From Planotetraspora mira (GTDB lineage: Bacteria; Actinomycetota; Actinomycetes; Streptosporangiales; Streptosporangiaceae): a stretch of 64,000 nucleotides of DNA. Positions within the stretch are counted from its first letter, which is position 1; each line of letters starts with the position of its first letter. Below the pieces are notes generated by a model, which was given only the letters and a program-made list of their open reading frames with translations, was not told where the DNA came from and searched no databases. Shown here piece by piece: positions 1 through 64,000 of this stretch. The stretch spans positions 62,001 through 126,000 of the forward strand of contig NZ_BOOO01000039.1 in the NCBI RefSeq assembly GCF_016863275.1, in the 5' to 3' direction. The position numbers and the translations under genes are program-made.

Positions 1-19
1 ACGAAGATTGCGTGGATCG

Positions 20-937
20 ATGCGTCTCGATGGTGTCTTGTTCTTCCCGGTCACTCCTTTCACCGCCGACGGCACGCTCGACGAGGAGGCGCTGCGCCGG
101 CACGTGGAGGACGGCGTGCGCGCGGGCGCCGGAGGGGTCTTCGCCGCCTGCGGCACCGGCGAGTTCCATGCCCTGAGCCTGGAGGAGTACGCACGCGTGG
201 TGCGGATCGCCGTCGAGGCGACGGCGGGGCGCGTCCCCGTGTTCTCAGGTGCCGGAGGACCGTTGCCGTTCGCGCGGGCGTGCGCAGAAACCGCCGCCCT
301 GGCCGGAGCGGACGGCCTGCTGGTGTTCCCGCCCTACCTGGTGACCGCTCCCCCCGCGGGCCTGGTGGGCTACGTCCGCCACGTGTGCGCGGCGACGGAC
401 CTTCCCGCGATCGTCTACCAGCGCGGGAACGCGGTGTTCACCCCCGGCGCCGCGGCCGAGCTCGCTCTGGAGCCGAACATCGTGGGGTTCAAGGACGGCC
501 TCGGCGATCTCGACCGGCTGCAGCGGATCATCCTGGCCGTACGGCAGGCCACCGACCGCGACTTCGCCTTCTTCAACGGGATGCCCACGGCGGAGATGAC
601 GGTCCTCGCCTACCGGGGGCTCGGCGTGAACCTCTATTCCTCGGCCGCCTTCTGCTTCGTGCCCGAGGTCGCGCTCGCCTTCCACCGGGCGGTCACAGAA
701 GGAGACGACGTCCTGACGCGACGGCTGCTGTCCGAGTTCTACCGCCCGCTCGTCGAGCTCCGCGATCTCGTGCCGGGTTACGCCGTCGCCCTGGTCAAGG
801 CGGGCGTCACGCTGCGCGGGCTCGACGTGGGCCTCGACGTGGGCGGGGTGCGCCCGCCCCTGGTCGACGCCGCGCCCGAGCACGTCGCCCTGCTCGAACG
901 CCTCATCACGAGGGGAATGGAGATCGCCGCATGCTGA
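20..937 (+). CDS. kdgD: 5-dehydro-4-deoxyglucarate dehydratase (DapA/KdgD family)
   Basis: Class I aldolase-fold (TIM barrel) protein of 305 residues, the usual size for the DapA/NanA/KdgD superfamily. It should dehydrate and decarboxylate 5-dehydro-4-deoxy-D-glucarate to 2,5-dioxopentanoate. The N-terminal FFPVTPF motif, the GGVFAACGTGEFHAL stretch (KdgD-like rather than the DapA GTTGE form) and the Schiff-base lysine in NIVGFKDG (K158) are visible. An in-frame TTG lies at 8, but ATG at 20 gives the conserved MRLDGVLFFPVTPF start. Its stop overlaps the glucarate dehydratase start by 7 bp, so the two are translationally coupled. The pairing with that gene is the main support for KdgD over DapA; a true dapA lies at 10693. 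Confidence 0.85.
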   Translation: MRLDGVLFFPVTPFTADGTLDEEALRRHVEDGVRAGAGGVFAACGTGEFHALSLEEYARVVRIAVEATAGRVPVFSGAGGPLPFARACAETAALAGADGLLVFPPYLVTAPPAGLVGYVRHVCAATDLPAIVYQRGNAVFTPGAAAELALEPNIVGFKDGLGDLDRLQRIILAVRQATDRDFAFFNGMPTAEMTVLAYRGLGVNLYSSAAFCFVPEVALAFHRAVTEGDDVLTRRLLSEFYRPLVELRDLVPGYAVALVKAGVTLRGLDVGLDVGGVRPPLVDAAPEHVALLERLITRGMEIAAC

Positions 938-2190
938 TCCGCGAGGTCACGGTCACACCCGTCGCCTTCAGGGACCCCCCGCTCCTCAACGCGGCGGGCG
1001 TGCACGAGCCGTGGGCGCTGCGCACGATCGTCGAAGTGGTGACCGACGAGGGCCTCACCGGCCTGGGCGAGACCTACGGCGACCTCGACCACCTCGGAAA
1101 GGTGCGGACGGCCGCGCGGTCGCTGATCGGGCTCGACGCCTACCACCGCAACGCCGTGTACTCGGCCGTGGCCGCCTCCGTCGGCGCCGAGGTCGTCACC
1201 GACAAGCACGGGCTGACGGGGGCCTCCACGCGCGAGAAGACCGTCGACCGGGTGTTCTCCCCGTTCGAGGTGGCGTGCCTCGACATCCAGGGCAAGGCCG
1301 CGGGACGGCCCGTCGCCGACCTGCTGGGCGGCAAGGTCAGGGACGCCGTGCCGTACAGCGCCTATCTCTTCTACAAGTGGGCCGGGCATCCGGACGGGCC
1401 CGACGACGTGTTCGGGGCGGCGCTCGACTCCGCCGGCCTCGTCGAGCAGGCCCGCCTGCTGGTCGACCGGTACGGCTTCCGCTCGATCAAGGTGAAGGGC
1501 GGGGTTCTCCCTCCCGCTGAGGAGATCGAGGCCGTCCTGGCCCTGCGGGAGGCCTTCCCCGGTCACCCGCTGCGTCTCGATCCCAACGCGGCCTGGAGCG
1601 TGGACACCTCGATCGAGGTGGGCCGCGCGCTCGACGGCGTCCTGGAATACCTGGAGGACCCCGCCGACGGCATCGCGGCGATGGCGGCCGTCGCGCCGCA
1701 CGTCCCCATGCGCCTGGCGACGAACATGTGCGTGGTCACACCGGACCACCTCCCCCCGGCGATCCGGCAGGGGGCGATCGGCGTGCTGCTCATCGACCAC
1801 CACTACTGGGGCGGGCTCGTGAAGTCCTCCCACATCGCGACGTTGTGCGCGACCTTCGGCATCGAGCTGTCGATGCACTCCAACTCGCACCTGGGCGTCA
1901 GCCTGGCCGCGATGACCCACCTGGCGGCGGCCACGCCCGCCGTCACCCACGCCTGCGACACCCACACGCCGTGGCAGGACGGTCAGGACGTGGTCGCGCC
2001 CGGAGCGCTGCGCTTCGTGGACGGGGCCGTCCCCGTGCCGGACGGTCCGGGGCTCGGCGTCGAACTCGACCGTGACGCTCTCGCGGTCATGAACGAGCAG
2101 TATGAGAAGTGCGGGATACGCTCTCGCGACGACACGTCGTACATGAAGCGCTTCCACCCGTCCTTCTCCCGCCGGAGGCCACGCTGGTGA
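931..2190 (+). CDS. gudD: Glucarate dehydratase (enolase superfamily)
   Basis: 419 residues, typical of enolase-superfamily acid-sugar dehydratases. It should convert D-glucarate to 5-dehydro-4-deoxyglucarate, the substrate of the upstream KdgD. The capping domain occupies about residues 1-130. The barrel carries the KVKGG motif (K187 and K189, the KxK pair), metal-ligand segments around RLDPNAAW and EDP, and the MHSNSHLG motif with H316 as the general base, which is a glucarate-dehydratase signature. ATG at 931 overlaps the kdgD stop (ATGCTGA), and the 3' end overlaps the next gene's GTG (GTGA), so this is the middle gene of a coupled three-gene operon. The C-terminus is basic (SFSRRRPRW). 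Confidence 0.88.
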   Translation: MLIREVTVTPVAFRDPPLLNAAGVHEPWALRTIVEVVTDEGLTGLGETYGDLDHLGKVRTAARSLIGLDAYHRNAVYSAVAASVGAEVVTDKHGLTGASTREKTVDRVFSPFEVACLDIQGKAAGRPVADLLGGKVRDAVPYSAYLFYKWAGHPDGPDDVFGAALDSAGLVEQARLLVDRYGFRSIKVKGGVLPPAEEIEAVLALREAFPGHPLRLDPNAAWSVDTSIEVGRALDGVLEYLEDPADGIAAMAAVAPHVPMRLATNMCVVTPDHLPPAIRQGAIGVLLIDHHYWGGLVKSSHIATLCATFGIELSMHSNSHLGVSLAAMTHLAAATPAVTHACDTHTPWQDGQDVVAPGALRFVDGAVPVPDGPGLGVELDRDALAVMNEQYEKCGIRSRDDTSYMKRFHPSFSRRRPRW

Positions 2191-3317
2191 ACGTCATCTA
2201 CGCCTATCCCTGGGACCTCGTCGGAGACGACGCCGCCGCCGGACGCCTGAAGGCGCTCGGTGCCGACGCCGTGGCGCTGGCCGCCTCGTACCACACGACC
2301 CGGGCGGCCACCCCCCTGCATCCGGCCCATCGGCTGGTCGACGCCCTGCACTCCGCGTGCTACGTCCCGGTCCGGGAGGAGGCGTGGAAGAACAGCCGTC
2401 TGGTGCCCGGCACGCCGTCGTGGATGGCGCCCGGCGACCCGTTCGGGGAGGCGCGTGACGCCCTGCGCGCCGAGGGCCTGGCCGTACACGCCTGGACGGT
2501 GCTCACGCACAACTCGCTGCTGGGCGCGGCCAACCCTGACCTCGTCGTCAGGAACGCCTTCGGGGAGTCCTACCGATACGCGCTCTGCCCGGCGTCCGGC
2601 GACGTGCGCGAGTACTGCCGGACGCTGGTGCACGAGGTGGTCGAGCTCGGCGCGCCCGACGCGCTGATCCTCGAGGCCTGCGGCGCACTGGGGTTCCGCC
2701 ACGGCGGCCACCACGAGAAGACCGACGGGACCGACTGGTCCCCCGCCCAGCTCGCGCTGCTGTCCCTGTGTTTCTGCGCGGCGTGCGTCTCCCGGTACGA
2801 GTCGGCGGGTCTCGACGTCGCCGTGCTGCGTTCGAAGATCAGGGCGGCCGTCGACCGCGACCCCCGGTCCGTGTCGTCGGTGGAGGAGGCCCTCGGCGAC
2901 CTGGCGGAAGCCGTACGGGATCTCCGGACGGGGCTCGCGGGCGAGTTGCGGGACCTGCTCCTCGCCGAGGCCCGGTCGGTACGGCCCGGCATGCCCGTCG
3001 CCCTGCACGCGAGCGCCGACCCATGGGCGACTGGACCCTTCGCGACCGTGCCCCCCGGGGTGGACGCCGACGTGCTCGTAGGCAACTGCTGGAACGCCCT
3101 CGAGGTCGACGAGGCCGGTCTGCGGGCGCTCGGGCGGCTCGGCCCTCGCGTGGGCGCCTACCTGCTGGCCCTTCCCCCGCGGCCCGCGGACCCGGCGGCG
3201 CTGTCCTGGCTGGCCGACGCCTACATCGCGGCGGGAGCCGAGGAGATCCACTGGTACCACGGCGGCCTCGCCTCGGCCGCCCGCCTGGAAGCGATCTCCG
3301 CGACCATCGCCCGGTGA
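2187..3317 (+). CDS. Uncharacterised protein of a sugar-acid operon, possible barrel-fold hydrolase
   Basis: 376 residues. GTG at 2187 overlaps the gudD stop (GTGA) and follows CCGGAGG at 2172-2178, which decides the start. I recognise no catalogued function. Visible features are an N-terminal beta-strand VNVIYAYPWDL, alternating hydrophobic strand/helix segments suggesting a TIM barrel, a HGGHHEKTDG loop, and a conserved-looking CFCAACVSRY motif with a CxxC. Similar CFCxxC proteins in actinomycetes are usually left as alanine-rich or putative glycoside-hydrolase-like proteins. Coupling to kdgD-gudD suggests a role in uronate or aldarate use, for example releasing the sugar acid. No signal peptide is seen. 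Confidence 0.6.
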   Translation: MNVIYAYPWDLVGDDAAAGRLKALGADAVALAASYHTTRAATPLHPAHRLVDALHSACYVPVREEAWKNSRLVPGTPSWMAPGDPFGEARDALRAEGLAVHAWTVLTHNSLLGAANPDLVVRNAFGESYRYALCPASGDVREYCRTLVHEVVELGAPDALILEACGALGFRHGGHHEKTDGTDWSPAQLALLSLCFCAACVSRYESAGLDVAVLRSKIRAAVDRDPRSVSSVEEALGDLAEAVRDLRTGLAGELRDLLLAEARSVRPGMPVALHASADPWATGPFATVPPGVDADVLVGNCWNALEVDEAGLRALGRLGPRVGAYLLALPPRPADPAALSWLADAYIAAGAEEIHWYHGGLASAARLEAISATIAR

Positions 3318-3332
3318 GCGACAATCACTGTC

Positions 3333-6300
3333 ATGCGGTTCGGCATTCTCGGCCAGACAGAGGCCTGGCTCGACCACGAGCGCCCGGTCTCCATCGGAGG
3401 CCCGGGCCTTCGTGCGCTTCTCGGACTGCTGCTCCTCGGCGGGGGCCGGGTGGTCACCAGCGAGCGTCTGATCGACGGCCTCTACGGCGCCGAGCCTCCG
3501 GCGAGCGCGACCAACGCCCTGCAGGCCCAGGTCTCCCGGTTACGTCAGCAGATCGGCGACCTCGTGGTGCGCCATCCCGCCGGCTATCGCCTCGCGGTGG
3601 AGCCCGACGACGTGGACGCGTTGCGGTTCGAGCGGCTGGCGGCCGAAGGCCGGCGCGCCCTGGCGTCCGGCGATCATCACGCGGCCGCGGCGCTCCTGCG
3701 TGAGGCGCTCGGCCTGTGGCGCGGCCCGGCCCTCGCCGACATCCCCGACGCGCCGTTCGCCGCCACAGAGACCGCACGGCTGGAAGAGCTGCGCCTGGAC
3801 ACGGCCGAGGACCTCGCGGAGGCGGCGCTCGCCCTCGGTGAGCACCGCGATCTCCTGCCCGAGTTGCACCGGCGCGTGACGGCCCATCCACTGCGCGAGC
3901 GGTCGCGCGGCCAGCTCATGCGTGCCCTGTACGCGAGCGGACGCCAGGCCGAGGCGCTCGCGGCCTTCGAGGACGCGCGGCGGCGGCTCGCCGACGAACT
4001 GGGCACCGATCCGTCCGCGGAGCTGGCCTCGATCCACCTGGCCGTGCTCCGCTCCGACCCCTCCCTCTCCCCCGCCTCAGCGGCCCGGCGGTCGATACCG
4101 GCCCAGCTCACGACGATGGTCGGGCGGACGGACGAGCTGCGGCTCATCGACGCCCTGCTCAGCGAGGCACGGCTGGTCACCCTCACGGGACCCGGCGGCA
4201 CCGGCAAGACCCGTCTCGCCACCGAGGCCGCGGGACGCCGGTCCGGCGGCGTCTGCTTCGTCGAGTTGGCGCCGCTCGGCGACGGGACCGACGTGCCCCA
4301 GACCGTGCTCGCCGCGCTCGGCCTCCAGGAGACCGGCCTGCTGGCAGGCCCTGCCCCCGGGCGGCAGGCGGCGCCCCCGGATCCGCTGGCCAGGCTCGTC
4401 GCGGCCCTCACCGACCGGCCGCCACTGCTCGTGCTGGACAACTGCGAGCACGTCGTCGAGGAGACCGCCCGGCTCGCCGACCGGCTGCTGGCCGCCTGCC
4501 CCGCGCTCCGCATCCTCGCCACCAGCCGCGAGGCGCTCGGCATCACCGGCGAACGGCTCTACCCGGTTCCGCCGCTGGCCCTTCCGCCGTCGGGCAGCGG
4601 CGCCGACGAAGCACTCGCCTATCCGGCGGTCGAGCTGTTCGCCGAGCGCGCCCGCGCCGTGTGGCCCGGCTTCGAGCTCGACGCCTCGATCACCGAGGAC
4701 GTCCTGCGCGTGTGCCGCGCACTCGACGGGCTGCCGCTCGCCATCGAACTGGCCGCCGCCCGGCTGCGCTCGATGAGTGCCACCGAGATCGCGAACCGGC
4801 TCGGAGTCGCCGTGCGGGGCGACCTGGAGACGGTCTCAGGAGTCGTGGACGACGCTCCCGCCGACCGCTTCGCCCTGTTGTCACGCGGGAGCCGTACGGC
4901 GCAGCCCCGGCATCGGACGCTGCGCGCGGTGGTCGAGTGGAGCTGGGACCTGCTCGACGACACCGAGCGTGCGCTCGCGAGACGACTGACGGTCTTCGCG
5001 GGCGGAGCGACGCTGGAGGGGGCCGAGCAGGTGTGCGGGCTTCCGGACACCGACGGCGTGCTCGCCTCCCTGGTGGACAAGTCCCTGGTCGAGGTGGTGG
5101 GCGACCGCTACCGGATGCTCGAGACGATCAGGGCCTTCTGCGCGGAACGGCTCGCGGAGGCGGGCGAGGAGGCACGCCTGCACGACGCCCACTCCGCGTA
5201 TTTCCTCCGGTTCGCGGAGACCGCGGACGCCCATCTGCGCCGGTCGGAGCAGTTGGAGTGGCTGCGCCGGCTGGACGACGAGCACGACAACCTGCACGCG
5301 GCCGTGCGCAGGGCGACCCGCTCGGGTGACGCCGTCCGCGCGCTGCGCCTGCTGTCCGCCTCGACCGGCTACTGGCTCCTGCGCGGTCTGCGGAGCGAGG
5401 CCGCCGGCCTGGCGAGGGACCTTCTGTCGCGGATCGGCCCGGAGGTGCCGGCCGGTCTCGACGAGGAGTACGCACTGTCCGCGTTCTTCGCCGTGTGGGG
5501 CGGCGGTCACGTCGCCGAACTCGGCGGCTACATGGAGACCGCTCTTGGGCTGGTGGACCATGTGGAGACGATTCCCCGCCAGCCGTACGTCTTCCTGGTC
5601 CGCGCGACCGTGGGCGGCCCGCCGGAACGGGGCACCGAGATCCAGGTCCCGCCCGGCCTGCTCGGGGTGGATCCGTGGGTGAGCGCGCTCATCAACTTCG
5701 GCGGCGCGTTCCTCCTGGCCTTCAACGGGCGGCTTCAGGAGGCCGAGCGCCAGGTCATCGCGTCGGTCGCCGCGGTCAGGGCCATCGGCGACCGCTGGTT
5801 GCTGGTGACCATGCTCTCCGCCCACGCCGATCTGGCCACGCTGCGAGGCGACTACGGCGAGGTCGAGGCGCTCTGCAACGAGGCACTGGAACTGGCCGAA
5901 CAGTTGGGCGCCGTGCTGGACGTGGCCGAGATCCTGTGCCGCCGGGCCGCGGGACGGGCCCGGATGGGCGATGAGGCCGGAGCCCGTGCCGACTACGAGC
6001 GCGCCGTGGGCCTGGCCCGGCGGGCCGGCGGGCCGGAGATCCTCGCCACCGCGCACCTGGGACTCGGCGAGATGGTGCGCCTGCGAGGGGACCTCGGCGA
6101 GGCCCGCTCTCTTTTCGAGAAGGCACTGGCGGAGTGCACCGCGGACTCCTACAGCGCCGAGGAGGCACGCACCCGCCTGTTCCTGGCGCTCGGCTGGATC
6201 GCCCAGATGGAGGGCGACGAGGCGAACGCCCTGGCCTGGCACCGCCGGGCGCTGACCACGGTGGTCAGCGACCGGGACCTCTCCCTGGCAGCCCGGATCG

Positions 6301-6578
6301 CGGAGGGTCTCGCCGGAGTCGCCCTTCTCTCCCACGACGGCGAACGGGCGGCCCTGCTGCTCGGCGTCGGGTCGGCGCTTCGGGGCTCGGCGTCCGTAGG
6401 CGACCCCGACGCCGCCCGGGTCGCCGCCCGCTGCCGCGCGCTCCTCGGCGACGCCGCCTACGACGACGTGTACGAGCGCGGCAAACTGCTGACGAGTGAA
6501 CGGATGACCGCAGTCCCCGACGCCTCGGCGCCCGCGCTGACCGTCCTGGAAGGGCACCTGTCAGCGTTCGGTGGGTGA
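3333..6578 (+). CDS. SARP-family regulator with BTAD, ATPase and TPR domains (AfsR-like)
   Basis: 1081 residues. An OmpR/SARP-type winged helix (about 1-90, FGILGQTEAWLD... RLIDGLYG), then a bacterial transcriptional activation domain (about 95-240, LWRGPALADIPDAPFAATE...), a STAND-type NTPase with Walker A GPGGTGKTRLA near 285 and Walker B LLVLDNCEH, and C-terminal TPR-like helices (about 600-1060). This is the large AfsR/LuxR-hybrid architecture of filamentous actinomycetes, which activates secondary metabolism or local catabolic genes. It starts 15 bp after the sugar-acid operon and ends 30 bp before the MFS gene, so it could control either. Sequence gives no effector. Confidence 0.88.
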   Translation: MRFGILGQTEAWLDHERPVSIGGPGLRALLGLLLLGGGRVVTSERLIDGLYGAEPPASATNALQAQVSRLRQQIGDLVVRHPAGYRLAVEPDDVDALRFERLAAEGRRALASGDHHAAAALLREALGLWRGPALADIPDAPFAATETARLEELRLDTAEDLAEAALALGEHRDLLPELHRRVTAHPLRERSRGQLMRALYASGRQAEALAAFEDARRRLADELGTDPSAELASIHLAVLRSDPSLSPASAARRSIPAQLTTMVGRTDELRLIDALLSEARLVTLTGPGGTGKTRLATEAAGRRSGGVCFVELAPLGDGTDVPQTVLAALGLQETGLLAGPAPGRQAAPPDPLARLVAALTDRPPLLVLDNCEHVVEETARLADRLLAACPALRILATSREALGITGERLYPVPPLALPPSGSGADEALAYPAVELFAERARAVWPGFELDASITEDVLRVCRALDGLPLAIELAAARLRSMSATEIANRLGVAVRGDLETVSGVVDDAPADRFALLSRGSRTAQPRHRTLRAVVEWSWDLLDDTERALARRLTVFAGGATLEGAEQVCGLPDTDGVLASLVDKSLVEVVGDRYRMLETIRAFCAERLAEAGEEARLHDAHSAYFLRFAETADAHLRRSEQLEWLRRLDDEHDNLHAAVRRATRSGDAVRALRLLSASTGYWLLRGLRSEAAGLARDLLSRIGPEVPAGLDEEYALSAFFAVWGGGHVAELGGYMETALGLVDHVETIPRQPYVFLVRATVGGPPERGTEIQVPPGLLGVDPWVSALINFGGAFLLAFNGRLQEAERQVIASVAAVRAIGDRWLLVTMLSAHADLATLRGDYGEVEALCNEALELAEQLGAVLDVAEILCRRAAGRARMGDEAGARADYERAVGLARRAGGPEILATAHLGLGEMVRLRGDLGEARSLFEKALAECTADSYSAEEARTRLFLALGWIAQMEGDEANALAWHRRALTTVVSDRDLSLAARIAEGLAGVALLSHDGERAALLLGVGSALRGSASVGDPDAARVAARCRALLGDAAYDDVYERGKLLTSERMTAVPDASAPALTVLEGHLSAFGG

Positions 6579-6580
6579 CT

Positions 6581-6606
6581 CGTCAGCGCTCCCGTCCACG
6601 CTGACG
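6581..6606. promoter_or_regulatory. Inverted repeat in front of the MFS exporter
   Basis: Arms CGTCAGCG (6581-6588) and CGCTGACG (6599-6606) pair perfectly around a 10-bp spacer. The repeat fills the 30-bp gap between the SARP gene and the exporter ATG and leaves no clear Shine-Dalgarno. It may be an operator for a separate exporter promoter or a weak hairpin. Confidence 0.4.
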
Positions 6607-6608
6607 GC

Positions 6609-8147
6609 ATGAACGACACCCGTAAATGGGGCACGCTCGTGATCGCCTGCCTCGCCATGTTGCTGCTGTCCATCGACCTGACCGTGTTGCACCTCGCCGT
6701 CCCCAAGCTGGTGGTGAGCCTGAACCCGTCGGCGACCCAGTTGCTCTGGATCGTCGACATCTACGGCTTCGCGCTGGCCGGACTGCTGGTGACCATGGGC
6801 AACGTGGGCGACCGGATCGGCAGGAAACGACTGCTGCTCATCGGCACGGTCGCCTTCGGGGTGGCCTCCGCCGTGACGGCCTACGCCCCCGGCCCCGGCC
6901 TGCTCATCGCGGCCCGGGCCCTGCTCGGCGTCGCCGGGGCGACCATCATGCCGTCGACGTTGTCGCTCATCCGCAACGTCTTCACCGACCCGCGGCAGCG
7001 GACCACCGCCGTCGGCATCTGGAGCAGCGTCTCGGCCATCGGCTTCGCCCTCGGGCCGATCATCGGCGGGGCGCTGCTCGACCACTTCTGGTGGGGCTCG
7101 GTCTTCCTCATCAACCTGCCGGTCGTCGCGCTCATCCTCATCGCGGGTGCGGTCGTGTTGCCCGAGTCGCGCAACCCCAACCCCGGCCGGATCGACCTGG
7201 TCAGCGTCCCGCTCTCGGTGATCGGCGTCCTCGGGCTGGTCTACGCCCTGAAGGAGGCCGCCTACCACGGTGTCGCGGAGGTCTCCGTCGTCGTCTCCGG
7301 CGCCGTCGGCCTCGCGGCGCTGGTGGTCTTCGTCCGGCGGCAGACGAAACTGGCCGAGCCCCTCATCGACGTACGCCTCTTCCGCCGGCGGTCGTTCTCC
7401 GCGTCGGTGGGCGCGGAACTGGTCGCCATGTTCGCCATGCTGGCGATGTCGCTCGTCTTCGCCCAGTACTTCCAGCTGGTCGCGGGCTGGACACCCCTCA
7501 TCGCGGGACTCGCGGGGATGCCGGGCGGGCTGGCCGGCGGCGCCGGCGGAGCCCTGGCCGGGCCGCTCGTACAGAAGATCGGACGGGGACCGGTCGTCGC
7601 CCTCGGCCTGGTCATGGTCGCCATCGGATTCGCGATGTTCAGCCGGATCGGGATCGAGGTGAGCTATCCCTACATCCTCGTCGCCATGATCATCCAGGGT
7701 ATGGGCATCGGATTCACCTTCGCCGTCACGAACGACACGCTCCTCGCGACGGCGCCGAAGGAGCGGGCCGGAGCGGCGGGGGCGATCTCCGAGACCGCCC
7801 ACGAGATCGGAGGCGCGCTGGGGATCGCCGTGCTCGGGAGCGTGCTCAACTCCGCCTACCGCAACGGGCTCGTCCTCCCGCCCGGGGTGCCCGCCGCGGC
7901 TGACGGCCAGATCCGCGACACACTCGGAGGTGCGATCGAGGCCGCCTCCACGCTGCCCCGCGACCTGGCCGCCGCCGTCACGAACGCGGCCAGGCAGGCG
8001 TTCGTGGACGGCATCCAGGTCACCGTGCTGACGGCCGCGGCGATCCTCGTCTGCCTCGCGGGCGCAACCCTGTTCGCGCTGCGCGGGGTCCCCAAGGTGA
8101 TCCCCGAGCACGAGGAGCCGGCCGACCGGCCCGTCGCCGTCAGCTGA
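6609..8147 (+). CDS. MFS multidrug exporter, DHA2 family (14 TM)
   Basis: 512 residues with about 14 hydrophobic segments, the DHA2 (QacA/SmvA/EmrB) proton-driven drug antiporter architecture in the cytoplasmic membrane. The N-terminus WGTLVIACLAMLLLSIDLTVLHLAVPKLVVSLNPSATQLLWIVDIYGFALAGLLVTMGNVGDRIGRKRLL contains the SmvA-like TM1 acidic motif (D) and the motif A loop GDRIGRKR. GPIIGGALLDHFWW is motif C. The gene follows the SARP regulator by 30 bp; co-regulation is likely. The substrate cannot be read from sequence. The last 8 bp overlap the convergent DUF402 gene. Confidence 0.87.
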   Translation: MNDTRKWGTLVIACLAMLLLSIDLTVLHLAVPKLVVSLNPSATQLLWIVDIYGFALAGLLVTMGNVGDRIGRKRLLLIGTVAFGVASAVTAYAPGPGLLIAARALLGVAGATIMPSTLSLIRNVFTDPRQRTTAVGIWSSVSAIGFALGPIIGGALLDHFWWGSVFLINLPVVALILIAGAVVLPESRNPNPGRIDLVSVPLSVIGVLGLVYALKEAAYHGVAEVSVVVSGAVGLAALVVFVRRQTKLAEPLIDVRLFRRRSFSASVGAELVAMFAMLAMSLVFAQYFQLVAGWTPLIAGLAGMPGGLAGGAGGALAGPLVQKIGRGPVVALGLVMVAIGFAMFSRIGIEVSYPYILVAMIIQGMGIGFTFAVTNDTLLATAPKERAGAAGAISETAHEIGGALGIAVLGSVLNSAYRNGLVLPPGVPAAADGQIRDTLGGAIEAASTLPRDLAAAVTNAARQAFVDGIQVTVLTAAAILVCLAGATLFALRGVPKVIPEHEEPADRPVAVS

Positions 8148-8697
8148 CGAGCGACAACCACGGGGCGTGCGCGCCGCCGAAGGGGCCGCAAGCACGGCCC
8201 ACGGCGTCCATCAGCCAGGCGGCCGACCGCTCCGCCTGGCTGATGACGTCGTCCGGATACGCGTACCGGACCTGATGCTCGGCGAACTCGTCCTCGTCGT
8301 CCAGGTGAAGACGGCCGTCTCTGAACCGGATGACGTCGAGGTCGAGGTCGACCATGGCCACCTCGTCACCGCGCCACCGCGGCACGGTGGTGACATCGCA
8401 GTAGATCTCCATCGCGTGCGGGGCCGCGTAGAACATCGCGGTCCACCACGCGTCGCGGGGGAACAGGCCCACATACGCCTGCACCCACGTCGTCGGCGGA
8501 CCGTACCCCTTGCGGGCCACGGTCCCCGCGGGACAGCCGACCCACACCCCGTGCTCGTCCTCGCCGAGCAGCCGCCCGGCATGGTTCCAGTGCAGGCCGC
8601 CGCCGTACTTGCGGTAGACCACCCTCACCTCGGCGGCGCCCACCCCGCCCGCGCTCACCTTGTCCGTGCCCACCTCGTCCGCGCCCACCTCAGACAT
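8140..8697 (-). CDS. DUF402 domain-containing protein
   Basis: 185 residues from ATG at 8697; a second ATG at 8706 would add three residues. Contains the DUF402 pattern: VRVVYRKYGGGLHWNHAGRLLGEDEHGVWVG, then WWTAMFY, YCDVTTVP, VDLDLDVIRFRDGRLHLDDEDEFAEHQVRYAYPDD. Family members include FomD and nucleoside-diphosphate phosphatases whose acidic residues bind divalent metals, so a small metal-dependent phosphatase is plausible. The N-terminus is a low-complexity VGADEV/VGTDKV/AGGVG stretch that may not be conserved. It converges on the MFS gene with an 8-bp overlap and shares orientation with RNase J. Confidence 0.75.
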   Translation of the reverse strand: MSEVGADEVGTDKVSAGGVGAAEVRVVYRKYGGGLHWNHAGRLLGEDEHGVWVGCPAGTVARKGYGPPTTWVQAYVGLFPRDAWWTAMFYAAPHAMEIYCDVTTVPRWRGDEVAMVDLDLDVIRFRDGRLHLDDEDEFAEHQVRYAYPDDVISQAERSAAWLMDAVGRACGPFGGAHAPWLSLVS

Positions 8698-8781
8698 GGG
8701 CGGCACGCTACGTCAGGGCGCGCGCCGGGCGCAACGGTGATCGCCGTGCGGGGGCCACACCGGAGTGCGGCCCCTGCGGAA

Positions 8782-10467
8782 CTAGACCTCGACGATCACC
8801 GGAATGATCATCGGCCGGCGACGGTAGGTGTCGCTGACCCAGCGGCCCACCGTGCGGCGGACCGTGCGGCGGATCTGCATGATGTCCGCCACCCCGGCCG
8901 CGGCGACCTCCTGGAGGGCGATCTCGATCTGCGGGATGACCGCGTCGAACGCCTCCGGGTCGATGCCGGACCCACGCGCGGTGATCTCCGGTCCGCCTGC
9001 CAGCTTCCCCGTGGTGGAGTCGACCACGATGACGATGGAGATGAATCCTTCGTCACCGAGGATGCGCCGGTCCTTCAGCGCCACATCGGTGATGTCCCCG
9101 ACCGAGGTTCCGTCGACGAACACGTAACCGCAGGGCACCGCACCGACGACGGAGGCCTTGCCGTCGACCAGGTCGACGACCACGCCGTCCTCCGCGATCA
9201 CGATGTTCTCCTGCGGGACCCCCGAGAGGCTCGCCAGGTGCGCGTGCGCCCGCAGATGGCGCCACTCGCCGTGAACCGGCATGAAGTTGGACGGCTTGGT
9301 GAGGTTCAGCACGTACAGCAACTCACCCGCGGCCGCGTGACCCGAGACGTGGACCCGCGCGTTGCCCTTGTGGATGACCTTCGCGCCCCAGCGCGTGAGA
9401 CCGTTGATGACCTTGTTGACCGCGGTCTCGTTGCCGGGGACCAGCGAGGACGCCAGCAGGACGGTGTCACCCGCCGCGATCCGGATCGGGTGATCCCGGT
9501 TGGCCATCCGTGACAGCGCCGCCATCGGCTCACCCTGGGAGCCGGTGCAGATCAGCACCACGTCCTCCGGCGGCCACTCCTCGATCTCCCTGGAGTCGAC
9601 CAGCAGGCCGGCCGGGATCTTGAGGTAGCCGAGGTCACGGGCCACGCCCATGTTGCGGACCATGGACCTGCCGATGAGGGCCACCTTGCGGCCGTGGTGC
9701 TCCGCCGCGTCCATGACCTGCTGCACGCGGTGGATGTGCGAGGCGAAGCTCGCCACGATGATGCGCTTGTCGGCCGTGCGGAACACGTCGTCGATGACCG
9801 GCGCGATCTCCCGCTCGCTCGTGACGAACCCGGGCACCTCCGCGTTGGTCGAGTCCGACATGAGCAGGTCGACGCCCTCGGCCCCGAGCCGGGCGAAGCC
9901 GCCGAGGTCCGTCAGCCGCCCGTCCATGGGCAACTGGTCCATCTTGAAGTCGCCGGTGTGCAGCACGATTCCCGCGGGCGTGCGGACGGCGACCGCCAGC
10001 GCGTCCGGAATCGAGTGGTTCACCGCGAAGAACTCGCACTCGAACGGCCCGAACCGGCGCCGCTCCCCCTCGATGACCTCGGCCTTGACCGGTTGAATCC
10101 GGTGCTCGGCCAGCTTGCTCTCGATCAGCCCCAGGGTGAGGCGCGACCCGACCAGCGGGATGTCCACCCGCTCACGCAGCAGGTACGGCACGGCGCCGAT
10201 GTGGTCCTCGTGCGCGTGGGTCAGGACGACCGCCTCGATGTCGTCCAGGCGATCGCGGATGTAGTCGAAGTCGGGCAGGATCAGGTCGATGCCCGGCTGG
10301 TCGGGCTCGGGGAACAGGACCCCGCAGTCGACGACGAGAAGACGGCCCTCGTACTCGAAGACCGCCATGTTACGGCCGATCTCCCCCAGACCGCCGAGCG
10401 CGACGATGCGCAGCCCGTTGTCGGGCATCGGCGGGGGCGGCGCAAGCTCGGGATGCGGGTGGCTCAT
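8782..10467 (-). CDS. rnj: Ribonuclease J
   Basis: 561 residues, matching actinobacterial RNase J. Beta-lactamase-fold nuclease with 5'-3' exo- and endonuclease activity in mRNA decay and rRNA maturation. Visible: LGGLGEIGRNM near the N-terminus, the metal motif LTHAHEDHIGAVPYLL (HxHxDH), the beta-CASP domain, FMPVHGEWRHLRAHAHLA (C-terminal metal histidines) and a C-terminal dimerisation domain ending RRRPMIIPVIVEV. It is downstream of dapA on the same strand, the order seen in Streptomyces (dapA then rnj). The 225-bp gap to dapA may hold its own promoter. Confidence 0.95.
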   Translation of the reverse strand: MSHPHPELAPPPPMPDNGLRIVALGGLGEIGRNMAVFEYEGRLLVVDCGVLFPEPDQPGIDLILPDFDYIRDRLDDIEAVVLTHAHEDHIGAVPYLLRERVDIPLVGSRLTLGLIESKLAEHRIQPVKAEVIEGERRRFGPFECEFFAVNHSIPDALAVAVRTPAGIVLHTGDFKMDQLPMDGRLTDLGGFARLGAEGVDLLMSDSTNAEVPGFVTSEREIAPVIDDVFRTADKRIIVASFASHIHRVQQVMDAAEHHGRKVALIGRSMVRNMGVARDLGYLKIPAGLLVDSREIEEWPPEDVVLICTGSQGEPMAALSRMANRDHPIRIAAGDTVLLASSLVPGNETAVNKVINGLTRWGAKVIHKGNARVHVSGHAAAGELLYVLNLTKPSNFMPVHGEWRHLRAHAHLASLSGVPQENIVIAEDGVVVDLVDGKASVVGAVPCGYVFVDGTSVGDITDVALKDRRILGDEGFISIVIVVDSTTGKLAGGPEITARGSGIDPEAFDAVIPQIEIALQEVAAAGVADIMQIRRTVRRTVGRWVSDTYRRRPMIIPVIVEV

Positions 10468-10692
10468 GAGAGCTCCTCCCCGCGCTCGTGCCGGCGACTA
10501 TCTCTGGTATTTCGCTCGCTCATTCGGCTCCATATGACTCAGGGATTGTGGACAACGTGCTGACCGCCGCGGCCCCGGTTCCTCGGGGGAAGGGGACACG
10601 GCGAAAGGGCCGGAGCCGGGCTCTGGCCGAAGACGAAGGGGCGCGGCGCCACGAGGGCCGCGCACGGCAGGACGCGACGCGTCCGGCTTGAC

Positions 10693-11610
10693 TCAGCTGT
10701 CGGCAAGTTTGAGACCTCCGGCGATGAGGTCCTCGCGCAGCACCACGACCTGCTCCTGGGTGGCGTCGACCAGCGGAAGCCGGACGAAGCCTGCGTCCAG
10801 GCCGGCCAGCTTCAACGCGGCCTTCACCATGATCGCACCCTGGGTCCGCGTCATGATGCCGGTGGCCACCGGCAGCAACTGACGGTGGACGGCGAGCGCG
10901 CCCGCCACGTCACCGGAGCGGTACAGGTCGATCATCGAGGCCAGCTCGGCGCCCGCGACATGGCCGATGACGCTGACGACGCCGGCCGCGCCGACCGACA
11001 GCCAGGGCAGGTTGAGCAGGTCGTCGCCGGAGTAGAACACCAGGTCGGTGGTGGCGATGACGTGGGAGCCCGCGAACAGGTCGCCCTTGGCGTCCTTGAC
11101 GGCGACGATGCGGGGATGCCGCGCGAGCCGTACCAGGGTCTCGGTGTGGATCGGAACACCGGAGCGGCCGGGGATGTCGTACAACATCACGGGAAGCTCA
11201 GTCGCGTCGGCCACCGCCGTGAAGTGGCGGAACAGCCCCTCCTGCGGTGGTTTGTTGTAGTACGGGGTCACCGCCAGCAACCCGTGCGCCCCCGCACGCT
11301 CGGCGGCGCGGGCGAGTTCCACACTGTGGTGGGTGTCGTTGGTCCCCGCGCCCGCGACCACGCTGGCGCGGTCGCCCACGGCTTCCACGACCGCTCGCAG
11401 GATGCGGTCCTTCTCCTCGTCGGTGGTGGTGGGGGACTCCCCCGTGGTGCCACTGACGATGAGACCGTCATTGCTCTGCTCGTCCACCAGGTAGGTGGCG
11501 AGCCGCTGGACACCCTCGTAGTCGACCGCGCCGTCGGAGGTGAACGGCGTGACCATCGCAGTGAGCATGCGGCCGAAGGGGGCGTCGGAGGTTCCAGTTG
11601 GCGATGCCAT
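10693..11610 (-). CDS. dapA: 4-hydroxy-tetrahydrodipicolinate synthase
   Basis: 305 residues from ATG at 11610 (MASPTGTSDAPFGRMLTAMVTPF). It condenses pyruvate with aspartate semialdehyde in lysine/diaminopimelate synthesis. Signatures: GTTGESPTTTDEEK, YYNKPPQEGLFRHF with the catalytic tyrosine, YDIPGRSGVPI, and the Schiff-base lysine in IVAVKDAKGD. Upstream in-frame codons extend to 11766 but encode no conserved sequence. The next pathway enzyme, dapB, lies 11 kb away beyond an accessory block, whereas in Streptomyces the two are nearly adjacent. Confidence 0.94.
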   Translation of the reverse strand: MASPTGTSDAPFGRMLTAMVTPFTSDGAVDYEGVQRLATYLVDEQSNDGLIVSGTTGESPTTTDEEKDRILRAVVEAVGDRASVVAGAGTNDTHHSVELARAAERAGAHGLLAVTPYYNKPPQEGLFRHFTAVADATELPVMLYDIPGRSGVPIHTETLVRLARHPRIVAVKDAKGDLFAGSHVIATTDLVFYSGDDLLNLPWLSVGAAGVVSVIGHVAGAELASMIDLYRSGDVAGALAVHRQLLPVATGIMTRTQGAIMVKAALKLAGLDAGFVRLPLVDATQEQVVVLREDLIAGGLKLADS

Positions 11611-11864
11611 AAACGGAACGCTACCTGGATCCCGACATGCCCGTGGACCCCGCCACCCCGTTATGCCGAAGTCATCGCCGCCGCCGCGACACGCGGGACG
11701 AGACAGGGCGATCCACATCACATGCGGGCAACGAAAGAGACCGCCGATATGTGCTCGGGGGTACACACATCAGCGGCCTCTACCGGAGAATCGCCGCGTC
11801 TTACGCCGGCGTTACAGCCTCCTGGTGAGAATTTTTCCGAAGCTCGCCGCGGGACGGCGAACGC
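11611..11864. other. Intergenic region upstream of dapA
   Basis: 254 bp between the dapA start and the end of the small CDS at 11865. It should contain the dapA promoter on the minus strand. I see no strong hairpin, repeat or RNA motif; no lysine riboswitch is apparent. Confidence 0.4.
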
Positions 11865-12080
11865 TCAGCGCGCCTGCCCAAGAATCAGCCTCATCCATAG
11901 ATCTTCCATGCGGACGGTGATGAGCCGTTCGGTCTCGTGAGCCACAGGACCGCCCGGCTCGCGAATGGTCCGCCGGATGAACAGCAGGCCACCGGCGTGG
12001 CACAGCTCGTAGATCGTCTCCTTGCAGTCGCAGGTGTGCCTGCGGACCCGCACGCGATCACTCCGCCGCGTGTCCCTCAT
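11865..12080 (-). CDS. Small conserved-looking protein with CDC motif
   Basis: 71 residues from ATG at 12080: VRVRRHTCDCKETIYELC, then GGLLFIRRTIRE, ending MEDLWMRLILGQAR. The reading frame stays open to 12479, but the part above 12080 is Arg/Pro/Ser-rich noise. The three cysteines (CDC...C), the even hydrophobic pattern and a shift in amino-acid composition at this ATG favour a real short gene. A helical C-terminus follows a possible Cys-ligated turn, so metal binding is possible. I cannot name a family. Only a weak ribosome-binding sequence (AAGTGG) is present. Confidence 0.55.
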   Translation of the reverse strand: MRDTRRSDRVRVRRHTCDCKETIYELCHAGGLLFIRRTIREPGGPVAHETERLITVRMEDLWMRLILGQAR

Positions 12081-12471
12081 CCACTTGATCCGCTCGTGCT
12101 CCCGCTGAAGGGGCGCGACGTGGATGCCGTGATCCGGCGGGGCGATCGCGACCGACCGGCGGACCCGGGACTTCGCCGGGGTCCGCCCTCGGGACGGCCC
12201 GGCGGTCCGAGAGACGGGACGGATTCCCCCCGATCGCCAGGCGGCGCCGGCCACCCGACTCGGATCGTCCGGTGACCGGGAGCCTTCGGCAGCCGCCGTG
12301 AGATTACGTGAAGAATCCAGAATCGGGGGACCTGACCGTGGAGCACCACATTGGACCATTTGGCGACCTTTCAGCAGGCAAAGTTGGAGCCACAGGCGAG
12401 CTTCATTACTCAGGGTTGTCTGTCGAATACGCCAAGATTGGGTTTCCGCCCAGCCCCCGAGGGATGGATTG
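12081..12471. other. Intergenic region with a GC-rich stem-loop
   Basis: 391 bp between divergent genes (small CDS on minus, GntR on plus), so it should hold both promoters. The only clear structure is a 9-bp perfect stem, GGCGGACCC at 12158-12166 pairing with GGGTCCGCC at 12179-12187. A GAGGGATGG sequence at 12460-12468 serves the GntR ATG. No convincing third gene is seen. Confidence 0.45.
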
Positions 12472-13209
12472 ATGGCCAACTCTGATCCGGTTTACCTGCG
12501 CGTAGTCGAGGACCTCCGCCGCCAGATCGTCGACGGCACGCTTCCGCCAGGAGCTCCGATCCCCTCGCGGCATCAGATCACCCGGAAGTACAGCGTCGGT
12601 GAGACCGCCGCACGTCACGCGCTGCGCGTGCTGGCCCAGGAGGGCCTGATCGTCGGACGGGTGGGCTCGGGACACCGGGTCCGTGAAAAGCCGACTCTCC
12701 TGCCTTCCTACCGGAGCCGCGTGCCCGAACCCCACACACCGTTCGCCATGGACATGCAGGCCAGCGGGCGGCAGCCGAGCTGGAACTGGCGGAGCGAGCT
12801 CGCCGAGGCGCCGCCGGAGATCGCACAGCGTCTGCAGCTCAGTCAGTGGAGTCCGGTGATCAGAATCCGCTTCGTCTTCCGTGGCGACGGAAAGCCGATG
12901 CAGCTCGCCACGTCCTATGAACTGATCGAGTTCGGCCAGAGCCAGGCTCCGGAAGAGGGCACCGCCGAGCGCAGGAGCACGGTGTCCCGCATGGCGGCGA
13001 ACGGCACCAAGATCACGGAGATCAGTGAGAGCGTTCACGTGCGCGTGCCGCAACCGACCGAGAGCGACCTGCTCGAACTGCCCACCGGCGTGCAGGTCCT
13101 GCACGTCGAGCGAACCCACTGGGCCGCGGAGCGCCCGGTGGAGACCAGTGACATCGTGATCCCGGGCGACAAGTTCCGCCTGGTCTACGGGATTCCCGTC
13201 TCCCTCTGA
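12472..13209 (+). CDS. GntR-family regulator (HutC/UTRA subfamily)
   Basis: 245 residues. N-terminal GntR winged helix (5-75: PVYLRVVEDLRRQIVDGTLPPGAPIPSRHQITRKYSVGETAARHALRVLAQEGLIVGRVGSGHRVRE) followed by a UTRA-like ligand-binding domain (about 95-240, with VRVPQPTESDLLELPTGVQVLHVERTHWAAERPVETSDIVIPGDKFRLVYGI). ATG at 12472 follows a GAGGG sequence. It is the first of several GntR proteins here; the ligand and targets are unknown. The closest structural relative in the window is the GntR/UTRA protein at 49773. Confidence 0.85.
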   Translation: MANSDPVYLRVVEDLRRQIVDGTLPPGAPIPSRHQITRKYSVGETAARHALRVLAQEGLIVGRVGSGHRVREKPTLLPSYRSRVPEPHTPFAMDMQASGRQPSWNWRSELAEAPPEIAQRLQLSQWSPVIRIRFVFRGDGKPMQLATSYELIEFGQSQAPEEGTAERRSTVSRMAANGTKITEISESVHVRVPQPTESDLLELPTGVQVLHVERTHWAAERPVETSDIVIPGDKFRLVYGIPVSL

Positions 13210-13261
13210 CTGTCGGTGACCGCTGGTACAACCATTCCGGATTCCCCATCCGGAGGTGCCG

Positions 13262-13945
13262 ATGCGCGTCAAGGACCTGCCCCCGGCCGACCAGCCTCGC
13301 GAACGGCTCCTGAACTCGGGCGCGACGGCCCTGGCCGATCGAGAGTTGCTCGCCCTGCTGCTCGGCTCGGGCAGCAGGGGCGTCAGCGCGGTCGAGCTCG
13401 CCTCCCAGCTCATCGCCCACTGCGGCGACCTCGGTGAGCTCTCCCGATCCGAGGCGCACCGGCTGCTGGCGGTGCCCGGCGTGGGGCCCGCCAAGGCCGC
13501 GCGGGTCGCGGCCGCCTTCCATCTCATGCGGAGAGCACAGGCCGAGCCCGAGCGGCTACGCGTCAGATGCTCGGCCGACATCGCGATGGTGGCCGCTCCG
13601 CTGCTCCATGGTTGTCCGCGCGAGAAGCTCGTGATCGTGGTCTGCGATCCGCGCGGCGCCGTGATCCGCCGGACCGTGATCAGCGAGGGCGGCAGCGACC
13701 ACACCTCCGCACCCGTTCGCGACATCGTCGCCACCGTCCTGGTCTCCGGCGGGGCCGCCTTCGCCCTCGCGCACAACCATCCCAGCGGTTCTCTCGAACC
13801 GAGCGCCGCCGACCTCGAGGTCACCGCCCGTCTCAGTGAGGCCGCGGAGACCGTCGACCTGCGCTTCCTCGACCACGTGATCGTCACCGACGCCGCCTGG
13901 CGCAGGATCGCTCTTCCCTCTGACACGGATCGAAGATACGTCTAG
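13262..13945 (+). CDS. radC: RadC-family JAMM/MPN protein
   Basis: 227 residues. The N-terminal helix-hairpin-helix-like part (DLPPADQPRERLLNSGATALADRELLALLLGSGSRGVSA... VPGVGPAKAARVAAAF) is followed by the RadC/JAB metalloprotease-fold domain with AHNHPSGSLEPSAADLEVT (HxH plus D). ATG at 13262 lies 5 bp after CGGAGG; a GTG two codons earlier is less well placed. RadC proteins were named for DNA repair but their activity is unsettled, and they are often near mobile or accessory DNA. It follows the GntR gene by 52 bp on the same strand. Confidence 0.88.
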   Translation: MRVKDLPPADQPRERLLNSGATALADRELLALLLGSGSRGVSAVELASQLIAHCGDLGELSRSEAHRLLAVPGVGPAKAARVAAAFHLMRRAQAEPERLRVRCSADIAMVAAPLLHGCPREKLVIVVCDPRGAVIRRTVISEGGSDHTSAPVRDIVATVLVSGGAAFALAHNHPSGSLEPSAADLEVTARLSEAAETVDLRFLDHVIVTDAAWRRIALPSDTDRRYV

Positions 13946-14032
13946 TTGTATTGACCTGTCTAGTGGAATACTTTGGTCTAAGCAGACATAGCCCTACGAT
14001 TGGCCTCGTTCCGGGTCGCCTATCTTTCGAGC

Positions 14033-14515
14033 GTGCTCGACCATGACGGTGACACTCACCTGTACGTGCAGATCGCCGAGATCATCCGGCAGCAGATCCT
14101 GCGCGGCGATCTCGCGCCCGGGCATGCCGTTCCGAGCGAGGCGACGATCCAGAGCGAGTTCGGCGTGGCCAGGACGACGGCCCGGCGGGCGTTCCATCTG
14201 CTACGCGAAGAAGGCCTGATCTACACGGTGCAGGGAGAGGGCACGTTCGTCGGCCCTCCGAGCGAGGCGGCGAGGGAGCCGCGCAGGACTCCTCTGTACC
14301 GCCAGATCGCGAACGACCTCATCGACCGCATCCGCGGTGGAGATCTGCGGCCCCGTCGCCCCGTCCCCAGCGAGACCACGCTGGTGCAGCAGTACGACGT
14401 GGCCCGCGAGACCGTGCGCAAGGCGATCGCCGTCCTGCGCGAGGAGGGCTGGATCTACACGGTCCCGCAGCGGGGGAGCTTCGTCTCCCCCGAGGACGAC
14501 CAGCCCAGGTCGTAG
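14033..14515 (+). CDS. Double-headed GntR protein: two tandem winged helices, no effector domain
   Basis: 160 residues from GTG at 14033; a TTG at 14000 would add 11 residues. Two GntR winged-helix domains follow one another: domain 1 (about 5-75) HLYVQIAEIIRQQILRGDLAPGHAVPSEATIQSEFGVARTTARRAFHLLREEGLIYTVQGEGTFVG, and domain 2 (about 83-153) PLYRQIANDLIDRIRGGDLRPRRPVPSETTLVQQYDVARETVRKAIAVLREEGWIYTVPQRGSFVS. Nothing is left for ligand binding. Ordinary GntR proteins have one such domain and dimerise, so this chain may bind two half-sites alone. The domains are clearly paralogous, pointing to internal duplication. No Shine-Dalgarno is evident. Confidence 0.8.
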   Translation: MLDHDGDTHLYVQIAEIIRQQILRGDLAPGHAVPSEATIQSEFGVARTTARRAFHLLREEGLIYTVQGEGTFVGPPSEAAREPRRTPLYRQIANDLIDRIRGGDLRPRRPVPSETTLVQQYDVARETVRKAIAVLREEGWIYTVPQRGSFVSPEDDQPRS

Positions 14516-14533
14516 GCCGTCGCCCCGCTCCAC

Positions 14534-14585
14534 CGAGGCGCCCGATCGGACGCGCGGCATCGCGCCCGGCCGTCCGGACGCCTCG
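14534..14585. terminator. Possible bidirectional terminator
   Basis: CGAGGCG (14534-14540) pairs with CGCCTCG (14579-14585) between convergent genes ending at 14515 and 14608. Inner GGACG/CGTCC segments can extend the stem. There is no T-run and the loop is long, so the call is tentative. Confidence 0.35.
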
Positions 14586-14607
14586 CTCGTCCTCCGAAGG
14601 GAATCGG

Positions 14608-15231
14608 TCAGCCGATCAGCTGCAGGGCCCGGTCGGCCAGTCCTTCGGGTGCGGTCGCCGGCGAACCCGTGTCGAACGGCGGCTCCGGGTCGTACTCCAT
14701 CGCCAATTGAACGGCCTGCGCCGTCGTCACGTCGCTGAGGCGCGCGAGCAGGGTCAGCGCCATGTCGATGCCGGACGATACGCCCGCCGCGGTGACGATC
14801 TTCCCGTCCATGACGACACGCTCGCTGACGGGCTCGGCGCCGAAGCCGGCGAGATGTTCCAGCCATCCCCAGTGGGTGGTCGCCCGCCTGCCCTTCAGCA
14901 GGCCCGCCGCGCCGAGCAGGAACGAGCCGCTGCAAACGGACGTCGTCCACAGGGTGTGCTCGTGTGCTTCGGCGATCCAGGCGACCAGGTCCGCGTCGGC
15001 CAGCGCCTCGGCCGTACCGGGACCACCGGGAACGATGATCACCTCCGGCCTCGGGACGTCCGCGAGGGACGCGGTGGCCGTCAGGCTGAGACTCCCCCTG
15101 TCGTCGACGACCGGCCCGGCCTCGGCGGCCACGAAGGTGACCGTGCAGCCCGGCGCGAACGCCATCACCGTGTACGGCCCGACGGCGTCGAGGGCGGTGA
15201 AGCGGGGGTAGAGGGGGATGGCGACGTGCAC
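14608..15231 (-). CDS. DJ-1/PfpI family protein (stand-alone GATase1-like domain)
   Basis: 207 residues from GTG at 15231, preceded by AAGGAG eight bases upstream. The single class I glutamine-amidotransferase-like domain contains VHVAIPLYPRFTALDAVGPYTVM, the nucleophile elbow TTSVCSGSFLLGAAGLLKGRRATTHWGWLEHL with the expected reactive cysteine, and VTAAGVSSGIDMALTLLARL. Its body resembles the sensor half of the upstream AraC-type regulator (SVCSGAFLLAEAGLLDGRRATTHW). Its start lies 67 bp inside that regulator, so the two are almost certainly co-translated. Isonitrile hydratase-like or chaperone/glyoxalase activities occur in the family; none can be assigned here. Confidence 0.82.
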   Translation of the reverse strand: MHVAIPLYPRFTALDAVGPYTVMAFAPGCTVTFVAAEAGPVVDDRGSLSLTATASLADVPRPEVIIVPGGPGTAEALADADLVAWIAEAHEHTLWTTSVCSGSFLLGAAGLLKGRRATTHWGWLEHLAGFGAEPVSERVVMDGKIVTAAGVSSGIDMALTLLARLSDVTTAQAVQLAMEYDPEPPFDTGSPATAPEGLADRALQLIG

Positions 15232-16199
15232 GATCGGTTCTCCTTCGACTGGAACCGGCGACGGTAGTCGCCGGGTGAGATGCGCCAGTGACGGCGGAAG
15301 ACGCGGTAGAGGGTCTCCGGCGCCCCGAGCCCCGACTCCCGTGCCACCCGGTCCAGGGGGTGGGCGGTGACCTCGAGCAGCCTCCGGGCGATGTCGGCCC
15401 TGCTCCGCTCGACGTACCGGCCGGGCGAAAGGCCGGTCTGCTCGGTGAAGACGCGGGAGAAGTGGCGCTCGCTCATCCCCGCGCGCCGCGCGAGAGCGGG
15501 CACGCTGAGATCTCCCGCCGGGTTGGCGTCGATGAACGCCTGAAGCTCGCGTAGAGGCTCCAGACGGGGGACGACGGCCCGCATCGCGGTGCTGAACTGA
15601 CTCTGCCCGCCGGGCCTGTGCAGGTAGACCACGAGCCCGCACGCGATGTCCCGTGCGAGCGCGTGGCCGTGGTCCTCCGCCACGAGAGCGAGGGCGAGGT
15701 CCACCCCGGCGGTGACTCCTGCGGAGGTCCAGACGTCCCCGTCCTTGATGTAGATGGGGTCGGCGTCCACCTCGACCTCGGGATATTCGGCGTCCAATTC
15801 GGAGGCCGTCAGCCAGTGCGTGGTCGCCCGCCTGCCGTCGAGCAGTCCGGCCTCCGCCAGGAGGAAGGCGCCGCTGCAGACCGATGCGACCCTGCGCGAC
15901 GCCGGTGCAAGGCGGGCGACTCCCTCGACCAGGCCCCGATCACGCCGGTGCCCCTGCGCGGACAGGCCGCCCACGACCAGGAGCGTGTCGATCGGCCCCT
16001 CGACCTGGTCGAGCGGGGTCTCCACGACGGTCGTGATCCCGTTCTGCGCCGCCACCTGACCGGCCCGCACGGCGGTCACCTCGATGCGATAGCCGTACTC
16101 GGCCGCAAGCAACGTCGCGGTCCCGAACACGTCCGCCGGACCCGCCAGGTCGAGCAGTTGAAAGCCATCGAAGACCACGATCACGACGCGCCGTTCCAT
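15165..16199 (-). CDS. GlxA-family AraC regulator with DJ-1-like sensor domain
   Basis: 344 residues from ATG at 16199 (MERRVVIVVFDGFQLLDLAGPADVF). N-terminal GATase1-like domain about 1-190, with ASVCSGAFLLAEAGLLDGRRATTHW at the elbow, then an AraC helix-turn-helix pair about 215-315 (VPALARRAGMSERHFSRVFTEQTGLSPGRYVERSRADIARRLLEVTAHPLDRVARESGLGAPETLYRVFRRHWRISPGDYRRRF). The last 20 or so residues (Ser/Pro-rich) are read out of frame over the start of the next gene, so that tail is probably not structured. Likely regulates the overlapping DJ-1 gene. Confidence 0.87.
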   Translation of the reverse strand: MERRVVIVVFDGFQLLDLAGPADVFGTATLLAAEYGYRIEVTAVRAGQVAAQNGITTVVETPLDQVEGPIDTLLVVGGLSAQGHRRDRGLVEGVARLAPASRRVASVCSGAFLLAEAGLLDGRRATTHWLTASELDAEYPEVEVDADPIYIKDGDVWTSAGVTAGVDLALALVAEDHGHALARDIACGLVVYLHRPGGQSQFSTAMRAVVPRLEPLRELQAFIDANPAGDLSVPALARRAGMSERHFSRVFTEQTGLSPGRYVERSRADIARRLLEVTAHPLDRVARESGLGAPETLYRVFRRHWRISPGDYRRRFQSKENRSCTSPSPSTPASPPSTPSGRTR

Positions 16200-16282
16200 G
16201 GCCCCATGGTGGCCACAAGGCAGGCATGGCGTCCACGACACGTGTATTGCAGATCACGCCAAGAGGCGGCTCCTGGACAGGG

Positions 16283-16708
16283 CTAGCCGAGCCCGTCGAT
16301 CTCGACCTGGCATGACCCGAACGAGTTCGCCTTCTCCTCGCCGACGGTCTTCCCGTCCACCTTGATCCGGCAGGTGACGGTCCCGTGGGCATCGTCGCTC
16401 TGCACTGACAACGCCAGGCCGTGGACGTCTTCCTCCGCCGAGTCGGTCCTCGAGACGGGGAGGGGGACGCGGAACTCCTGCGTCTCGCCGAACCCGACGC
16501 TGTACATGAGATAGCTGACGGTCTTCGCTCCACCCGAGCCGGTCACCTCGAAGGTCACCTCGTGGTCACCGTGGGCGGGCCCACCGCCCGTGCACCCACC
16601 TGTGACGAACCCCGTCAGGCCGAGGACGAGGCTTGCGACAGCCAGTCGGTTCGTACGGCCCGGCTGCGGCGGCCGGGCGGGCTGACCGTACGGGGGCTGC
16701 TCGGTCAT
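16283..16708 (-). CDS. MmpS-like membrane-anchored small protein
   Basis: 141 residues. A Pro-rich cytosolic leader (TEQPPYGQPARPPQPGRTNR), one hydrophobic segment LAVASLVLGLTGFVTGGC, then an extracytoplasmic beta-rich domain: HEVTFEVTGSGGAKTVSYLMYSVGFGETQEFRVPLP... GTVTCRIKVDGKTVGEEKANSFGSCQVEIDG. The V.YEVTG/A..V.Y and TCRI..DG..V motifs match mycobacterial MmpS and similar actinobacterial accessory proteins; two cysteines could form a disulfide. No MmpL partner is in the window. The 173-bp upstream region carries no other gene. Confidence 0.65.
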   Translation of the reverse strand: MTEQPPYGQPARPPQPGRTNRLAVASLVLGLTGFVTGGCTGGGPAHGDHEVTFEVTGSGGAKTVSYLMYSVGFGETQEFRVPLPVSRTDSAEEDVHGLALSVQSDDAHGTVTCRIKVDGKTVGEEKANSFGSCQVEIDGLG

Positions 16709-16881
16709 CGTCGGACTCCAGGGGGTGAAGGGAGGCCATGTCCGGTCGGCAGAGGGTGTGCGTCACCCATGCTCCACGATCTTGCCGGACTCCGGAACGT
16801 CCCGCCGGGCAGAAGAGGGATCCTCTCGCCCAGGCCGGGCGAACCACGACCGATCACCCATGCCGGCCCCGATCAGGCCTG

Positions 16882-17904
16882 TCAGAACACCGGAATGATG
16901 TCCTCGGGGTCGATCACGTCGACCGCGACGCCCTCGATGTCCAACTCGGGGATCGCGGGGAACTCGATCCCCCACCGCTCGACGATCACCCGGACGCGTG
17001 CCATCGCGATCCGCCAGTTCTCCGCCTGCTCGTCGTAGGACAGCACGCCGAGACCGGCGTCCCGCGCGCGGTCCATCAGCACCCGGTGGTTGTGCAGGAA
17101 GTACGGCGGGAGCTCCCAGAAGCCCTCCGGCGGCTCCCAGAGGATCATCGACAGGAACACGAACCCGGCCCTTAGCTGCCTGGTGATGAGGCTGCGCACG
17201 TCGTCGGTGAGCCCGGGCCACTCGTTCTCGAGGATCGTCATGCAGATCTGCAGGTGCCGCGACTCGTCCCGGCCGATCTTGTGGAACATCTCGGAGAACA
17301 GGGGGTGGCCGGTGGCGCTGGCCATGCCCCGGAACAACGTCGAGGCCGCCATCTCCCCCATCATGAAGCTGGTGAAGAGCACGGCCAGCGAGTACTTCCC
17401 CACGGCCGCGTTGTAGCCCGTCCAGTAACGGCCGCCGTTGTGGTAGAGCCAGCCGATGTTGTTGTGCGCGGCGTGCTCCAGGTCGGTGGACGGCTCCCAG
17501 CCGAGCGGCCCGCCCGGCCACAGCCGGGAGATCGACCGCTGGCAGCACTCCTCGTGGTTCATCTCGTCACGGGTGATCGAGAAGAAGCACTTGCGGACGG
17601 GATCCTCCTCGTGCTTCTCGAACGCCTGGATCGTCGCGCGGGCGAAGACGGCGGGACCCGACGCGTCGAAGTTGGCCAGCACGGAGAACCAGTACATGAT
17701 CCCCAGCCGCTGCTCGCGGGTGAACGCCGCAGGATCGAGCAGGTCCCAGGGGAGATCGGCGGGATTCCACACCATCCGCTTCGACTTCTCGTAGATCGCC
17801 GCCAGCTTCGCCGTCTCGACCCGCCACTCCATCGGGTAGATGTTCGGCTGCGGCACCTCGGGCGCGGGCCAGAAACCGCCTTCGGGAATCGTGACGTCCG
17901 TCAT
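16882..17904 (-). CDS. Ferritin-like diiron protein related to ribonucleotide reductase R2 / N-oxygenases
   Basis: 340 residues from ATG at 17904, preceded by GGTGGAG. Two DExxH motifs, RDEMNHEEC and RDESRHLQI, with upstream glutamates (AFEKHEED and MMGEMAAS) give the four-helix diiron carboxylate signature (E...ExxH...E...ExxH) of R2-like and oxidase proteins. N-terminus: IPEGGFWPAPEVPQPNIYPMEWRVETAKLAAIYEKSKRMVWNPADLPWDLLDP. No ribonucleotide reductase large subunit is nearby, so a diiron oxygenase or oxidase is more likely than RNR. The substrate is unknown. It sits 65 bp downstream of the EamA exporter on the same strand and may be co-transcribed with it. Confidence 0.72.
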   Translation of the reverse strand: MTDVTIPEGGFWPAPEVPQPNIYPMEWRVETAKLAAIYEKSKRMVWNPADLPWDLLDPAAFTREQRLGIMYWFSVLANFDASGPAVFARATIQAFEKHEEDPVRKCFFSITRDEMNHEECCQRSISRLWPGGPLGWEPSTDLEHAAHNNIGWLYHNGGRYWTGYNAAVGKYSLAVLFTSFMMGEMAASTLFRGMASATGHPLFSEMFHKIGRDESRHLQICMTILENEWPGLTDDVRSLITRQLRAGFVFLSMILWEPPEGFWELPPYFLHNHRVLMDRARDAGLGVLSYDEQAENWRIAMARVRVIVERWGIEFPAIPELDIEGVAVDVIDPEDIIPVF

Positions 17905-17969
17905 CGCTCCACCGCCGCTCGTCTGGTGTGACAGTTTCAGCCCTATCCTGCGCCGACCTGTTACACGAT

Positions 17970-18941
17970 TCAAGCCCTTCCGGCTCCGCTCTCGCCCGTG
18001 TCCGGCAGGGGACGGCGCCCGAGGCGGGCCCGCGGCCCCCGCTCCCGCCCGGGATCGGCGGCCCTCCGGCTGCCCTGGCTCACCGCGACGCAGACGAGCA
18101 CGGCGGTAGCGGCCACGACGGTCGCGACGCCGAACCGCTCGTCCAGCAGCAGCCAGGCCCAGACGAGGGTGAGGAGCGGCTGCGTCAACTGGACCTGCCC
18201 GGCGCGGGCGATCCCCCCGATGGCGAGACCGGCATACCAGGGGATGAAGCCGAGGAACATCGAGATCAGGCTCACGTAGGCGAAGCCCGCCAGGGACACG
18301 GCGGTGAGCCGGGGATCGGTCACCAGCGCGAGGACGACGGTCGCGGGCACCGTGACCGGGGCCGCCATGACCAGCGCGTACGAGATGACCCGCCAGCCCG
18401 GCTCCGCGCGGGCCAACCGGCCGCCCTCGGTGTAACCGACGGCCGCCGAGAGCAGGGCGAGGACGAGCAGCAGGTCGGCGCCCGCGAACTCGCCGCTTCC
18501 CCTGGTGAGGGTGAACGCCGTGATGGACACCACTCCCCCGGCGCACGCGAGCCAGAAGAGCGCACGCGGCCGTTCCCCCGCTCGCAGGACGGCACAGGCC
18601 GCGGTCGCCGCCGGCAACAACCCGATGACGACCGCGGAGTGCGCCGTGCTCGCGCCGCTGTGCAGGGCGAGCCCGCTGAACAACGGAAAGCCCACGGCCA
18701 CCCCGAGCACGATCAGGCCGTATGACCGGAGATGCGCACGAGGCGGCAGGAGGGGCGCGCCCGCGGCCTTGAGGCAGATCACGGCCACGATCGACGCGAA
18801 GGCGGCTCGCCCGATCGCCACCAGATAGGGATCGAGGCCGCGCATCGCGAAGACGGTGGCGGGAAACGACCCGGAGAACGCGATCACTCCGATCCCCGCG
18901 AGCAGAGTGCCCTTCCAGGCACGTCGCCGGTCCGCCGCCAT
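17970..18941 (-). CDS. EamA/DMT-family transporter
   Basis: 323 residues with about ten hydrophobic helices in two EamA repeats (GTLLAGIGVIAFSGSFPATVFAMRGLDPYLVAIGRAAFASIVAVICL... and ADLLLVLALLSAAVGYTEGGRL... ...FLGFIPWYAGLAIGGIARAGQVQLTQPLLTLVWAWLLLDE). Family members export amino acids, vitamers or drugs. ATG at 18941 (MAADRRRAWKG) is chosen because the open frame beyond it covers the divergent regulator's operator. Divergent from a MocR-type PLP-binding regulator by 46 bp, a pairing commonly seen for exporters of pyridoxal-linked or amino-acid ligands. Confidence 0.85.
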   Translation of the reverse strand: MAADRRRAWKGTLLAGIGVIAFSGSFPATVFAMRGLDPYLVAIGRAAFASIVAVICLKAAGAPLLPPRAHLRSYGLIVLGVAVGFPLFSGLALHSGASTAHSAVVIGLLPAATAACAVLRAGERPRALFWLACAGGVVSITAFTLTRGSGEFAGADLLLVLALLSAAVGYTEGGRLARAEPGWRVISYALVMAAPVTVPATVVLALVTDPRLTAVSLAGFAYVSLISMFLGFIPWYAGLAIGGIARAGQVQLTQPLLTLVWAWLLLDERFGVATVVAATAVLVCVAVSQGSRRAADPGRERGPRARLGRRPLPDTGESGAGRA

Positions 18942-18962
18942 GTGCAGCGCTACCGATGGAGA

Positions 18963-19011
18963 GACGATAGCGCTATTGTCAATCTTCATGAATGACGATA
19001 GCAGTATCGCG
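18963..19011. promoter_or_regulatory. Two operator-like sites between EamA exporter and MocR regulator
   Basis: GACGATAGCGCTATTGTC at 18963-18980 is an 18-bp inverted repeat with one mismatched pair. GACGATAGCAGTATCGCG at 18994-19011 repeats its left half exactly (GACGATAGC) and is itself near-palindromic. The sites start 31 bp apart and flank the MocR ATG at 18988, as expected for an autoregulated divergent control region. No Shine-Dalgarno precedes that ATG. Confidence 0.65.
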
Positions 19012-20391
19012 CGTCTTGCCGCGATCCTCCGGAAAGAGGTGGAGAAGTCGCGGCCCGGCGAGCGACTGCCGTCGAGCCGGGAGATCATGCGCCGTCACGG
19101 GGTGAGTCCGGTGACGGTCTCCCGGGCCATCGCCCAACTCGCCGCAGAAGGGCGTGTGGTGACCCGGCCGGGCAGCGGAGCGTTCGCGACCTCGGTCCGC
19201 ACGCCCGCCGCCGAGGCCCCGGACCTGTCGTGGCAGACCGTCTCACTCGGGGACCGGGTCGTGGACGACTCGGGTGTCGTGAGCCTGCTCGCACAGCCGC
19301 CGGACGGTGTGATCCCGTTGACCGGCGGCTACCTGAATCCGCAACTCCGGCCGGTGCGGGAGTTGTCGGCCGCGGCGGCGAGAGCCGTACGGAGACCGGG
19401 AAGCTGGGCGGTGCCGCCCCTCAGCGGTCTGCCCGACCTGCGGCGGTGGTTCGCGAGCGAAGTGGGCGGCACGGTGACGCCGAACGACGTCCTCGTGGTC
19501 AGCGGAGGCCAGTCGGCGCTCACGCACGCCTTCCGCGCGCTGGCCGCCCCCGGCGAGGCCGTGCTGGTGGAGACTCCCACGTATCCGGGTGCGCTCGCGG
19601 CCGCCAAGGCGGCCGGACTCCGGGCGACGGCGGTGCCGGTCGACGTCGACGGCGTGCGGCCCGACCTGCTGGCCGAGGCCTTCGCACTCACGGGCGCACG
19701 TGTCTTCCTCTGCCAGCCCACACTGCACAATCCGACCGGGGCCACGCTGCCCCTCGATCGCAGGGAACAGGTGCTGGCCGTCGCCACGGCCGCCGGAGCC
19801 TTCGTGATCGAGGACGACTACGCGAGATATCTCGCGCGGGGCCCGGTGCCGCCTCCCATGGTGACCCTCGACCGGCACGGCACGGTCGTCCACATCCTGT
19901 CACTGAGCAAGATCACCGCGCCGAGCCTCCGGGTGGCCGGTCTGATCGCGCGCGGCCCGGCCGCCCGGCGTCTGCGGGCGAGCCAGGTCGTCGAGTCCTT
20001 CTTCGTCGCCGGCCCGCTCCAGGAGACCGCGCTCGAGTTCGTCGGCTCACCCGGGTGGCGCCGGCACATCAGGGCGGTCGGGCACGAGGTCGACGTCCGG
20101 CAGGAGACGCTTCTCACCGGCCTGGCCCTGCATGCCCCCGAGGCGGAGGTCCATCTCGTCCCGCGAGGAGGCCTGCACGTCTGGTTGCGGCTTCCCCCGG
20201 CGACCGACGAGGCGATGCTCGTGGAGGCGGCACGCCGGGAGGGCGTCCTGATCAGCCCCGGGCGGATCTACTACCCCTCCGAGCCGCCCGGCCCACGGCT
20301 CCGGCTGACCCATATCGCGGCCGTCACCCTCGCCGAGTTGAGCGAGGGCGTCCGGCGCTTCGGGGTCGCGCTCCGGGGTCTTCACGAGTGA
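18988..20391 (+). CDS. MocR-family regulator (GntR winged helix fused to PLP aminotransferase fold)
   Basis: 467 residues. GntR winged helix at about 5-75 (ARLAAILRKEVEKSRPGERLPSSREIMRRHGVSPVTVSRAIAQLAAEGRVVTRPGSGAF), then a fold-type I aminotransferase domain at about 110-460. The PLP site is intact: QPTLHNPTG, the DDYAR aspartate motif and the internal-aldimine lysine in LSLSKITAPSLRVAGL (K308). MocR proteins sense PLP adducts of amino acids or amines. The divergent EamA exporter is the obvious target. ATG at 18988 gives the conserved MNDDSSIARLA start; the transcript may be leaderless. Confidence 0.9.
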   Translation: MNDDSSIARLAAILRKEVEKSRPGERLPSSREIMRRHGVSPVTVSRAIAQLAAEGRVVTRPGSGAFATSVRTPAAEAPDLSWQTVSLGDRVVDDSGVVSLLAQPPDGVIPLTGGYLNPQLRPVRELSAAAARAVRRPGSWAVPPLSGLPDLRRWFASEVGGTVTPNDVLVVSGGQSALTHAFRALAAPGEAVLVETPTYPGALAAAKAAGLRATAVPVDVDGVRPDLLAEAFALTGARVFLCQPTLHNPTGATLPLDRREQVLAVATAAGAFVIEDDYARYLARGPVPPPMVTLDRHGTVVHILSLSKITAPSLRVAGLIARGPAARRLRASQVVESFFVAGPLQETALEFVGSPGWRRHIRAVGHEVDVRQETLLTGLALHAPEAEVHLVPRGGLHVWLRLPPATDEAMLVEAARREGVLISPGRIYYPSEPPGPRLRLTHIAAVTLAELSEGVRRFGVALRGLHE

Positions 20392-20413
20392 GGTCGACGG
20401 GCTCTCGGTCCAC

Positions 20414-20512
20414 TCAACGGGTGGCGGCCTTCTTGCGTGCGGCGGGCACGCGCCTGCGGTCGCGGCGGCTCTTCTCCTGCATGGCCAGGTAGGCCAGGTA
20501 GCTGAAGCGCAT
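20414..20512 (-). CDS. 32-residue basic small protein
   Basis: MRFSYLAYLAMQEKSRRDRRRVPAARKKAATR, cited here in two parts: a hydrophobic/aromatic N-terminus MRFSYLAYLAMQEK and a strongly basic tail SRRDRRRVPAARKKAATR. A strong Shine-Dalgarno (CTGGAGG, 20516-20522 on the minus strand) sits four bases before the ATG, which is the best evidence for translation. It diverges from the CGNR regulator across a perfect inverted repeat. The basic tail suggests nucleic-acid or membrane-phosphate contact. I know no family for it; it is too short for routine gene calling. Confidence 0.55.
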   Translation of the reverse strand: MRFSYLAYLAMQEKSRRDRRRVPAARKKAATR

Positions 20513-20532
20513 CGTTCCTCCAGAAATAATCG

Positions 20533-20559
20533 ACACCAGTAAAACACTTACACTGGTGT
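20533..20559. promoter_or_regulatory. Operator-like inverted repeat between small protein and CGNR gene
   Basis: ACACCAGT (20533-20540) and ACTGGTGT (20552-20559) are perfect 8-bp arms with an 11-bp spacer, so the arm centres are 19 bp apart, close to two helical turns. The site lies between the divergent 32-residue gene and the CGNR gene in a locally AT-rich stretch. Confidence 0.6.
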
Positions 20560-20615
20560 TGAATATTCCGCACCCGGCGACTCCCCTACAGTGGTGGAAG
20601 GAGGCGATCACCCAG

Positions 20616-21194
20616 ATGACGAGTCCGGCGGAGCTGCTCCGCGACTTCGTGAACACCTACGACGTCGAGGAGGACGCCGATGAGCTGTCCTCCCCCGCCG
20701 AGCTGTCCCTATGGCTTCGCGAGCGGGGACTGATCGACGCCGCCGACAGCGCCATGGAAGGCGACCTCATGGTGGCGACCCGGCTGCGCGAGGGACTGCG
20801 GCACGTCCTGATCGCCAACCACGACGCCACGCCGTACGACGTCTCCGGCGACCTGGCCTCCGCCCTGCGCGCGCTGCCGATGCGGGTGACGCTGACCGGC
20901 GGGACGCCGGCGCTGGAGCCGGCGGTCACCGGCGCACCGGCCGGGCTGGCGAGGCTCGCCGCCCTGATCCCCGCCGCCCACGCCGACGGTTCCTGGTCAC
21001 GGCTGAAGGTGTGCGCCGAGAGCACCTGCCAGTGGGCGTTCATCGACTCCTCGAAGAATCGATCCCGCTCATGGTGTTCGATGCGCGTGTGCGGAAACCG
21101 CAGCAAAACCCGGACATATCGGGCGCGACGTCGGGCGGACGACCCATCAGGCCACGCTGACCAGTACGGTGAGACGGGCAAGGAAGGGAGTTGA
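20616..21194 (+). CDS. CGNR zinc-finger domain regulator
   Basis: 192 residues from ATG at 20616, with GGAGG about 12 bases upstream. The N-terminal helical domain (about 1-140) resembles the RsfA/ABATE-type stress domain found with CGNR fingers (LLRDFVNTYDVEEDADELSSPAELSLWLRERGLI... ALRALPMRV). The C-terminal finger is KVCAESTCQWAFIDSSKNRSRSWCSMRVCGNRSKTRTYRARR, with four cysteines and the CGNR signature, a predicted DNA-binding element. The gene is 6 bp from the downstream GNAT gene, so the two form an operon. Targets probably include its own promoter, given the inverted repeat at 20533. Confidence 0.85.
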   Translation: MTSPAELLRDFVNTYDVEEDADELSSPAELSLWLRERGLIDAADSAMEGDLMVATRLREGLRHVLIANHDATPYDVSGDLASALRALPMRVTLTGGTPALEPAVTGAPAGLARLAALIPAAHADGSWSRLKVCAESTCQWAFIDSSKNRSRSWCSMRVCGNRSKTRTYRARRRADDPSGHADQYGETGKEGS

Positions 21195-21199
21195 CGCAC

Positions 21200-21784
21200 A
21201 TGGGTGTCAGGACTGCTCGCCTCGAGGACGTCGAAGCGGTGACGAGCACCCAGATCCGCGCGTGGAAGTACGGCTACCGCGACTTCCTGCCGGCCGGCCC
21301 GCTGGAGCAGATGACGGGTGCGGCCGCCGAGAAGATGTGGCGCCGCCAGTGGGACGAGGCGATCGTCTCGCCGCCCACTCCCCGGCACCGCGTGCTCGTG
21401 GCCGTGGAACGTGTCATGCCCGACGGTGAAGCCTCGGACGCCGCGGAGACCGAGGAGTCGCCGGACTCCGACCGCGTCGTCGGACTGGCCTCGCACGGAC
21501 CGGCCGAGGACCCCGACGTGAGCCCCTCCACGACCGCGGAGCTGCTCACCCTGCTGATCGACCCCAATCACATCCGGCGTGGTCACGGCAGCAGGCTCCT
21601 CAACGCGACCGTCGACCACCTGCGCGATGACGGCATCCGCACCGTGGTGACGTGGGTCTTCGCCGACGATCACGCGATGGTCGGCTTCCTGGAGTCGGCC
21701 GGCTGGGGCGAGGACGGAGCGGAGCGCGTGCTCGACATGGGCCGTCCCATCCGCATGATCCGCCTGACCACCGACATCAGCTGA
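21200..21784 (+). CDS. GNAT-family N-acetyltransferase
   Basis: 194 residues. VRTARLEDVEAVTSTQIRAWKYGYRDFLP is the usual N-terminus of RimI-like GNAT enzymes; LLTLLIDPNHIRRGHGSRLLNATVDHLRDDGIRTVVTWVFADDHAMVGFLESAGW contains motif A (RRGHGSRLL, acetyl-CoA pyrophosphate loop) and the C-terminal GF-x-GW element. ATG at 21200 is favoured over the TTG at 21191 because GGAAGGGAG at 21183-21191 abuts the TTG. It sits directly after the CGNR gene. The acceptor substrate is unknown. The first 53-bp repeat core begins 18 bp after its stop. Confidence 0.82.
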   Translation: MGVRTARLEDVEAVTSTQIRAWKYGYRDFLPAGPLEQMTGAAAEKMWRRQWDEAIVSPPTPRHRVLVAVERVMPDGEASDAAETEESPDSDRVVGLASHGPAEDPDVSPSTTAELLTLLIDPNHIRRGHGSRLLNATVDHLRDDGIRTVVTWVFADDHAMVGFLESAGWGEDGAERVLDMGRPIRMIRLTTDIS

Positions 21785-21801
21785 CCCCCCGCCCCCTCCG
21801 T

Positions 21802-21976
21802 CGTGATCATGCACACCTTCGCGCCCACCCCCTCCGACCTGCCCACCCCCCGGGCGTGATCATGCACAGGTTCGTGCATATGGCCTCCGACCAGCACACC
21901 CTTCGCGCGCGATCATGCACGGATTCGCGCGCGCGGCTGTGACCTGCGGGCATTCAGTTCGTGATCATGCATCCTG
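21802..21976 (+). repeat. 53-bp-period repeat array, locus 1 (four units)
   Basis: Core sequences start at 21802, 21855, 21908 and 21960, spaced 53, 53 and 52 bp. The core is CGTGATCATGCACAGGTTCG (exact at 21855-21874); the others are CGTGATCATGCACACCTTCG, CGCGATCATGCACGGATTCG and a shorter CGTGATCATGCATCCTG. A second block, (T/C)GACC(T/A)GC, begins 33, 33 and 32 bp after the first three core starts. The array lies between the GNAT gene and menA. The same unit occurs inverted at 30293-30463. Confidence 0.85.
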
Positions 21977-21994
21977 AGGCGTCCCTTCCGCGGT

Positions 21995-22046
21995 CCCGCG
22001 AAGGCAAGACAAGCAAGAATCCCGCGAAGCAAGACAAGCTAGAAAA
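21995..22046 (+). repeat. 26-bp tandem duplication upstream of menA
   Basis: CCCGCGAAGGCAAGACAAGC at 21995-22014 continues AAGAAT; CCCGCGAAGCAAGACAAGCT at 22021-22040 continues AGAAAA. The two 26-bp copies differ by one base shift and a substitution. The A/G-rich second copy ends ten bases before the menA GTG and so forms its leader, including the likely ribosome-binding sequence AAAAGG. Confidence 0.7.
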
Positions 22047-22055
22047 GGTAAGAAA

Positions 22056-22925
22056 GTGGCCACACCAGCTCAGTGGTTAGCGGGCGCACGCCCCCGTACG
22101 CTCCCCGCGGCCGTCGTCCCCGTCGTCGTCGGCACAGGGGCGGCGATCTCGCAAGGCGGCGCGGTCTGGTGGCGGGCCGTGATCGCGCTGTTCGTGGCGC
22201 TGGCCCTGCAGGTCGGGGTGAACTACGCCAACGACTACAGCGACGGCGTCAAGGGAACGGACCGGGACCGGGTCGGGCCGATGCGACTGGTGGGCTCGGG
22301 CGTTGCACCGCCCAAGGCCGTGCTCGCCGCCGCGCTCGCCTGCTTCGCCGCCGCCGCGGTCGCCGGGCTCGCCCTCGTGATCGTGACCGGCGCGTGGTGG
22401 CTGCTCCTGGTCGGGCTCGCCGCCATCCTGGCCGCGTGGTTCTACACCGGAGGTTCCCGCCCGTACGGCTATCGCGCCATGGGCGAGATCTCGGTCTTCG
22501 TGTTCTTCGGCCTGGTGGCCGTCGCGGGCACGACCTACGTCCAGCTGGAGCGGCTGACCTGGCTGTCCCTCGTCGCGGCGATCCCTGTGGGCCTGCTCGC
22601 GTGCGCCCTGCTGGTCGTCAACAACCTGCGCGACATCAATACCGACGTGGTGTCCGGCAAGCGGACTCTCGCCGTGGTCCTCGGTGACGGCCGCACGCGC
22701 GTGCTCTACTCCGCGGCACTGATCCTGCCGATCGTGATCGCGCTCGCCCTGGTGCCGGCGCGGCCCTTCGCCGCGCTCACCCTGCTGGCCGTTCCCCTTG
22801 TGGCGGCTCCCGTCAAGACGGTCCGCTCCGGCGCGACCGGCCCGGCGCTCATCGCCACACTCCAGCAGACCGGGCGCCTCCAACTCGTCTTCGGCGTCCT
22901 GTTCGCCATCGGCCTCGCGCTCTGA
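22056..22925 (+). CDS. menA: 1,4-dihydroxy-2-naphthoate polyprenyltransferase
   Basis: 289 residues with about eight to nine membrane helices. It prenylates 1,4-dihydroxy-2-naphthoate to demethylmenaquinone in the cytoplasmic membrane. The first Asp-rich motif NYANDYSDGVKGTDRDRVGPMRLVGSG (DxxD-type, Mg-prenyl diphosphate binding) and the second region LLVVNNLRDINTDVVSGKRTLAVVLG are both visible. GTG at 22056 encodes the conserved ATPAQWLAGARPRTLPAAVVPVVVGTG start. It stands alone between a repeat array and a convergent terminator with dapB. Confidence 0.93.
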   Translation: MATPAQWLAGARPRTLPAAVVPVVVGTGAAISQGGAVWWRAVIALFVALALQVGVNYANDYSDGVKGTDRDRVGPMRLVGSGVAPPKAVLAAALACFAAAAVAGLALVIVTGAWWLLLVGLAAILAAWFYTGGSRPYGYRAMGEISVFVFFGLVAVAGTTYVQLERLTWLSLVAAIPVGLLACALLVVNNLRDINTDVVSGKRTLAVVLGDGRTRVLYSAALILPIVIALALVPARPFAALTLLAVPLVAAPVKTVRSGATGPALIATLQQTGRLQLVFGVLFAIGLAL

Positions 22926-22934
22926 CCCGCGTGT

Positions 22935-22967
22935 GTACGGCTGCCGCCGAACCGCCGGCAGCCGTAC
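22935..22967. terminator. Bidirectional terminator between menA and dapB
   Basis: GTACGGCTGCCG (22935-22946) and CGGCAGCCGTAC (22956-22967) form a perfect 12-bp stem with a 9-base loop. It fills the 55-bp gap between convergent menA and dapB. No long T-run follows, as is usual in high-GC actinomycetes. Confidence 0.8.
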
Positions 22968-22980
22968 CCCTGCGCGCGGC

Positions 22981-23808
<828 letters not shown>

Positions 23809-25119
23809 TCAGGCGATCGCGAAGCCGAAGTCCTTGTCCGAATAGGGACCGATGACCGCGAGCGTCAGCGGCCGGTTCAAGATGTCGCCGGCCACGGCGG
23901 CGAGGTCGTCGGGCGTGACCGCCTCGATCCGGGCGAGGACCTCGTCCACCGACATGAGCTCCTCGTAGACGAGTTCGCTCTTGCCGATGCGGGACATGCG
24001 GGAACCGGTGTCCTCCAGCCCCAGCACGAGCCCGCCGCGCATCTGGCCCTTGCCGCGGGCGATCTCCTCGGCGGTGATGCCCTCGGCCACGACCCTGGCC
24101 ACCTCGTCACGGCAGATCTTCAGCACATCGTCGATCTTGGACGGCAGGCAGCCGACGTAGATGCCGAACTGGCCGGTGTCGGCGTACTGGGAGGTGTAGC
24201 TGTACGCGCTGTAGGCCAGGCCGCGCTTCTCCCGGATCTCCTGGAACAGGCGCGACGACATGCCGCCGCCGAGCGCCGCGTTCAGGACCCCCAGGGCGAA
24301 GCGCCGCTCGTCCGTCCGGGACACGCCCGTCATACCGAGGACCAGGTTGGCCTGCTCGGTGGGACGGTCGACGACCCTGATGCCGGAACGCTCCTCGACG
24401 CCGGGACCGCCGAGACGAGGAGGCGCGGGGCTGGCGACAGCGCCCAGCGCCCCCGCCCGCTCGTATGCCGCGGCCACCAGTTCGACCACCCGCTCGTGGC
24501 TCACGTTGCCGGCCACCGACACGACGGTCTGCGGCGGCACGTAGTAGCGCTGGTAGTACTCGGCGATGCGGTCACGGGTGAGCGCGTTGATCGACTCCTC
24601 GTTGCCGAGGATCGGCCGCCCGATCGGCGTGTCGCCGTACAACTCGGCGGAGAACTGCTCGTGCACCACGTCGGACGGATCGTCGTCGTGCATGGCGATC
24701 TCTTCGAGGATCACGCCGCGCTCGGACTCCACGTCCTCAGCGGTGACCAGCGAAGAGGTGACCACGTCGGCGAGCACGTCGATCGCGATCGGCAGGTCCT
24801 CGTCGAGCACCCGGGCGTAGTAGCAGGTGTACTCCTTGGCGGTGAAGGCGTTGATCTCACCGCCGATGCCCTCGATGGACGCCGAGATCTCCATGGCGTC
24901 GCGCGTGGGCGTGCCCTTGAAGAGCAGGTGCTCGAGGAAGTGGGTGGCCCCCATGTGCTCGGGGGCCTCGTCACGTGACCCGATGCCGACCCACATGCCG
25001 ACCGCGACGCTCCGCACGGTCGGCATGGTTTCGGTCACCACTCGAAGACCGCCGGGAAGGACGGTGCGGCGAATGACGCCCGCGCCGTCCTTACCGGGGT
25101 GCAGAGTCGTGGTGGTCAC
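23809..25119 (-). CDS. M16-family zinc metallopeptidase
   Basis: 436 residues. N-terminal zinc motif HFLEH at 60-64 ([14 protein letters not shown]), with a downstream glutamate in the [12 protein letters not shown] region, defines the inverzincin (pitrilysin/MPP) family. The second half (about 230-430) is the inactive C-terminal M16 domain with the RG-type [27 protein letters not shown] motif. GTG at 25119 overlaps the pnp stop (GTGA), giving translational coupling. The pnp-M16 order is conserved in actinomycetes. Substrates are unknown; a cytosolic oligopeptidase role is likely as no signal peptide is present. Confidence 0.92.
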
Positions 25120-27422
25120 GAGTTGCGGTCGTCCCGGCCACCGCGGGTGCGGCGGCGCGGCCTCTCCGTGCGCTGCTCGTCCTGCGGCTCCGCCGCCGCC
25201 ACGGGCGCGCTCTCGCCCTCGTCGCCGCCACCGGCCGCCTTCTCCGCGGCCTCCTTCTCGACGACCTCGACCGGCACCAGGGACAGCTTGCCGCGGGCGT
25301 CGATCTCAGCGATCTCGACCTGGACCTTCTCCCCGACGCTCATGACGTCCTCGACGTTCTCGATGCGCTTGCCGCCGTGCAGCTTGCGGATCTGAGAGAC
25401 ATGCAGCAGGCCGTCCTTGCCGGGAAGCAGCGACACGAACGCACCGAAGGCGGCGATCTTGACGACCGTGCCCAGGTAGCGCTCGCCGACCTCCGGCATG
25501 TGCGGGTTCGCGATGCCGTTGATCAGCGACCGGGCCGCCTCGGCCGACGGGCCGTCGGTGGCGCCGATGTAGATCGTGCCGTCGTCCTCGATCGTGATCT
25601 CGGCGCCGGTGTCGTCCTGGATCTGGTTGATCATCTTGCCCTTGGGGCCGATGACCTCGCCGATCTTGTCTACCGGAACCTTGATCGTGATGATGCGCGG
25701 CGCCGTCGGGTTCATCTCCGCCGGAGAGTCGATCGCCTCCTGCATCACGTCCAGGATCGCCAGACGCGCGCCGCGCGCCTGCTTGAGCGCGGCCGCCAGC
25801 ACGCTGGCCGGGATGCCGTCCAGCTTGGTGTCGAGCTGCAGGGCCGTGATGACGTCCTTGGTGCCGGCGACCTTGAAGTCCATGTCGCCCATGGCGTCCT
25901 CGGCGCCGAGGATGTCGGTCAGCGTGACGAACTGGTCGCCCTCGCCGATGAGACCCATGGCGATGCCGGCCACCATCTCCTTGAGCGGGACACCCGCGTC
26001 GAGCAGGGCCATCGTCGAGGCGCAGACCGAGCCCATCGAGGTCGAGCCGTTCGAGCCCAGCGCCTCCGACACCTGCCGGATCGCGTACGGGAACTCCTCA
26101 CGCGACGGCAGCACGGGGATGAGCGCGCGCTCGGCGAGCGCCCCGTGGCCGATCTCGCGCCGCTTGGGCGAGCCCACGCGGCCGGTCTCACCGGTGGAGT
26201 ACGGCGGGAAGTTGTAGTTGTGCATGTAGCGCTTGGTGCGCTCGGGGTTCAGCGTGTCGATCATCTGCTCCATGCGGAGCATGTTCAGCGTGGTGATCCC
26301 GAGGATCTGGGTCTCACCGCGCTCGAACAGCGCCGAACCGTGCACCCGCGGGACCACGTGGACCTCGGCGTTGAGCTGCCGGATGTCCTTGGGGCCGCGG
26401 CCGTCGATGCGGACGCCCTCCTTGATGACGCGCGCGCGCATCAGCTTCTTGGTCAGCGACCGGAACGCGGCGCCGACCTCCTTCTCCCGGCCCTCGAAGT
26501 CGGGGAGGACCTTCTCCGCGGCGAGCGCCTTGACCCGCTCGATCTCGAGCTCGCGCTCCTGCTTGCCCGCGATGGTCAGCGCGGAGCCGAGCTCGGTGCT
26601 GACGGCCGCGGTGACGGCCTCCAGGACGTCCTCCTGGTAGTCCAGGAAGATCGGGTACTCCGCGGTCTCCTTGGCGGCGACCCCGGCGAGCTTCGCCTGC
26701 GCGTCGCAGAGGACCTTGATGAACGGCTTGGCCGCCTCGAGGCCCTGGGCCACGGTCTCCTCGGTCGGCGCGACGGCACCATCGGCGACCAGCTTGAGCG
26801 TGTCACGCGTCGACTCGGCCTCGACCATCATGATCGCGACGTCGCCGTCCGCCAGGACGCGACCCGCGACGACCATGTCGAACGTGGCGTTCTCAAGCTC
26901 GGTGTGGGTCGGGAACGCCACCCACTGGCCCTCGATCAGCGCGACGCGGACGCCGCCGATCGGGCCGGAGAACGGCAGACCGGCGAGCTGGGTCGACAGG
27001 CTGGCCGCGTTGATCGCGACCACGTCGTACAGGTGCTCCGGGTGCAGCGACATGATGGTCGCCACGACCTGGATCTCGTTGCGCAGGCCCTTGACGAACG
27101 ACGGGCGCAGCGGCCGGTCGATCAGGCGGCAGGTGAGGATCGCGTCCTCGGACGGCCGGCCCTCCCTGCGGAAGAACGAGCCGGGAATCCGGCCCGCGGC
27201 GTACATCCGCTCCTCGACGTCGACGGTGAGCGGGAAGAAGTCCAAGTTCTCCTTGGGATTCTTGGACGCGGTGGTGGCGGACAGGACCATCGTCTCGTCG
27301 TCGAGATAGACGACGGAGCTTCCTGCCGCCTGGCGCGCGAGGCGACCGGTCTCGAACCGGATCGTGCGCGTGCCGAAGGAGCCGTTATCGATAACGGCTT
27401 CCGTGCTGTGGACACCCTCCAC
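25116..27422 (-). CDS. pnp: Polyribonucleotide nucleotidyltransferase (PNPase)
   Basis: 768 residues. Two RNase PH domains (about 15-225 and 335-570), a linker helix domain, a KH domain (about 585-645, [33 protein letters not shown]) and an S1 domain (about 655-725, [30 protein letters not shown]). Phosphorolytic 3'-5' exonuclease and, in actinomycetes, the main 3'-tailing polymerase. The C-terminus is a variable charged tail ([36 protein letters not shown]). Preceded by tandem hairpins after rpsO, matching an autoregulated rpsO-pnp unit. Confidence 0.97.
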
Positions 27423-27716
27423 GGGGGACCTCCTTCTCGGGTCGGTCTCCCGCGTCCTTCCGTTTGCCGGGCTCCCCGTTCAGGTGCAGTGCCGGTCTTC
27501 GATCGAAGCGCCCGGTTTCGTCTGTACGGCTGTCGCCGTACTGACCGGGGGCCACTACCGAGGACCGGCCCTCTCACGCCGCGGGATCGCGCGTGCTGCT
27601 TGCTTGCGGACGCGGGGCACATGTTCTGTCGGGTCGAGTCGGCCTTCCGGCTCCCTCTCCCTCTCGGCTATTCAGTTGTCTCGGCCCGGGCCGCTCACAC
27701 CGGCGACTCACCGGGA

Positions 27717-27758
27717 CCTTTCTCGTAGCAGGCCAATTGTGGCCTGCTACGAGAAAGG
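27717..27758 (-). ncRNA. Long perfect hairpin in the rpsO-pnp leader (processing or attenuation element)
   Basis: CCTTTCTCGTAGCAGGCCA (27717-27735) and TGGCCTGCTACGAGAAAGG (27740-27758) are perfect 19-bp arms around a 4-base loop. No T-run follows on the minus strand. Position between rpsO and pnp matches the RNase III target stems of this operon in E. coli and Streptomyces. Confidence 0.75.
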
Positions 27759-27780
27759 AGCGGCGAAGACTCGCCGCTCC
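27757..27780 (-). terminator. Second hairpin directly after rpsO
   Basis: GGAGCGGCGA (27757-27766) and TCGCCGCTCC (27771-27780) form a perfect 10-bp stem with a 4-base loop, nine bases after the rpsO stop. It shares two bases with the 19-bp hairpin, so the two stems stack end to end. Probable rpsO terminator or 3' stabiliser. Confidence 0.7.
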
Positions 27781-27789
27781 CCGCCCACG

Positions 27790-28059
27790 CTATCGGCGCA
27801 GACCCAGCCGCTCGATCAGGGTGCGGTACCGGGTGATGTCCTTGGCCTGCAGGTACTTGAGCAGCCGACGGCGGCGGCCGACCAGCAGGAGCAGACCGCG
27901 ACGGCTGTGGTGGTCGTGCTTGTGGGTCTTCAGGTGCTCCGTGAGGTCGCTGATGCGCTTGCTCAGCAGCGCGATCTGGACCTCAGGGGACCCGGTGTCG
28001 CCCTCGCCCGTGCCGTACTCGGTGACGATGGCCTTGGTGGTGGCGGTGTCAAGCGACAC
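27790..28059 (-). CDS. rpsO: 30S ribosomal protein S15
   Basis: 89 residues, the family length. Signature [74 protein letters not shown]. Primary 16S rRNA-binding protein of the 30S platform. The ATG at 28059 is preceded by AGAAGGAGAAGC. Upstream 220 bp to ribF hold its promoter and leader; I could not identify a defined S15-binding regulatory fold. Confidence 0.97.
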
Positions 28060-28279
28060 TGCTTCTCCTTCTCATGGGAAGGCACGCGGAATACTCTCAA
28101 GCCCGCGAACGACCGTGCGTGCCTACAGTCGCCGTGACAGGCCAGCCCGGTGGTGAGAAGCACCATCTGAACATGGCTGACATGCAAGGCTACCACCGCA
28201 GCTCAGCGGGCCGCACACTTGCGATCACGGAGGGGTCCGGACGGCCTTCCCCGCCCGGCCTGCCTGGCATCTTGCCTGG

Positions 28280-29248
28280 TCATCCCCGACTTGCCTGGTC
28301 ATCCCCGGCGGTCAGGCGGCGGGCCTCGTCGACGTCCGCATGCATCTGCTCGATCAGATCCTCGATCGAGTCGAACCTGAGGGTGTCACGGAGCCGCTCC
28401 GAGAAGTCGACCGCCACGTGCGCGCCGTAGAGATCGAGATCGTCCCGGTCCAGCGCGTACGCCTCGACCGTGCGCGACACCCCGTCGAAGGTCGGATTCG
28501 TGCCGATGGAGATCGCGGCCGGCCACCGCTGCCCCTCGTACTGCGAGGGCTCCTGCGTGCACTGCAGCCACCCCGCGTAGACCCCGTCGGCCGGGATCGC
28601 CATGTGCTGGGGTGATTCGACGTTGGCCGTGGGGAAGCCGAGCGCGCGGCCGCGCTGATGACCCCGGACGACCACTCCCTCGACCCGGTGGGGGCGGCCG
28701 AGCGCCGCCGTCGCGCCGACCACGTTCCCCTCGGCCAGCATCTCGCGGATCAAGGTCGACGAGATGGCCTCGCCGTCGCGTACCAACGGCACGCCTTCAG
28801 TCACGTAATCGTATTTTTCGCCCAGCGTCCGCAATGTCTCTATATCGCCGGAGGCTTTGTGGCCGAAGCGGAAGTTCTCCCCCACCACGACCCCCGCTGC
28901 ATGGAGCCGGTCGACCAGGGCGGTCTGCACGAACTCGTCCGGCGACATCCGGGAGAACTCCAGCGTGAACGGCAGCACGCACACCGCGTCGACGCCCAAT
29001 GCCGCGAGCAGTTGGGTGCGCCGGTGCGGAGTGGTCAGCTGCGGAGGGTGGCTGCCCGGCCGCACGACCTCGTCAGGATGGGGGTCGAAGGTCACGGCCA
29101 CGGCGGGAACACCGAGGTCGCGGGCCAAATCGACCGCCCTGGCCACCATGTGCTGGTGACCGTGGTGCACACCGTCGAACACGCCGATCGTGACGACGGA
29201 CCTGCCCCAGTCCCCGGGGACGTCCTCCAGCCCGTGCCAGCCCTGCAC
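28280..29248 (-). CDS. ribF: Bifunctional riboflavin kinase / FAD synthetase
   Basis: 322 residues from GTG at 29248. N-terminal FMN adenylyltransferase (about 1-190) with GVFDGVHHGHQHM (HxGH nucleotidyltransferase motif) and SSTLIREMLAEGNV; C-terminal riboflavin kinase (about 190-310) with GHQRGRALGFPTANV, SIGTNPTFDG and VEAYALDRDDLDLYG. Makes FMN and FAD. No FMN riboswitch is seen upstream. Gene order truB-ribF-rpsO follows the actinobacterial norm. Confidence 0.95.
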   Translation of the reverse strand: MQGWHGLEDVPGDWGRSVVTIGVFDGVHHGHQHMVARAVDLARDLGVPAVAVTFDPHPDEVVRPGSHPPQLTTPHRRTQLLAALGVDAVCVLPFTLEFSRMSPDEFVQTALVDRLHAAGVVVGENFRFGHKASGDIETLRTLGEKYDYVTEGVPLVRDGEAISSTLIREMLAEGNVVGATAALGRPHRVEGVVVRGHQRGRALGFPTANVESPQHMAIPADGVYAGWLQCTQEPSQYEGQRWPAAISIGTNPTFDGVSRTVEAYALDRDDLDLYGAHVAVDFSERLRDTLRFDSIEDLIEQMHADVDEARRLTAGDDQASRG

Positions 29249-29381
29249 CTCGACCTCGATTCCTGTACGGCTTTCGCCAACCGGCCGAAGACAAGCCTGC
29301 CATGCCCTACGGCGATTGCGGGAACCAGCCCCTGGACAGTCTCCGATCAGTGCCTGATTCGCTGCCTGATTCAGAACTCGC

Positions 29382-30281
29382 TCAGGGCACGAAGACCGCG
29401 AGCGGCCGCGCCGTCCCCCCGCGCTCCTCGACGAGCGCCAGCAACGTGCCGTCGGGGCCGAATACCCCGACGGGCCCGGCTCCCAGGCCCGCCGACGCGA
29501 GGCGCCCTCCGTGCGCGACCAGCCGGGCCTCCTCCTCCGAGACGTCCCTGCGGGGGAACGCGGCGGCCACGGCCTCGGCCATGGGCAGGATCACGCACTC
29601 CCGCGACAGGTCCTCGATGGTCCTCGCCGACTCGATGCCGTACGGCCCGACCCGCGTCCTGCGCAAGTAGGTGAGATGGCCGCCCACGCCGAGGGCCGCG
29701 CCGAGATCACGGGCCAGGGCACGGATGTACGTGCCGCTGGAGCAGGTGACCGTGGCATCTACGTCGACCGACTCCCCCTCCCGGCGGATCCCGGTCACCT
29801 CGAAGGCGTGGATCGTCACCGGACGAGCCGCGAGCTCGACCTCCTCGCCCGCCCTCGCCCGCTTGTAGGCCCGCTCACCGTTCACCTTGATGGCGCTGAC
29901 CTGCGGGGGAACCTGCATGATCTCGCCGGTCAGCGCCGCGATCCCCTTGCGGACGTCCTCCTCGGCGACGTGGCCCGCCGGCGTGGTGGCGGTGATCTCC
30001 CCGTCCGCGTCGTCGGTGTTGGTCGTGGCGCCGAGACGCAACGTGGCCTCGTAGACCTTCTGAGTGAGGGCGAGATGCCCGAGAAGCCGGGTCGCCTTCT
30101 CCACGCCGATCACCAGGACCCCGGTCGCCATCGGGTCCAGGGTGCCCGCATGGCCCACCTTGCGGGTCCCGGCGATGCCGCGCATCTTGCCGACCACGTC
30201 ATGCGACGTCCATTCCGCCGGCTTGTCGACGATGATCAGCCCACTGGGGGGCGCGGGCCGGCGCGGCCTAGCCGTACTCAT
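29382..30281 (-). CDS. truB: tRNA pseudouridine(55) synthase
   Basis: 299 residues. Catalytic motif KVGHAGTLDPMATGVLVIGVEKATRL with the active-site aspartate, GLIIVDKPAEWTSHDVV near the N-terminus, and SSGTYIRALARDLG. The C-terminal TruB_C/PUA-like segment (about 235-295) is shortened as in actinobacteria. Converts U55 in tRNA T-arms. ATG at 30281 lies just below the degenerate first unit of the 53-bp repeat array, so its leader is repeat-derived; no good Shine-Dalgarno is visible. Confidence 0.95.
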   Translation of the reverse strand: MSTARPRRPAPPSGLIIVDKPAEWTSHDVVGKMRGIAGTRKVGHAGTLDPMATGVLVIGVEKATRLLGHLALTQKVYEATLRLGATTNTDDADGEITATTPAGHVAEEDVRKGIAALTGEIMQVPPQVSAIKVNGERAYKRARAGEEVELAARPVTIHAFEVTGIRREGESVDVDATVTCSSGTYIRALARDLGAALGVGGHLTYLRRTRVGPYGIESARTIEDLSRECVILPMAEAVAAAFPRRDVSEEEARLVAHGGRLASAGLGAGPVGVFGPDGTLLALVEERGGTARPLAVFVP

Positions 30282-30292
30282 GAGAGGTCCAA

Positions 30293-30463
30293 TGCATGGT
30301 CACGAAACGAGGGTACGCAGGTCAGGGTGCACGTTCGGGAATTCGTGCATGATCACGAATCGGGTCGTCGCAGGTCATGCCGGTCACGCCCGAACCTGTG
30401 CATGATCACGGATCAGGTTGGGGCAGGTCAGGACCCCTGCGCCCGAACCTGTGCATGATCACG
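30293..30463 (-). repeat. 53-bp-period repeat array, locus 2 (three units plus one degenerate)
   Basis: On the minus strand the core CGTGATCATGCACAGGTTCG occurs exactly at 30444-30463 and 30391-30410, as ATTCGTGATCATGCACGAAT at 30341-30360, and degenerate (CGTGACCATGCA) at 30293-30304. The TGCATGATCACG element recurs every 53 bp (30293, 30346, 30399, 30452). TGACCTGC blocks lie 33 bp from each of the three intact core starts (30423-30430, 30370-30377, 30317-30324). The stop codon of the DHH phosphoesterase lies inside the last core. Confidence 0.88.
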
Positions 30464-31478
30464 CGGAAGGGGGGTGCGGGGGGCGGAGGTGGGGGCGGAG
30501 GGCGGCCATCGTCTCTTCTGGGGACACGTGGGAGGAGAACCCGGCGGCGGACGGATGCCCTCCCCCGCCGAGGGTGGTGCAGGCCCTGCCCACGTCGACG
30601 GCCCCCTTGGAGCGGGTCGAGACGTTCCAGACGCCGTCGTCGGCCTCCTTGAGCACGACCGCGACGTCCGCCTCGTCGACCCGGCGGACGACGTCGATCA
30701 CGCCCTCCACCTCGTCGTACGGCAGGGCATGTGCCGCGCGGTCGGCCCTCGTCACGTAGGTCCACACGATCCCGTGGCCGGCGGCCTCTGCGGGCTCCAG
30801 CGTGACGCGGTCGAGCGCGGCGCCCAGCACCCGCAGATAGGCGAACGGCGACCGGTCCCACAGCTCGCGGGCGATCTCGTCCGGGCGCAGGCCCGCGGAG
30901 ATCAGCCGACCTGCCATGGCGTGGGCCGCGGGTGTGGTCGCCGAGTATCGGAAGGACCCGGTGTCGGTCACCAGCCCCGTGTAGAGGCAGGCGGCGACGT
31001 CCCGGTCGATCGTGAGCCCGAGCCGGTGGATCAGCTCCTCCACGATCACGGTGGTCGAGGCGGCGGACGGGTCGATGAGGTGCAGCGACCCGAAACCGGT
31101 GTTGGAGACGTGATGGTCGAGCACGACCAGGTCCCCGGCCCTGCCCGCGTTGGGGACGAGCAGGCCGAGCCTGTCCATGGTCGAGGCGTCGAACGTGATC
31201 ATCAGGGGTGGCTCCGCCGGGTAGGCCGCCGGCTCCACCAGGAGGTCCTGCCCGGGAAGGAATCGCAGCAGCCTGGGCACCGCGAACCCCCGGTCCCCGA
31301 ACGAGGCGACCACTTCCGTGCCCGTCTGTCGCAGGGCCAGACCGAAGCCCAGCATCGACCCGAGCGCGTCCCCGTCCGGGGACACATGGCAGGCGAGCGC
31401 GACGGAGTCCGCGCCGCGGACCAGTTCGACGGCCCGATGCCAGTCCGTCTCGGCGACGGCCGTACCGTGCGTGATCAC
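30459..31478 (-). CDS. nrnA: DHH/DHHA1 phosphoesterase, NrnA-like (nanoRNase / pAp phosphatase)
   Basis: 339 residues from GTG at 31478. DHH domain (about 20-190): [25 protein letters not shown] (DxD metal motif), [19 protein letters not shown] (DHH motif). DHHA1 domain (about 230-330) ends in the [11 protein letters not shown] motif. Degrades 2-5-mer RNA and dephosphorylates pAp in the family. It overlaps rbfA by 4 bp. Its last residues (PPHPPSA) and stop run into the 53-bp repeat, so the repeat has supplied the C-terminal end. Confidence 0.92.
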
Positions 31479-31960
31479 GTTGTGCGGTGCCCCGCCCGGT
31501 CCGAAGTCTCGTCCTCGTCCTGTTCGTCAGCCTCGCCGTCCAGTTCGTCGTCGAACCGGTAGGGATCGGCGTCGCCGGCGAACTCCGCGCCTTCGGCCCG
31601 CTTGGCGATCTCCTCGTCCCTGGCCTTGGCCACGGCGAGCAGATCGTCCAGATGGCGCGCGCTGTCGGGCAGCGGGTCGTGGACGAACGAGAGCGTCGGC
31701 GTGTGCCTCAGGCCGGTCTGGCGGCCCACCTCGGATCGGATGATCCCCTTCGCGCTCTCCAGCGCGGCGGCGGTGCCGCTCCGCTCGGCCTCTGAGCCGA
31801 ACACGGTGTAGAACACCGTCGCGTCACTCAGATCCGCGGTGATCTTTGCGTCCGTCACCGTCACGAAACCGAGCCGCGGATCCTTGATCCGCCGCTCGAG
31901 CATCTCGGCGACGACCTGCTGGATGCGGTCGGCCAGCTTCCTGGCGCGCGCTGCGTCCAT
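31475..31960 (-). CDS. rbfA: Ribosome-binding factor A
   Basis: 161 residues from ATG at 31960, seven bases after GGGAG; a GTG two codons earlier would sit on the Shine-Dalgarno. KH-type fold: [49 protein letters not shown]... [25 protein letters not shown]. Assists late 30S maturation and cold adaptation. A long acidic tail ([28 protein letters not shown]) is typical of actinomycetes. Coupled to nrnA by overlap. Confidence 0.95.
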
Positions 31961-32008
31961 GCTCACGCTCCCTCGTTCGATGTACGGCTGACGCGCCGGC
32001 CGTTCGGT

Positions 32009-32308
32009 CTATTCCTCGTGGTCGTTGAACAGCCGCTGCCGCGCGGACAGCAGCTCGATCTCGGGGTGGTAGGCGACCACTCGCTCGCACGCGTCGAGCA
32101 CCTCGTCGCAGTTGGCCGCCGACGCGGAGACGACGGCGACGCCGATCTCCGCGCGACGGTGCAGGTCCAGATGGCCGGTCTCGGCCACGGCCACACCGGG
32201 GAACCGCCGCTGCACCTCAGCGATGAGCGGGCGGATCACGGAGCGCTTCTGCTTCAGCGAGTGAACGTCGCCGAGCAGGATGTCCAAAGAAAGAGCACCT
32301 ACATACAT
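32009..32308 (-). CDS. DUF503 (YlxP-like) protein
   Basis: 99 residues: MYVGALSLDILLGDVHSLKQKRSVIRPLIAEVQRRFPGVAVAETGHLDLHRRAEIGVAVVSASAANCDEVLDACERVV. This is the YlxP/DUF503 fold, found between infB and rbfA in many Gram-positives and linked to ribosome maturation. Separated from infB by 61 bp and from rbfA by 48 bp. Confidence 0.92.
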   Translation of the reverse strand: MYVGALSLDILLGDVHSLKQKRSVIRPLIAEVQRRFPGVAVAETGHLDLHRRAEIGVAVVSASAANCDEVLDACERVVAYHPEIELLSARQRLFNDHEE

Positions 32309-32369
32309 GGGTACGTGTCCACGTCTCGGACGGTTCGGCCGCCGCCCGTGAGGGCGGCGGCCGAAGACG

Positions 32370-35300
32370 TCAGCTACGCGGCTTCTCCCGCATCTCGAAC
32401 GTCTCGAAGACGTCGTCGATCTTGATGTCGCTGTATCCGAGGCCGATACCGCACTCGAAGCCCTCGCGGACCTCGGTCGCGTCGTCCTTGAAGCGCCGCA
32501 GGGACACGACGTTCAGGTTGTCGGCCACGACGACACCGTCGCGGATGATGCGGGCCTTGCTGTTGCGGGTGATCGTGCCCGAGCGGACCAGCGCACCGGC
32601 GACGTTGCCGATCTTCGGCACCTTGAAGACCTCGCGGACTTCGGCGGTGCCCGTCTGGACCTCTTCGAACTCCGGCTTCAGCATGCCCTTCAGGGCCGCC
32701 TCGATCTCCTCGATCGCCTGGTAGATGACCGAGTAGTACCGGATGTCGACGCCCTCGCGCTCGGCCAGGTCGCGCGCCCGGACTTCGGGGCGGACGTTGA
32801 AACCGATGATGACGGCGTTGTCGTCGGCGATCGCGAGGTTGACGTCGTACTCCGTGATCGCACCGACGGCGCGGTGCAGCACGCGGAGGTTGACCTCCTC
32901 ACCCACATCGATCTTGAGCAGCGCGTCCTCGAGGGCTTCCACCGAACCGGAGACGTCACCCTTGATGATGAGCTTGAGCTCGTCGACCTGGCCCTTCTCG
33001 AGGTCCTTGAACAGCTCCTCGAGAGTGCGCCGGCGGCCGGACTTGGCCATGTCCGCGATGCGCTGCCGGGCCGCCCGCTGCTGGGCGATCTGACGCGCCA
33101 TCCGGTCGTCGGTGACGACGATGAAGTTGTCACCGGCGCGGGGGACGGCGGTCAGGCCGAGCACCTGGACCGGACGCGACGGGTCGGCCTCGTCGACCGT
33201 GTCCCCGTTGTCGTCCAGCATCGCCCGGACGCGGCCGAAGGCCTCGCCACAGACGATCGAGTCGCCGACCCGCAGGGTGCCGCGCTGCACGAGCACGGTC
33301 GCCACGGGACCGCGGCCCCGGTCGAGGTTCGCCTCGATGGCCAGGCCCTGGGCGTCCATGTGCGGGTTGGCCCGCAGGTCGAGCTCGGCGTCCGCGGTCA
33401 GCACGATGGCCTCGAGCAGGTTGTCGATGCCGGTGCCGTTCTTCGCGGAGATGTCCACGAACAGCGTGGAACCACCGAACTCCTCGGCCACCAGGCCGTA
33501 CTCGGTCAGCTGGGCCCGGACCTTGGTCGGGTCCGCACCCTCCTTGTCGACCTTGTTGACCGCCACCACGACCGGCACGTTCGCCGCCTGTGCGTGGTTG
33601 AGCGCCTCGATGGTCTGCGGCTTCACACCGTCGTCGGCCGCGACCACCAGGACGGCGATGTCGGTGGCCTGCGCACCACGGGCACGCATGGCGGTGAACG
33701 CCTCGTGACCCGGGGTGTCGATGAAGGTGATCTTCCGCTCTTCACCCTCGTGCACAGCCGTCACCTGGTAGGCGCCGATGTGCTGGGTGATGCCGCCGGC
33801 CTCGCGGGCGACGATGTTGGTGTTCCGGATCGCGTCGAGCAGCTTCGTCTTACCGTGGTCGACGTGACCCATGACGGTCACGACCGGCGGACGCGGAGCG
33901 AGGTCCTCCTCGTCACCCTCGTCCTCGCCGAACTCGATCTTGAAGGACTCGAGAAGCTCCCGGTCCTCCTCCTCCGGGCTGACGACCTGGACGACGTAGT
34001 CGAGCTCGGCGCCGAGAAGCTGCAACGTCTCCTCGTTGACCGACTGGGTCGCGGTCACCATCTCGCCGAGGTGCAGCATGATCTGCACGAGCGAGGCGGG
34101 GTTCGCACCGATCCTGTCGGCGAAGTCGGCCAGCGACGCGCCGCGCGGAAGGCGGATCGTCTGCCCGCCGCCACGCGGAGCCTGCACGCCACCGATCGCC
34201 GGGGCCTGCATGTTGTCGAACTCTTGACGCCTCTGACGCTTCGACTTGCGACCACGGGTGGGCCGGCCGCCGGGACGCCCGAAGGCACCCGCCGTACCGC
34301 CGCCACGGCCACGGCCGCCGCCACCACCGGGACGACCGGCGAAACCGCCGCCGCCGCCACCGGGACCGCCCGTGCCGCCACCAGGACGACCGGTGCCCGC
34401 GGCACCCGTGCGAGGACCGCCGAAGCCGCCACCGGGACGACCGCCGCCGCCACCAGGACCCGGACGGCCACCGCCGCCACCAGGACCCGGACGACCGCCG
34501 CCGCCACCAGGACCCGGACGGCCACCGCCGCCACCGCCACCGGCGGGACGGCCCTGCGGCATCATCATCGGGTTGGGGCGCGGGCCACCGGGACGAGGAC
34601 CACCGGCGCCGGGACCAGGGCGAGGACCGCCCGCGCCGGGACCGGGACGGGGACCACCGGGACCGGGACGAGGACCGCCCGCACCGGGAGCGCCCGTACG
34701 GGCACCCGGCGGACGCGGCATCGCTCCGTCACGGCCGCCGTCACGACGCGGCTCGCGAGGGCCGCGATCTCCGCGATCGGGCCGGTCGGTGCGCTCAGGA
34801 CGCTCGGCGCCGCCGTCGCGGCTGCCGGGACGCGCGGGACGCTGACCCATGCCGCTGGCGGTCGAGGAGAACGGGTTGTTGCCCGGACGCGGGCCACGGG
34901 GACCCGGCTTGGGACCGCCGGGACGCGGAGCGCCTCCGGAGGGCGCACCCGGGGCCGCAGGCGCACTCGACGCGGGCCGGGGGGCCGGGGCCGGTCGCGG
35001 ACCGGGCTTCGGCGCTCCGGGACCGGCGGGCCTGCCGCCGGACGCCGCCGGACGCTGAGCCTGTGCCGGGGGACGGGTGACCTCGGGACGCGCCACTTCA
35101 GGCTGACGCGTCACCTCAGGCTGGTGCGCCACCTCGGGCTGGGGAGCCGGCTGGGCCGGCTGCGTCGGATGGGGCATGGGAACCGGACGCGGCGCAGGCC
35201 GCGGACCCGGCTTGGGGCCTGGCTTCGCCACCGCGTCGGCCGACGGGGAAACGGGCGCCGACGGGGCGCCACCGGCCAGACTCTCGGCCGGCCTCGGCGC

Positions 35301-35510
35301 GGGCCTCGGCGCCGGACGCGGGGACGGCTTGCCGCCACCCCGGGAGGCGTCGCCCTTGCCGAACGCCTCTGTTAGTTTGCGGACGACCGGCGCCTCTATC
35401 GTTGAAGACGCCGACCTCACGAACTCGCCCATCTCGGTGAGCTTGGCCATCACGACCTTGCTCTCTACCCCGAACTCCTTGGCGAGCTCGTACACACGGA
35501 CCTTCGCCAC
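32370..35510 (-). CDS. infB: Translation initiation factor IF-2
   Basis: 1046 residues from GTG at 35510, preceded by AGGGAG. N-terminal IF2_N motif ([21 protein letters not shown]), then a very long Pro/Gly/Arg-rich disordered region (about 60-430, with [13 protein letters not shown]-type repeats), a second IF2_N element ([27 protein letters not shown]), the GTPase domain ([44 protein letters not shown]) and the C-terminal domains that bind fMet-tRNA. The repetitive linker is the largest of its kind in the window and is nearly pure GC. Confidence 0.97.
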
Positions 35511-35713
35511 TGCACTCCCTAACTCGGCCCGGGAGGCTCGCAGTGCCGCCGGACCATCGCTACCTGGACATACTCATCGCCGCGTGCTCATCAGGCGCTC
35601 ATAGCAATCTGACTCCGCCCATTCAACTCGGCGTCCTTACATGACAGTTCTTCGTACGTCGGCCCCAGGCCGAATTCAGGGGCCAGCGGTAACCATTCAC
35701 CCGGGGCTTACCC
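35511..35713 (-). other. infB-ylxR intergenic region
   Basis: 203 bp, no gene. A short GGGGCTT/AAGCCCC stem (35703-35709 with 35720-35726) spans the ylxR stop. It may reduce read-through into infB; an infB promoter here is possible but not identified. Confidence 0.35.
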
Positions 35714-36001
35714 CTAGTCAAGCCCCTCAAGGTGAGCACGCAGACGCGCCACTTCGAGCGCTCCCTCCGCGCGAAACGCGCGAGAGAACGCCCGGCGGCG
35801 TTCGGCGAGCTCCAGACAACCCAAAGACGGATGCAACGAGGCACCGCGTCCCGGAAGCCGTCCTCGTAGGTCGGGGACGATGACGCCATCGACCACTACC
35901 AGGCGGAGCAACTCGGACTTTACCGTGCGAACCCGGCACCCCACACATGTTCTCAGTGGAGCAGCCTGGTCACCGCTCTCCAGCTTACCTTGCCGAGGCA
36001 T
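35714..36001 (-). CDS. ylxR: YlxR-family RNA-binding protein (DUF448)
   Basis: 95 residues from ATG at 36001. Signature [62 protein letters not shown], the P.R.CVGCR and GRGA..H motifs of the YlxR fold. Member of the rimP-nusA-ylxR-infB operon; in other bacteria it binds RNA or modulates RNase P. The start lies 17 bp inside nusA. A longer form from 36031 has no family support. Confidence 0.88.
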
Positions 36002-36986
36002 CGGCGGGATCAGCCGGTACCTCCTGAGCATCCGACCGGATGTCGATGCGCCATCCGGTCAGACGCGCGGCGAGGCGGGCGTTCTGGCCCTCTTTGCCGA
36101 TGGCCAGCGACAGCTGGTAGTCGGGCACGGTCACCCGTGCCACCCGGCCGTCCAGATCGATGACCTCGACCCGCGAAACACGTGCGGGCGAGAGTGCATT
36201 CCCGACGAAGTCGGCCGGATCGTCCGACCAGTCGATGATGTCGATCTTCTCGCCGTGCAGCTCGGTCATCACGTTCCGCACGCGGGAACCCATCGGACCG
36301 ATGCAGGCGCCCTTGGCGTTCACACCGGCCTTCCTGGACCTCACTGCGATCTTCGTGCGGTGGCCAGCCTCGCGCGCGATGGCCGCGATCTCCACCGTGC
36401 CGTCGGCGATCTCCGGGACCTCCAGGGCGAAGAGCTTCTTCACCAGGTTCGGGTGGGTACGCGACAGGGTCACCGAGGGACCCTTCGGCCCCTTCTTCAC
36501 CTGCACGACGTAGCAGCGGATGCGCTCGCCGTGTGTGTACTCCTCACCGGGGACCTGCTCGTTGTGCGGAAGGATGGCCTCGATCTTCCCGAGGTCGACC
36601 AGCACTACGCGCGGATCCTTGCCCTGCTGGATGATGCCGGCGACCAGCTCGCCCTCGCGGCTGGCGAACTCGCCGAAGTTGATCTCGTCTTCCGCGTCGC
36701 GCAACTGCTGGAGGATGACCTGCTTGGCCGTCGTGGCCGCGATCCGGCTGAAGTTGCCCGGAGTGTCGTCGAACTCCCTGGCGACCTCGCCGCCTTCGTC
36801 GAGCTCGGCCGCCCAGATCGTCACGTGTCCCGAGACTCGGTCGAGCTCGGCACGCGCCTTCTGCGCCGCGCCCTCCGTGCGGAAGTAAGCGATCAGCAAT
36901 GCGTCCTCGATCGCCTTGACGACCAGGTCGAAGGAGATGTCCTTCTCCCGCTCCAGGCTGCGCAGGACGCTCATGTCAATGTCCAC
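35985..36986 (-). CDS. nusA: Transcription termination/antitermination protein NusA
   Basis: 333 residues from GTG at 36986 ([18 protein letters not shown]), with AGGGGG eight bases upstream; the ATG four codons later lacks that spacing. NusA N-domain (1-125), S1 domain (about 130-200, [29 protein letters not shown]) and two KH domains (about 200-333, [28 protein letters not shown] and [23 protein letters not shown]). Lacks the acidic repeats of enterobacterial NusA, as usual in actinobacteria. Confidence 0.96.
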
Positions 36987-36996
36987 AAGGTTCCCC

Positions 36997-37518
36997 CTAG
37001 CCCTCGTCGTCGATGTCGTCGTCGCCGAGGTCGTCCAGGTCGTCGTCCGCGTCGTCGAGATCGGCGCCTGAGCGGCTGAACTCGACCTGCACACGGCCTC
37101 TGACCAGTTCCTCGAACCCGAGGCGGCGCGTCCCGTCCAGCTCGACGCCGGAATCGTCCGCGCCGGTCACGCGGCCTTCGGCCGACGTGCCGTCCTTCAG
37201 GTCCGCCTTGACCAGACGGCCGGTCGCGCGCCTCCAGTGGCGCGGCTCCGTGAGCGGGCGGTCGACTCCAGGGGAGGTGACCTCCAGGACATAGGGACCT
37301 GTGCCCAGGGCGTCCGTCGCGTCGAGCTCCTTGGAGATCGACAGGCTGACGTCGGCCACGTCGTCGAGGCTCACGCCGCCGTCGCGGTCGACCACCACAC
37401 GCACCAGCCTGCGCTTGCCCGCCGGAGTGACCGTCACTTCCTCGAGATCGAAACCGTCGGCGGCGATCACCGGGCCGAGCAGTTCCGCAAGGCGGTCGCG
37501 TCGAGCACCGTTGCCCAT
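36997..37518 (-). CDS. rimP: Ribosome maturation factor RimP
   Basis: 173 residues from ATG at 37518, preceded by GGGAGG. Rim[62 protein letters not shown], then [28 protein letters not shown] and the C-terminal SH3-like domain. Acidic C-terminal tail ([21 protein letters not shown]). First gene of the nusA-infB operon, 10 bp from nusA; divergent from the DUF4439 pair. Confidence 0.95.
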
Positions 37519-37676
37519 ACCGACCTCCCATTTGTTCGTTTGACTCGCCCGATGTGCCAACAGCCTATCGACACTATGGGACGGAAAGAGCGCCACACCC
37601 GGCGGCTACCCGACACGGGCACGACCATCCGCACGAAGCGGTGACCACTGGGCGGCGCGCCGTACGATGCTGTGTC

Positions 37677-38174
37677 GTGGAGCACACAAGCGGGGGACAC
37701 CTCACGAGGCGCGCCCTGCTGGGCACGGCCGTGTCCGGGTTGATCGTCTCCGGCTGCTCGTCCGTCTCCTCCGGGCCGCCCGAGCAGAAACCGGTGGATC
37801 CCCAGGTCGTGCTGCTGAGATCGCTCATCGCCGCGAAGGAGCAGATGATCGCGCTCTACCAGCGCGGGACGCTTTCCGGGGATGTGCCGGCCACCGCGCT
37901 CGAGCCGTTCCAGGAGCGTCACGCCGCCCATCTGGCGGCCTTCCGCAAGATGCTCCCGCCGGACGCCACGGCGAGCCCCTCCCCGACGGGAACCCCGTCG
38001 CCGGTCCCGACATCCGCGGTATCGGTCAAGAAACTGCGTGACGCGGAACGCAAGGCGGCGGCCGGGAGACCCGACCAGATGGCGACCGCGTCTCCCGCGC
38101 TCGCCCAACTGCTGGCAAGCGTGGGCGCCTGCGAGGCCGTGCACGTGATGGCGCTGGGGAGGCTCCGTGGCTGA
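37677..38174 (+). CDS. Tat-type lipoprotein with ferritin-like helices
   Basis: 165 residues from GTG at 37677. Signal TRRALLGTAVSGLIVSGCSS has a twin arginine, a hydrophobic stretch and a lipobox VSGC, so it is probably a lipoprotein exported folded. The mature part has helices LLRSLIAAKEQMIALYQ, ALEPFQERHAAHLAAFRKML and LAQLLASVGACEAVHVMALG with Glu/His positions of a ferritin-like bundle. It overlaps the next gene by 8 bp. Function unknown; it may partner the following DUF4439 protein. Divergent from rimP. Confidence 0.7.
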   Translation: MEHTSGGHLTRRALLGTAVSGLIVSGCSSVSSGPPEQKPVDPQVVLLRSLIAAKEQMIALYQRGTLSGDVPATALEPFQERHAAHLAAFRKMLPPDATASPSPTGTPSPVPTSAVSVKKLRDAERKAAAGRPDQMATASPALAQLLASVGACEAVHVMALGRLRG

Positions 38175-38721
38175 CGCGCTCGCCAAGGCACTGTCCGCCG
38201 AGCACGCGGCGATCTACGCGTACGGGGTGATCGGCGCCAGGACGTCGGGAAGGCTCCGCACCCGGGCGACGGCGGGATTCGACGCGCACCGGGCGCGCCG
38301 CGACAAGTTGCGCTCGCTGATCACCCAGCGCGGCGGTTCCCCTGCCGAGCCCGGCCCGACCTACCAACTGCCGTTCGAGGTCTCGTCCTCGTCCGACGCG
38401 GCCCGCCTCGCCGTGCTGGTGGAGCAGCGGCTCACCACCGCCTATCTCGAACTGGCCGCCGACCCGGACGCCTCGGTGCGCCGTGTGGCCGCGCTGGCCG
38501 CGCAGGAATGCGCCACCCGCGCGTACGGCTGGCAGCCCGCGATCGCGGCGTTCCCCGGGATGCCGGGGCAGACGGCCTCGCCCGCGCAGTCGAACGACGC
38601 GAGCGAGACCACAGACGACACGACAGACGAGACGACGGAGGAGACCACGGACGCGGCCACCGATACGGCCGCGACGATCGACCCCACGCCGCCCGCCTTG
38701 GAGCCGTCCGCCGCCCAGTGA
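38167..38721 (+). CDS. DUF4439 ferritin-like protein
   Basis: 184 residues from GTG at 38167. Residues 1-135 carry the DUF4439 pattern: LAKALSAEHAAIYAYGVIGARTSGRLRTRATAGFDAHRARRDKL, then LAVLVEQRLTTAYLELAADPDASVRRVAALAAQECATRAYGWQ. Glu, His and Glu residues sit where diiron ligands occur in ferritin-like bundles. The C-terminus (about 140-184) is a Thr/Asp/Glu low-complexity tail. Overlap with the upstream lipoprotein suggests a complex. Found between the rimP operon and proS in relatives. Confidence 0.82.
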   Translation: MADALAKALSAEHAAIYAYGVIGARTSGRLRTRATAGFDAHRARRDKLRSLITQRGGSPAEPGPTYQLPFEVSSSSDAARLAVLVEQRLTTAYLELAADPDASVRRVAALAAQECATRAYGWQPAIAAFPGMPGQTASPAQSNDASETTDDTTDETTEETTDAATDTAATIDPTPPALEPSAAQ

Positions 38722-38732
38722 GGCGGCCGCGA

Positions 38733-40475
38733 TCAGGCCTGGGCGGCCGCCAGGACGCGATCCACGGCCTCGGCGAGCGGGATCTCCTCCTTGGTCCCCG
38801 CCGCACGGTCGCGCAGCTCCACGACGCCCTGGGCGAGCCCGCGCCCGACGATCAGGACGGTGGGCAGCCCGAGCAGCTCGGAGTCCTTGAACTTCACGCC
38901 CGGCGACACCCCGGCGCGGTCGTCGACGAGGACCCGCAGACCGCGCGACTCCAGCGTCTCGGCGAGCTGGGCGGCCACCTCGATCTGGTTCTCCTTGCCG
39001 GTCCCGACGATGTGCACGTCGGCGGGGGCCACCTCACGGGGCCACACGAGGCCGAGCTCGTCGTGCCTCTGCTCGGCCAGGACGGCCACCGCACGCGAGA
39101 CGCCCACGCCGTACGAGCCCATGGTGATCCGGATCGGCTTGCCGTCGGGCCCGAGCGCGTCGAGCCCCGCGGCATCGGCGTACTTACGGCCGAGCTGGAA
39201 GATGTGGCCGATCTCGATGCCGCGGTCGATCGACAGGGGGTGGCCGCAGCGCGGGCAGGCGTCCCCGGCCCTGACCTCGGCCGCCTCGATCGTGCCGTCG
39301 GCCTCGAAGTCGCGCCCCGCGACCACGTGGGCGGCGTGCTTGCCGGGCTGGTTGGCGCCGGTGACCCACGCCGAGCCCTCGACCACGCGGGGGTCGACCA
39401 GATAGCGGATGCCGAGCGACTTGAGGACCTGCGGGCCGATGTAGCCGCGCACCAGACCGGGGTGACGGGCGAAGTCCTCCGCCTCGAAGATCTCCGGCAC
39501 GCCGGGCGCGAGGAAGGCCTCGAGCCGCTTGAAGTCGATCTCACGGTCGCCGGGGACGCCGATGATCAGCGTCTCGAGCTTGTCCGATCCCGGCGTGCGG
39601 ACCTTGACCACGATGTTCTTCAAGGTGTCCGCCGCGGTGATCCCGAGGCCGAAGTGCTCGTTGACGTGGTCGACGAGGGTCTCGATGGTGGGCGTGTTCG
39701 GCGTGTCGAGCACCTGGACGGCGGGCTGCTCGGTCCTGACGGCGGGCGGCGCGGTGGTGACCACGGCCTCGGCGTTGGCCGCGTAGTCGCAGTTGCGGCA
39801 GGCCACGAACGTGTCCTCGCCCGTGGGAGCCTTGGCGAGGAACTCCTCCGAGGCCGACCCCCCCATGGCTCCCGACATGGCGAAGACGACGCGGTAGTCG
39901 ATGCCGAGCCGGTCGAAGATCCGGATGTAGGCGTCGCGGTGCATCTCGTAGGAGCGCTTGAGGCCGTCGTCGTCGAGGTCGAAGGAGTAGGAGTCCTTCA
40001 TGACGAACTCACGCCCGCGCAGGATGCCGGCCCGGGGGCGGGCCTCGTCGCGGTACTTCGTCTGGATCTGGTAGAGGGTCACCGGATAGTCCTTATAGGA
40101 GGAGTACTCCCCCTTGACCATGTCGGTGAACATCTCCTCGTGGGTCGGCCCGAGGAGGTAGTCGGCGCCCTTGCGGTCCTTCAGGCGGAACAGCGTGTCG
40201 CCGTACTCCGTCCACCGGCCGGTCGCCTCGTAGTAGTCGCGGGGCAGCAGCGCGGGGAAGAGCACCTCCTGGGCGCCGATCCGGTTCATCTCCTCGCGGA
40301 CGACCCGGGCGACGTTCTCCAGGACGATCTTGCCGAGCGGCAGCCAGGAGTAGATTCCGGGGGCGACCCGGCGGACGTATCCGGCGCGGACGAGCAGCTT
40401 GTGGCTCGGCACTTCCGCGTCCGCCGGATCCTCACGCAGGGTGCGCAGGAACAGGGTCGACATACGCAGCAGCAC
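38733..40475 (-). CDS. proS: Prolyl-tRNA synthetase
   Basis: 580 residues, bacterial-type ProRS. GTG at 40475 ([13 protein letters not shown]) has AAGGAG five bases upstream; ATG at 40463 is the alternative. Class II motifs: [21 protein letters not shown] (motif 1 region), [57 protein letters not shown] (motif 2), the editing insertion (about 225-390), [21 protein letters not shown] (motif 3) and an anticodon-binding domain. No T-box is seen. Confidence 0.96.
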
Positions 40476-40631
40476 GGCTACTCCTTGCTCGTGAGAGCTC
40501 TCGAGCCGCGTCCTGCGGAAAGCTCGCGGAGACCGGCGTCTGAGAGACGACGTGAGTACGACGTGCACCAAGGGTATCCAGTCCCGGCCGCGTGACGCCT
40601 CCACGTTTGCGCCTAGCCCGGCGCGCGCCGG

Positions 40632-41321
40632 TCACAGGAAGCCCTGGAGCCTTCCCACGCCGATCAGCGACGCCGCGAGGACGGCCATCGCGGCGAAGGA
40701 TCGAAGGCGCGCGGCCGGCGTGGGCCGCAGGAGCACCGTGAGGGAAAGGGCCAGAGCCAGACCTGCCCAGTCCTGCCAGGGATGGCCCCATTCGACCGCC
40801 ACGCAGCATTCGCCGCCTTCCCGGCTGAACAGATACAGCAGCGACGACACCGCGGGGATCAGTTGGGCCTGCAGGAGAACGGCGAGAGCCAGATCGCCGC
40901 GAAAATCGACGCGTCGTGTCAGGAAGGCCAGCAGGACTCCGACCGGCGGCAAGATGAGCGCCGCCGACAGTCCGGGACCGAAATCGCCCGCGCCGAGGCC
41001 GAAGGGGCCGAACGCGACGGGCCACCCCCCGAGCAGGTCGGCGGCCGCTCCACCGGCGTAGGCGCCGAGAGCGAGAATCAACCCGGCGGCCGTCGCCTGG
41101 CGCGGCCCGGGAGCCGATCGACCGCACAGGACCACGACCAGGAAACCGGCGAACCGCGCGAAGAACGACTCGGTGACGAGATACGCCTGTGACACGTCGC
41201 CACCGCGATAAGTGATCACCTCACCGACGCCGCCGAGCACGAATGCCGCCGCGAGGACGAGACCGGCCTGCCGGAGCTCACGCGACTGCGGAACCAGGGG
41301 GGAACTCGCCTCCGCGACCAT
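40632..41321 (-). CDS. Uncharacterised polytopic membrane protein
   Basis: 229 residues with six to seven hydrophobic helices (AGLVLAAAFVLGGVGEVITY, FAGFLVVVLCGR, AAGLILALGAYAGGAAADLLGG, LSAALILPPVGVLLAFL, LALAVLLQAQLIPAVSSLLYLF, WAGLALALSLTVLLR, SFAAMAVLAASLIGVG). No transporter signature is recognised. A paired EGGECC sequence lies in a probable outer loop. Divergent from the secreted protease across an AT-rich promoter region. Confidence 0.65.
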   Translation of the reverse strand: MVAEASSPLVPQSRELRQAGLVLAAAFVLGGVGEVITYRGGDVSQAYLVTESFFARFAGFLVVVLCGRSAPGPRQATAAGLILALGAYAGGAAADLLGGWPVAFGPFGLGAGDFGPGLSAALILPPVGVLLAFLTRRVDFRGDLALAVLLQAQLIPAVSSLLYLFSREGGECCVAVEWGHPWQDWAGLALALSLTVLLRPTPAARLRSFAAMAVLAASLIGVGRLQGFL

Positions 41322-41411
41322 CTCCGCATTGTGTCAGCGCGACAATCATGCCTCGCTTCCCGCGAAATCCCGCAGATCAGCCAAGACAACAAGATCACAC
41401 TAAGATCATCA

Positions 41412-41434
41412 TTTTCTTTGACAACTAAAGAAAA
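41412..41434. promoter_or_regulatory. AT-rich inverted repeat in the protease/membrane protein control region
   Basis: TTTTCTTT (41412-41419) and AAAGAAAA (41427-41434) are perfect arms with a 7-bp spacer. The surrounding 41340-41539 region is far more AT-rich than the rest of the window and separates divergent genes, so it probably carries promoters and an operator. Confidence 0.45.
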
Positions 41435-41539
41435 CGGACCAATCACTCCTTTCGCGTAATTTGCGACATCGGCGTCCGATTTTCATGATTCACTTCGCAG
41501 CGCTGTCTCCGATCATGAACCCCCCTAATTGGAGAATCC

Positions 41540-42985
41540 ATGCGGCCTGCCCTCATCAGGCGTTCCCTGCTCGCAAGCTGCGCGCTCGCCGTCGCACTGA
41601 CCGCCGTCGCCGCTCCCGGCGCCGCGGCCGATCCTGTGACTCCGGTACCGGTGTTCACCGAGGACCCGTACGCCAACGTCACGGCCCCCGACTACAGGCT
41701 GAGCTACGCGCTCAGGGAGGCCGAGACGCGTGCGCTCGCCAACCCCGATGTGTACGGCCAGCCGTACGTCTCGAGTGGCACGCTGGTCACCGCCGTGACC
41801 AGCGCCGACCTGGAGAGCGAAGCAGGGCGGCCCGTGTCGCTGCCGCCCCAGCTCACGCCCCCGGATGACGGGACGGCGGACCTGAGCGCGGTGCCGCCGC
41901 CGGAGGACAAGGACGCCGTCGCCCCGCCCGCTGAACCCTCCAGCGTCGGGGGATCCCCCGTGTCGGCCGCCTCGAAGGAGAAGGCGGCGAGTCCCGCGTC
42001 CGCCTCCGCCACGAACCCGTGGATCATCTATCCCAAGGTCCACATCGTGAAGTACAGCTGGAACAGGCTCAACGCGATCAAGGACGAGGTGGTGACGCTG
42101 ACTCCTGACGTCCTCCCGGACAGCGGCAAGATCCTCAACGCACTGGTCCAGCCAGAGCTGGACCGGGTCATCGTCGAGGCCACTGCCGCCAGTGACGCGC
42201 TGCGCCTGGGGTTGGCGGTCCGCTACGGCTCGGACGCCGTCGCCATCCGGCTCGTCGACGATCCCGGCCTCTCCCAGTTCGACGCGCGGCAGAACGACAC
42301 CAGCAACGGCGGCTTCTACGGGGGCGCCCGCATCCGCACGAGCGTCGGCACCTGCACCAGCGCGTTCTCCTGGCGTTACGACGGCTACAAGGCCATGATC
42401 ACGGCCGGCCACTGCACCACGTCCGGCGGCACCGTCTCCACACCCGTGGAGACCATGGGGACCGTCGTCAAGGACACCTGGTCCAACAGCAAGGGGACCG
42501 TGCTCATCGACGGGCAGTCCGCCTACCACGGCGACGCCTCATTGATCAAGCTGAGCGGGAGCAAGACGAGTGCGGCGCGCATCTACGTGGGCTCCAGCAC
42601 ATCCACCTCGAGCCGGGCCGTCGGGGCGATGTGGTCGCGGCGGGCCGGCTCTGGCGACCAGTACTGCACGGGCGGCGCGACCACCGGAGAGATGTGCGGC
42701 TGGAAGGTGAACGCCATCCGCATCAACCACAAGTACAGCGACGGAACCGTCATCAAGAACGCGGTGCGCGGCATCAAGCAGGGCCAGTGCACCATCGGCG
42801 GCGACTCAGGCGGCCCCGTCTACACCGTCACCTCGGCCGGCAAGGTCGTCGCCAAGGGAATCCACAGTGGGACAGGAGGCGGCGGCTCCGACCACTGGGG
42901 TGGCGCCTTCGATCCCTGCATCGAATACTTCACCGACATCTGGGACCCGTATACCGCCTTCCCCGGCATCCTCGCCACAAGCTGA
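41540..42985 (+). CDS. Secreted trypsin-fold serine protease (S1 family)
   Basis: 481 residues. Signal peptide MRPALIRRSLLASCALAVALTAVAAPGAAA with AxA cleavage, then a 200-residue pro-region including an Ala/Pro/Ser linker, and the catalytic domain from about 260. The triad is complete: H291 (MITAGHCTT), D332 (YHGDASLIKL), S423 (CTIGGDSGGPVYTV). Cysteine pairs around GTCTSAF/GHC and QCTIGGDSGG are consistent with streptogrisin-like disulfides. Probably an exported nutritional or morphogenetic protease activated by pro-region removal. GGAGAATCC precedes the ATG. Confidence 0.88.
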   Translation: MRPALIRRSLLASCALAVALTAVAAPGAAADPVTPVPVFTEDPYANVTAPDYRLSYALREAETRALANPDVYGQPYVSSGTLVTAVTSADLESEAGRPVSLPPQLTPPDDGTADLSAVPPPEDKDAVAPPAEPSSVGGSPVSAASKEKAASPASASATNPWIIYPKVHIVKYSWNRLNAIKDEVVTLTPDVLPDSGKILNALVQPELDRVIVEATAASDALRLGLAVRYGSDAVAIRLVDDPGLSQFDARQNDTSNGGFYGGARIRTSVGTCTSAFSWRYDGYKAMITAGHCTTSGGTVSTPVETMGTVVKDTWSNSKGTVLIDGQSAYHGDASLIKLSGSKTSAARIYVGSSTSTSSRAVGAMWSRRAGSGDQYCTGGATTGEMCGWKVNAIRINHKYSDGTVIKNAVRGIKQGQCTIGGDSGGPVYTVTSAGKVVAKGIHSGTGGGGSDHWGGAFDPCIEYFTDIWDPYTAFPGILATS

Positions 42986-42992
42986 CGAGTGC

Positions 42993-43023
42993 GGCCCGGG
43001 CGGCACCTGCGGCCGCCCGGGCC
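42993..43023. terminator. Bidirectional terminator
   Basis: GGCCCGGGCGGC (42993-43004) and GCCGCCCGGGCC (43012-43023) form a perfect 12-bp GC stem with a 7-base loop, exactly filling the gap between the protease stop and the convergent gene ending at 43024. Confidence 0.8.
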
Positions 43024-43512
43024 TCAGCCGCCGAGAAGCTCTTCCCAGTGTTGCCTCTGGGTGACGCGTCTGCCCGCGGTCACCGCGCCGTCGAGCGTCG
43101 CCGACATCCGCCACAGCCCCGGACGCGCCCGCAGCCGGGTCATCCCGATGGGATCGACGGCCCGCAGCACGAAGCTGACGCCCATCACGTCGAGCGTGGC
43201 CATGGAGGCGGTGACGAGACCGGCCGGTCCGGCCAGCGAGCCGGCGAACCCCGGCTCCTGGACGCGCTCCATCAGCAGCGCCGCCACCTCGGAGGCGTTC
43301 GGCCCGTCACGCCACTCGATGTGCCAGGAGTGGTCGCTCCCCCGCCACCAGGCGAGGTCGCGGCAGGCCTCGAGCATCTCGGCCTCGCCCGCCAGTACGG
43401 CCATGACCCGGCCTAATGCCTCGTATCGCCGCGCGTTCGGCGTCCGGGCGTCGTCGCGATCAAGGCTCGCGTGCGCCCCGATCGCGTCCCGCCCCCCGCG
43501 GAGTCCCGTCAT
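43024..43512 (-). CDS. Hypothetical protein
   Basis: 162 residues from ATG at 43512; the frame is open to 43689 but the extension is Gly/Arg/Pro-rich and unconserved in style. Visible: RRYEALGRVMAVLAGEAEMLEACRDLAWWRGSDHSWHIEWRDGPNASEVAALLMERVQEPGFAGSLAGPAGLVTASMATLDVMGVSFVLRAVDPIG. Predicted alpha/beta, cytosolic, with a Trp-rich centre. No Shine-Dalgarno is evident (a GGGAGGG on the other strand is misleading). I do not recognise the family. Confidence 0.5.
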   Translation of the reverse strand: MTGLRGGRDAIGAHASLDRDDARTPNARRYEALGRVMAVLAGEAEMLEACRDLAWWRGSDHSWHIEWRDGPNASEVAALLMERVQEPGFAGSLAGPAGLVTASMATLDVMGVSFVLRAVDPIGMTRLRARPGLWRMSATLDGAVTAGRRVTQRQHWEELLGG

Positions 43513-43905
43513 GTCTGGGAGGGTTTCATCATTCGGCCGCCTCGTCCCGGAGTTGCCGTCTTTTGGGCCGCGGCAGGAGTTCTCGTGGTCTAGGCCGCCT
43601 CCGGGCCGGGCGGTGTGCGCCCCGCCGCGGACGTGAACGAACCGCACGTCCGCGCCTCCCTCCCCGGCCGCGCCCGTACGGCGGCGCACGGAGACGGGCC
43701 CGCCGGGACGGAAAAGTCGCGACCGGAACCGCCTTTTCCGGTCGCCGCCGAAGGTGGGCGGTCATTTCCTCCAGGTAAATGAATGACGTCCTTTATTGAA
43801 ATGACACATCATTTGCCCGGAAATTTCATCTCATTGCCCCGACCGCGGTCGAACGTGATACTCACCGCGTGCGTCCTTTCCGGATAACCGCATGGAGGAG
43901 AGCCG
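43513..43905. promoter_or_regulatory. AT-rich promoter region of the Hsp70-like gene
   Basis: 393 bp between divergent genes. Positions 43750-43840 are locally AT-rich. A possible housekeeping promoter for the Hsp70 gene is TTGCCC (43834-43839), a 17-bp gap and GATACT (43857-43862). No HrcA CIRCE-type inverted repeat and no HspR HAIR motif was found by eye. Confidence 0.4.
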
Positions 43906-45381
43906 ATGGGCGAGAGGATCTGGAGCCGTCGCGAGACGCGACGCGCGGTGGGCATCGACCTGGGAACCACCGACTCCGCCGTGTCCGTCCTCCGGGACGG
44001 CGTGCCGAGTGTGGTCGTCAACGCTGAAGGCTCGCGGACCACGCCGTCCGTCGTCGCCTTCACCGAGACCGGTGAGGTCCTCGTCGGCGAGGCCGCCAAG
44101 CGGCAGGCCGTGTTCAACCCCGGCCGGACCGTCCGTTCGGTCAAGCGCCGGATGGGCACCGGCTGGACCGTCGAGATCGACGGCAGGACCTTCACGCCGC
44201 AGCAGATCAGCGCCCTCATCCTGCGCAAGCTCAAGGAGGACGCCGAGGCCCGCCTGGGTGAGAAGGTCACCGACGCGGTGATCTCCGTCCCGGCCTGCTT
44301 CGGCGAGGCCGGGCGGCAGGCCACCAGGGAGGCCGGCGAGATCGCGGGCCTCAACGTGCTCCGCATCGTGAACGAGCCCGCCTCCGCGGCTCTGGCCCAT
44401 CGGCTGAACCGGCTCAGCGCGAGGAAGGAGCAGACGGTTCTGGTCTTCGACCTCGGCGGCGGCACGTTCGACGTGTCCCTGCTCGACGTCGGCCCCCACG
44501 GCGTGAGTGTGCGGGCGGCGAGCGGCGACGCCCGCCTGGGCGGCGACGACTGGGACCGACGCATCGTCGAGGAGCTTCTGAGGCGCTACAGGGTCACGCA
44601 CGACGCCGACCTGTCCGGGGACGAGCAGGCTCTCCAGCGCCTCGGGGAGGCGGCGGAGAGGGCCAAGATCGAGCTTTCCGACAGGTCGCAGACGGGCGTG
44701 CACATGGCCTTCAGGGAGTCGCGCCAGGCATTCCCGCTGTTTCTGGACCAGACCCTGACCAGGCGCGAACACGAGTCGATCACGGCCGACCTGCTCGATC
44801 GTTGCAGGGCCCCCTTCCACCAGGCCACCGAGCGGGCGGGAATGAGGGCCTCCGACGTCACCCATGTGGTGCTGGCCGGCGGCGCGACCCGGATGCCCGC
44901 CTTCTCCGCGCTGGTCAGGGAGCTGACCGGCAGGGAACCCATCACCGACGGCCCGAACGAGTCCGTGGTCCTCGGCGCCGCCCTCCAGGCGGGGGAACCC
45001 GCGGACGAGACCGCGGAACGGGCCTCCACCGACCGTCTGACCCGTTCGATCGGCATCGAGACCAGAGGCGGCGTGCTCACCCCGATCATCGAGCGCGGCG
45101 CGCCGCTCCCCGCGAGGCGGGTGGAGGTCTTCACCACGGCCGATGACGGCCAGAGATCGATCAAGGTCGCGGTCTTCCAGGGGAACGACGGACGCGTCGC
45201 CTCCGCCACGGAACTGGGCAGGTACGAGGTGACCGGAATCGACCCCGCTCCGCGGGGCCTTCCACAGATCGAGATCACGTTCGCGGTCGACGCCGGCGGG
45301 CTCTTCAGCGTGTCCGCGCGGGACGCCGGCACGGGGAGGCCGCAGCCGGTGACGCGCCTGGACGGCCCCGCCGACCAGTGA
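43906..45381 (+). CDS. Short Hsp70-family protein lacking the lid
   Basis: 491 residues against about 620 for DnaK. The nucleotide-binding domain is complete: RAVGIDLGTTDSAVSVL (phosphate 1), VISVPACFGEAGRQATREAGEIAGL, LVFDLGGGTFDVSLLDVG (phosphate 2) and VLAGGATRMPAFSALVREL (adenosine). The beta-sandwich substrate domain follows (about 375-485: TRSIGIETRGGVLTPIIERGAPLPARRVEVFTTADDGQRSIKVAVFQGND). It ends before the alpha-helical lid and the C-terminal tail. No grpE or dnaJ neighbour, so it is not the main chaperone. GGAGAGCCG precedes the ATG. Confidence 0.9.
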   Translation: MGERIWSRRETRRAVGIDLGTTDSAVSVLRDGVPSVVVNAEGSRTTPSVVAFTETGEVLVGEAAKRQAVFNPGRTVRSVKRRMGTGWTVEIDGRTFTPQQISALILRKLKEDAEARLGEKVTDAVISVPACFGEAGRQATREAGEIAGLNVLRIVNEPASAALAHRLNRLSARKEQTVLVFDLGGGTFDVSLLDVGPHGVSVRAASGDARLGGDDWDRRIVEELLRRYRVTHDADLSGDEQALQRLGEAAERAKIELSDRSQTGVHMAFRESRQAFPLFLDQTLTRREHESITADLLDRCRAPFHQATERAGMRASDVTHVVLAGGATRMPAFSALVRELTGREPITDGPNESVVLGAALQAGEPADETAERASTDRLTRSIGIETRGGVLTPIIERGAPLPARRVEVFTTADDGQRSIKVAVFQGNDGRVASATELGRYEVTGIDPAPRGLPQIEITFAVDAGGLFSVSARDAGTGRPQPVTRLDGPADQ

Positions 45382-45572
45382 CGACCGTGTCCGCGCGAGC
45401 CGGCGCGGGAGCCCGGGACACCGGCTCAGGACACCGGCCTCAGGGCACGGGAACCCCGGACACGGGGACCCGAGCGGACACGGCGCCGGACAGGTCGCAC
45501 GCCCAGGTTCTGGCCCGGAGGGGTGCCGATGATTGAGAATCACGGGGAGGACGTCTGCAAGTGGAGGCCATG

Positions 45573-46898
45573 ATGGCGTTGCGCGTAGCGGTCGTCGGAT
45601 CGGGTCCGGCCGGGATCTACACGGCGGAAGCGCTGACCAAGCAGGCCCAGGGGCCTGTCGAGATCGACGTGCTCGAGCGTCTGCCGACGCCCTACGGGCT
45701 CGTGCGGTACGGCGTGGCCCCCGATCACACGTCGATCAAGTCGATCGCGGGTTATCTTCGCCGCGTGCTGGAGGCGCCGGGCGTCCGTTTCCTGGGCGGC
45801 GTCGAGTTCGGCTCCGACGTGTCGGCGGACGACCTGCTGTCCTGCTACGACGCGGTCGTCTACTGCACGGGCGCCATGGTGGACAGGCACCTGGGCGTGC
45901 CCGGCGAGGATCTGCCGGGAAGCGTGGCCGCCACCGACTTCGTCAATTGGTACTGCGGGCATCCCGACGTGCCGCCCGACACCTTCTCCCTCGACGCCGA
46001 GGACGTGGTGGTCATCGGGGTCGGAAACGTCGCGGTCGACGTGGTCCGCGTGCTCGCCAAGGGGGCGGAGGAGCTGCGCGACACCGATGTCCCCGACGAG
46101 GTCCTGCGACGCCTGGAGGCCTCGCGGGTCCGGCGGATCCACATGGTCGGCAGGCGAGGACCGGAACACGCCAAGTTCACCCTCAAGGAGCTGCGTGAGC
46201 TCGGCGAGCTGATCAACGCCGACATCCTCACCTTCCCCCACGAGGTGGAGGTCGAGGACCTCACCACGCTGTCGCGCCAGACCCGGGGGAACGTGGAGGT
46301 CCTCCGCTCGTGGTCCGAGCGCGTGCCCGTGGACCGGCCGAGGCGCCTGGAGGTGCGCTTTTGGCTGCGCCCTGTCGAGATCCTCGGCGTCTCCCGTGTC
46401 GAGGGCATCCGGCTGGAGCGCACGCGCCTGCAGGACGGCCGGGTCGTGGGGACGAACGAGTTCGAGACCATACCCGCCGACATGGTGATGCGGTCGGTCG
46501 GCTACCAGAGCGTCGCGCTGGCCGGGGTGCCCTTCGACAGCTCCACGATGACCGTGCCCAACGTGGCGGGCAAGGTGTCGGACCGGCAGTACGTGGCGGG
46601 CTGGCTCAAGCGGGGGCCGACCGGGGTCATCGGGACCAACAAGTCCGACGCCGCGGAGACCGTCCGCACACTGCTCGCCGACACGGCGCCCGGAACGGCC
46701 CGCATCCGTCTGGACGATCTCCTGAGCGCCCGCGGCGTGACTCCCCTGACCTACCAGGACTGGCTCGCGATCGAGGCCGCCGAGGCCGAGCTGGCCACGG
46801 CGCTCAAGCGGGGCGAACGAGTCAAGCTGGTCGGCCGTACCGCCATGCTCGCCGCCTGCGGGCGGGTCACCCATCCCGCGCAGGACGCCACGCCCTGA
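45573..46898 (+). CDS. Ferredoxin-NADP+ reductase, adrenodoxin-reductase type (FprA-like)
   Basis: 441 residues. ATG at 45573 is 5 bp after GGAGG; an ATG at 45570 is an alternative. FAD motif VAVVGSGPAGIYTAEAL, then LPTPYGLVRYGVAPDHTSIKSI, NADP motif VVIGVGNVAVDVVRVLAKGAEEL, and SVGYQSVALAGVPFD. Mycobacterial FprA homologues reduce ferredoxins that feed P450 and iron-sulfur enzymes. The C-terminal GPTGVIGTNKSDAAETV helix contacts FAD. No ferredoxin gene adjoins it. The upstream 190 bp carry imperfect GGACACCGGC direct repeats. Confidence 0.92.
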   Translation: MALRVAVVGSGPAGIYTAEALTKQAQGPVEIDVLERLPTPYGLVRYGVAPDHTSIKSIAGYLRRVLEAPGVRFLGGVEFGSDVSADDLLSCYDAVVYCTGAMVDRHLGVPGEDLPGSVAATDFVNWYCGHPDVPPDTFSLDAEDVVVIGVGNVAVDVVRVLAKGAEELRDTDVPDEVLRRLEASRVRRIHMVGRRGPEHAKFTLKELRELGELINADILTFPHEVEVEDLTTLSRQTRGNVEVLRSWSERVPVDRPRRLEVRFWLRPVEILGVSRVEGIRLERTRLQDGRVVGTNEFETIPADMVMRSVGYQSVALAGVPFDSSTMTVPNVAGKVSDRQYVAGWLKRGPTGVIGTNKSDAAETVRTLLADTAPGTARIRLDDLLSARGVTPLTYQDWLAIEAAEAELATALKRGERVKLVGRTAMLAACGRVTHPAQDATP

Positions 46899-47020
46899 CC
46901 TGGGCCGTCTGAAGGACGGGCGGCCCGGCGAAGCCCGGCCCTATCCACGAGACGAGGGCCGCGCCCCGTCCGGCAGCGCCGGCTTTCCCCGATCGCGGGG
47001 GTCTCTGCGAAGATCGGGCC

Positions 47021-48199
47021 ATGGACACGACGCTGGCCGAGCCGGACGAGTCGCTCGAGGGATTCGACGAGGCTCATCGTGGGCAACTGGAGCGCTATCC
47101 GGCACAGGAGATCGCCTGGCAGCCGGTGCACACGGTGTACGTCCCCGCCGACCGGGTGACGCCGGGGATCGTGGCCGACTGGCGGCACGCCGCGATGAAA
47201 CTGCTGCACCGGCACGTCTTCGCGCCCACCGAACTGGCTTCGCTGTTCGGTCTCGACATCGACCTCGCGACGCCCGTCCACGACCGGCTGAGGAAGAAGC
47301 TCGCCGCGGAGCCGATCGAGGACCTGCGGATCGACTTCGAGGACGGCTACGGACTCCGGTCGTGGGACGAGGAGGACCTCCACGTCGAAAGCGCCGCCGC
47401 CACGGTCGCGGCGATGCACGAGGAGGGCACGCTGCCCCGGCGCTGGGGGCTGCGGGTCAAGTCCTTCGCCGACGGGGACCCCCGCCGGTCGATCCGCACG
47501 CTGGACGGCTTCCTGACCGAAGTCCTGAAGCGCACGGGACGCCTGCCCGACGGGTTCGTCGTGACCTTCCCCAAGGTCCTCGTCGAGGCCTACCTCGGGC
47601 AGTTCGCCCGGTGCCTTGAGGCGCTGGAGGAGGCCCTGCGCCTCGACCGCGGCACGCTCAGGTTCGAGATGCAGGTGGAGGCGCCGCAGACCGTGCTGTT
47701 CCTCCAGCGGACCGCCGATCTGGTCCCCTCGCTGGGCGGACGGCTGGCCGCGGCGCACTTCGGGGTGTTCGACTACACCGCCTCGATCGGCCTGCCGCCG
47801 CACGAGCAGCGGCTCGACCACCCCGCCTGCGACCATGCCAGGCACGTCATGCAGACGGCCCTGGCCGGCACCGGAGTGGAACTCTCGGACGGTTCGTTGG
47901 CGGCGGCTCCGGCCTCCGACTCGGCCGAGGACGTCGGCGAGCTCCTCCAGCGGCATTCCGCCCAGGTGCGCCACTCGCTGGCGCACGGCTACTACCAGGG
48001 CTGGGACATGCATCCGTCCCATCTCATCAGCCGGTTCGCGACCGTCTACGCCTTCCACTACAAGTGCTACGAGGCCTACGCCGAGCGGGTCCGCGCGTGG
48101 GAGGACCGGCGTGCCGCGGAGGGCGGCGTGCTGGACGAACCCGCGACGATCAGGACTCTGGTCTCGGCCCTCGCCCGCGCCGAACACGCGCTGTCCTGA
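47021..48199 (+). CDS. HpcH/HpaI aldolase-like protein (DUF6986)
   Basis: 392 residues. PEP-utilising-type barrel with PVHTVYVPADRV at the N-terminus, LRIDFEDGYG (acidic metal site), LPDGFVVTFPKVLVEAY, LRFEMQVEAPQTVL and AAAHFGVFDYTASIGLP. These EDGY/QVEAPQ elements resemble citrate-lyase beta/malyl-CoA-lyase enzymes and the actinobacterial DUF6986 family. A metal-dependent C-C lyase on a 2-oxoacid is likely; substrate unknown. ATG at 47021 is the first good start. It stands alone on the plus strand. Confidence 0.75.
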   Translation: MDTTLAEPDESLEGFDEAHRGQLERYPAQEIAWQPVHTVYVPADRVTPGIVADWRHAAMKLLHRHVFAPTELASLFGLDIDLATPVHDRLRKKLAAEPIEDLRIDFEDGYGLRSWDEEDLHVESAAATVAAMHEEGTLPRRWGLRVKSFADGDPRRSIRTLDGFLTEVLKRTGRLPDGFVVTFPKVLVEAYLGQFARCLEALEEALRLDRGTLRFEMQVEAPQTVLFLQRTADLVPSLGGRLAAAHFGVFDYTASIGLPPHEQRLDHPACDHARHVMQTALAGTGVELSDGSLAAAPASDSAEDVGELLQRHSAQVRHSLAHGYYQGWDMHPSHLISRFATVYAFHYKCYEAYAERVRAWEDRRAAEGGVLDEPATIRTLVSALARAEHALS

Positions 48200-48262
48200 C
48201 CCGCGTCTCCTCCCGCGTGCTCACGCGGCGGCGCCTTCCCGCGGCCGCGCCTGCGGGTGATC

Positions 48263-48943
48263 TCAGTCGAGGTCCACGAGTTCCCGCCACGCGCGCACGC
48301 GGGCCGGGTCGACGGGCAGGCTCCACGACTCCCGTACGGCGCTGCCGACGTGGAAGGCCCTGATGCCGTAGTTGAGCAGCACCGGGACGTGCTCGGTCCT
48401 GAGCCCTCCCCCGGCGAGCGTGAGCGGGCCGTCCCCCGCCTCGGCCCTGGTGCGTAAAACCGCCAGGCCGTCACCCACACCGTCGGGAGAGCCCGCCGTG
48501 AGCACGGTGGCGAGGTTGGGCAGGAGCCGTACGGCGCGCCAGGCCGCCCGGACGTCGGCCGCGTGGTCCACGGCCCGGTGGAACGTCCACGGCAGCGGCG
48601 CGACGGCGTGGATCAGCGCCTCGGTGGCGTCCATGTCCACGGAGCCGTCGCCGGTGAGGAACCCGAAGACGAATCCGGCCGCGCCCGCCTCGGACAGTTC
48701 CTTGACGTCGCGGCGCAGCCGGTCCAGTTCCTCGGGCGTCACGCCGAAACCCGCGTTGCGGCGCAGCATGACCATCTGCGGCAAGCCGCACTCCCCGGCG
48801 ATCGCCGCCACGGTGTCCGCCGAGGGGGTGAGCCCGTCGGAGCTCATGTCGGCCACGATCTCCAGGCGGTCCGCACCGCCCTCCTCGGCGGCCACCGCGT
48901 CGCGCACGTCCAGCGCGATCACTTCCAGGAGAGATCCGGTCAT
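48263..48943 (-). CDS. cutC: CutC-family protein
   Basis: 226 residues from ATG at 48943 (MTGSLLEVIALDVRDAVAAEEGGADRLEIVADMSSDGLTPS). TIM barrel with the CutC signatures GADRLEIV, PWTFHRAVDHA (usually TFHRAFD), LTAGSPDG and LAGGGLRTEHVP. Named for copper tolerance, though copper binding is disputed in the family. Shorter than E. coli CutC by about 20 residues. The ORF start upstream at 48985 is not needed. Confidence 0.85.
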   Translation of the reverse strand: MTGSLLEVIALDVRDAVAAEEGGADRLEIVADMSSDGLTPSADTVAAIAGECGLPQMVMLRRNAGFGVTPEELDRLRRDVKELSEAGAAGFVFGFLTGDGSVDMDATEALIHAVAPLPWTFHRAVDHAADVRAAWRAVRLLPNLATVLTAGSPDGVGDGLAVLRTRAEAGDGPLTLAGGGLRTEHVPVLLNYGIRAFHVGSAVRESWSLPVDPARVRAWRELVDLD

Positions 48944-48995
48944 GATGCGAACAGTATCGGGTCCCTTTGCGACGCCGTACGGCATCCGCCCCTGT

Positions 48996-49586
48996 TCAGG
49001 CCCGGATCAACTCCTTGTGAGCCTCGATGTCAAGAGCGCGGCCGTATCCCGCCCCGCGGGCGGGGCGCTCGAAGAGCGCACCCGAGGCGCGGTGCGGCAG
49101 GTCCACCGTGCGCACGTGGCGGAACCCGAACCTGCGGTAGTAGGCCTGCAACCGGGGGTTGTCCTTGGCGCAGTCGAGACGCAGCCAGCGCCGGCCCTCC
49201 TCGGCGGCACGGCCGGCGGCCCAGTCCAGCAGCACCTCGCCGAGCCCCTGTCCCGAGTAGGCCCTGCTGACGGCGAGTTTGTGCACGTACAGGGCGTCAC
49301 CCGGCCGGTCGCTCCTTGTCCAGAACTCCGGGTCGGCGTGGCCGTCCAGCGCCATGGTCGCGGCGGGAACGGGATCGCTCCCGTCGTCCAGCAGGTACAT
49401 CGTGCCCTGCTCGATGAGGGGCTCGATCCGCGCGGCGGGGAAGCCTCCGTCCGGCCACTGGTGCACTCCGGCGGCGTTCAGCCACTTCGCCGCCTCGGCG
49501 AGAAGGGTGAGCACGGTCGGGAGATCGCCCGGCTTGGCGCGACGGAGCGTGAGTTCGACCGGCAGATCGAGGGTGTTCGTGGGCAT
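48996..49586 (-). CDS. GNAT-family N-acetyltransferase
   Basis: 196 residues from ATG at 49586, with GGAAGGA seven bases upstream. RRAKPGDLPTVLTLLAEAAKWLNAAGVHQWPDGGF, then YVHKLAVSRAYSGQGLGEVLLDWAAGRAAEEGRRWLRLDCAKDNPRLQAYYRRFGFRHV, which holds acetyl-CoA motif A (SGQGLGEVLL) and motif B (YYRRFGF). Substrate unknown. Downstream of the GntR gene at 49773 by 186 bp, same strand, but separated by a hairpin. Confidence 0.85.
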   Translation of the reverse strand: MPTNTLDLPVELTLRRAKPGDLPTVLTLLAEAAKWLNAAGVHQWPDGGFPAARIEPLIEQGTMYLLDDGSDPVPAATMALDGHADPEFWTRSDRPGDALYVHKLAVSRAYSGQGLGEVLLDWAAGRAAEEGRRWLRLDCAKDNPRLQAYYRRFGFRHVRTVDLPHRASGALFERPARGAGYGRALDIEAHKELIRA

Positions 49587-49740
49587 GAGAGAGTCCTTCC
49601 GGTGCTGAGCGAGTTGATGTGAACACGAAGAGTGACGACCGCACGCCGCACGGCGGCCGCGTCAGCGAAAGGCGGAAAGCAGCGTCAGGGTGCCCGAGCG
49701 TTGCGCGGTGATCGCTCGCGGCGGGCGCACAGCCAGAGAC

Positions 49741-49760
49741 GACCCCTCCGGCGAGGGGTC
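49741..49760 (-). terminator. Terminator after the GntR gene
   Basis: GACCCCTC (49741-49748), loop CGGC, GAGGGGTC (49753-49760): a perfect 8-bp stem 12 bp beyond the stop of the GntR/UTRA gene on the minus strand. Confidence 0.6.
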
Positions 49761-49772
49761 ATCCGTGTTTCG

Positions 49773-50525
49773 TCAATGACGTTCCAGCTCGTATCTGATC
49801 AGGTGCTTGTCGGCGGGGAGAACCGACACGGCGACGCGCACCGGCGTATCGCCCGAGTCATATCCAACTCGGACATAAACGACAACTGGCGTACCCGGTT
49901 CCAGCTGAAGTTGCAATGCTTCATCCGGAGTCGGCATACGTGCCGAAATGTCGTCAACAGCTCGGACTTGGTGATGTCCGAGCTCCGCCAGTACGCGGTT
50001 GGCCCCGCGTTTGATGTCCCCCGGCCTCGCGATCTCCGAGTCTCCGACGAGATCGAGCGGGAAATACGAGTCATACGTGTTGTACGGCTGGCCGTCCACG
50101 AAACGGAGACGGCGGCGGACGACGGCGAGGGAGTCGTCGCCCAGGGCGAGACGGATGGAGACGTCCTCCGGGGGTTTGACGATCGAGACCTCGATGTTCT
50201 GATCGGCTCTGCGGCCCTCCGAGGTGACCGCGTGAACGAACGAGTCGAAACGGGGCTCACTCTGGTCGAGCGGGAGGAACTCGTCCTGGGGACGCATGAG
50301 AAGGGGCCGGCGCTCGCGTACGAACGTTCCTCGCCGGCGCATCCGGAGGATGAGACCCTCGTTCTCCAGCTCGCCCAGTGCCAGCCGTACCGTGTTGCGG
50401 CTGACGCCGTGCGCTTCCATGAGGTCGGTCTCGGTCGGAATCTGGTCGCCTGGCGCGAGATCACCCGTATAGATGGCCCGGCGTACTTCGGCGGCCACCT
50501 GTTGGTAGAGCGATGATCGTGCCAT
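49773..50525 (-). CDS. GntR-family regulator (HutC/UTRA subfamily)
   Basis: 250 residues. Winged helix at 5-75 (SLYQQVAAEVRRAIYTGDLAPGDQIPTETDLMEAHGVSRNTVRLALGELENEGLILRMRRRGTFVRE) and UTRA domain at about 95-240 (ENIEVSIVKPP-like core, VVRRRLRFVDGQPYNTYDSYFPLDLV... ISARMPTPDEALQLQLEPGTPVVVYVRVGYDSGDTPVRVAVSVLPADKHLIRYEL). Preceded by a perfect inverted repeat 19 bp from its ATG, so probably autoregulated. Divergent from a small hypothetical gene that may be its target. Confidence 0.87.
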   Translation of the reverse strand: MARSSLYQQVAAEVRRAIYTGDLAPGDQIPTETDLMEAHGVSRNTVRLALGELENEGLILRMRRRGTFVRERRPLLMRPQDEFLPLDQSEPRFDSFVHAVTSEGRRADQNIEVSIVKPPEDVSIRLALGDDSLAVVRRRLRFVDGQPYNTYDSYFPLDLVGDSEIARPGDIKRGANRVLAELGHHQVRAVDDISARMPTPDEALQLQLEPGTPVVVYVRVGYDSGDTPVRVAVSVLPADKHLIRYELERH

Positions 50526-50543
50526 CTTTCCTCAATCTACCCT

Positions 50544-50557
50544 TTTGTTCCAACAAA
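50544..50557. promoter_or_regulatory. Operator-like inverted repeat at the GntR promoter
   Basis: TTTGTT (50544-50549), CC, AACAAA (50552-50557): perfect arms, 19 bp upstream of the GntR start. A second palindromic sequence, CCAAACGTTGG at 50621-50631, lies on the side of the divergent gene. Confidence 0.5.
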
Positions 50558-50662
50558 TCTAGACGATCTCGGTCTGCCGGGGAACAACCCCTTGACCTGA
50601 CCCCGCTGGGCCGCGCATTATCCAAACGTTGGTACAAATCCATCAAATGGGGGTGGGAGCCG

Positions 50663-50959
50663 GTGCTAGCGGTCCGCGCGGGTACGCCGTACTTGCCCTG
50701 GCGCGATCCCGGCGAGGCGACCCGTTTGCTTCGCTACGCCCTGCACCGGCAGGGATTCACCCACACCTATCAGAGCAATGGGAACGGCATGTCCGTGCTG
50801 TCGGTATCTACCGAACTGACCGTCTGGTGCAAGAACGGATGCTTCGTGTGGAGCGAAGGTGACCTGGTGGTCACCCATCCGTCCGACGATCCCGACGGCG
50901 CGACACGCCTGATCATGCGGCATTACCGCGTGCCGGAGCAGCAGTCGGACGACGGCTGA
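50663..50959 (+). CDS. Small hypothetical protein
   Basis: 98 residues from GTG at 50663, with GGGAG a few bases upstream; the frame is open from 50513, overlapping the GntR start, but that extension covers the operator. VLAVRAGTPYLPWRDPGEATRLLRYALHRQGFTHTYQSNGNGMSVLSVSTELTVWCKNGCFVWSEGDLVVTHPSDDPDGATRLIMRHY. One CxxxC pair; predicted small alpha/beta protein. Unknown family. Divergent from a GntR regulator and followed by strong tandem hairpins. Confidence 0.6.
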   Translation: MLAVRAGTPYLPWRDPGEATRLLRYALHRQGFTHTYQSNGNGMSVLSVSTELTVWCKNGCFVWSEGDLVVTHPSDDPDGATRLIMRHYRVPEQQSDDG

Positions 50960-50985
50960 TCCCCCTGAACTCCGCGCGATCAAGC

Positions 50986-51023
50986 GAGGCTTCGACCCCA
51001 ACCCTCGCCGGGGTCGAAGCCTC
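50986..51023 (+). terminator. Strong hairpin after the small hypothetical gene
   Basis: GAGGCTTCGACCCC (50986-50999) and GGGGTCGAAGCCTC (51010-51023) are perfect 14-bp arms with a 10-base loop, 26 bp beyond the stop at 50959. Confidence 0.8.
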
Positions 51024-51037
51024 CCGCCGGGGAGGTG

Positions 51038-51096
51038 CGCGTCCTGGCGGGTCCCCCACGCCCGCCAGGACGCGTCGCCATCTCGGCGACGCGTCC
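51038..51096 (+). other. Two mutually exclusive stem-loops upstream of the SDR gene
   Basis: Stem A: CGCGTCCTGGCGGG (51038-51051) with CCCGCCAGGACGCG (51061-51074), 14 bp. Stem B: GGACGCGTCGCC (51068-51079) with GGCGACGCGTCC (51085-51096), 12 bp. They share 51068-51074, so both cannot form in full together. This resembles attenuator geometry, but tandem terminators are also possible. Confidence 0.55.
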
Positions 51097-51170
51097 GCCC
51101 CCTCGCCGGCCTCCGCGCCGCCGACGACCGCCCCGCCACGGGAACGCCGCTGAGACCGCCCTGGCACGGG

Positions 51171-51189
51171 ACCGACCGGTCGGTATGCT
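51171..51189 (+). promoter_or_regulatory. TetR-type palindrome and promoter of the SDR gene
   Basis: ACCGACCGGTCGGT (51171-51184) is a perfect 14-bp palindrome of the kind bound by TetR/AcrR repressors. TATGCT (51184-51189) fits a -10 element; transcription would then start at or next to the ATG at 51196, giving a leaderless mRNA. No TetR gene is adjacent; the nearest is at 59647. Confidence 0.55.
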
Positions 51190-51195
51190 TCGGGC

Positions 51196-51957
51196 ATGAC
51201 TCTGTTCTCGGTGGAAGGCAAGACGGTCGTCGTCACCGGCGGCTCCCGCGGGATCGGCAAGATGATCGCGGCCGGTTTCCTCGACGCGGGCGCGACGGTC
51301 TACATCTCCTCGCGCAAGAAGGACGAACTCGAGGCCACGGCGGCCGAGCTCGGATGCCATGCCGTACAGGCCGACCTGTCGGGGCCCGAGGGCGTGGAGA
51401 CGCTCGTCGAGGCCGTGTCGGCCCGCGAGGACCGGCTCGACGTGCTGGTCAACAACGCCGGCGCGAGCTGGGGCGCCCCGCTGGAGGAGTATCCCGAGCA
51501 CGCCTTCGACAAGCTCTGGAACATCAACGTCAAGGGGATCTTCTTCCTGACCCGGCGGTTCCTTCCCCTGCTCAGGGCATCCGCGTCGGCCGACGACCCG
51601 GCACGCGTGATCAACATCGGCTCGATCGACGGCATCCGCGTCCCGGCGATGGAGAACTACGCGTACTCGGCGGCCAAGGCGGGGGTCCACATGCTGACCC
51701 GTCACCTCGCCCACCAGCTCGCCGTGGAGTCGATCACGGTCAACGCCATCGCACCGGGGCCGTTCGAGTCGAAGATGATGGCGTTCGTCCTCGACGACCC
51801 GGGAACGCGCTCGCTCGTCGAGAACTCGGTGCCGCTGGGGCGGATCGGCAGGCCGGACGACATGGCCGGCGCGGCCATCTTCCTGGCCTCCCGGGCGGGC
51901 GCCTACCTCACCGGCGCGGTCATCCCCGTCGACGGCGGGATCTCCACCCACGGCTGA
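51196..51957 (+). CDS. SDR-family oxidoreductase
   Basis: 253 residues. NAD(P) motif VVVTGGSRGIGKMIA (TGxxxGIG), LVNNAGASWG, the catalytic serine in INIGSIDGIRV, and YAYSAAKAG (YxxxK). GGI near the C-terminus (TGAVIPVDGGISTHG) is typical of classical SDRs. It resembles RhlG/FabG-type beta-ketoacyl reductases and 3-oxo-acid or steroid-like SDRs; the substrate is open. Preceded by a TetR-type palindrome, so probably inducible. Confidence 0.9.
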   Translation: MTLFSVEGKTVVVTGGSRGIGKMIAAGFLDAGATVYISSRKKDELEATAAELGCHAVQADLSGPEGVETLVEAVSAREDRLDVLVNNAGASWGAPLEEYPEHAFDKLWNINVKGIFFLTRRFLPLLRASASADDPARVINIGSIDGIRVPAMENYAYSAAKAGVHMLTRHLAHQLAVESITVNAIAPGPFESKMMAFVLDDPGTRSLVENSVPLGRIGRPDDMAGAAIFLASRAGAYLTGAVIPVDGGISTHG

Positions 51958-51999
51958 GCCCGCCTCCTGGGAAGGGACCGACCGCCTAGGATGACCGCC

Positions 52000-52461
52000 A
52001 TGACGCAGGTCGCGGTGTGCGGACCGGCCGACTGCACTCCCGACGAGGCGGCGGCCGCCCGGGCAGTGGGCCGCCTGCTGGCCGAGCGCGGCGCGGTCGT
52101 CCTGTGCGGGGGTTACGGCGGTGTCATGGCCGCGGCCGCCGCGGGCGCCCGCCGAGCCGGAGGCGTCGTCGTCGGCATCCTGTCCGGCCGGGATCGGACG
52201 GGCTCGAGTCGCGACCTCATGGTCGTGATCCCCACCGGCTTGGGCGAGGCGCGCAACGCCCTCCTCGTCCGGGCCGCCGACGCGGTCATCGTGGTCGGCG
52301 GGTCATGGGGCACGTTGTCCGAACTGGCACTGGCTCGGCGCGGGGACACTCCCGTGATCACTCTCGGCGGGTGGCGGATCCTCGACTCGGCCGGAGAGCC
52401 CGTCCCCGGGCCGGTTCCCGCCGCCGACCCGGCCGACGCCGTGCGCCTCGCCCTGGCCTAG
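52000..52461 (+). CDS. TIGR00725/LOG-like nucleotide-binding protein
   Basis: 153 residues from ATG at 52000; an ATG at 51991 is possible but overlaps the AGG used as ribosome-binding site. Rossmann-like SLOG fold: VAVCGPADCTPDEAAAARAVGRLLAERGAVVLCGGYGGVMAAAAAGARRAGG, then VVGILSGRDR, VIPTGLGEARNALLVRAADAVIVVGGSWGTLSELALA with the GGxGT/E motif. Related LOG proteins are cytokinin-riboside phosphoribohydrolases; the PGGxGTxxE signature is only partial here. It starts 42 bp after the SDR gene, so co-transcription is likely. Confidence 0.75.
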   Translation: MTQVAVCGPADCTPDEAAAARAVGRLLAERGAVVLCGGYGGVMAAAAAGARRAGGVVVGILSGRDRTGSSRDLMVVIPTGLGEARNALLVRAADAVIVVGGSWGTLSELALARRGDTPVITLGGWRILDSAGEPVPGPVPAADPADAVRLALA

Positions 52462-52463
52462 TA

Positions 52464-52568
52464 CTACGGCCTGATTTCGTGATATCTGAGCCGGCGTTTC
52501 CAGTAGTGGTTGCTGCGGGCGCGGGTCTGCTGCCGGCGTCTGCGGTGTGACCAGGCAGGTGCGAAAGT
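52464..52568 (-). pseudogene. C-terminal remnant of an IS701/IS4-type transposase
   Basis: On the minus strand, 52568-52464 reads TFAPAWSHRRRRQQTRARSNHY followed by WKRRLRYHEIRP and TAG. The WSHxRRRxQxRARxxHY pattern matches the C-termini of actinobacterial IS701-like transposases. Nothing upstream continues the transposase: the frame degenerates before the next gene ends at 52619. I did not find terminal inverted repeats. Recognition rests on recalled family pattern, so it is provisional. Confidence 0.5.
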
Positions 52569-52618
52569 CGAGTGGTCGGGAGATGGCGTGGGTCATGTGT
52601 GCCAGGACACGCGACGGG

Positions 52619-53734
52619 TCACGGCCAGCGCACCTCCGGGGTGCATTCCACGAACCGCGCGTACTGCTCGAACGCCTGCTCGACCTCCGCCCGGTCGCTT
52701 CTGTGGAGCGGTACGAGCGGCTGAACGGCGATCCGCACCCGGCTTTTCGCGAGGGTGCGTTTCCAGGTGGCCACGACCCGGCCGGCGCGTACCACGGTGG
52801 ACCGGAAGACCCCGTTGTTGCCGGGGGTGATGGCCGCCTTGTGCTCGTCGGCGACCATGAGCGAGCGGTCCTTGTAGCCCAGCAGGTATTCGTCGAACCC
52901 CGGCAGCACGAGCACCTCGTCGTCGTCGCCGGCCGGAGGAGGGGCGGTGTCGAGGAGCGTGGCGTCGAGGTACGTCTCCACCCCGTGGACGGTCACCCGG
53001 GCCAGCGCGTCGCCGGCCACGGCGATGCCGCGTTTGGCGTCGGCCGCGGTCAGGCCGGTCCAGCCCGCGAAGTCGTGCCGGGTGGTCGGCCCGCGGCCGC
53101 GGAAGTAACGCAGGGCGACGATGCCCAGCGCCTCGTCGCGCTCTGGCCGGTGCGGGTCGGGGACCCACTCGTCGAGCAGCACGAAGCTCTGCTCGTTGCC
53201 GATGTTGGGGGCGATGCACAGCAGGCCCCGCTGGCTGGCGTAGCACAGCAGGTGGTAGCCGCGCTGGCCACTGGTGTCGATGCCCTTGCCGGCCAGCACG
53301 GCCAGGCACTCCGACCGGCTCAGCCGCCCGCCGCCGGCCAGGGCCGAGCCCAGCACCTCCATGGCTTCGACAACGGTCTCCTCCAAGAGGCCGAGTTGCT
53401 CGTGCCGCCTCGCCGCGCCGTTCAGCACCCGGACACCCATCAATTCGAGCATCCAGCGGGCGTCGCGGGACGGGACGAAATGGATGGTGCCGCGCATCGG
53501 CCACGTGCGCAGCGCCTCACGCCGCTCAAGCGCGGCGGTGACGTCGGCGGCGGTGTATCCGGGCAGTCGCGCGCCGAACGACCACAGACCGCTGGCCAGG
53601 TCTTGCGCCTGCATCGCCCCGAGCCAGGTCACCACTTCGGCCACGCCCGCCGCCCGGCCGGCGCCACCGGCCGACGCTCGTAGCAACAGGCTGGACATCC
53701 GCAGGCCGAGCACCTGTTGGGGGGTGAGTTCCAC
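52619..53734 (-). CDS. Winged-helix DNA-binding domain protein (YcaQ/AlkX-like)
   Basis: 371 residues from GTG at 53734, preceded by GAGGAGG; the frame extends to 53818 without family support. Pattern VLGLRMSSLLLRASAG... VVTWLGAMQAQDLASGLWSFGARLPGYTAADVTAALERREALRTWPMRGTIHFVPSRDARWMLEL, then FRGRGPTTRHDFAGWTGLTAADAKRGIA and VLPGFDEYLLGYKDRSLM. This is the PF06224 wHTH family; some members are DNA glycosylases acting on alkylated or crosslinked bases (YcaQ/AlkX, AlZ). QAQD is a glycosylase catalytic motif form, and it is present. Confidence 0.83.
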   Translation of the reverse strand: MELTPQQVLGLRMSSLLLRASAGGAGRAAGVAEVVTWLGAMQAQDLASGLWSFGARLPGYTAADVTAALERREALRTWPMRGTIHFVPSRDARWMLELMGVRVLNGAARRHEQLGLLEETVVEAMEVLGSALAGGGRLSRSECLAVLAGKGIDTSGQRGYHLLCYASQRGLLCIAPNIGNEQSFVLLDEWVPDPHRPERDEALGIVALRYFRGRGPTTRHDFAGWTGLTAADAKRGIAVAGDALARVTVHGVETYLDATLLDTAPPPAGDDDEVLVLPGFDEYLLGYKDRSLMVADEHKAAITPGNNGVFRSTVVRAGRVVATWKRTLAKSRVRIAVQPLVPLHRSDRAEVEQAFEQYARFVECTPEVRWP

Positions 53735-53841
53735 TGATTGCCGCCTCCTCGCGGTCACCGTAGCCGTCGCCGCCGACAATCCCGCCGGAGTGATCGTCTG
53801 CTGGTGAGCCGGGGTCATGAGGGCTTCGGGGATGTCGATCG

Positions 53842-54462
53842 TCAGCGCGGGGTGCGGCCGAGGTAGCGGAGCAGGTCGTCGACGACCGGGGTGGAGGAAG
53901 GGCTGTCTGCAGCCTCAGCCTCTACCACGGGAGCGTAGGCACCCCACTGGCGCAGCGGTTCGACGATACCCCTCGCGACGGCGAGAAGGTGGCCGGCGAG
54001 CTCGTCGTCGAGCGGGGACGGCTGGCCCGTGGCGATCGCGATGTCCCATGCGTGCACGGCGGCGTCGAGCGCGCACATCACCGCGGCGACCGGAGTGGGC
54101 AGGTCACCGTGCGGCAGCGGCGTCGGAACGGTCTCGGTGTCGTCGGACACCGCCGCCCACGCCGCGGCGGTCTGCTCGACGGCGTCTTTCACCAGCTCCG
54201 CCGCAGTGCCGTCGACTGCTCCGGAAGGCGAGAAGGGGTCGTAGGCCGGACCGTTTCCGATGCCGAGCATCTTCGCGTAGGCGAGCTGGTCACCTGCGGC
54301 GTGCTGAATCACCTGGGTGACCGTCCATTCGGAGCAGGGGGTGGCGTCGTCCCCCTGGCCGTCCTGCACACCCGCGACGCTGTTCTCCAGCGCCCGGTAC
54401 GAGGCGGCCAGCACCTCACGCCAGACCGGCTGCAGGGAGGTGGGGGTGTCGGTGGCGTTCAT
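53842..54462 (-). CDS. DinB-like TIGR03086-family metal-binding protein
   Basis: 206 residues. Four-helix DinB/mycothiol-dependent maleylpyruvate-isomerase N-domain type: VLAASYRALENSVAGVQDGQGDDATPCSEWTVTQVIQHAAGDQLAYAKML (W.V..V..H), CALDAAVHAWDIAIATGQPSPLDDELAGHLLAVA (HxxD-type metal ligands). Family members are probably thiol-dependent transferases. It is divergent from a WYL regulator with a perfect inverted repeat between them, which makes it the likely target of that regulator. Confidence 0.85.
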   Translation of the reverse strand: MNATDTPTSLQPVWREVLAASYRALENSVAGVQDGQGDDATPCSEWTVTQVIQHAAGDQLAYAKMLGIGNGPAYDPFSPSGAVDGTAAELVKDAVEQTAAAWAAVSDDTETVPTPLPHGDLPTPVAAVMCALDAAVHAWDIAIATGQPSPLDDELAGHLLAVARGIVEPLRQWGAYAPVVEAEAADSPSSTPVVDDLLRYLGRTPR

Positions 54463-54508
54463 GATCTGCCTTTCGATCTCTTTCTTGCTTGTAACACCAA
54501 CCTAAAGG

Positions 54509-54537
54509 CCTATTAGGCTACTTTCGTTCCTAATAGG
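54509..54537. promoter_or_regulatory. Operator-like inverted repeat between the DinB-like and WYL genes
   Basis: CCTATTAGG (54509-54517) and CCTAATAGG (54529-54537) are perfect 9-bp arms with an 11-bp spacer; arm centres are 20 bp apart, about two helical turns. It is 19 bp from the WYL ATG and 47 bp from the divergent start. Confidence 0.7.
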
Positions 54538-54555
54538 TCCGGGGGTAAGAAAGAG

Positions 54556-55518
54556 ATGGCTCCGACGACAACCCGAGTGCTGCGCCTGCTGTCCCTGCTG
54601 CAGGACCGGTCTTACACGGGCCGCGAACTCGCCGAGCGCCTCGGCGTCGCCGATCGCACACTGCGGCAAGACATTCAGCGCCTCCGCGAACTCGGCTATC
54701 CGGTGCACGCCGTGCGCGGCGCGGTAGGCGGATACCGGCTCGGACAGGGCACGAAGATGCCCCCGCTGCTGCTCGACGACGACGAGGCGGTGGCCGTGGC
54801 GCTGGCCGTCGGCCTGGCCGAGGACGGCTCCACCGGGATCGCGGACATCGACGCCAGCCTCACCCGGGCGCTCGCCAAGCTCCAGCAGATTCTCCCGAAA
54901 CGCCTGCAGCGCAAAGTAACCGCCCTGCGGTCGGCCACCGCGGTCGGGCCCGCCACAGTCGGCTCCCGCGAGCCGGACGCCCCGGTGCCCGCCGCCACCC
55001 TCACTGTTGTCGCGGGCGCGATCCGCGACGGCGCGACCCTATTGGCGACCCGCGCCGACACCGAAACCGAGGTGGAGCCCTACCGCCTGATCAGCTGGCG
55101 CCGCCGCTGGTTCCTGGTCGCCTACGACCTCGGCGCACACACCTGGCGGGCGCTGCCCGTCGCCGACCTGACCCGCGTCCGGTCCGCGTCCCGCCGCTTC
55201 GCCGCCCGCTCCCTGCCCGACGACGACCTCGTCGCCTTCGTCCTGCGCGAAGTCGCGCAGACCGGCTGGAAAGTCCATGCCCGCGTCACCGTCCTCGCCC
55301 CCGCCGAAACCGTGATCGCCCGCATCAACCCCGCCGTCGGCGTCGTCGAAGCCGTCGACTCCCACACCAGCATCCTCGTCACCGGTGCCGACGCCCTGGA
55401 GACCATCGCCATCTACCTCAGCATGCTGATGATGGACTTCCGCGTCGACGGCCCACCCGAACTGGTCGCCCACATCCGCACCCTCGCCCGCCGCTACACC
55501 GAGGCCCTCGACGGGTAG
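54556..55518 (+). CDS. YafY-type WYL-domain transcriptional regulator
   Basis: 320 residues. N-terminal HTH_11 (1-70: TTRVLRLLSLLQDRSYTGRELAERLGVADRTLRQDIQRLRELGYPVHAVRGAVGGYRLGQGTKMPPLLLDDDEAVAVALAVG), then the WYL domain (about 140-220, TEVEPYRLISWRRRWFLVAYDLGAHTWRALPVADLTRV) and WCX C-terminal extension. WRRRWFLVAYD replaces the canonical WYL triplet with WFL. WYL domains bind nucleic acid or nucleotide ligands. Divergent partner is the DinB-like gene. Confidence 0.9.
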   Translation: MAPTTTRVLRLLSLLQDRSYTGRELAERLGVADRTLRQDIQRLRELGYPVHAVRGAVGGYRLGQGTKMPPLLLDDDEAVAVALAVGLAEDGSTGIADIDASLTRALAKLQQILPKRLQRKVTALRSATAVGPATVGSREPDAPVPAATLTVVAGAIRDGATLLATRADTETEVEPYRLISWRRRWFLVAYDLGAHTWRALPVADLTRVRSASRRFAARSLPDDDLVAFVLREVAQTGWKVHARVTVLAPAETVIARINPAVGVVEAVDSHTSILVTGADALETIAIYLSMLMMDFRVDGPPELVAHIRTLARRYTEALDG

Positions 55519-55620
55519 GTCGCCGGCAGGCCACGCACGTGCGCGCCGGCCGTACGCCGCGGCTCGATCCGCCCGAAGCGAGCCGGGGACGGCCGCGCGG
55601 CACCCGGCCCCGGGCACGGC

Positions 55621-56445
55621 TCAGAGGCTGTCGGCCAGCACCCGCGCGAACAGCTCCGGCGCGTCCAGCTCGTAACGCAGGAAGAGGTACGGCTCTGCGG
55701 CCTCGAGCTCCATGAGCACCGGCTCCCCGTCGGGCATGCGGACGAGGTCGACCCGGGCGTAGAGCAGGCGCTCCCCCACCTTGCTCAGGACGAGCTCCGC
55801 GAGGGCGAACTGGTCGTCGTCGGGATCGCGCAGGCGCGCCCGGTTGGCATCGTCGATCGCGGTCTCGGTCAGCATCGGGTGACGCCGTACGGCATGGCTG
55901 AACTCGCCCCCGAAGTAGAGGAGGGACAGCTCCCCCTCGTGCTCGACCGCCTTGACGTACGGCTGCACCATGGCCGTCCTGCCCGCGCCGACGAGCTTGG
56001 CGACGTGCGCCTCCGCCAGATCCCGATCGGCGGTGCGCATCGTGTCGCGCGCGCCGGACGAGATCGCGGGCTTGACGACGTACTCCTCCCAGTGGGGAAG
56101 CTCCGCGTTCGTCCCCGGCTCGGCCCAGTGGGTGGGCACGGTCGGCACACCCAGGCCGCGCAGGTAGGTCTTGTCGGTGTTCCACTCGAGCACGGACGCC
56201 GAGTTGAACAGCCGTGTCGCCTGCTCGACCCGCCGGGCCCAGGCCGTGAACTCGTCACGGCGCTCGATGTAGTCCCACGCCGAACGGACGACGACGGCGT
56301 CGAACGAGGACCAGTCGGCCCGGGGGTCGTCCCACGTGAGCGTCGTCCCCTCGATCCCGGCTCCCAGCCAGGCCCCCAGGAGGATCTCCCGCTCGTCGTC
56401 GAACCGCGCGACAGGATTGTCACAGGTGACGTATGCGACCTTCAT
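55621..56445 (-). CDS. RimK-like ATP-grasp protein
   Basis: 274 residues. KVAYVTCDNPVARFDDEREILLGAWLGAGIEGTTLTWDDPRADWSSFDAVVVRSAWDYIERRDEFTAWARRVE is an N-terminal pre-ATP-grasp fold; EEYVVKPAISSGARDTMR holds an ATP-binding lysine, and LLYARVDLVRMPDGEPVLMELEAAEPYLFL holds the metal-binding DxxR/E.E segment. Small stand-alone ATP-grasp ligases of this type act in amide or peptide-bond formation; the substrate cannot be set. Related to the hypothetical SCO-type ATP-grasp proteins with the conserved RSxWDY motif. Confidence 0.8.
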   Translation of the reverse strand: MKVAYVTCDNPVARFDDEREILLGAWLGAGIEGTTLTWDDPRADWSSFDAVVVRSAWDYIERRDEFTAWARRVEQATRLFNSASVLEWNTDKTYLRGLGVPTVPTHWAEPGTNAELPHWEEYVVKPAISSGARDTMRTADRDLAEAHVAKLVGAGRTAMVQPYVKAVEHEGELSLLYFGGEFSHAVRRHPMLTETAIDDANRARLRDPDDDQFALAELVLSKVGERLLYARVDLVRMPDGEPVLMELEAAEPYLFLRYELDAPELFARVLADSL

Positions 56446-56511
56446 CGAGTTCTCATCTCCCCGTTGTCGGCGACCATCGTACGGACCCGGGACGAGCGGG
56501 CAGAAACGGCG

Positions 56512-57999
56512 TCAGGCCTGGCCTGTCAGCACCTCCGCGGCGGCCTGGCCGCACACCCGGGCCGAGCCGTGGGTGGCGATGTGCACCGCCCCGAGGTCCG
56601 TACGGCCGGGCAGGCCCATCTCCACGATCACGCCGTCCGGGCGGGCGGCCAGGACGTGTTCCACGAAGTCCAGCTGCCAGGCGTGCCGGTGCGCGTCGCG
56701 CACGACGATGACCAGAGGCCGGTCGGCGGCCTCGCACAGCACGCGGTCGGGTGCCCCGTCCCCGGCCTCCGGCTCGCTCAACCGGGTGACCGTGGTGCCG
56801 GGCAGCAGCTTGCTCAGCGGCTCACCCGCCCCCCACGGCATGCCCTTGTCGATGGCCAGATTGGTCTCGGGCGCCAGTTCGACCACGTGGGCGGCCACCA
56901 CCAGGGGCAGGACGGCAGGCATGCCGGGCCTGCGGGTGACCCTGACGGCCCTGCGGGCCGCGGCGAGCCCGATCTCGTCGGGAAGCTCCGTCTCGGCCGC
57001 GGCGGCATGCCATGAGGCGAGTGCCCGCACCCGGACCGCCGCGTCGGCCAGCCGCTCCTCAGGCAGGGTGCCCTCGATGACGGCGTCGACGATGGCGTCG
57101 CGGATGAGCTCGACCGTGGCCTCGTCGGAGTTCTCCCCGCCCACGCAGATGGAGTCCGCGCCGGCCGCGATGGCGAGCGCGCTGGCGCCGCCCAGCCCGT
57201 AGCGTCCGGCGACCGCGGCCATCTCGATGCCGTCGGTGACGATGAGCCCCTCGAAACCGAGCCGATTCCGGAGGAGGCCGGTGAGGATCTTCGGGCTGAG
57301 GGTGGCGGGGAGTTCGTCGTCGTACGCGGTCACGAGCAGGTGACCCGTCATGACCGAGCGGACGCCCTCCTGGATCGCGGCGCGAAAGGGCCACAACTCC
57401 ACCTCGTCCAGCTCCTCCGCCGAGGCGGTGACCCGGGGGATGCTGTGGTGCGAGTCCACTGACGTGTCGCCGTGCCCGGGGAAGTGCTTGGCGCAGGCGG
57501 CGACCCCGGCGGCCTGCAGTCCCCGGATCCAGGCCGCGGTGTGCCTGGCGACCAGAGCGGGGTCGGCGCCGAAGGACCGGAGGCCGATCACCGGGTTGTC
57601 CGGGTTGGAGTTGACGTCGGCCGCCGGCGCGAAGTCGATGTTCACCCCCGCCGTGCGCAGGTCACGTCCGACGTCGCGGGCGACCTGTTCGGTCAGGGCC
57701 ACGTCGTCGACCACGCCGAGCGCGTAGTTCCCCGGACGGGAGCTTCCGGTGCGGGCCTCCAGGCGGGTGACCTCGCCGGCCTCCTCGTCGATCCCGATGA
57801 GGATGTCGGCGTTCTCCGCCCGGAGAGCCGAGGTGAGGTCGGCGAGCTGCGCGGGGGTGTCGACGTTCCTGGAGAACAGGACGACTCCGGCGAGTCCGTC
57901 GGCGAGCCGCCGGCGCACCCAGTCGGGTGCCGCGGTTCCCACGAAGCCGGGAAGGAGGACCGTTTCGGCCAGACGGAGAAGGTCCGGGCTTCGCTTCAT
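56512..57999 (-). CDS. GH3 beta-N-acetylhexosaminidase (NagZ-like)
   Basis: 495 residues. GH3 N-terminal barrel with the KHFPGHGDTSVDSHHSIPRV motif (NagZ Asp/His loop; the SDSH-type sequence is close to DSHHS), IGIDEEAGEVTRL, FAPAADVNSNPDNPVIGLRSFG, and VTDGIEMAAVAG carrying the nucleophile aspartate. It has an extra C-terminal GH3_C-like domain (about 360-495), unlike short NagZ. No signal peptide, so cytoplasmic hydrolysis of imported GlcNAc-oligosaccharides or muropeptides is expected. A perfect palindrome lies 41 bp upstream. Confidence 0.88.
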   Translation of the reverse strand: MKRSPDLLRLAETVLLPGFVGTAAPDWVRRRLADGLAGVVLFSRNVDTPAQLADLTSALRAENADILIGIDEEAGEVTRLEARTGSSRPGNYALGVVDDVALTEQVARDVGRDLRTAGVNIDFAPAADVNSNPDNPVIGLRSFGADPALVARHTAAWIRGLQAAGVAACAKHFPGHGDTSVDSHHSIPRVTASAEELDEVELWPFRAAIQEGVRSVMTGHLLVTAYDDELPATLSPKILTGLLRNRLGFEGLIVTDGIEMAAVAGRYGLGGASALAIAAGADSICVGGENSDEATVELIRDAIVDAVIEGTLPEERLADAAVRVRALASWHAAAAETELPDEIGLAAARRAVRVTRRPGMPAVLPLVVAAHVVELAPETNLAIDKGMPWGAGEPLSKLLPGTTVTRLSEPEAGDGAPDRVLCEAADRPLVIVVRDAHRHAWQLDFVEHVLAARPDGVIVEMGLPGRTDLGAVHIATHGSARVCGQAAAEVLTGQA

Positions 58000-58039
58000 A
58001 CTGTGCCCACTGGGCAGCGCTCTGGCATGCGAGAAATCT

Positions 58040-58058
58040 AATAGGAAACTTTCCTATT
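58040..58058. promoter_or_regulatory. Operator palindrome of the GH3 gene
   Basis: AATAGGAAA (58040-58048), central C, TTTCCTATT (58050-58058): perfect 9-bp arms. Centre-to-ATG distance is about 50 bp. AGGAAA-N-TTTCCT sequences are frequent upstream of actinobacterial glycoside hydrolase genes and I associate them with ROK-type repressors; that assignment is from memory and unproven here. Confidence 0.65.
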
Positions 58059-58081
58059 CGCCAGTCTATTGACCTCGGATT

Positions 58082-59458
58082 TTACAGATCGACATGTCGC
58101 AGCTTGTTCCCCACGACCTGGAAGCGCGCGATCGTCGACACGGAGGCCCCCGGGCGGTCCACGAAGTCGACCGCCCGGTAGTCGGCCTGGAACCGGTCGG
58201 CGGCGGCCGTGCAGGACATGTAGCCGCGCCGGCCGTCGAAGAAGGCGAGGTGCGGGTTCGACTCCAGGACCGCGCCGGAGTCGACCTCGCCGGGCATGCT
58301 CGTCACCGACGTGCCGGCGAACTCGACGCCGAGCGCCTTCGAGCCCGGGTCGGCCCAGTCCGACCGCAGGTCGCCGGCCCACGCGTTGTGGACGTCCCCG
58401 CTCAGCACCACCAGGCCGTCGGGGGCGTGCGCCAGCACGCGGGCCCTCGACTCGGGGTAGCCGTCCCAGGCGTCCGCACTGAGCGACCCCGCGGGGAACC
58501 TCCGCGGCGCGAAGAACACCGCCTGCGCGAGCACCTTCCACCGGGCGGTCGAGGCGTCCAGCCGGTCGGTCAGCCACTGCTCCTGTTCGGGGCCGAGCAG
58601 GTCCCGCCCCTCTCGGTACTGCCGCGTGTCGGCGAGGACGAAGTCGACGACCTTGCCGTAGGCGCGCAAGCGGTGGTTGCGCAGGTTCGCACCCTGCGGG
58701 CGGTCGCGCAGCGGCAGGTGCTCGAAGTAGGCCTTGAACGCGGCGGTCCTGCGCTTGAGGAACGCGCCCGGGCTGCTGCCGTCACCCGGCAGCCTGCCCG
58801 AGTAGCCGTCGCGGACCTCGTGGTCGTCGGGCAGCGCGATCCACGGAGCCGCCGCGTGGGCGGCCTGCAGGTCGGCGTCCATGCGATAACGGGCATGGCG
58901 GTCGCGGTAGGCGCCCAGCGTCCTGCACTCGGCTTCCGGCTCCAGCCTGCGCACGTAGCGGCCCGGCGCGGGATGGGCCGGCTTGCCGTACTCGTAGATG
59001 TAGTCGCCGAGGTGGAGGATCACGTCGGGGACCTCGTCCGCCAGATGACGCAGGGCCGTGAAGTATCCGTGCTCGTAACGCTGGCACGAGACGACCCCGA
59101 ACCGCACGGGGTCCGTGGATGCGGGATCGGGGGCGGTCTTGGTGCGGCCCACCGGGCTGGTGTGGTCGTCGACGGAGAAGCGGTAGAAGTACTCCGTCCC
59201 CGGCCGCAGCCCGGTGATCTCGGCGTGTACGCTGTGGGCCCAGTCGGGGTTGGCCGCCGCCGTGCCCGCCTGGACCACCCGCGCGAACGCCCGGTCCTCG
59301 GCCACCTGCCAGTGGACGGTCATCGTCTGGTTGGGCATGCCTCCCGGCCGGGTGGGGTGCAGCGGTTCAGGCGCCAGACGGGTCCACAGGATCACCCCGT
59401 CGGGTAAGGGTTCTCCCGAAGCCACCCCCAGTGTGAACGGATAGCCCAGTTTCGCCAT
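58082..59458 (-). CDS. PhoD-like alkaline phosphatase/phosphodiesterase without signal peptide
   Basis: 458 residues. N-terminal PhoD_N domain (4-100: YPFTLGVASGEPLPDGVILWTRLAPEPL, WQVAEDRAFARVV) and metallophosphatase domain (110-455: RFGVVSCQRYEHGYFTALRHLA, ILHLGDYIYEYG, LPDDHEVRDGYSGRLPG, VVLSGDVHNAWAGDL, EFAGTSVTSMP). These are the PhoD metal-site motifs. Typical PhoD has a Tat signal of 30-50 residues; here the in-frame codons above ATG 59458 hit TAG within seven codons, so no leader exists in this frame. Confidence 0.88.
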   Translation of the reverse strand: MAKLGYPFTLGVASGEPLPDGVILWTRLAPEPLHPTRPGGMPNQTMTVHWQVAEDRAFARVVQAGTAAANPDWAHSVHAEITGLRPGTEYFYRFSVDDHTSPVGRTKTAPDPASTDPVRFGVVSCQRYEHGYFTALRHLADEVPDVILHLGDYIYEYGKPAHPAPGRYVRRLEPEAECRTLGAYRDRHARYRMDADLQAAHAAAPWIALPDDHEVRDGYSGRLPGDGSSPGAFLKRRTAAFKAYFEHLPLRDRPQGANLRNHRLRAYGKVVDFVLADTRQYREGRDLLGPEQEQWLTDRLDASTARWKVLAQAVFFAPRRFPAGSLSADAWDGYPESRARVLAHAPDGLVVLSGDVHNAWAGDLRSDWADPGSKALGVEFAGTSVTSMPGEVDSGAVLESNPHLAFFDGRRGYMSCTAAADRFQADYRAVDFVDRPGASVSTIARFQVVGNKLRHVDL

Positions 59459-59616
59459 GGCTCCGATCCTGCCCTACCCGCCGTCGAGTCCGGCGTGCTT
59501 GCGCAAGGTCGCAAGCAGGCGGAGCCAAGGCCGGCCGGGACGGGGCGCCGACCAGGGGTGGAATGCCCGAAGTTGTGCACACTCGCACGGGCTGAGCACA
59601 GGGAAACCTCAGGGCG

Positions 59617-59638
59617 TTCGAGCAAGCTCTTGCTCGAA
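59617..59638. promoter_or_regulatory. KstR2-type operator
   Basis: TTCGAGCAAG (59617-59626), CT, CTTGCTCGAA (59629-59638): a perfect 22-bp inverted repeat. It contains CAAG-NN-CTTG, the core of the known KstR2 motif. It lies nine bp before the TetR ATG at 59647, as for an autorepressed gene. Confidence 0.75.
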
Positions 59639-59646
59639 GGCTCATA

Positions 59647-60330
59647 ATGGTCGGCGTGAACCAGCGTAAGAACTCCGGCGCCACCGCCGCTCCCGTACGG
59701 GCGAAACGGACCGGTGCGACCGGCCCGGCGTCGGAGCGGCGCGACCACCTCGTGAAGCTCGCCGCCGAACTCTTCGCACGCAAGGGCTTCCAGGCCACTA
59801 CGGTCCGCGAGATCGCCGACGAGGCGGGCATCCTCTCGGGAAGCCTCTACCACCACTTCGACTCCAAGGAGACGATCGTCGACGAGGTGCTCCGCACCTT
59901 CCTCGAGGACCTCATCGCCCGCTACCGCGCGGCGCTCGCCGACGCCGCGGACGCGCGCGCGGCCCTGTCCCAGTTGGTCAGCATCGGGTTCCACACCCTC
60001 GAGCCCCACCGGGCGGCCATCACGGTCATGCAGAACGACTGGAACTACCTCCGCTCGCTGCCCGGCGACCGTTTCGACTATCTCGTGCGGGCCGAGGACG
60101 AGGTCGAGCGCATGTGGATGGAACAGATCAGGCGTGGCCAGGCCAGCGGCCAGTTCCGCGCCGACGTCGACCCCAAGCTCACCTACCGCATGATCCGCGA
60201 CGGGATCTGGGTGGCGGTCCGGTGGTTCCGTCCCGGCGGACGCCTCGACACCGACGCCCTCGCCGAGCACTACATCAAGGTGCTGTTCGACGGACTCGCC
60301 ACCGGGGACCGGACGACGCAGCCGGCATGA
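59647..60330 (+). CDS. kstR2: KstR2-like TetR-family repressor
   Basis: 227 residues. HTH at about 32-78 (RRDHLVKLAAELFARKGFQATTVREIADEAGILSGSLYHHFDSKETIVDEVLRTFLEDLIARYRA). The C-terminus LTYRMIRDGIWVAVRWFRPGGRLDTDALAEHYIKVLFDGL closely follows the mycobacterial KstR2 ending (YRFIRDTxWVxVRWYRPGG). KstR2 represses late sterol-ring (HIP) catabolism and binds a CoA thioester. No catabolic cluster is in the window, so regulation may be of remote genes plus itself. A GTG three codons on (59656) is an alternative start. Confidence 0.75.
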   Translation: MVGVNQRKNSGATAAPVRAKRTGATGPASERRDHLVKLAAELFARKGFQATTVREIADEAGILSGSLYHHFDSKETIVDEVLRTFLEDLIARYRAALADAADARAALSQLVSIGFHTLEPHRAAITVMQNDWNYLRSLPGDRFDYLVRAEDEVERMWMEQIRRGQASGQFRADVDPKLTYRMIRDGIWVAVRWFRPGGRLDTDALAEHYIKVLFDGLATGDRTTQPA

Positions 60331-61010
60331 CACTCGTCGAGAAGGTACGGGCCGCGCTCGCCGAGGTGGCCGATCCGTCGAGTGCCTCCGCCATGCGGGC
60401 GTACATGAAATCGGAGATGCCGTACCTCGGGGTGACGGCGGTCCCCCGGCGTGCCGCCCTGCGGCGGGTCTTCGCCGAGCACCGCCTGGAGTCGGCGCCG
60501 GAGTGGCGCAGGACCGTGCTCGCGCTGTGGCGGGAGGCCGAGTACCGCGAGGAGCGCTACGCCGCGATCGAGTTGTCGGGCTTCCGCTACTACAAGCCCT
60601 GGCAGACCCTCTACACACTGCCCATGTACGAGGAGATGATCGTCACAGGGGCCTGGTGGGACTTCGTGGACGATCTCGCCATCCGCAGGATCGGACCACT
60701 GCTGCGGCTGTTCCCCGAGACGATGCGCCCGCTGATGCTGGAATGGGCCCACGGCCCGGACCTGTGGAAGCGGCGCACGGCGATCATCTGCCAGAACTCC
60801 TTCAAGGACGCCACCGACCGCGGCCTGCTGTACGCCTGCATCGAGCCGAGCCTGTCGGACATCGACTTCTTCGCCCGCAAGGCCATCGGCTGGGCGCTGC
60901 GCGAGTACGCCAAGACCGACCCGGTCGAGGTGGTCCGTTACATCAGCCACCACGGCATCTCCGGGCTGTCCCGGCGCGAGGCCCTGCGCAACATCCCCGG
61001 CCAGGGCTGA
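60327..61010 (+). CDS. AlkD-family DNA glycosylase
   Basis: 227 residues from ATG at 60327, overlapping the repressor stop (ATGA). HEAT-like all-helical protein: MRAYMKSEMPYLGVTAVPRRAALRRVFAEHRL, then YREERYAAIELSG, MITVTGAWWDFVDDLA (written IVTGAWWDFVDDLA in the protein) and LWKRRTAIICQNSFKD, SDIDFFARKAIGWALREYAKTDPVEVV. These WWD, W+RR and FFxRKAIGWALREY motifs define AlkD, which removes 3- and 7-alkylpurines. Its coupling to a KstR2-like repressor is unexpected. Confidence 0.9.
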   Translation: MTLVEKVRAALAEVADPSSASAMRAYMKSEMPYLGVTAVPRRAALRRVFAEHRLESAPEWRRTVLALWREAEYREERYAAIELSGFRYYKPWQTLYTLPMYEEMIVTGAWWDFVDDLAIRRIGPLLRLFPETMRPLMLEWAHGPDLWKRRTAIICQNSFKDATDRGLLYACIEPSLSDIDFFARKAIGWALREYAKTDPVEVVRYISHHGISGLSRREALRNIPGQG

Positions 61011-61047
61011 GAACAGGGGGCCCGGCGGACCCGGGGACACGGGGCTG

Positions 61048-61080
61048 ACGGCTCGCGCGCCCCGAATACGCGCGAGCCGT
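61048..61080. terminator. Bidirectional terminator
   Basis: ACGGCTCGCGCG (61048-61059) and CGCGCGAGCCGT (61069-61080) form a perfect 12-bp stem with a 9-base loop, between the convergent AlkD and GH16 genes. Confidence 0.8.
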
Positions 61081-61096
61081 GCCGTCTCATCGCCGG

Positions 61097-62506
61097 TCAG
61101 GCACCGGGAACCGTGTCGACCCAGGAGGTCGACGCCGTGCGGTAGCCGTTGACCCGGTTGACCACTTCGCTGGGCGCGACGACCTCGTTCTTCGCGTGGT
61201 AGAACCAGTCGACCTGCTGCACGTACGTGCGCGGGGTCGAACTGCCGATCTGGCCGCCGCTGATGAACCACAGGTTGAAGTTCACCGACTGCACGGTCTC
61301 GGGGTAGTAGACGCCGCCGTGCTCCGCGAACAGCGCGCCGTCGATGTAGTACTTGATCGTGCCGCCGGAGACCTGCAGCACCAGGTCGTGCCAGCCGTCG
61401 TAGCTCTGGCGGACCTCACCGTGGACGTTGACGGCCAGCCAGGGTTCGTTCTGGTAGGTCTCCCACGACGTGGCGTACATGATGCTGGACGGCTCGCCCC
61501 AGCCTCCGTTGGGCAGGTACTCGAAGTCCTGCTCACTGTAGTCCGGGTCGAGGTCGCGGTTGAGTGGTGTGATGGTGAAGAAGGTCTCCACGATGGCGTC
61601 GCCGTCCGGACCGCTGACGGGGGCGTCGGAGAACTTCACCCGGGCGGCGTAGGTGCCCTCGAGGAACTTGCGCTGGTTGAGCACCTCCGACTGCTGCGTG
61701 CCCGAACCGGTGCCGTCGGTGACCGACTTGAGTTGCAGCGCCTTGTTGGAGCCGGAGACGACCGGGAAGGAGATGTTCTCCTTGGGCCAGGAGGCGCCGG
61801 GGATGCCGGGGCCGCCCTGGTTCGTACGGATGATCCAATTGTGCGCGTTGATCCGCGTGTCGTTGGCGTCGGTGTAGGTGAAGTCGTCGAAGACGACTCC
61901 GGCGTTGCCGCCGGTGGGCGGGGGACTGGGCGACGTGGTCGGTGTCGGCGTCGGCGTCGGATCGCCGCCCGCCGGGGCGTCGCCCCAGACGAGTGCGCCG
62001 TTCTGGTAGGCGGTCACCTTGGACCAGTCCGCGTAGGTGGTCCTGGACGAGCTGAAGGAGTAGTCGTCGCTCTGCGTGATCCGCTGCCAGTCGGCCCGGT
62101 AGAACCGCAACTGCAGGTCGCTCGTCTGGGCGCCGGGAGCGAGCGAACCCGCGGTGAAGCCCACCTCCAGGTACCGGTCGGCGGTCGCCGTACCGGGGGA
62201 GATCGTGCCGAACGTGCCGGTCACGGTCGAGCAGGAGACCACCGCCCACGAGCAGGCGAAGCGGTACTGCTGCGTGGGCGAGTCGGCCTTGAAGTAGTAG
62301 CGGATCTTCACCGAGCTGAGCGGCACGGCCGTGGTGCCGCTGTTGACGAGGTTGAACCACGGCTCGACCTGGTCCGCCGTGGCTCCGGCGGCGCTCGTCT
62401 TGTACTGGACGCGGAGTGAGGTCGCGGCGTCGGCCGGGAGGGCGGCCACGCCGATGAGGGCGAGGGCGGACACGAGTCCGCCGGCTAACCACTTCTTGCT
62501 GGACAC
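61097..62506 (-). CDS. Secreted CBM3-GH16 polysaccharide hydrolase
   Basis: 469 residues from GTG at 62506, preceded by AAAGGA. Signal peptide SSKKWLAGGLVSALALIGVAALPADAA; CBM3 at about 28-175 (LRVQYKTSAAGATADQVEPWFNLVNSGTTAVPLSSVKIRYYF... LQLRFYRADWQRITQSDDYSFSSSRTTYADWSKVTAYQNGALVWG); Pro/Thr linker (DPTPTPTPTTSPSPPPTGG); GH16-like lectin-fold catalytic domain about 200-445 with EQDFEYLP, the ExDxE catalytic motif. CBM3 binds crystalline cellulose or chitin-like surfaces. GH16 activity could be beta-glucanase, but the family is broad and the substrate is not set. Confidence 0.85.
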   Translation of the reverse strand: MSSKKWLAGGLVSALALIGVAALPADAATSLRVQYKTSAAGATADQVEPWFNLVNSGTTAVPLSSVKIRYYFKADSPTQQYRFACSWAVVSCSTVTGTFGTISPGTATADRYLEVGFTAGSLAPGAQTSDLQLRFYRADWQRITQSDDYSFSSSRTTYADWSKVTAYQNGALVWGDAPAGGDPTPTPTPTTSPSPPPTGGNAGVVFDDFTYTDANDTRINAHNWIIRTNQGGPGIPGASWPKENISFPVVSGSNKALQLKSVTDGTGSGTQQSEVLNQRKFLEGTYAARVKFSDAPVSGPDGDAIVETFFTITPLNRDLDPDYSEQDFEYLPNGGWGEPSSIMYATSWETYQNEPWLAVNVHGEVRQSYDGWHDLVLQVSGGTIKYYIDGALFAEHGGVYYPETVQSVNFNLWFISGGQIGSSTPRTYVQQVDWFYHAKNEVVAPSEVVNRVNGYRTASTSWVDTVPGA

Positions 62507-62558
62507 TTTCGTCCTTTCCTTGGGTGTGGTCCCCCGTGGTCTGGCGGTCCCCCGTGGC

Positions 62559-63845
62559 CTATGGGATGAACGGCCCGACCCGGACACCCTGGGCTTCCAG
62601 CCGGGCCAGGTGCGGGTGGAGTCGCTGAAGGAAGTCGGGGTAGTCGCCCGCGGAACCCCAGGCGACCTCGGCGAACGCGCAGAGCCGGGGAAAGGCCTGG
62701 CGCTCCACATCGGAGGGGGTGGGCATGTACTCGGTCCAGAGCTGGGCCTGGACGCCGAGGATCCGCCCGTCGGCCCGCTCGGGGGCGGCAGGAGGGTCGA
62801 AGTGGTAGGCCTCGGAGAGCGACAGCACCCGGTCGGGCGCGAACGGCCCCGGCTCCAGGACCGGCGGGTAGTCGAGGTACGTGCGCAGGTGGGGGGCGAG
62901 GACGACGTCCCTGCCCTCCAGCGTCGCCTGTGGACCGCTCTCCTCGTCGAGCCAGGTCATCGTGGTCGCGCCCGGCGGGCCGTCGGCCTTCTCGTACCAG
63001 TAGACGAGCTTCCTGCCGCGGGCGGCGAGGTGCTCGGCCATCCGGGAGGTGATCCAGGCCCGCGCCGCGTGCGCGCCCGGCAGGCCGAGCTCGCGGATGC
63101 GCTCCTGGGCCCGCGGCGTGCGCTCCCACTCCCCCGGCAGACACTCGTCGCCGCCGACGTGCACGTAGTCGTCGGGGAACAGCTCGACGACCTCGTCCAG
63201 CACGTCGTGGAAGAAGGCGATCGTGGACTCCTCCAGGTTGAGGGTGTGCTCGCTGATCCCCCACCGGTCCCAGACGCCGAGCCGCCTGCCCGGGTCGTTG
63301 CCCAGGTGCGGGTAGGCGGCGAGCGCGGCCTGGACGTGCCCGGGCAGCCCGATCTCCGGGACGACGCGGACGAACCTGTCGGCCGCGTACGAGACGATCT
63401 CGTGGATGTCGTCATGGGTGTAGTGGTCGCCGGTGACCTCGGTGAGCCGGGGATACCGCTTGATCTCCAGGCGCCAGCCCTGGTCGTCGGTCAGATGCAG
63501 CTGCAGCACGTTCAGCTTGAGCTCGGCGATCAGATCGATCAGCCGCAACACGAATTCCTTGGGCATGAAGTGCCGGGCGACGTCGAGCATCACGCCGCGC
63601 CAGCCGAAGCGCGGACCGTCCTCGATCGTCCCGTACGGCACGGCCGCGCCGAGCTGCCGCAGGGTCTGTCTGCCGTAGAACTCGCCGACGGGCCCGCCGG
63701 CGGCCAGATCGATCACGCCGTCGGAGACGCTCAGGCGGTACCCCTCCGGTCCCAGGTCACGATCATGCGACAGCAGTACGGCACTGTCCGCGTACGTGAC
63801 GAAGCCCCCGAGGACGGCCAGTTCCCTCGGCCGCGGAATGATCAC
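62559..63845 (-). CDS. GH20 beta-N-acetylhexosaminidase
   Basis: 428 residues from GTG at 63845, nine bases after GGAGGG. GH20b N-domain (1-75: VIIPRPRELAVLGGFV... GYRLSVSDGVIDLAAGGPVGEFYGRQTLRQL) and catalytic barrel (about 80-420): GWRGVMLDVARHFMPKEFVLRLIDLIAELKLNVLQLHLTDDQGWRLEIKRYPRLTEV, PEIGLPGHVQAALAAYP, HVGGDECLPGEW (the D-E catalytic pair) and LGVQAQLWTEYM. No signal peptide, so intracellular. Directly downstream of an ABC sugar permease on the same strand and 53 bp from the GH16 gene. Confidence 0.92.
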   Translation of the reverse strand: MIIPRPRELAVLGGFVTYADSAVLLSHDRDLGPEGYRLSVSDGVIDLAAGGPVGEFYGRQTLRQLGAAVPYGTIEDGPRFGWRGVMLDVARHFMPKEFVLRLIDLIAELKLNVLQLHLTDDQGWRLEIKRYPRLTEVTGDHYTHDDIHEIVSYAADRFVRVVPEIGLPGHVQAALAAYPHLGNDPGRRLGVWDRWGISEHTLNLEESTIAFFHDVLDEVVELFPDDYVHVGGDECLPGEWERTPRAQERIRELGLPGAHAARAWITSRMAEHLAARGRKLVYWYEKADGPPGATTMTWLDEESGPQATLEGRDVVLAPHLRTYLDYPPVLEPGPFAPDRVLSLSEAYHFDPPAAPERADGRILGVQAQLWTEYMPTPSDVERQAFPRLCAFAEVAWGSAGDYPDFLQRLHPHLARLEAQGVRVGPFIP

Positions 63846-63919
63846 GTTGAGATTCCCTCCAGGCAGGATTGACGAGCGGCCCGGCGGTGGGCCGCACGAT
63901 GACACACGAGCGGGGCGGC

Positions 63920-64000
63920 TCAGCCCTTGACGGCGCCGGCGATGAATCCGGTGGTCACGCGGCGCTGCAGGACCAGGAAGATGAGCAGGACCGGCACCAT
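63920..64000 (-). CDS. Carbohydrate ABC transporter permease, MalG type (3' end only)
   Basis: The last 26 codons on the minus strand read MVPVLLIFLVLQRRVTTGFIAGAVKG and stop. PVLLIFLxxQRxxxxGxxAGAVKG is the conserved C-terminus of binding-protein-dependent sugar permeases (MalG/LacG, DasC, NgcG). The gene continues beyond the window edge. It is followed by the GH20 gene, so the transporter probably imports GlcNAc-containing oligosaccharides for it. Confidence 0.8.
   Translation of the reverse strand: MVPVLLIFLVLQRRVTTGFIAGAVKG

What the first reader, a model, noticed from the sequence alone, without database searches (positions are those of the whole stretch)
21802..30463. Two inverted arrays of a 53-bp-period repeat with a 20-bp core and a fixed second block
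Array 1 (21802-21976, plus) and array 2 (30293-30463, minus) share the exact core CGTGATCATGCACAGGTTCG (21855-21874; 30391-30410 and 30444-30463 inverted). Units recur every 53 bp (one gap of 52), and TGACCTGC-like blocks sit 33 bp after the core start in six of the units. I do not recognise the element. 53 bp is about five helical turns, so bound proteins would line up on one face. Inference: a nucleoid, chromosome-organisation or replication-linked binding array, a MIRU/VNTR-like unit, or a nonautonomous element.
Basis: partly seen in the sequence, partly recalled or inferred. Interest (0 to 1): 0.8.

Follow-up and report, generated by a model that had tools for sequence, protein, structure and literature searches.

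The report
Repeat arrays paired with one nuclease
The two repeat arrays belong to a family of over 700 copies scattered through the genome of a soil bacterium, and the same arrays bracket one gene for a DNA-binding nuclease that appears to keep them going, an unrecognised counterpart of the known palindrome-and-transposase systems.

Summary
In detail: both arrays are real and belong to a dispersed family, 717 cores (<=3 mismatches) in the own genome (genus Planotetraspora), 0 for the control word.

Sampled arrays have 2-6 units (mostly 3-4) of 53 bp, lie between genes, often as inward-facing pairs around a short centre, and end in a half-core GTGATCATGCA.

New here: a partner gene, encoding an AbiEi-type region plus a Vsr-like nuclease domain. 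In 12 of 12 best relatives (six genera, four families) copies of the word or a close variant bracket that gene; among 732 sampled own-genome genes none is so bracketed. Sequence beyond the 11-bp foot, and the period, change with nuclease lineage. Two other paralog groups have flanking words of their own (one clear, one weaker).

A congener that lost the gene (a scar remains) has 290 words against 739-1083 in four relatives, and kept 3 of 8 compared sites against 12 of 13.

It resembles REP/RAYT, but with an unrelated protein and word; a Y1 transposase search found nothing in 12 of 13 genomes.

Association: strong. Maintenance by the nuclease: supported by one lineage. Cutting, copying and dispersal: inferred.

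The parts
21802..21971 (+). Array 1: three full units (cores 21802, 21855, 21908) and terminal half-core 21960-21971; 17 nt lie between it and the stop codon of a GNAT gene (21191-21784)
21835..21842 (+). second block CGACCTGC of unit 1 (others 21888-21895 CGACCAGC, 21940-21947 TGACCTGC)
30293..30463 (-). Array 2: three full units (cores 30444-30463, 30391-30410, 30338-30357) and terminal half-core 30293-30304
30423..30430 (-). second block TGACCTGC of array 2 unit 1 (others 30370-30377, 30317-30324)
30459..30461 (-). TGA stop codon of the DHH/DHHA1 gene (30459-31478, -), lying inside the first core of array 2
29382..30281 (-). truB, downstream neighbour; 11 nt lie between its start codon and the terminal half-core of array 2
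22056..22925 (+). UbiA-family gene, downstream neighbour of array 1

Best explanation
The arrays are two sites of a dispersed, extragenic repeat family that belongs to one chromosomal gene. That gene (G000:C30:192057-193022, locus L151:1477-2442) encodes a two-part protein, an AbiEi-type region (DNA-binding by homology) followed by a Vsr-like (REase_MTES_1575, EDxHD-like) nuclease domain, and is itself bracketed by the same inward-facing 53-bp arrays. SHOWN: word and gene go together across genera; array sites mostly persist between two species that have the gene and are fewer in the one congener that lost it; core and second block are conserved while spacers drift; array length changes by whole units. 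INFERRED: the AbiEi region binds GTGATCATGCA (and the TTCG/TGACCTGC part) cooperatively, one dimer per ~5 helical turns. With hundreds of sites in the genome the nuclease cannot freely cut them as ordinary duplex, so it acts conditionally, most likely on the palindromic centre when extruded or single-stranded during replication. Repair of that cut from another array copy then refreshes, lengthens, shortens and now and then spreads the arrays. It thus works like REP elements with their RAYT, with an unrelated enzyme.
For: Gene bracketing: 12 of 12 top relatives (L143-L154, E <= 1.6e-35) have the word, or a one-mismatch variant, on both sides: direct arrays in 10, inverted doublets in the 2 of g50; 0 of 15 weaker paralogs L157-L171 have it; 0 of 732 genes called in 864 kb of the own genome are bracketed by inward arrays. 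Co-occurrence in 200 family genomes: 7 of 8 genomes with a close nuclease (E <= 5e-143) have >=10 words, against 4 of 192 others, Fisher p = 1e-9 (not corrected for relatedness). Co-variation: g65 nucleases are flanked mainly by GTGATCTTGCA, and the foot is followed by CGTTCGCCCC in G346, CGCCAGACC in G434, ATCCCGCC/GTCCCGCC in G228; periods differ too. Loss: G002 has only a degraded unit between P450 and epimerase where congeners carry the gene, and 290 exact 11-mers against 739, 786, 807 and 1083; it kept 3 of 8 compared sites, against 12 of 13 in nuclease-bearing G001 (p = 0.014). Orthologous arrays of G000/G001: positions 1-14 93% identical, block 79%, spacers 58-59%. Domains at E <= 1: MTES_1575 in 12 of 12, AbiEi_1 8, AbiEi_4 6; PADLOC AbiEi 12 of 12; E-x-D-G, H, D, R residues invariant. 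Centres are more self-complementary within than across elements (2.67 vs 1.70 matches of up to 8; 0 of 2000 permutations). Other paralogs with their own words: CCCCACTTCTCTG in G346 and G434 (19 and 9 copies, 0 in 6 other genomes); TGCTACCGCT in G243 (40 copies against 2-9 elsewhere).
Against: No movement was seen: 0 of 172 own-genome units have >=0.8 spacer identity to a unit >5 kb away, and only 1 of 71 G001 units has such a match at a non-orthologous place; the sample is about a tenth of the genome, so this test is weak. The loss comparison rests on one lineage, and both window arrays persist in it. The eight close-nuclease genomes come from only three genera, so p = 1e-9 overstates independence, and the word was taken from Planotetraspora. 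G062 (824 words), G091 (134) and G054 (90) have many words but no flanked close relative was found. TGCTACCGCT in G243 (40) barely exceeds its reversed control word (33). Centre complementarity is modest on average. The nuclease domain has no confident solved relative (best plausible hit E = 0.69). Binding and cutting are untested.
Confidence: 0.6

Rival explanations
1. The AbiEi-nuclease protein is a chromosomal regulator or architectural protein that uses the arrays as operators or domain boundaries at gene ends; the sites are kept by selection on the host, not by copying. The nuclease fold may be structural or rarely used.
For: Strong core conservation against drifting spacers; conserved positions (10 of 11 sites in G001); 53-bp helical phasing; the outer end faces a gene 3' end in 26 of 38 arrays, 24 of them within 50 nt; loss of sites when the gene is lost also fits relaxed selection.
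Against: Catalytic-type residues are invariant in 12 of 12. The gene sits inside the arrays like an element. Words and periods change between lineages, and other paralogs have their own words. The genes beside the two window arrays are functionally unrelated.
Confidence: 0.22
2. Toxin-antitoxin-like addiction: the protein is a toxic or defence nuclease, and the arrays are operator decoys that hold it in check, so cells that lose arrays suffer.
For: AbiEi antitoxins bind inverted repeats at their promoters with cooperativity (PMC7319586, abstract); PADLOC AbiEi models match 12 of 12; arrays lie directly upstream of the gene.
Against: No AbiEii-like toxin gene beside it at the two loci whose neighbours were scanned: P450 and GDP-mannose dehydratase/epimerase in G003, P450 and a Rieske oxygenase in G346. 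Hundreds of decoys are far more than autoregulation should need (inference). G002 exists without the gene.
Confidence: 0.1
3. Ordinary terminators, REP or MIRU-like repeats that only happen to lie beside the gene.
For: C-rich tract before the first core (53% C against 39% after plus-strand gene stops in general), hairpin-like centres, intergenic placement.
Against: Bracketing in 12 of 12 relatives from six genera; joint loss in G002; word-gene co-variation; co-occurrence.
Confidence: 0.05
4. The repeats are REPs moved by a RAYT (Y1 tyrosine transposase).
For: Palindromic doublets, hundreds of extragenic copies and a single-copy gene flanked by repeats are shared with REP/RAYT.
Against: PF01797 has no match at E <= 0.001 in 12 of 13 genomes and four partial matches in G004, while 5 of 14 control genomes ring. 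The word has no GTAG or CGTC foot.
Confidence: 0.02

Closest known systems
REP/REPIN elements with RAYT (REPtron)
   Same: Hundreds of short extragenic repeats, inverted doublets predicted to form hairpins, a cognate gene near or flanked by the same repeats, enzyme and word co-evolving (PMC3116915 and PMC8266576 abstracts; PMC3733652 passages).
   Different: Unrelated enzyme (AbiEi + Vsr-like nuclease instead of HUH Y1 transposase); word GTGATCATGCA instead of a GTAG or CGTC foot; arrays of 53-bp units with a second block; no Y1 match in 12 of 13 genomes searched.
AbiEi antitoxin of type IV toxin-antitoxin systems
   Same: AbiEi-type region; known AbiEi proteins bind inverted repeats in their own promoter (PMC7319586, abstract).
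   Different: Here it is fused to a nuclease domain, no AbiEii-like toxin lies beside it at the two loci scanned, and hundreds of sites lie far from the gene.
EDxHD/Vsr-like homing endonucleases (I-Bth0305I)
   Same: Similar nuclease motif E-x-D...H...D; I-Bth0305I is said to dimerise on a target of nearly 60 bp (PMC3943268, passages), close to the 53-bp unit.
   Different: Sequence link is weak (3r3p 'mobile intron protein', E = 0.69; that 3r3p is I-Bth0305I is recalled); no intron or intein was noticed; one gene copy, at the same place in two genera.
MIRU of mycobacteria
   Same: 53-bp class and placement between genes are recalled resemblances.
   Different: No associated nuclease is known to me; sequence comparison not done.

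Membership tests
REP/RAYT | Y1 HUH tyrosine transposase gene flanked by the repeats | tested here: not met
   PF01797: no match at E <= 0.001 in 12 of 13 genomes, four partial matches in G004 (their flanks not examined); controls ring in 5 of 14
REP/RAYT | GTAG (or CGTC) foot beside the palindrome | tested here: not met
   the conserved word is GTGATCATGCA; definition from PMC3733652 passages
REP/RAYT | extragenic, high copy, inverted doublets | tested here: met
   38 of 38 arrays with >=2 units assigned to intergenic regions, 14 of 24 occupied regions paired; of 5 single-core hits (<=4 mismatches) 4 lie in genes; 717 cores
REP/RAYT | cognate gene flanked by the repeats | tested here: met
   12 of 12, but the gene is a nuclease
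Type IV TA (AbiE) | AbiEi region | tested here: met
   PADLOC AbiEi 12 of 12; Pfam AbiEi_1 8 and AbiEi_4 6 of 12 at E <= 1
Type IV TA (AbiE) | adjacent AbiEii nucleotidyltransferase toxin | tested here: not met
   Pfam-scanned neighbours of two of 12 loci (L149, L143) are P450, GDP_Man_Dehyd/epimerase, Rieske; other loci read by eye only
Vsr-like/EDxHD nuclease | nuclease domain with intact motif | tested here: met
   PF18741 matched by 12 of 12 at E <= 1; own protein 40.9 bits against cut-off 38.2, while the G346 and G434 proteins are below the cut-off; E235-Y-D-G, H242, D251, R254 invariant
Vsr-like/EDxHD nuclease | endonuclease activity | not testable with these tools
   needs purified protein
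MITE/IS | target-site duplication and movement | tested here: inconclusive
   one site absent in G001 (C1:60117) has no alignable empty site; no near-identical distant copies in the sample
MIRU-VNTR | sequence match to mycobacterial MIRU | not tested
   no comparison run

The most novel reading that the evidence does not exclude
AbiEi-Vsr-like nucleases of Actinomycetes are a second, independently evolved enzyme class that founds and maintains genome-wide families of extragenic repeats, each subfamily with its own word, in the way RAYTs are thought to do for REPs; the 53-bp arrays are the binding platform and the palindromic centre is the substrate.
Probability: 0.5. Interest if true: 0.92.

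Novelty: categorically new. Interest (0 to 1): 0.84.

Why it matters
As far as I know, RAYTs are the only enzyme class tied to dispersed bacterial palindromes, and PMC3733652 (passages) says its CGTC repeats apparently lack one. A nuclease with an antitoxin-type DNA-binding region that lies inside its own repeat arrays would give a second class, explain repeat families in several Actinomycete genera, and suggest a job for AbiEi/DUF559 genes (said from recall to be common and of unknown function there). It also brings a natural loss (G002), simple binding tests, and a way to assign words to these proteins: look at what flanks the gene.

Tried and rejected
RAYT: tested with PF01797, rejected. 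Strand polarity: an apparent all-plus listing for G062:C1 came from a capped list; on 280 kb of fetched sequence it is 57 + / 57 -. RNA stem between CAGGTTCG and TGACCTGC: variants at positions 15-16 show no matching change in the block, judged by eye; Rfam finds nothing at the arrays. Phage or plasmid origin: no match in 50,697 phage records at E <= 1e-10; 41 viral stretches matched a pattern, none confirmed; 8 plasmid-collection records, all under 60% identity. The next family relatives by score (22 loci fetched, L180-L201, E 2.9e-111 to 6.0e-76) have no comparable flanking arrays, so only some subfamilies own repeats; weak multi-copy 10-mers at L188, L196, L197 and L199 were not followed. 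Ectopic gene conversion as the main source of spacers: not supported, in a sample of about a tenth of the genome. Literature in the held library: ten searches, some with only the top 8-15 of 21-51 hits listed; no listing showed DUF559/AbiEi/MTES_1575 proteins tied to dispersed repeats. Subscription journals are mostly not held.

Sampling notes: the 800 kb of C1, C2 and C4 was picked from contigs already known to hold cores and is about twice as dense as the genome average, so densities are not genome estimates. Units were picked by <=4 mismatches to the core, which inflates core conservation. Gene calls are from my own codon-bias finder. In the G002 comparison two rows that are the nuclease locus itself were left out (1 of 6 remains) and the two window sites, counted by eye on the alignments, were added (3 of 8; 12 of 13 for G001). 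Two of the 33 centres overlap others (same element counted twice). The 58% spacer identity understates true identity where unit gain or loss misaligns units.
Full report
OBSERVATION. The two arrays are at the stated places. Array 1 (+) has cores at 21802, 21855 and 21908 and ends with a half-core at 21960-21971. Array 2 (-) has cores at 30444-30463, 30391-30410 and 30338-30357 and ends with a half-core at 30293-30304. The window holds 5 cores with <=3 mismatches against 0.01 expected. The own genome (9.03 Mb, 100 contigs) holds 717, and 0 of the reversed control word. The exact 11-mer GTGATCATGCA occurs 739 times against about 1 expected from the window's base composition.

WHERE IT COMES FROM. 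In the genome-contig collection the spaced double core was found only in Planotetraspora, 27 stretches of three species (records near the own genome may be left out). The 5 genomes held for the own genus have 171-618 cores with <=2 mismatches. A genus genome, G003, has a contig of the same length as a P. silvatica record.

ANATOMY. In 864 kb of the own genome (800 kb fetched from C1, C2 and C4, plus the window) I found 43 core groups (<=4 mismatches), 38 with at least two units, mostly 3 or 4; 91 of 92 steps are 53 bp. A unit reads C-GTGATCATGCA-CAGGTTCG, about 13 variable bases, TGACCTGC, about 12 variable bases. Positions 2, 4-8, 10 and 11 are the same in all 130 units and the T at position 9 in 98% (units were chosen by similarity to the core); spacers are weakly constrained. 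The last unit of an array is commonly a half-core. All 38 arrays were assigned to intergenic regions: 24 regions, 16 tandem, 7 convergent, 1 divergent; 14 hold an inward-facing pair, 10 a single array. Enrichment by region type is not significant (p = 0.19 and 0.06). The outer end faces a gene 3' end in 26 of 38 arrays (24 within 50 nt). In six, by my gene calls, the core supplies the stop codon, array 2 among them. The 20 nt outside the first core are 53% C, against 39% after plus-strand gene stops in general. In pairs the ends of the centre are complementary within an element more than between elements (2.67 vs 1.70 matches, 0 of 2000 permutations, 33 centres from four genomes).

A PARTNER GENE. 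A class-wide scan for exact GTGATCATGCA hairpins matched 6 of 394 genomes, in five families, with differing stems. Listing the 11-mer in 21 genomes showed clusters of direct repeats on both sides of about one kilobase in G346 and G434. Between them lies a gene for a protein of 304-310 aa. Searching it in the 21 genomes gave 12 hits with E <= 1.6e-35. All 12 have the word or a one-mismatch variant on both sides: six genera in four families (f1, f28, f30, f40). In the two g50 genomes the flanking copies are inverted doublets rather than direct arrays. The best G062 hit has none nearby, a G269 hit has one exact copy and two with a mismatch, and 0 of 15 weaker paralogs have it. In the own genome the gene is at C30:192057-193022, with four words on one side and three on the other. 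By comparison 0 of 732 genes in the sample are bracketed by inward arrays.

THE PROTEIN. At E <= 1 all 12 members match REase_MTES_1575 (the own protein above its cut-off), 8 AbiEi_1 and 6 AbiEi_4. All 12 match PADLOC AbiEi models. Nuclease-type residues E192, D224, E235-Y-D-G, H242, D251 and R254 are invariant. MTES_1575 was described as a Vsr-family nuclease domain (PMC3710099, passages). The nearest plausible solved chain is a mobile intron protein with E = 0.69, too weak to rely on; higher-ranked chains look like chance. I-Bth0305I, an EDxHD homing endonuclease, is said to dimerise on a target of nearly 60 bp (PMC3943268, passages). AbiEi of Streptococcus agalactiae binds inverted repeats with positive, an M. 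tuberculosis relative with negative cooperativity (PMC7319586, abstract).

GENE AND WORD GO TOGETHER. In 200 family genomes, eight have a relative with E <= 5e-143; the next is 2.9e-111. Seven of the eight have at least 10 words, against 4 of 192 of the rest (G002, G054, G062, G091), p = 1e-9. The eighth, G120, is flanked by a variant word. These eight come from three genera, so the p value overstates independence. Flanking words differ by lineage: mainly GTGATCTTGCA in g65; foot plus CGTTCGCCCC in G346, CGCCAGACC in G434, ATCCCGCC or GTCCCGCC in G228. Steps are 31-38 bp in G346, G434 and G228, 32-35 on one side and 44-54 on the other in G287, and 52-53 in the Planotetraspora and g65 loci listed.

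A NATURAL LOSS. Planotetraspora G002 has no match at E <= 1e-5 with one protein or 1e-30 with the profile. In the four nuclease-bearing Planotetraspora and two g65 genomes a P450 gene lies on one side; the epimerase gene on the other was seen in five of the six and not read for G004 (Pfam only for L149). In G002 the aligned P450 and epimerase sides are 48 bp apart, with one degraded unit in between. Since g65 has the gene at the same place, I read this as loss. G002 has 290 exact words; the four others have 739, 786, 807 and 1083. In syntenic stretches, G001 (gene present) keeps at least 3 words at 10 of 11 own-genome sites, G002 at 1 of 6. With the two window sites this is 12 of 13 against 3 of 8, p = 0.014. 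Both window arrays persist in G002, array 2 one unit shorter, so decay is partial.

CONSERVATION. Array 1 is found in the three congeners that could be aligned and array 2 in four of four; G001 lacks one unit of array 1 and G002 one of array 2. Over ten sites shared with G001, core positions 1-14 are 93% identical, the block 79%, spacers 58-59%. Most G001 spacers have no close match in my own-genome sample (65 of 71 below 0.8).

GENERALITY. Paralogs with other words: in G346 and G434 one is flanked by CCCCACTTCTCTG, 19 and 9 copies, 0 in six other genomes. In G243 one is flanked by TGCTACCGCT, 40 copies against 2-9 elsewhere, though the reversed control word occurs 33 times there. Long inverted flanks also occur at L164 and L167, not followed. 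The 22 next-best family relatives fetched have none.

MECHANISM. The evidence shows a cognate gene-array pair and fewer arrays in the one lineage that lost the gene. It does not show cutting, copying or dispersal. Hundreds of sites in a living genome mean the nuclease cannot cut plain duplex sites freely. I think it acts on the extruded or single-stranded centre and that repair from other arrays refreshes the family; probability about 0.6 for the whole, 0.95 for the association.

COMPARISON. It works like REP/RAYT (PMC3116915, PMC8266576 abstracts), but the Y1 transposase and GTAG foot were tested and not met, so it is not filed there. It is not a plain AbiE system: no adjacent toxin gene at the two loci scanned. 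None of the listings of my ten paper searches showed this link; mainly open-licence papers were covered. I call it categorically new because the enzyme and the word are unrelated to those of REP/RAYT; a reader who defines the kind by the repeat-plus-cognate-gene layout could call it a new variant.

Noticed in passing
L143-L170, 110 nt upstream of the nuclease genes: A DnaA-box-like word (TTATCCACAG type, either strand) precedes the start codon in 12 of 12 array-flanked nucleases and 10 of 16 other paralogs, against 3 of 732 own-genome genes; expression may be tied to replication.
   Followed up: partly
window 21994-22044: A 25-bp tandem duplication just after array 1, before the UbiA gene, is present in this genome and absent in G001, G002 and G003.
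   Followed up: partly
window 27491-27569 (-): Actino-pnp RNA leader (Rfam RF01688), upstream of what I read as the pnp gene; known.
   Followed up: yes
L157 (G243:C13:71336-75145): A paralogous nuclease gene flanked by several TGCTACCGCT repeats; 40 copies of that word in the genome.
   Followed up: partly
L159 (G346:C4:135534-139304), L168 (G434:C20:556144-559914): Paralogs flanked by CAGAGAAGTGGGG / CCCCACTTCTCTG doublets that also occur elsewhere in the same genomes.
   Followed up: partly
L164, L167: Paralogs with 24-bp and 33-bp inverted flanking repeats.
   Followed up: no
G062, G091, G054: Genomes with 824, 134 and 90 copies of the 11-mer but no close flanked nuclease found; the partner may be a more distant paralog or lost.
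   Followed up: partly
L143 and L149: The nuclease element lies directly after a cytochrome P450 gene in two different families; chance or a shared insertion preference.
   Followed up: no
G062:C1 near 165946 (L106): A short run of GTGATGAGCAC-like units beside an array, perhaps a young minisatellite.
   Followed up: no
window 34344-34689: GC-rich 21/27-bp tandem repeats inside a long ORF that I read as infB.
   Followed up: no
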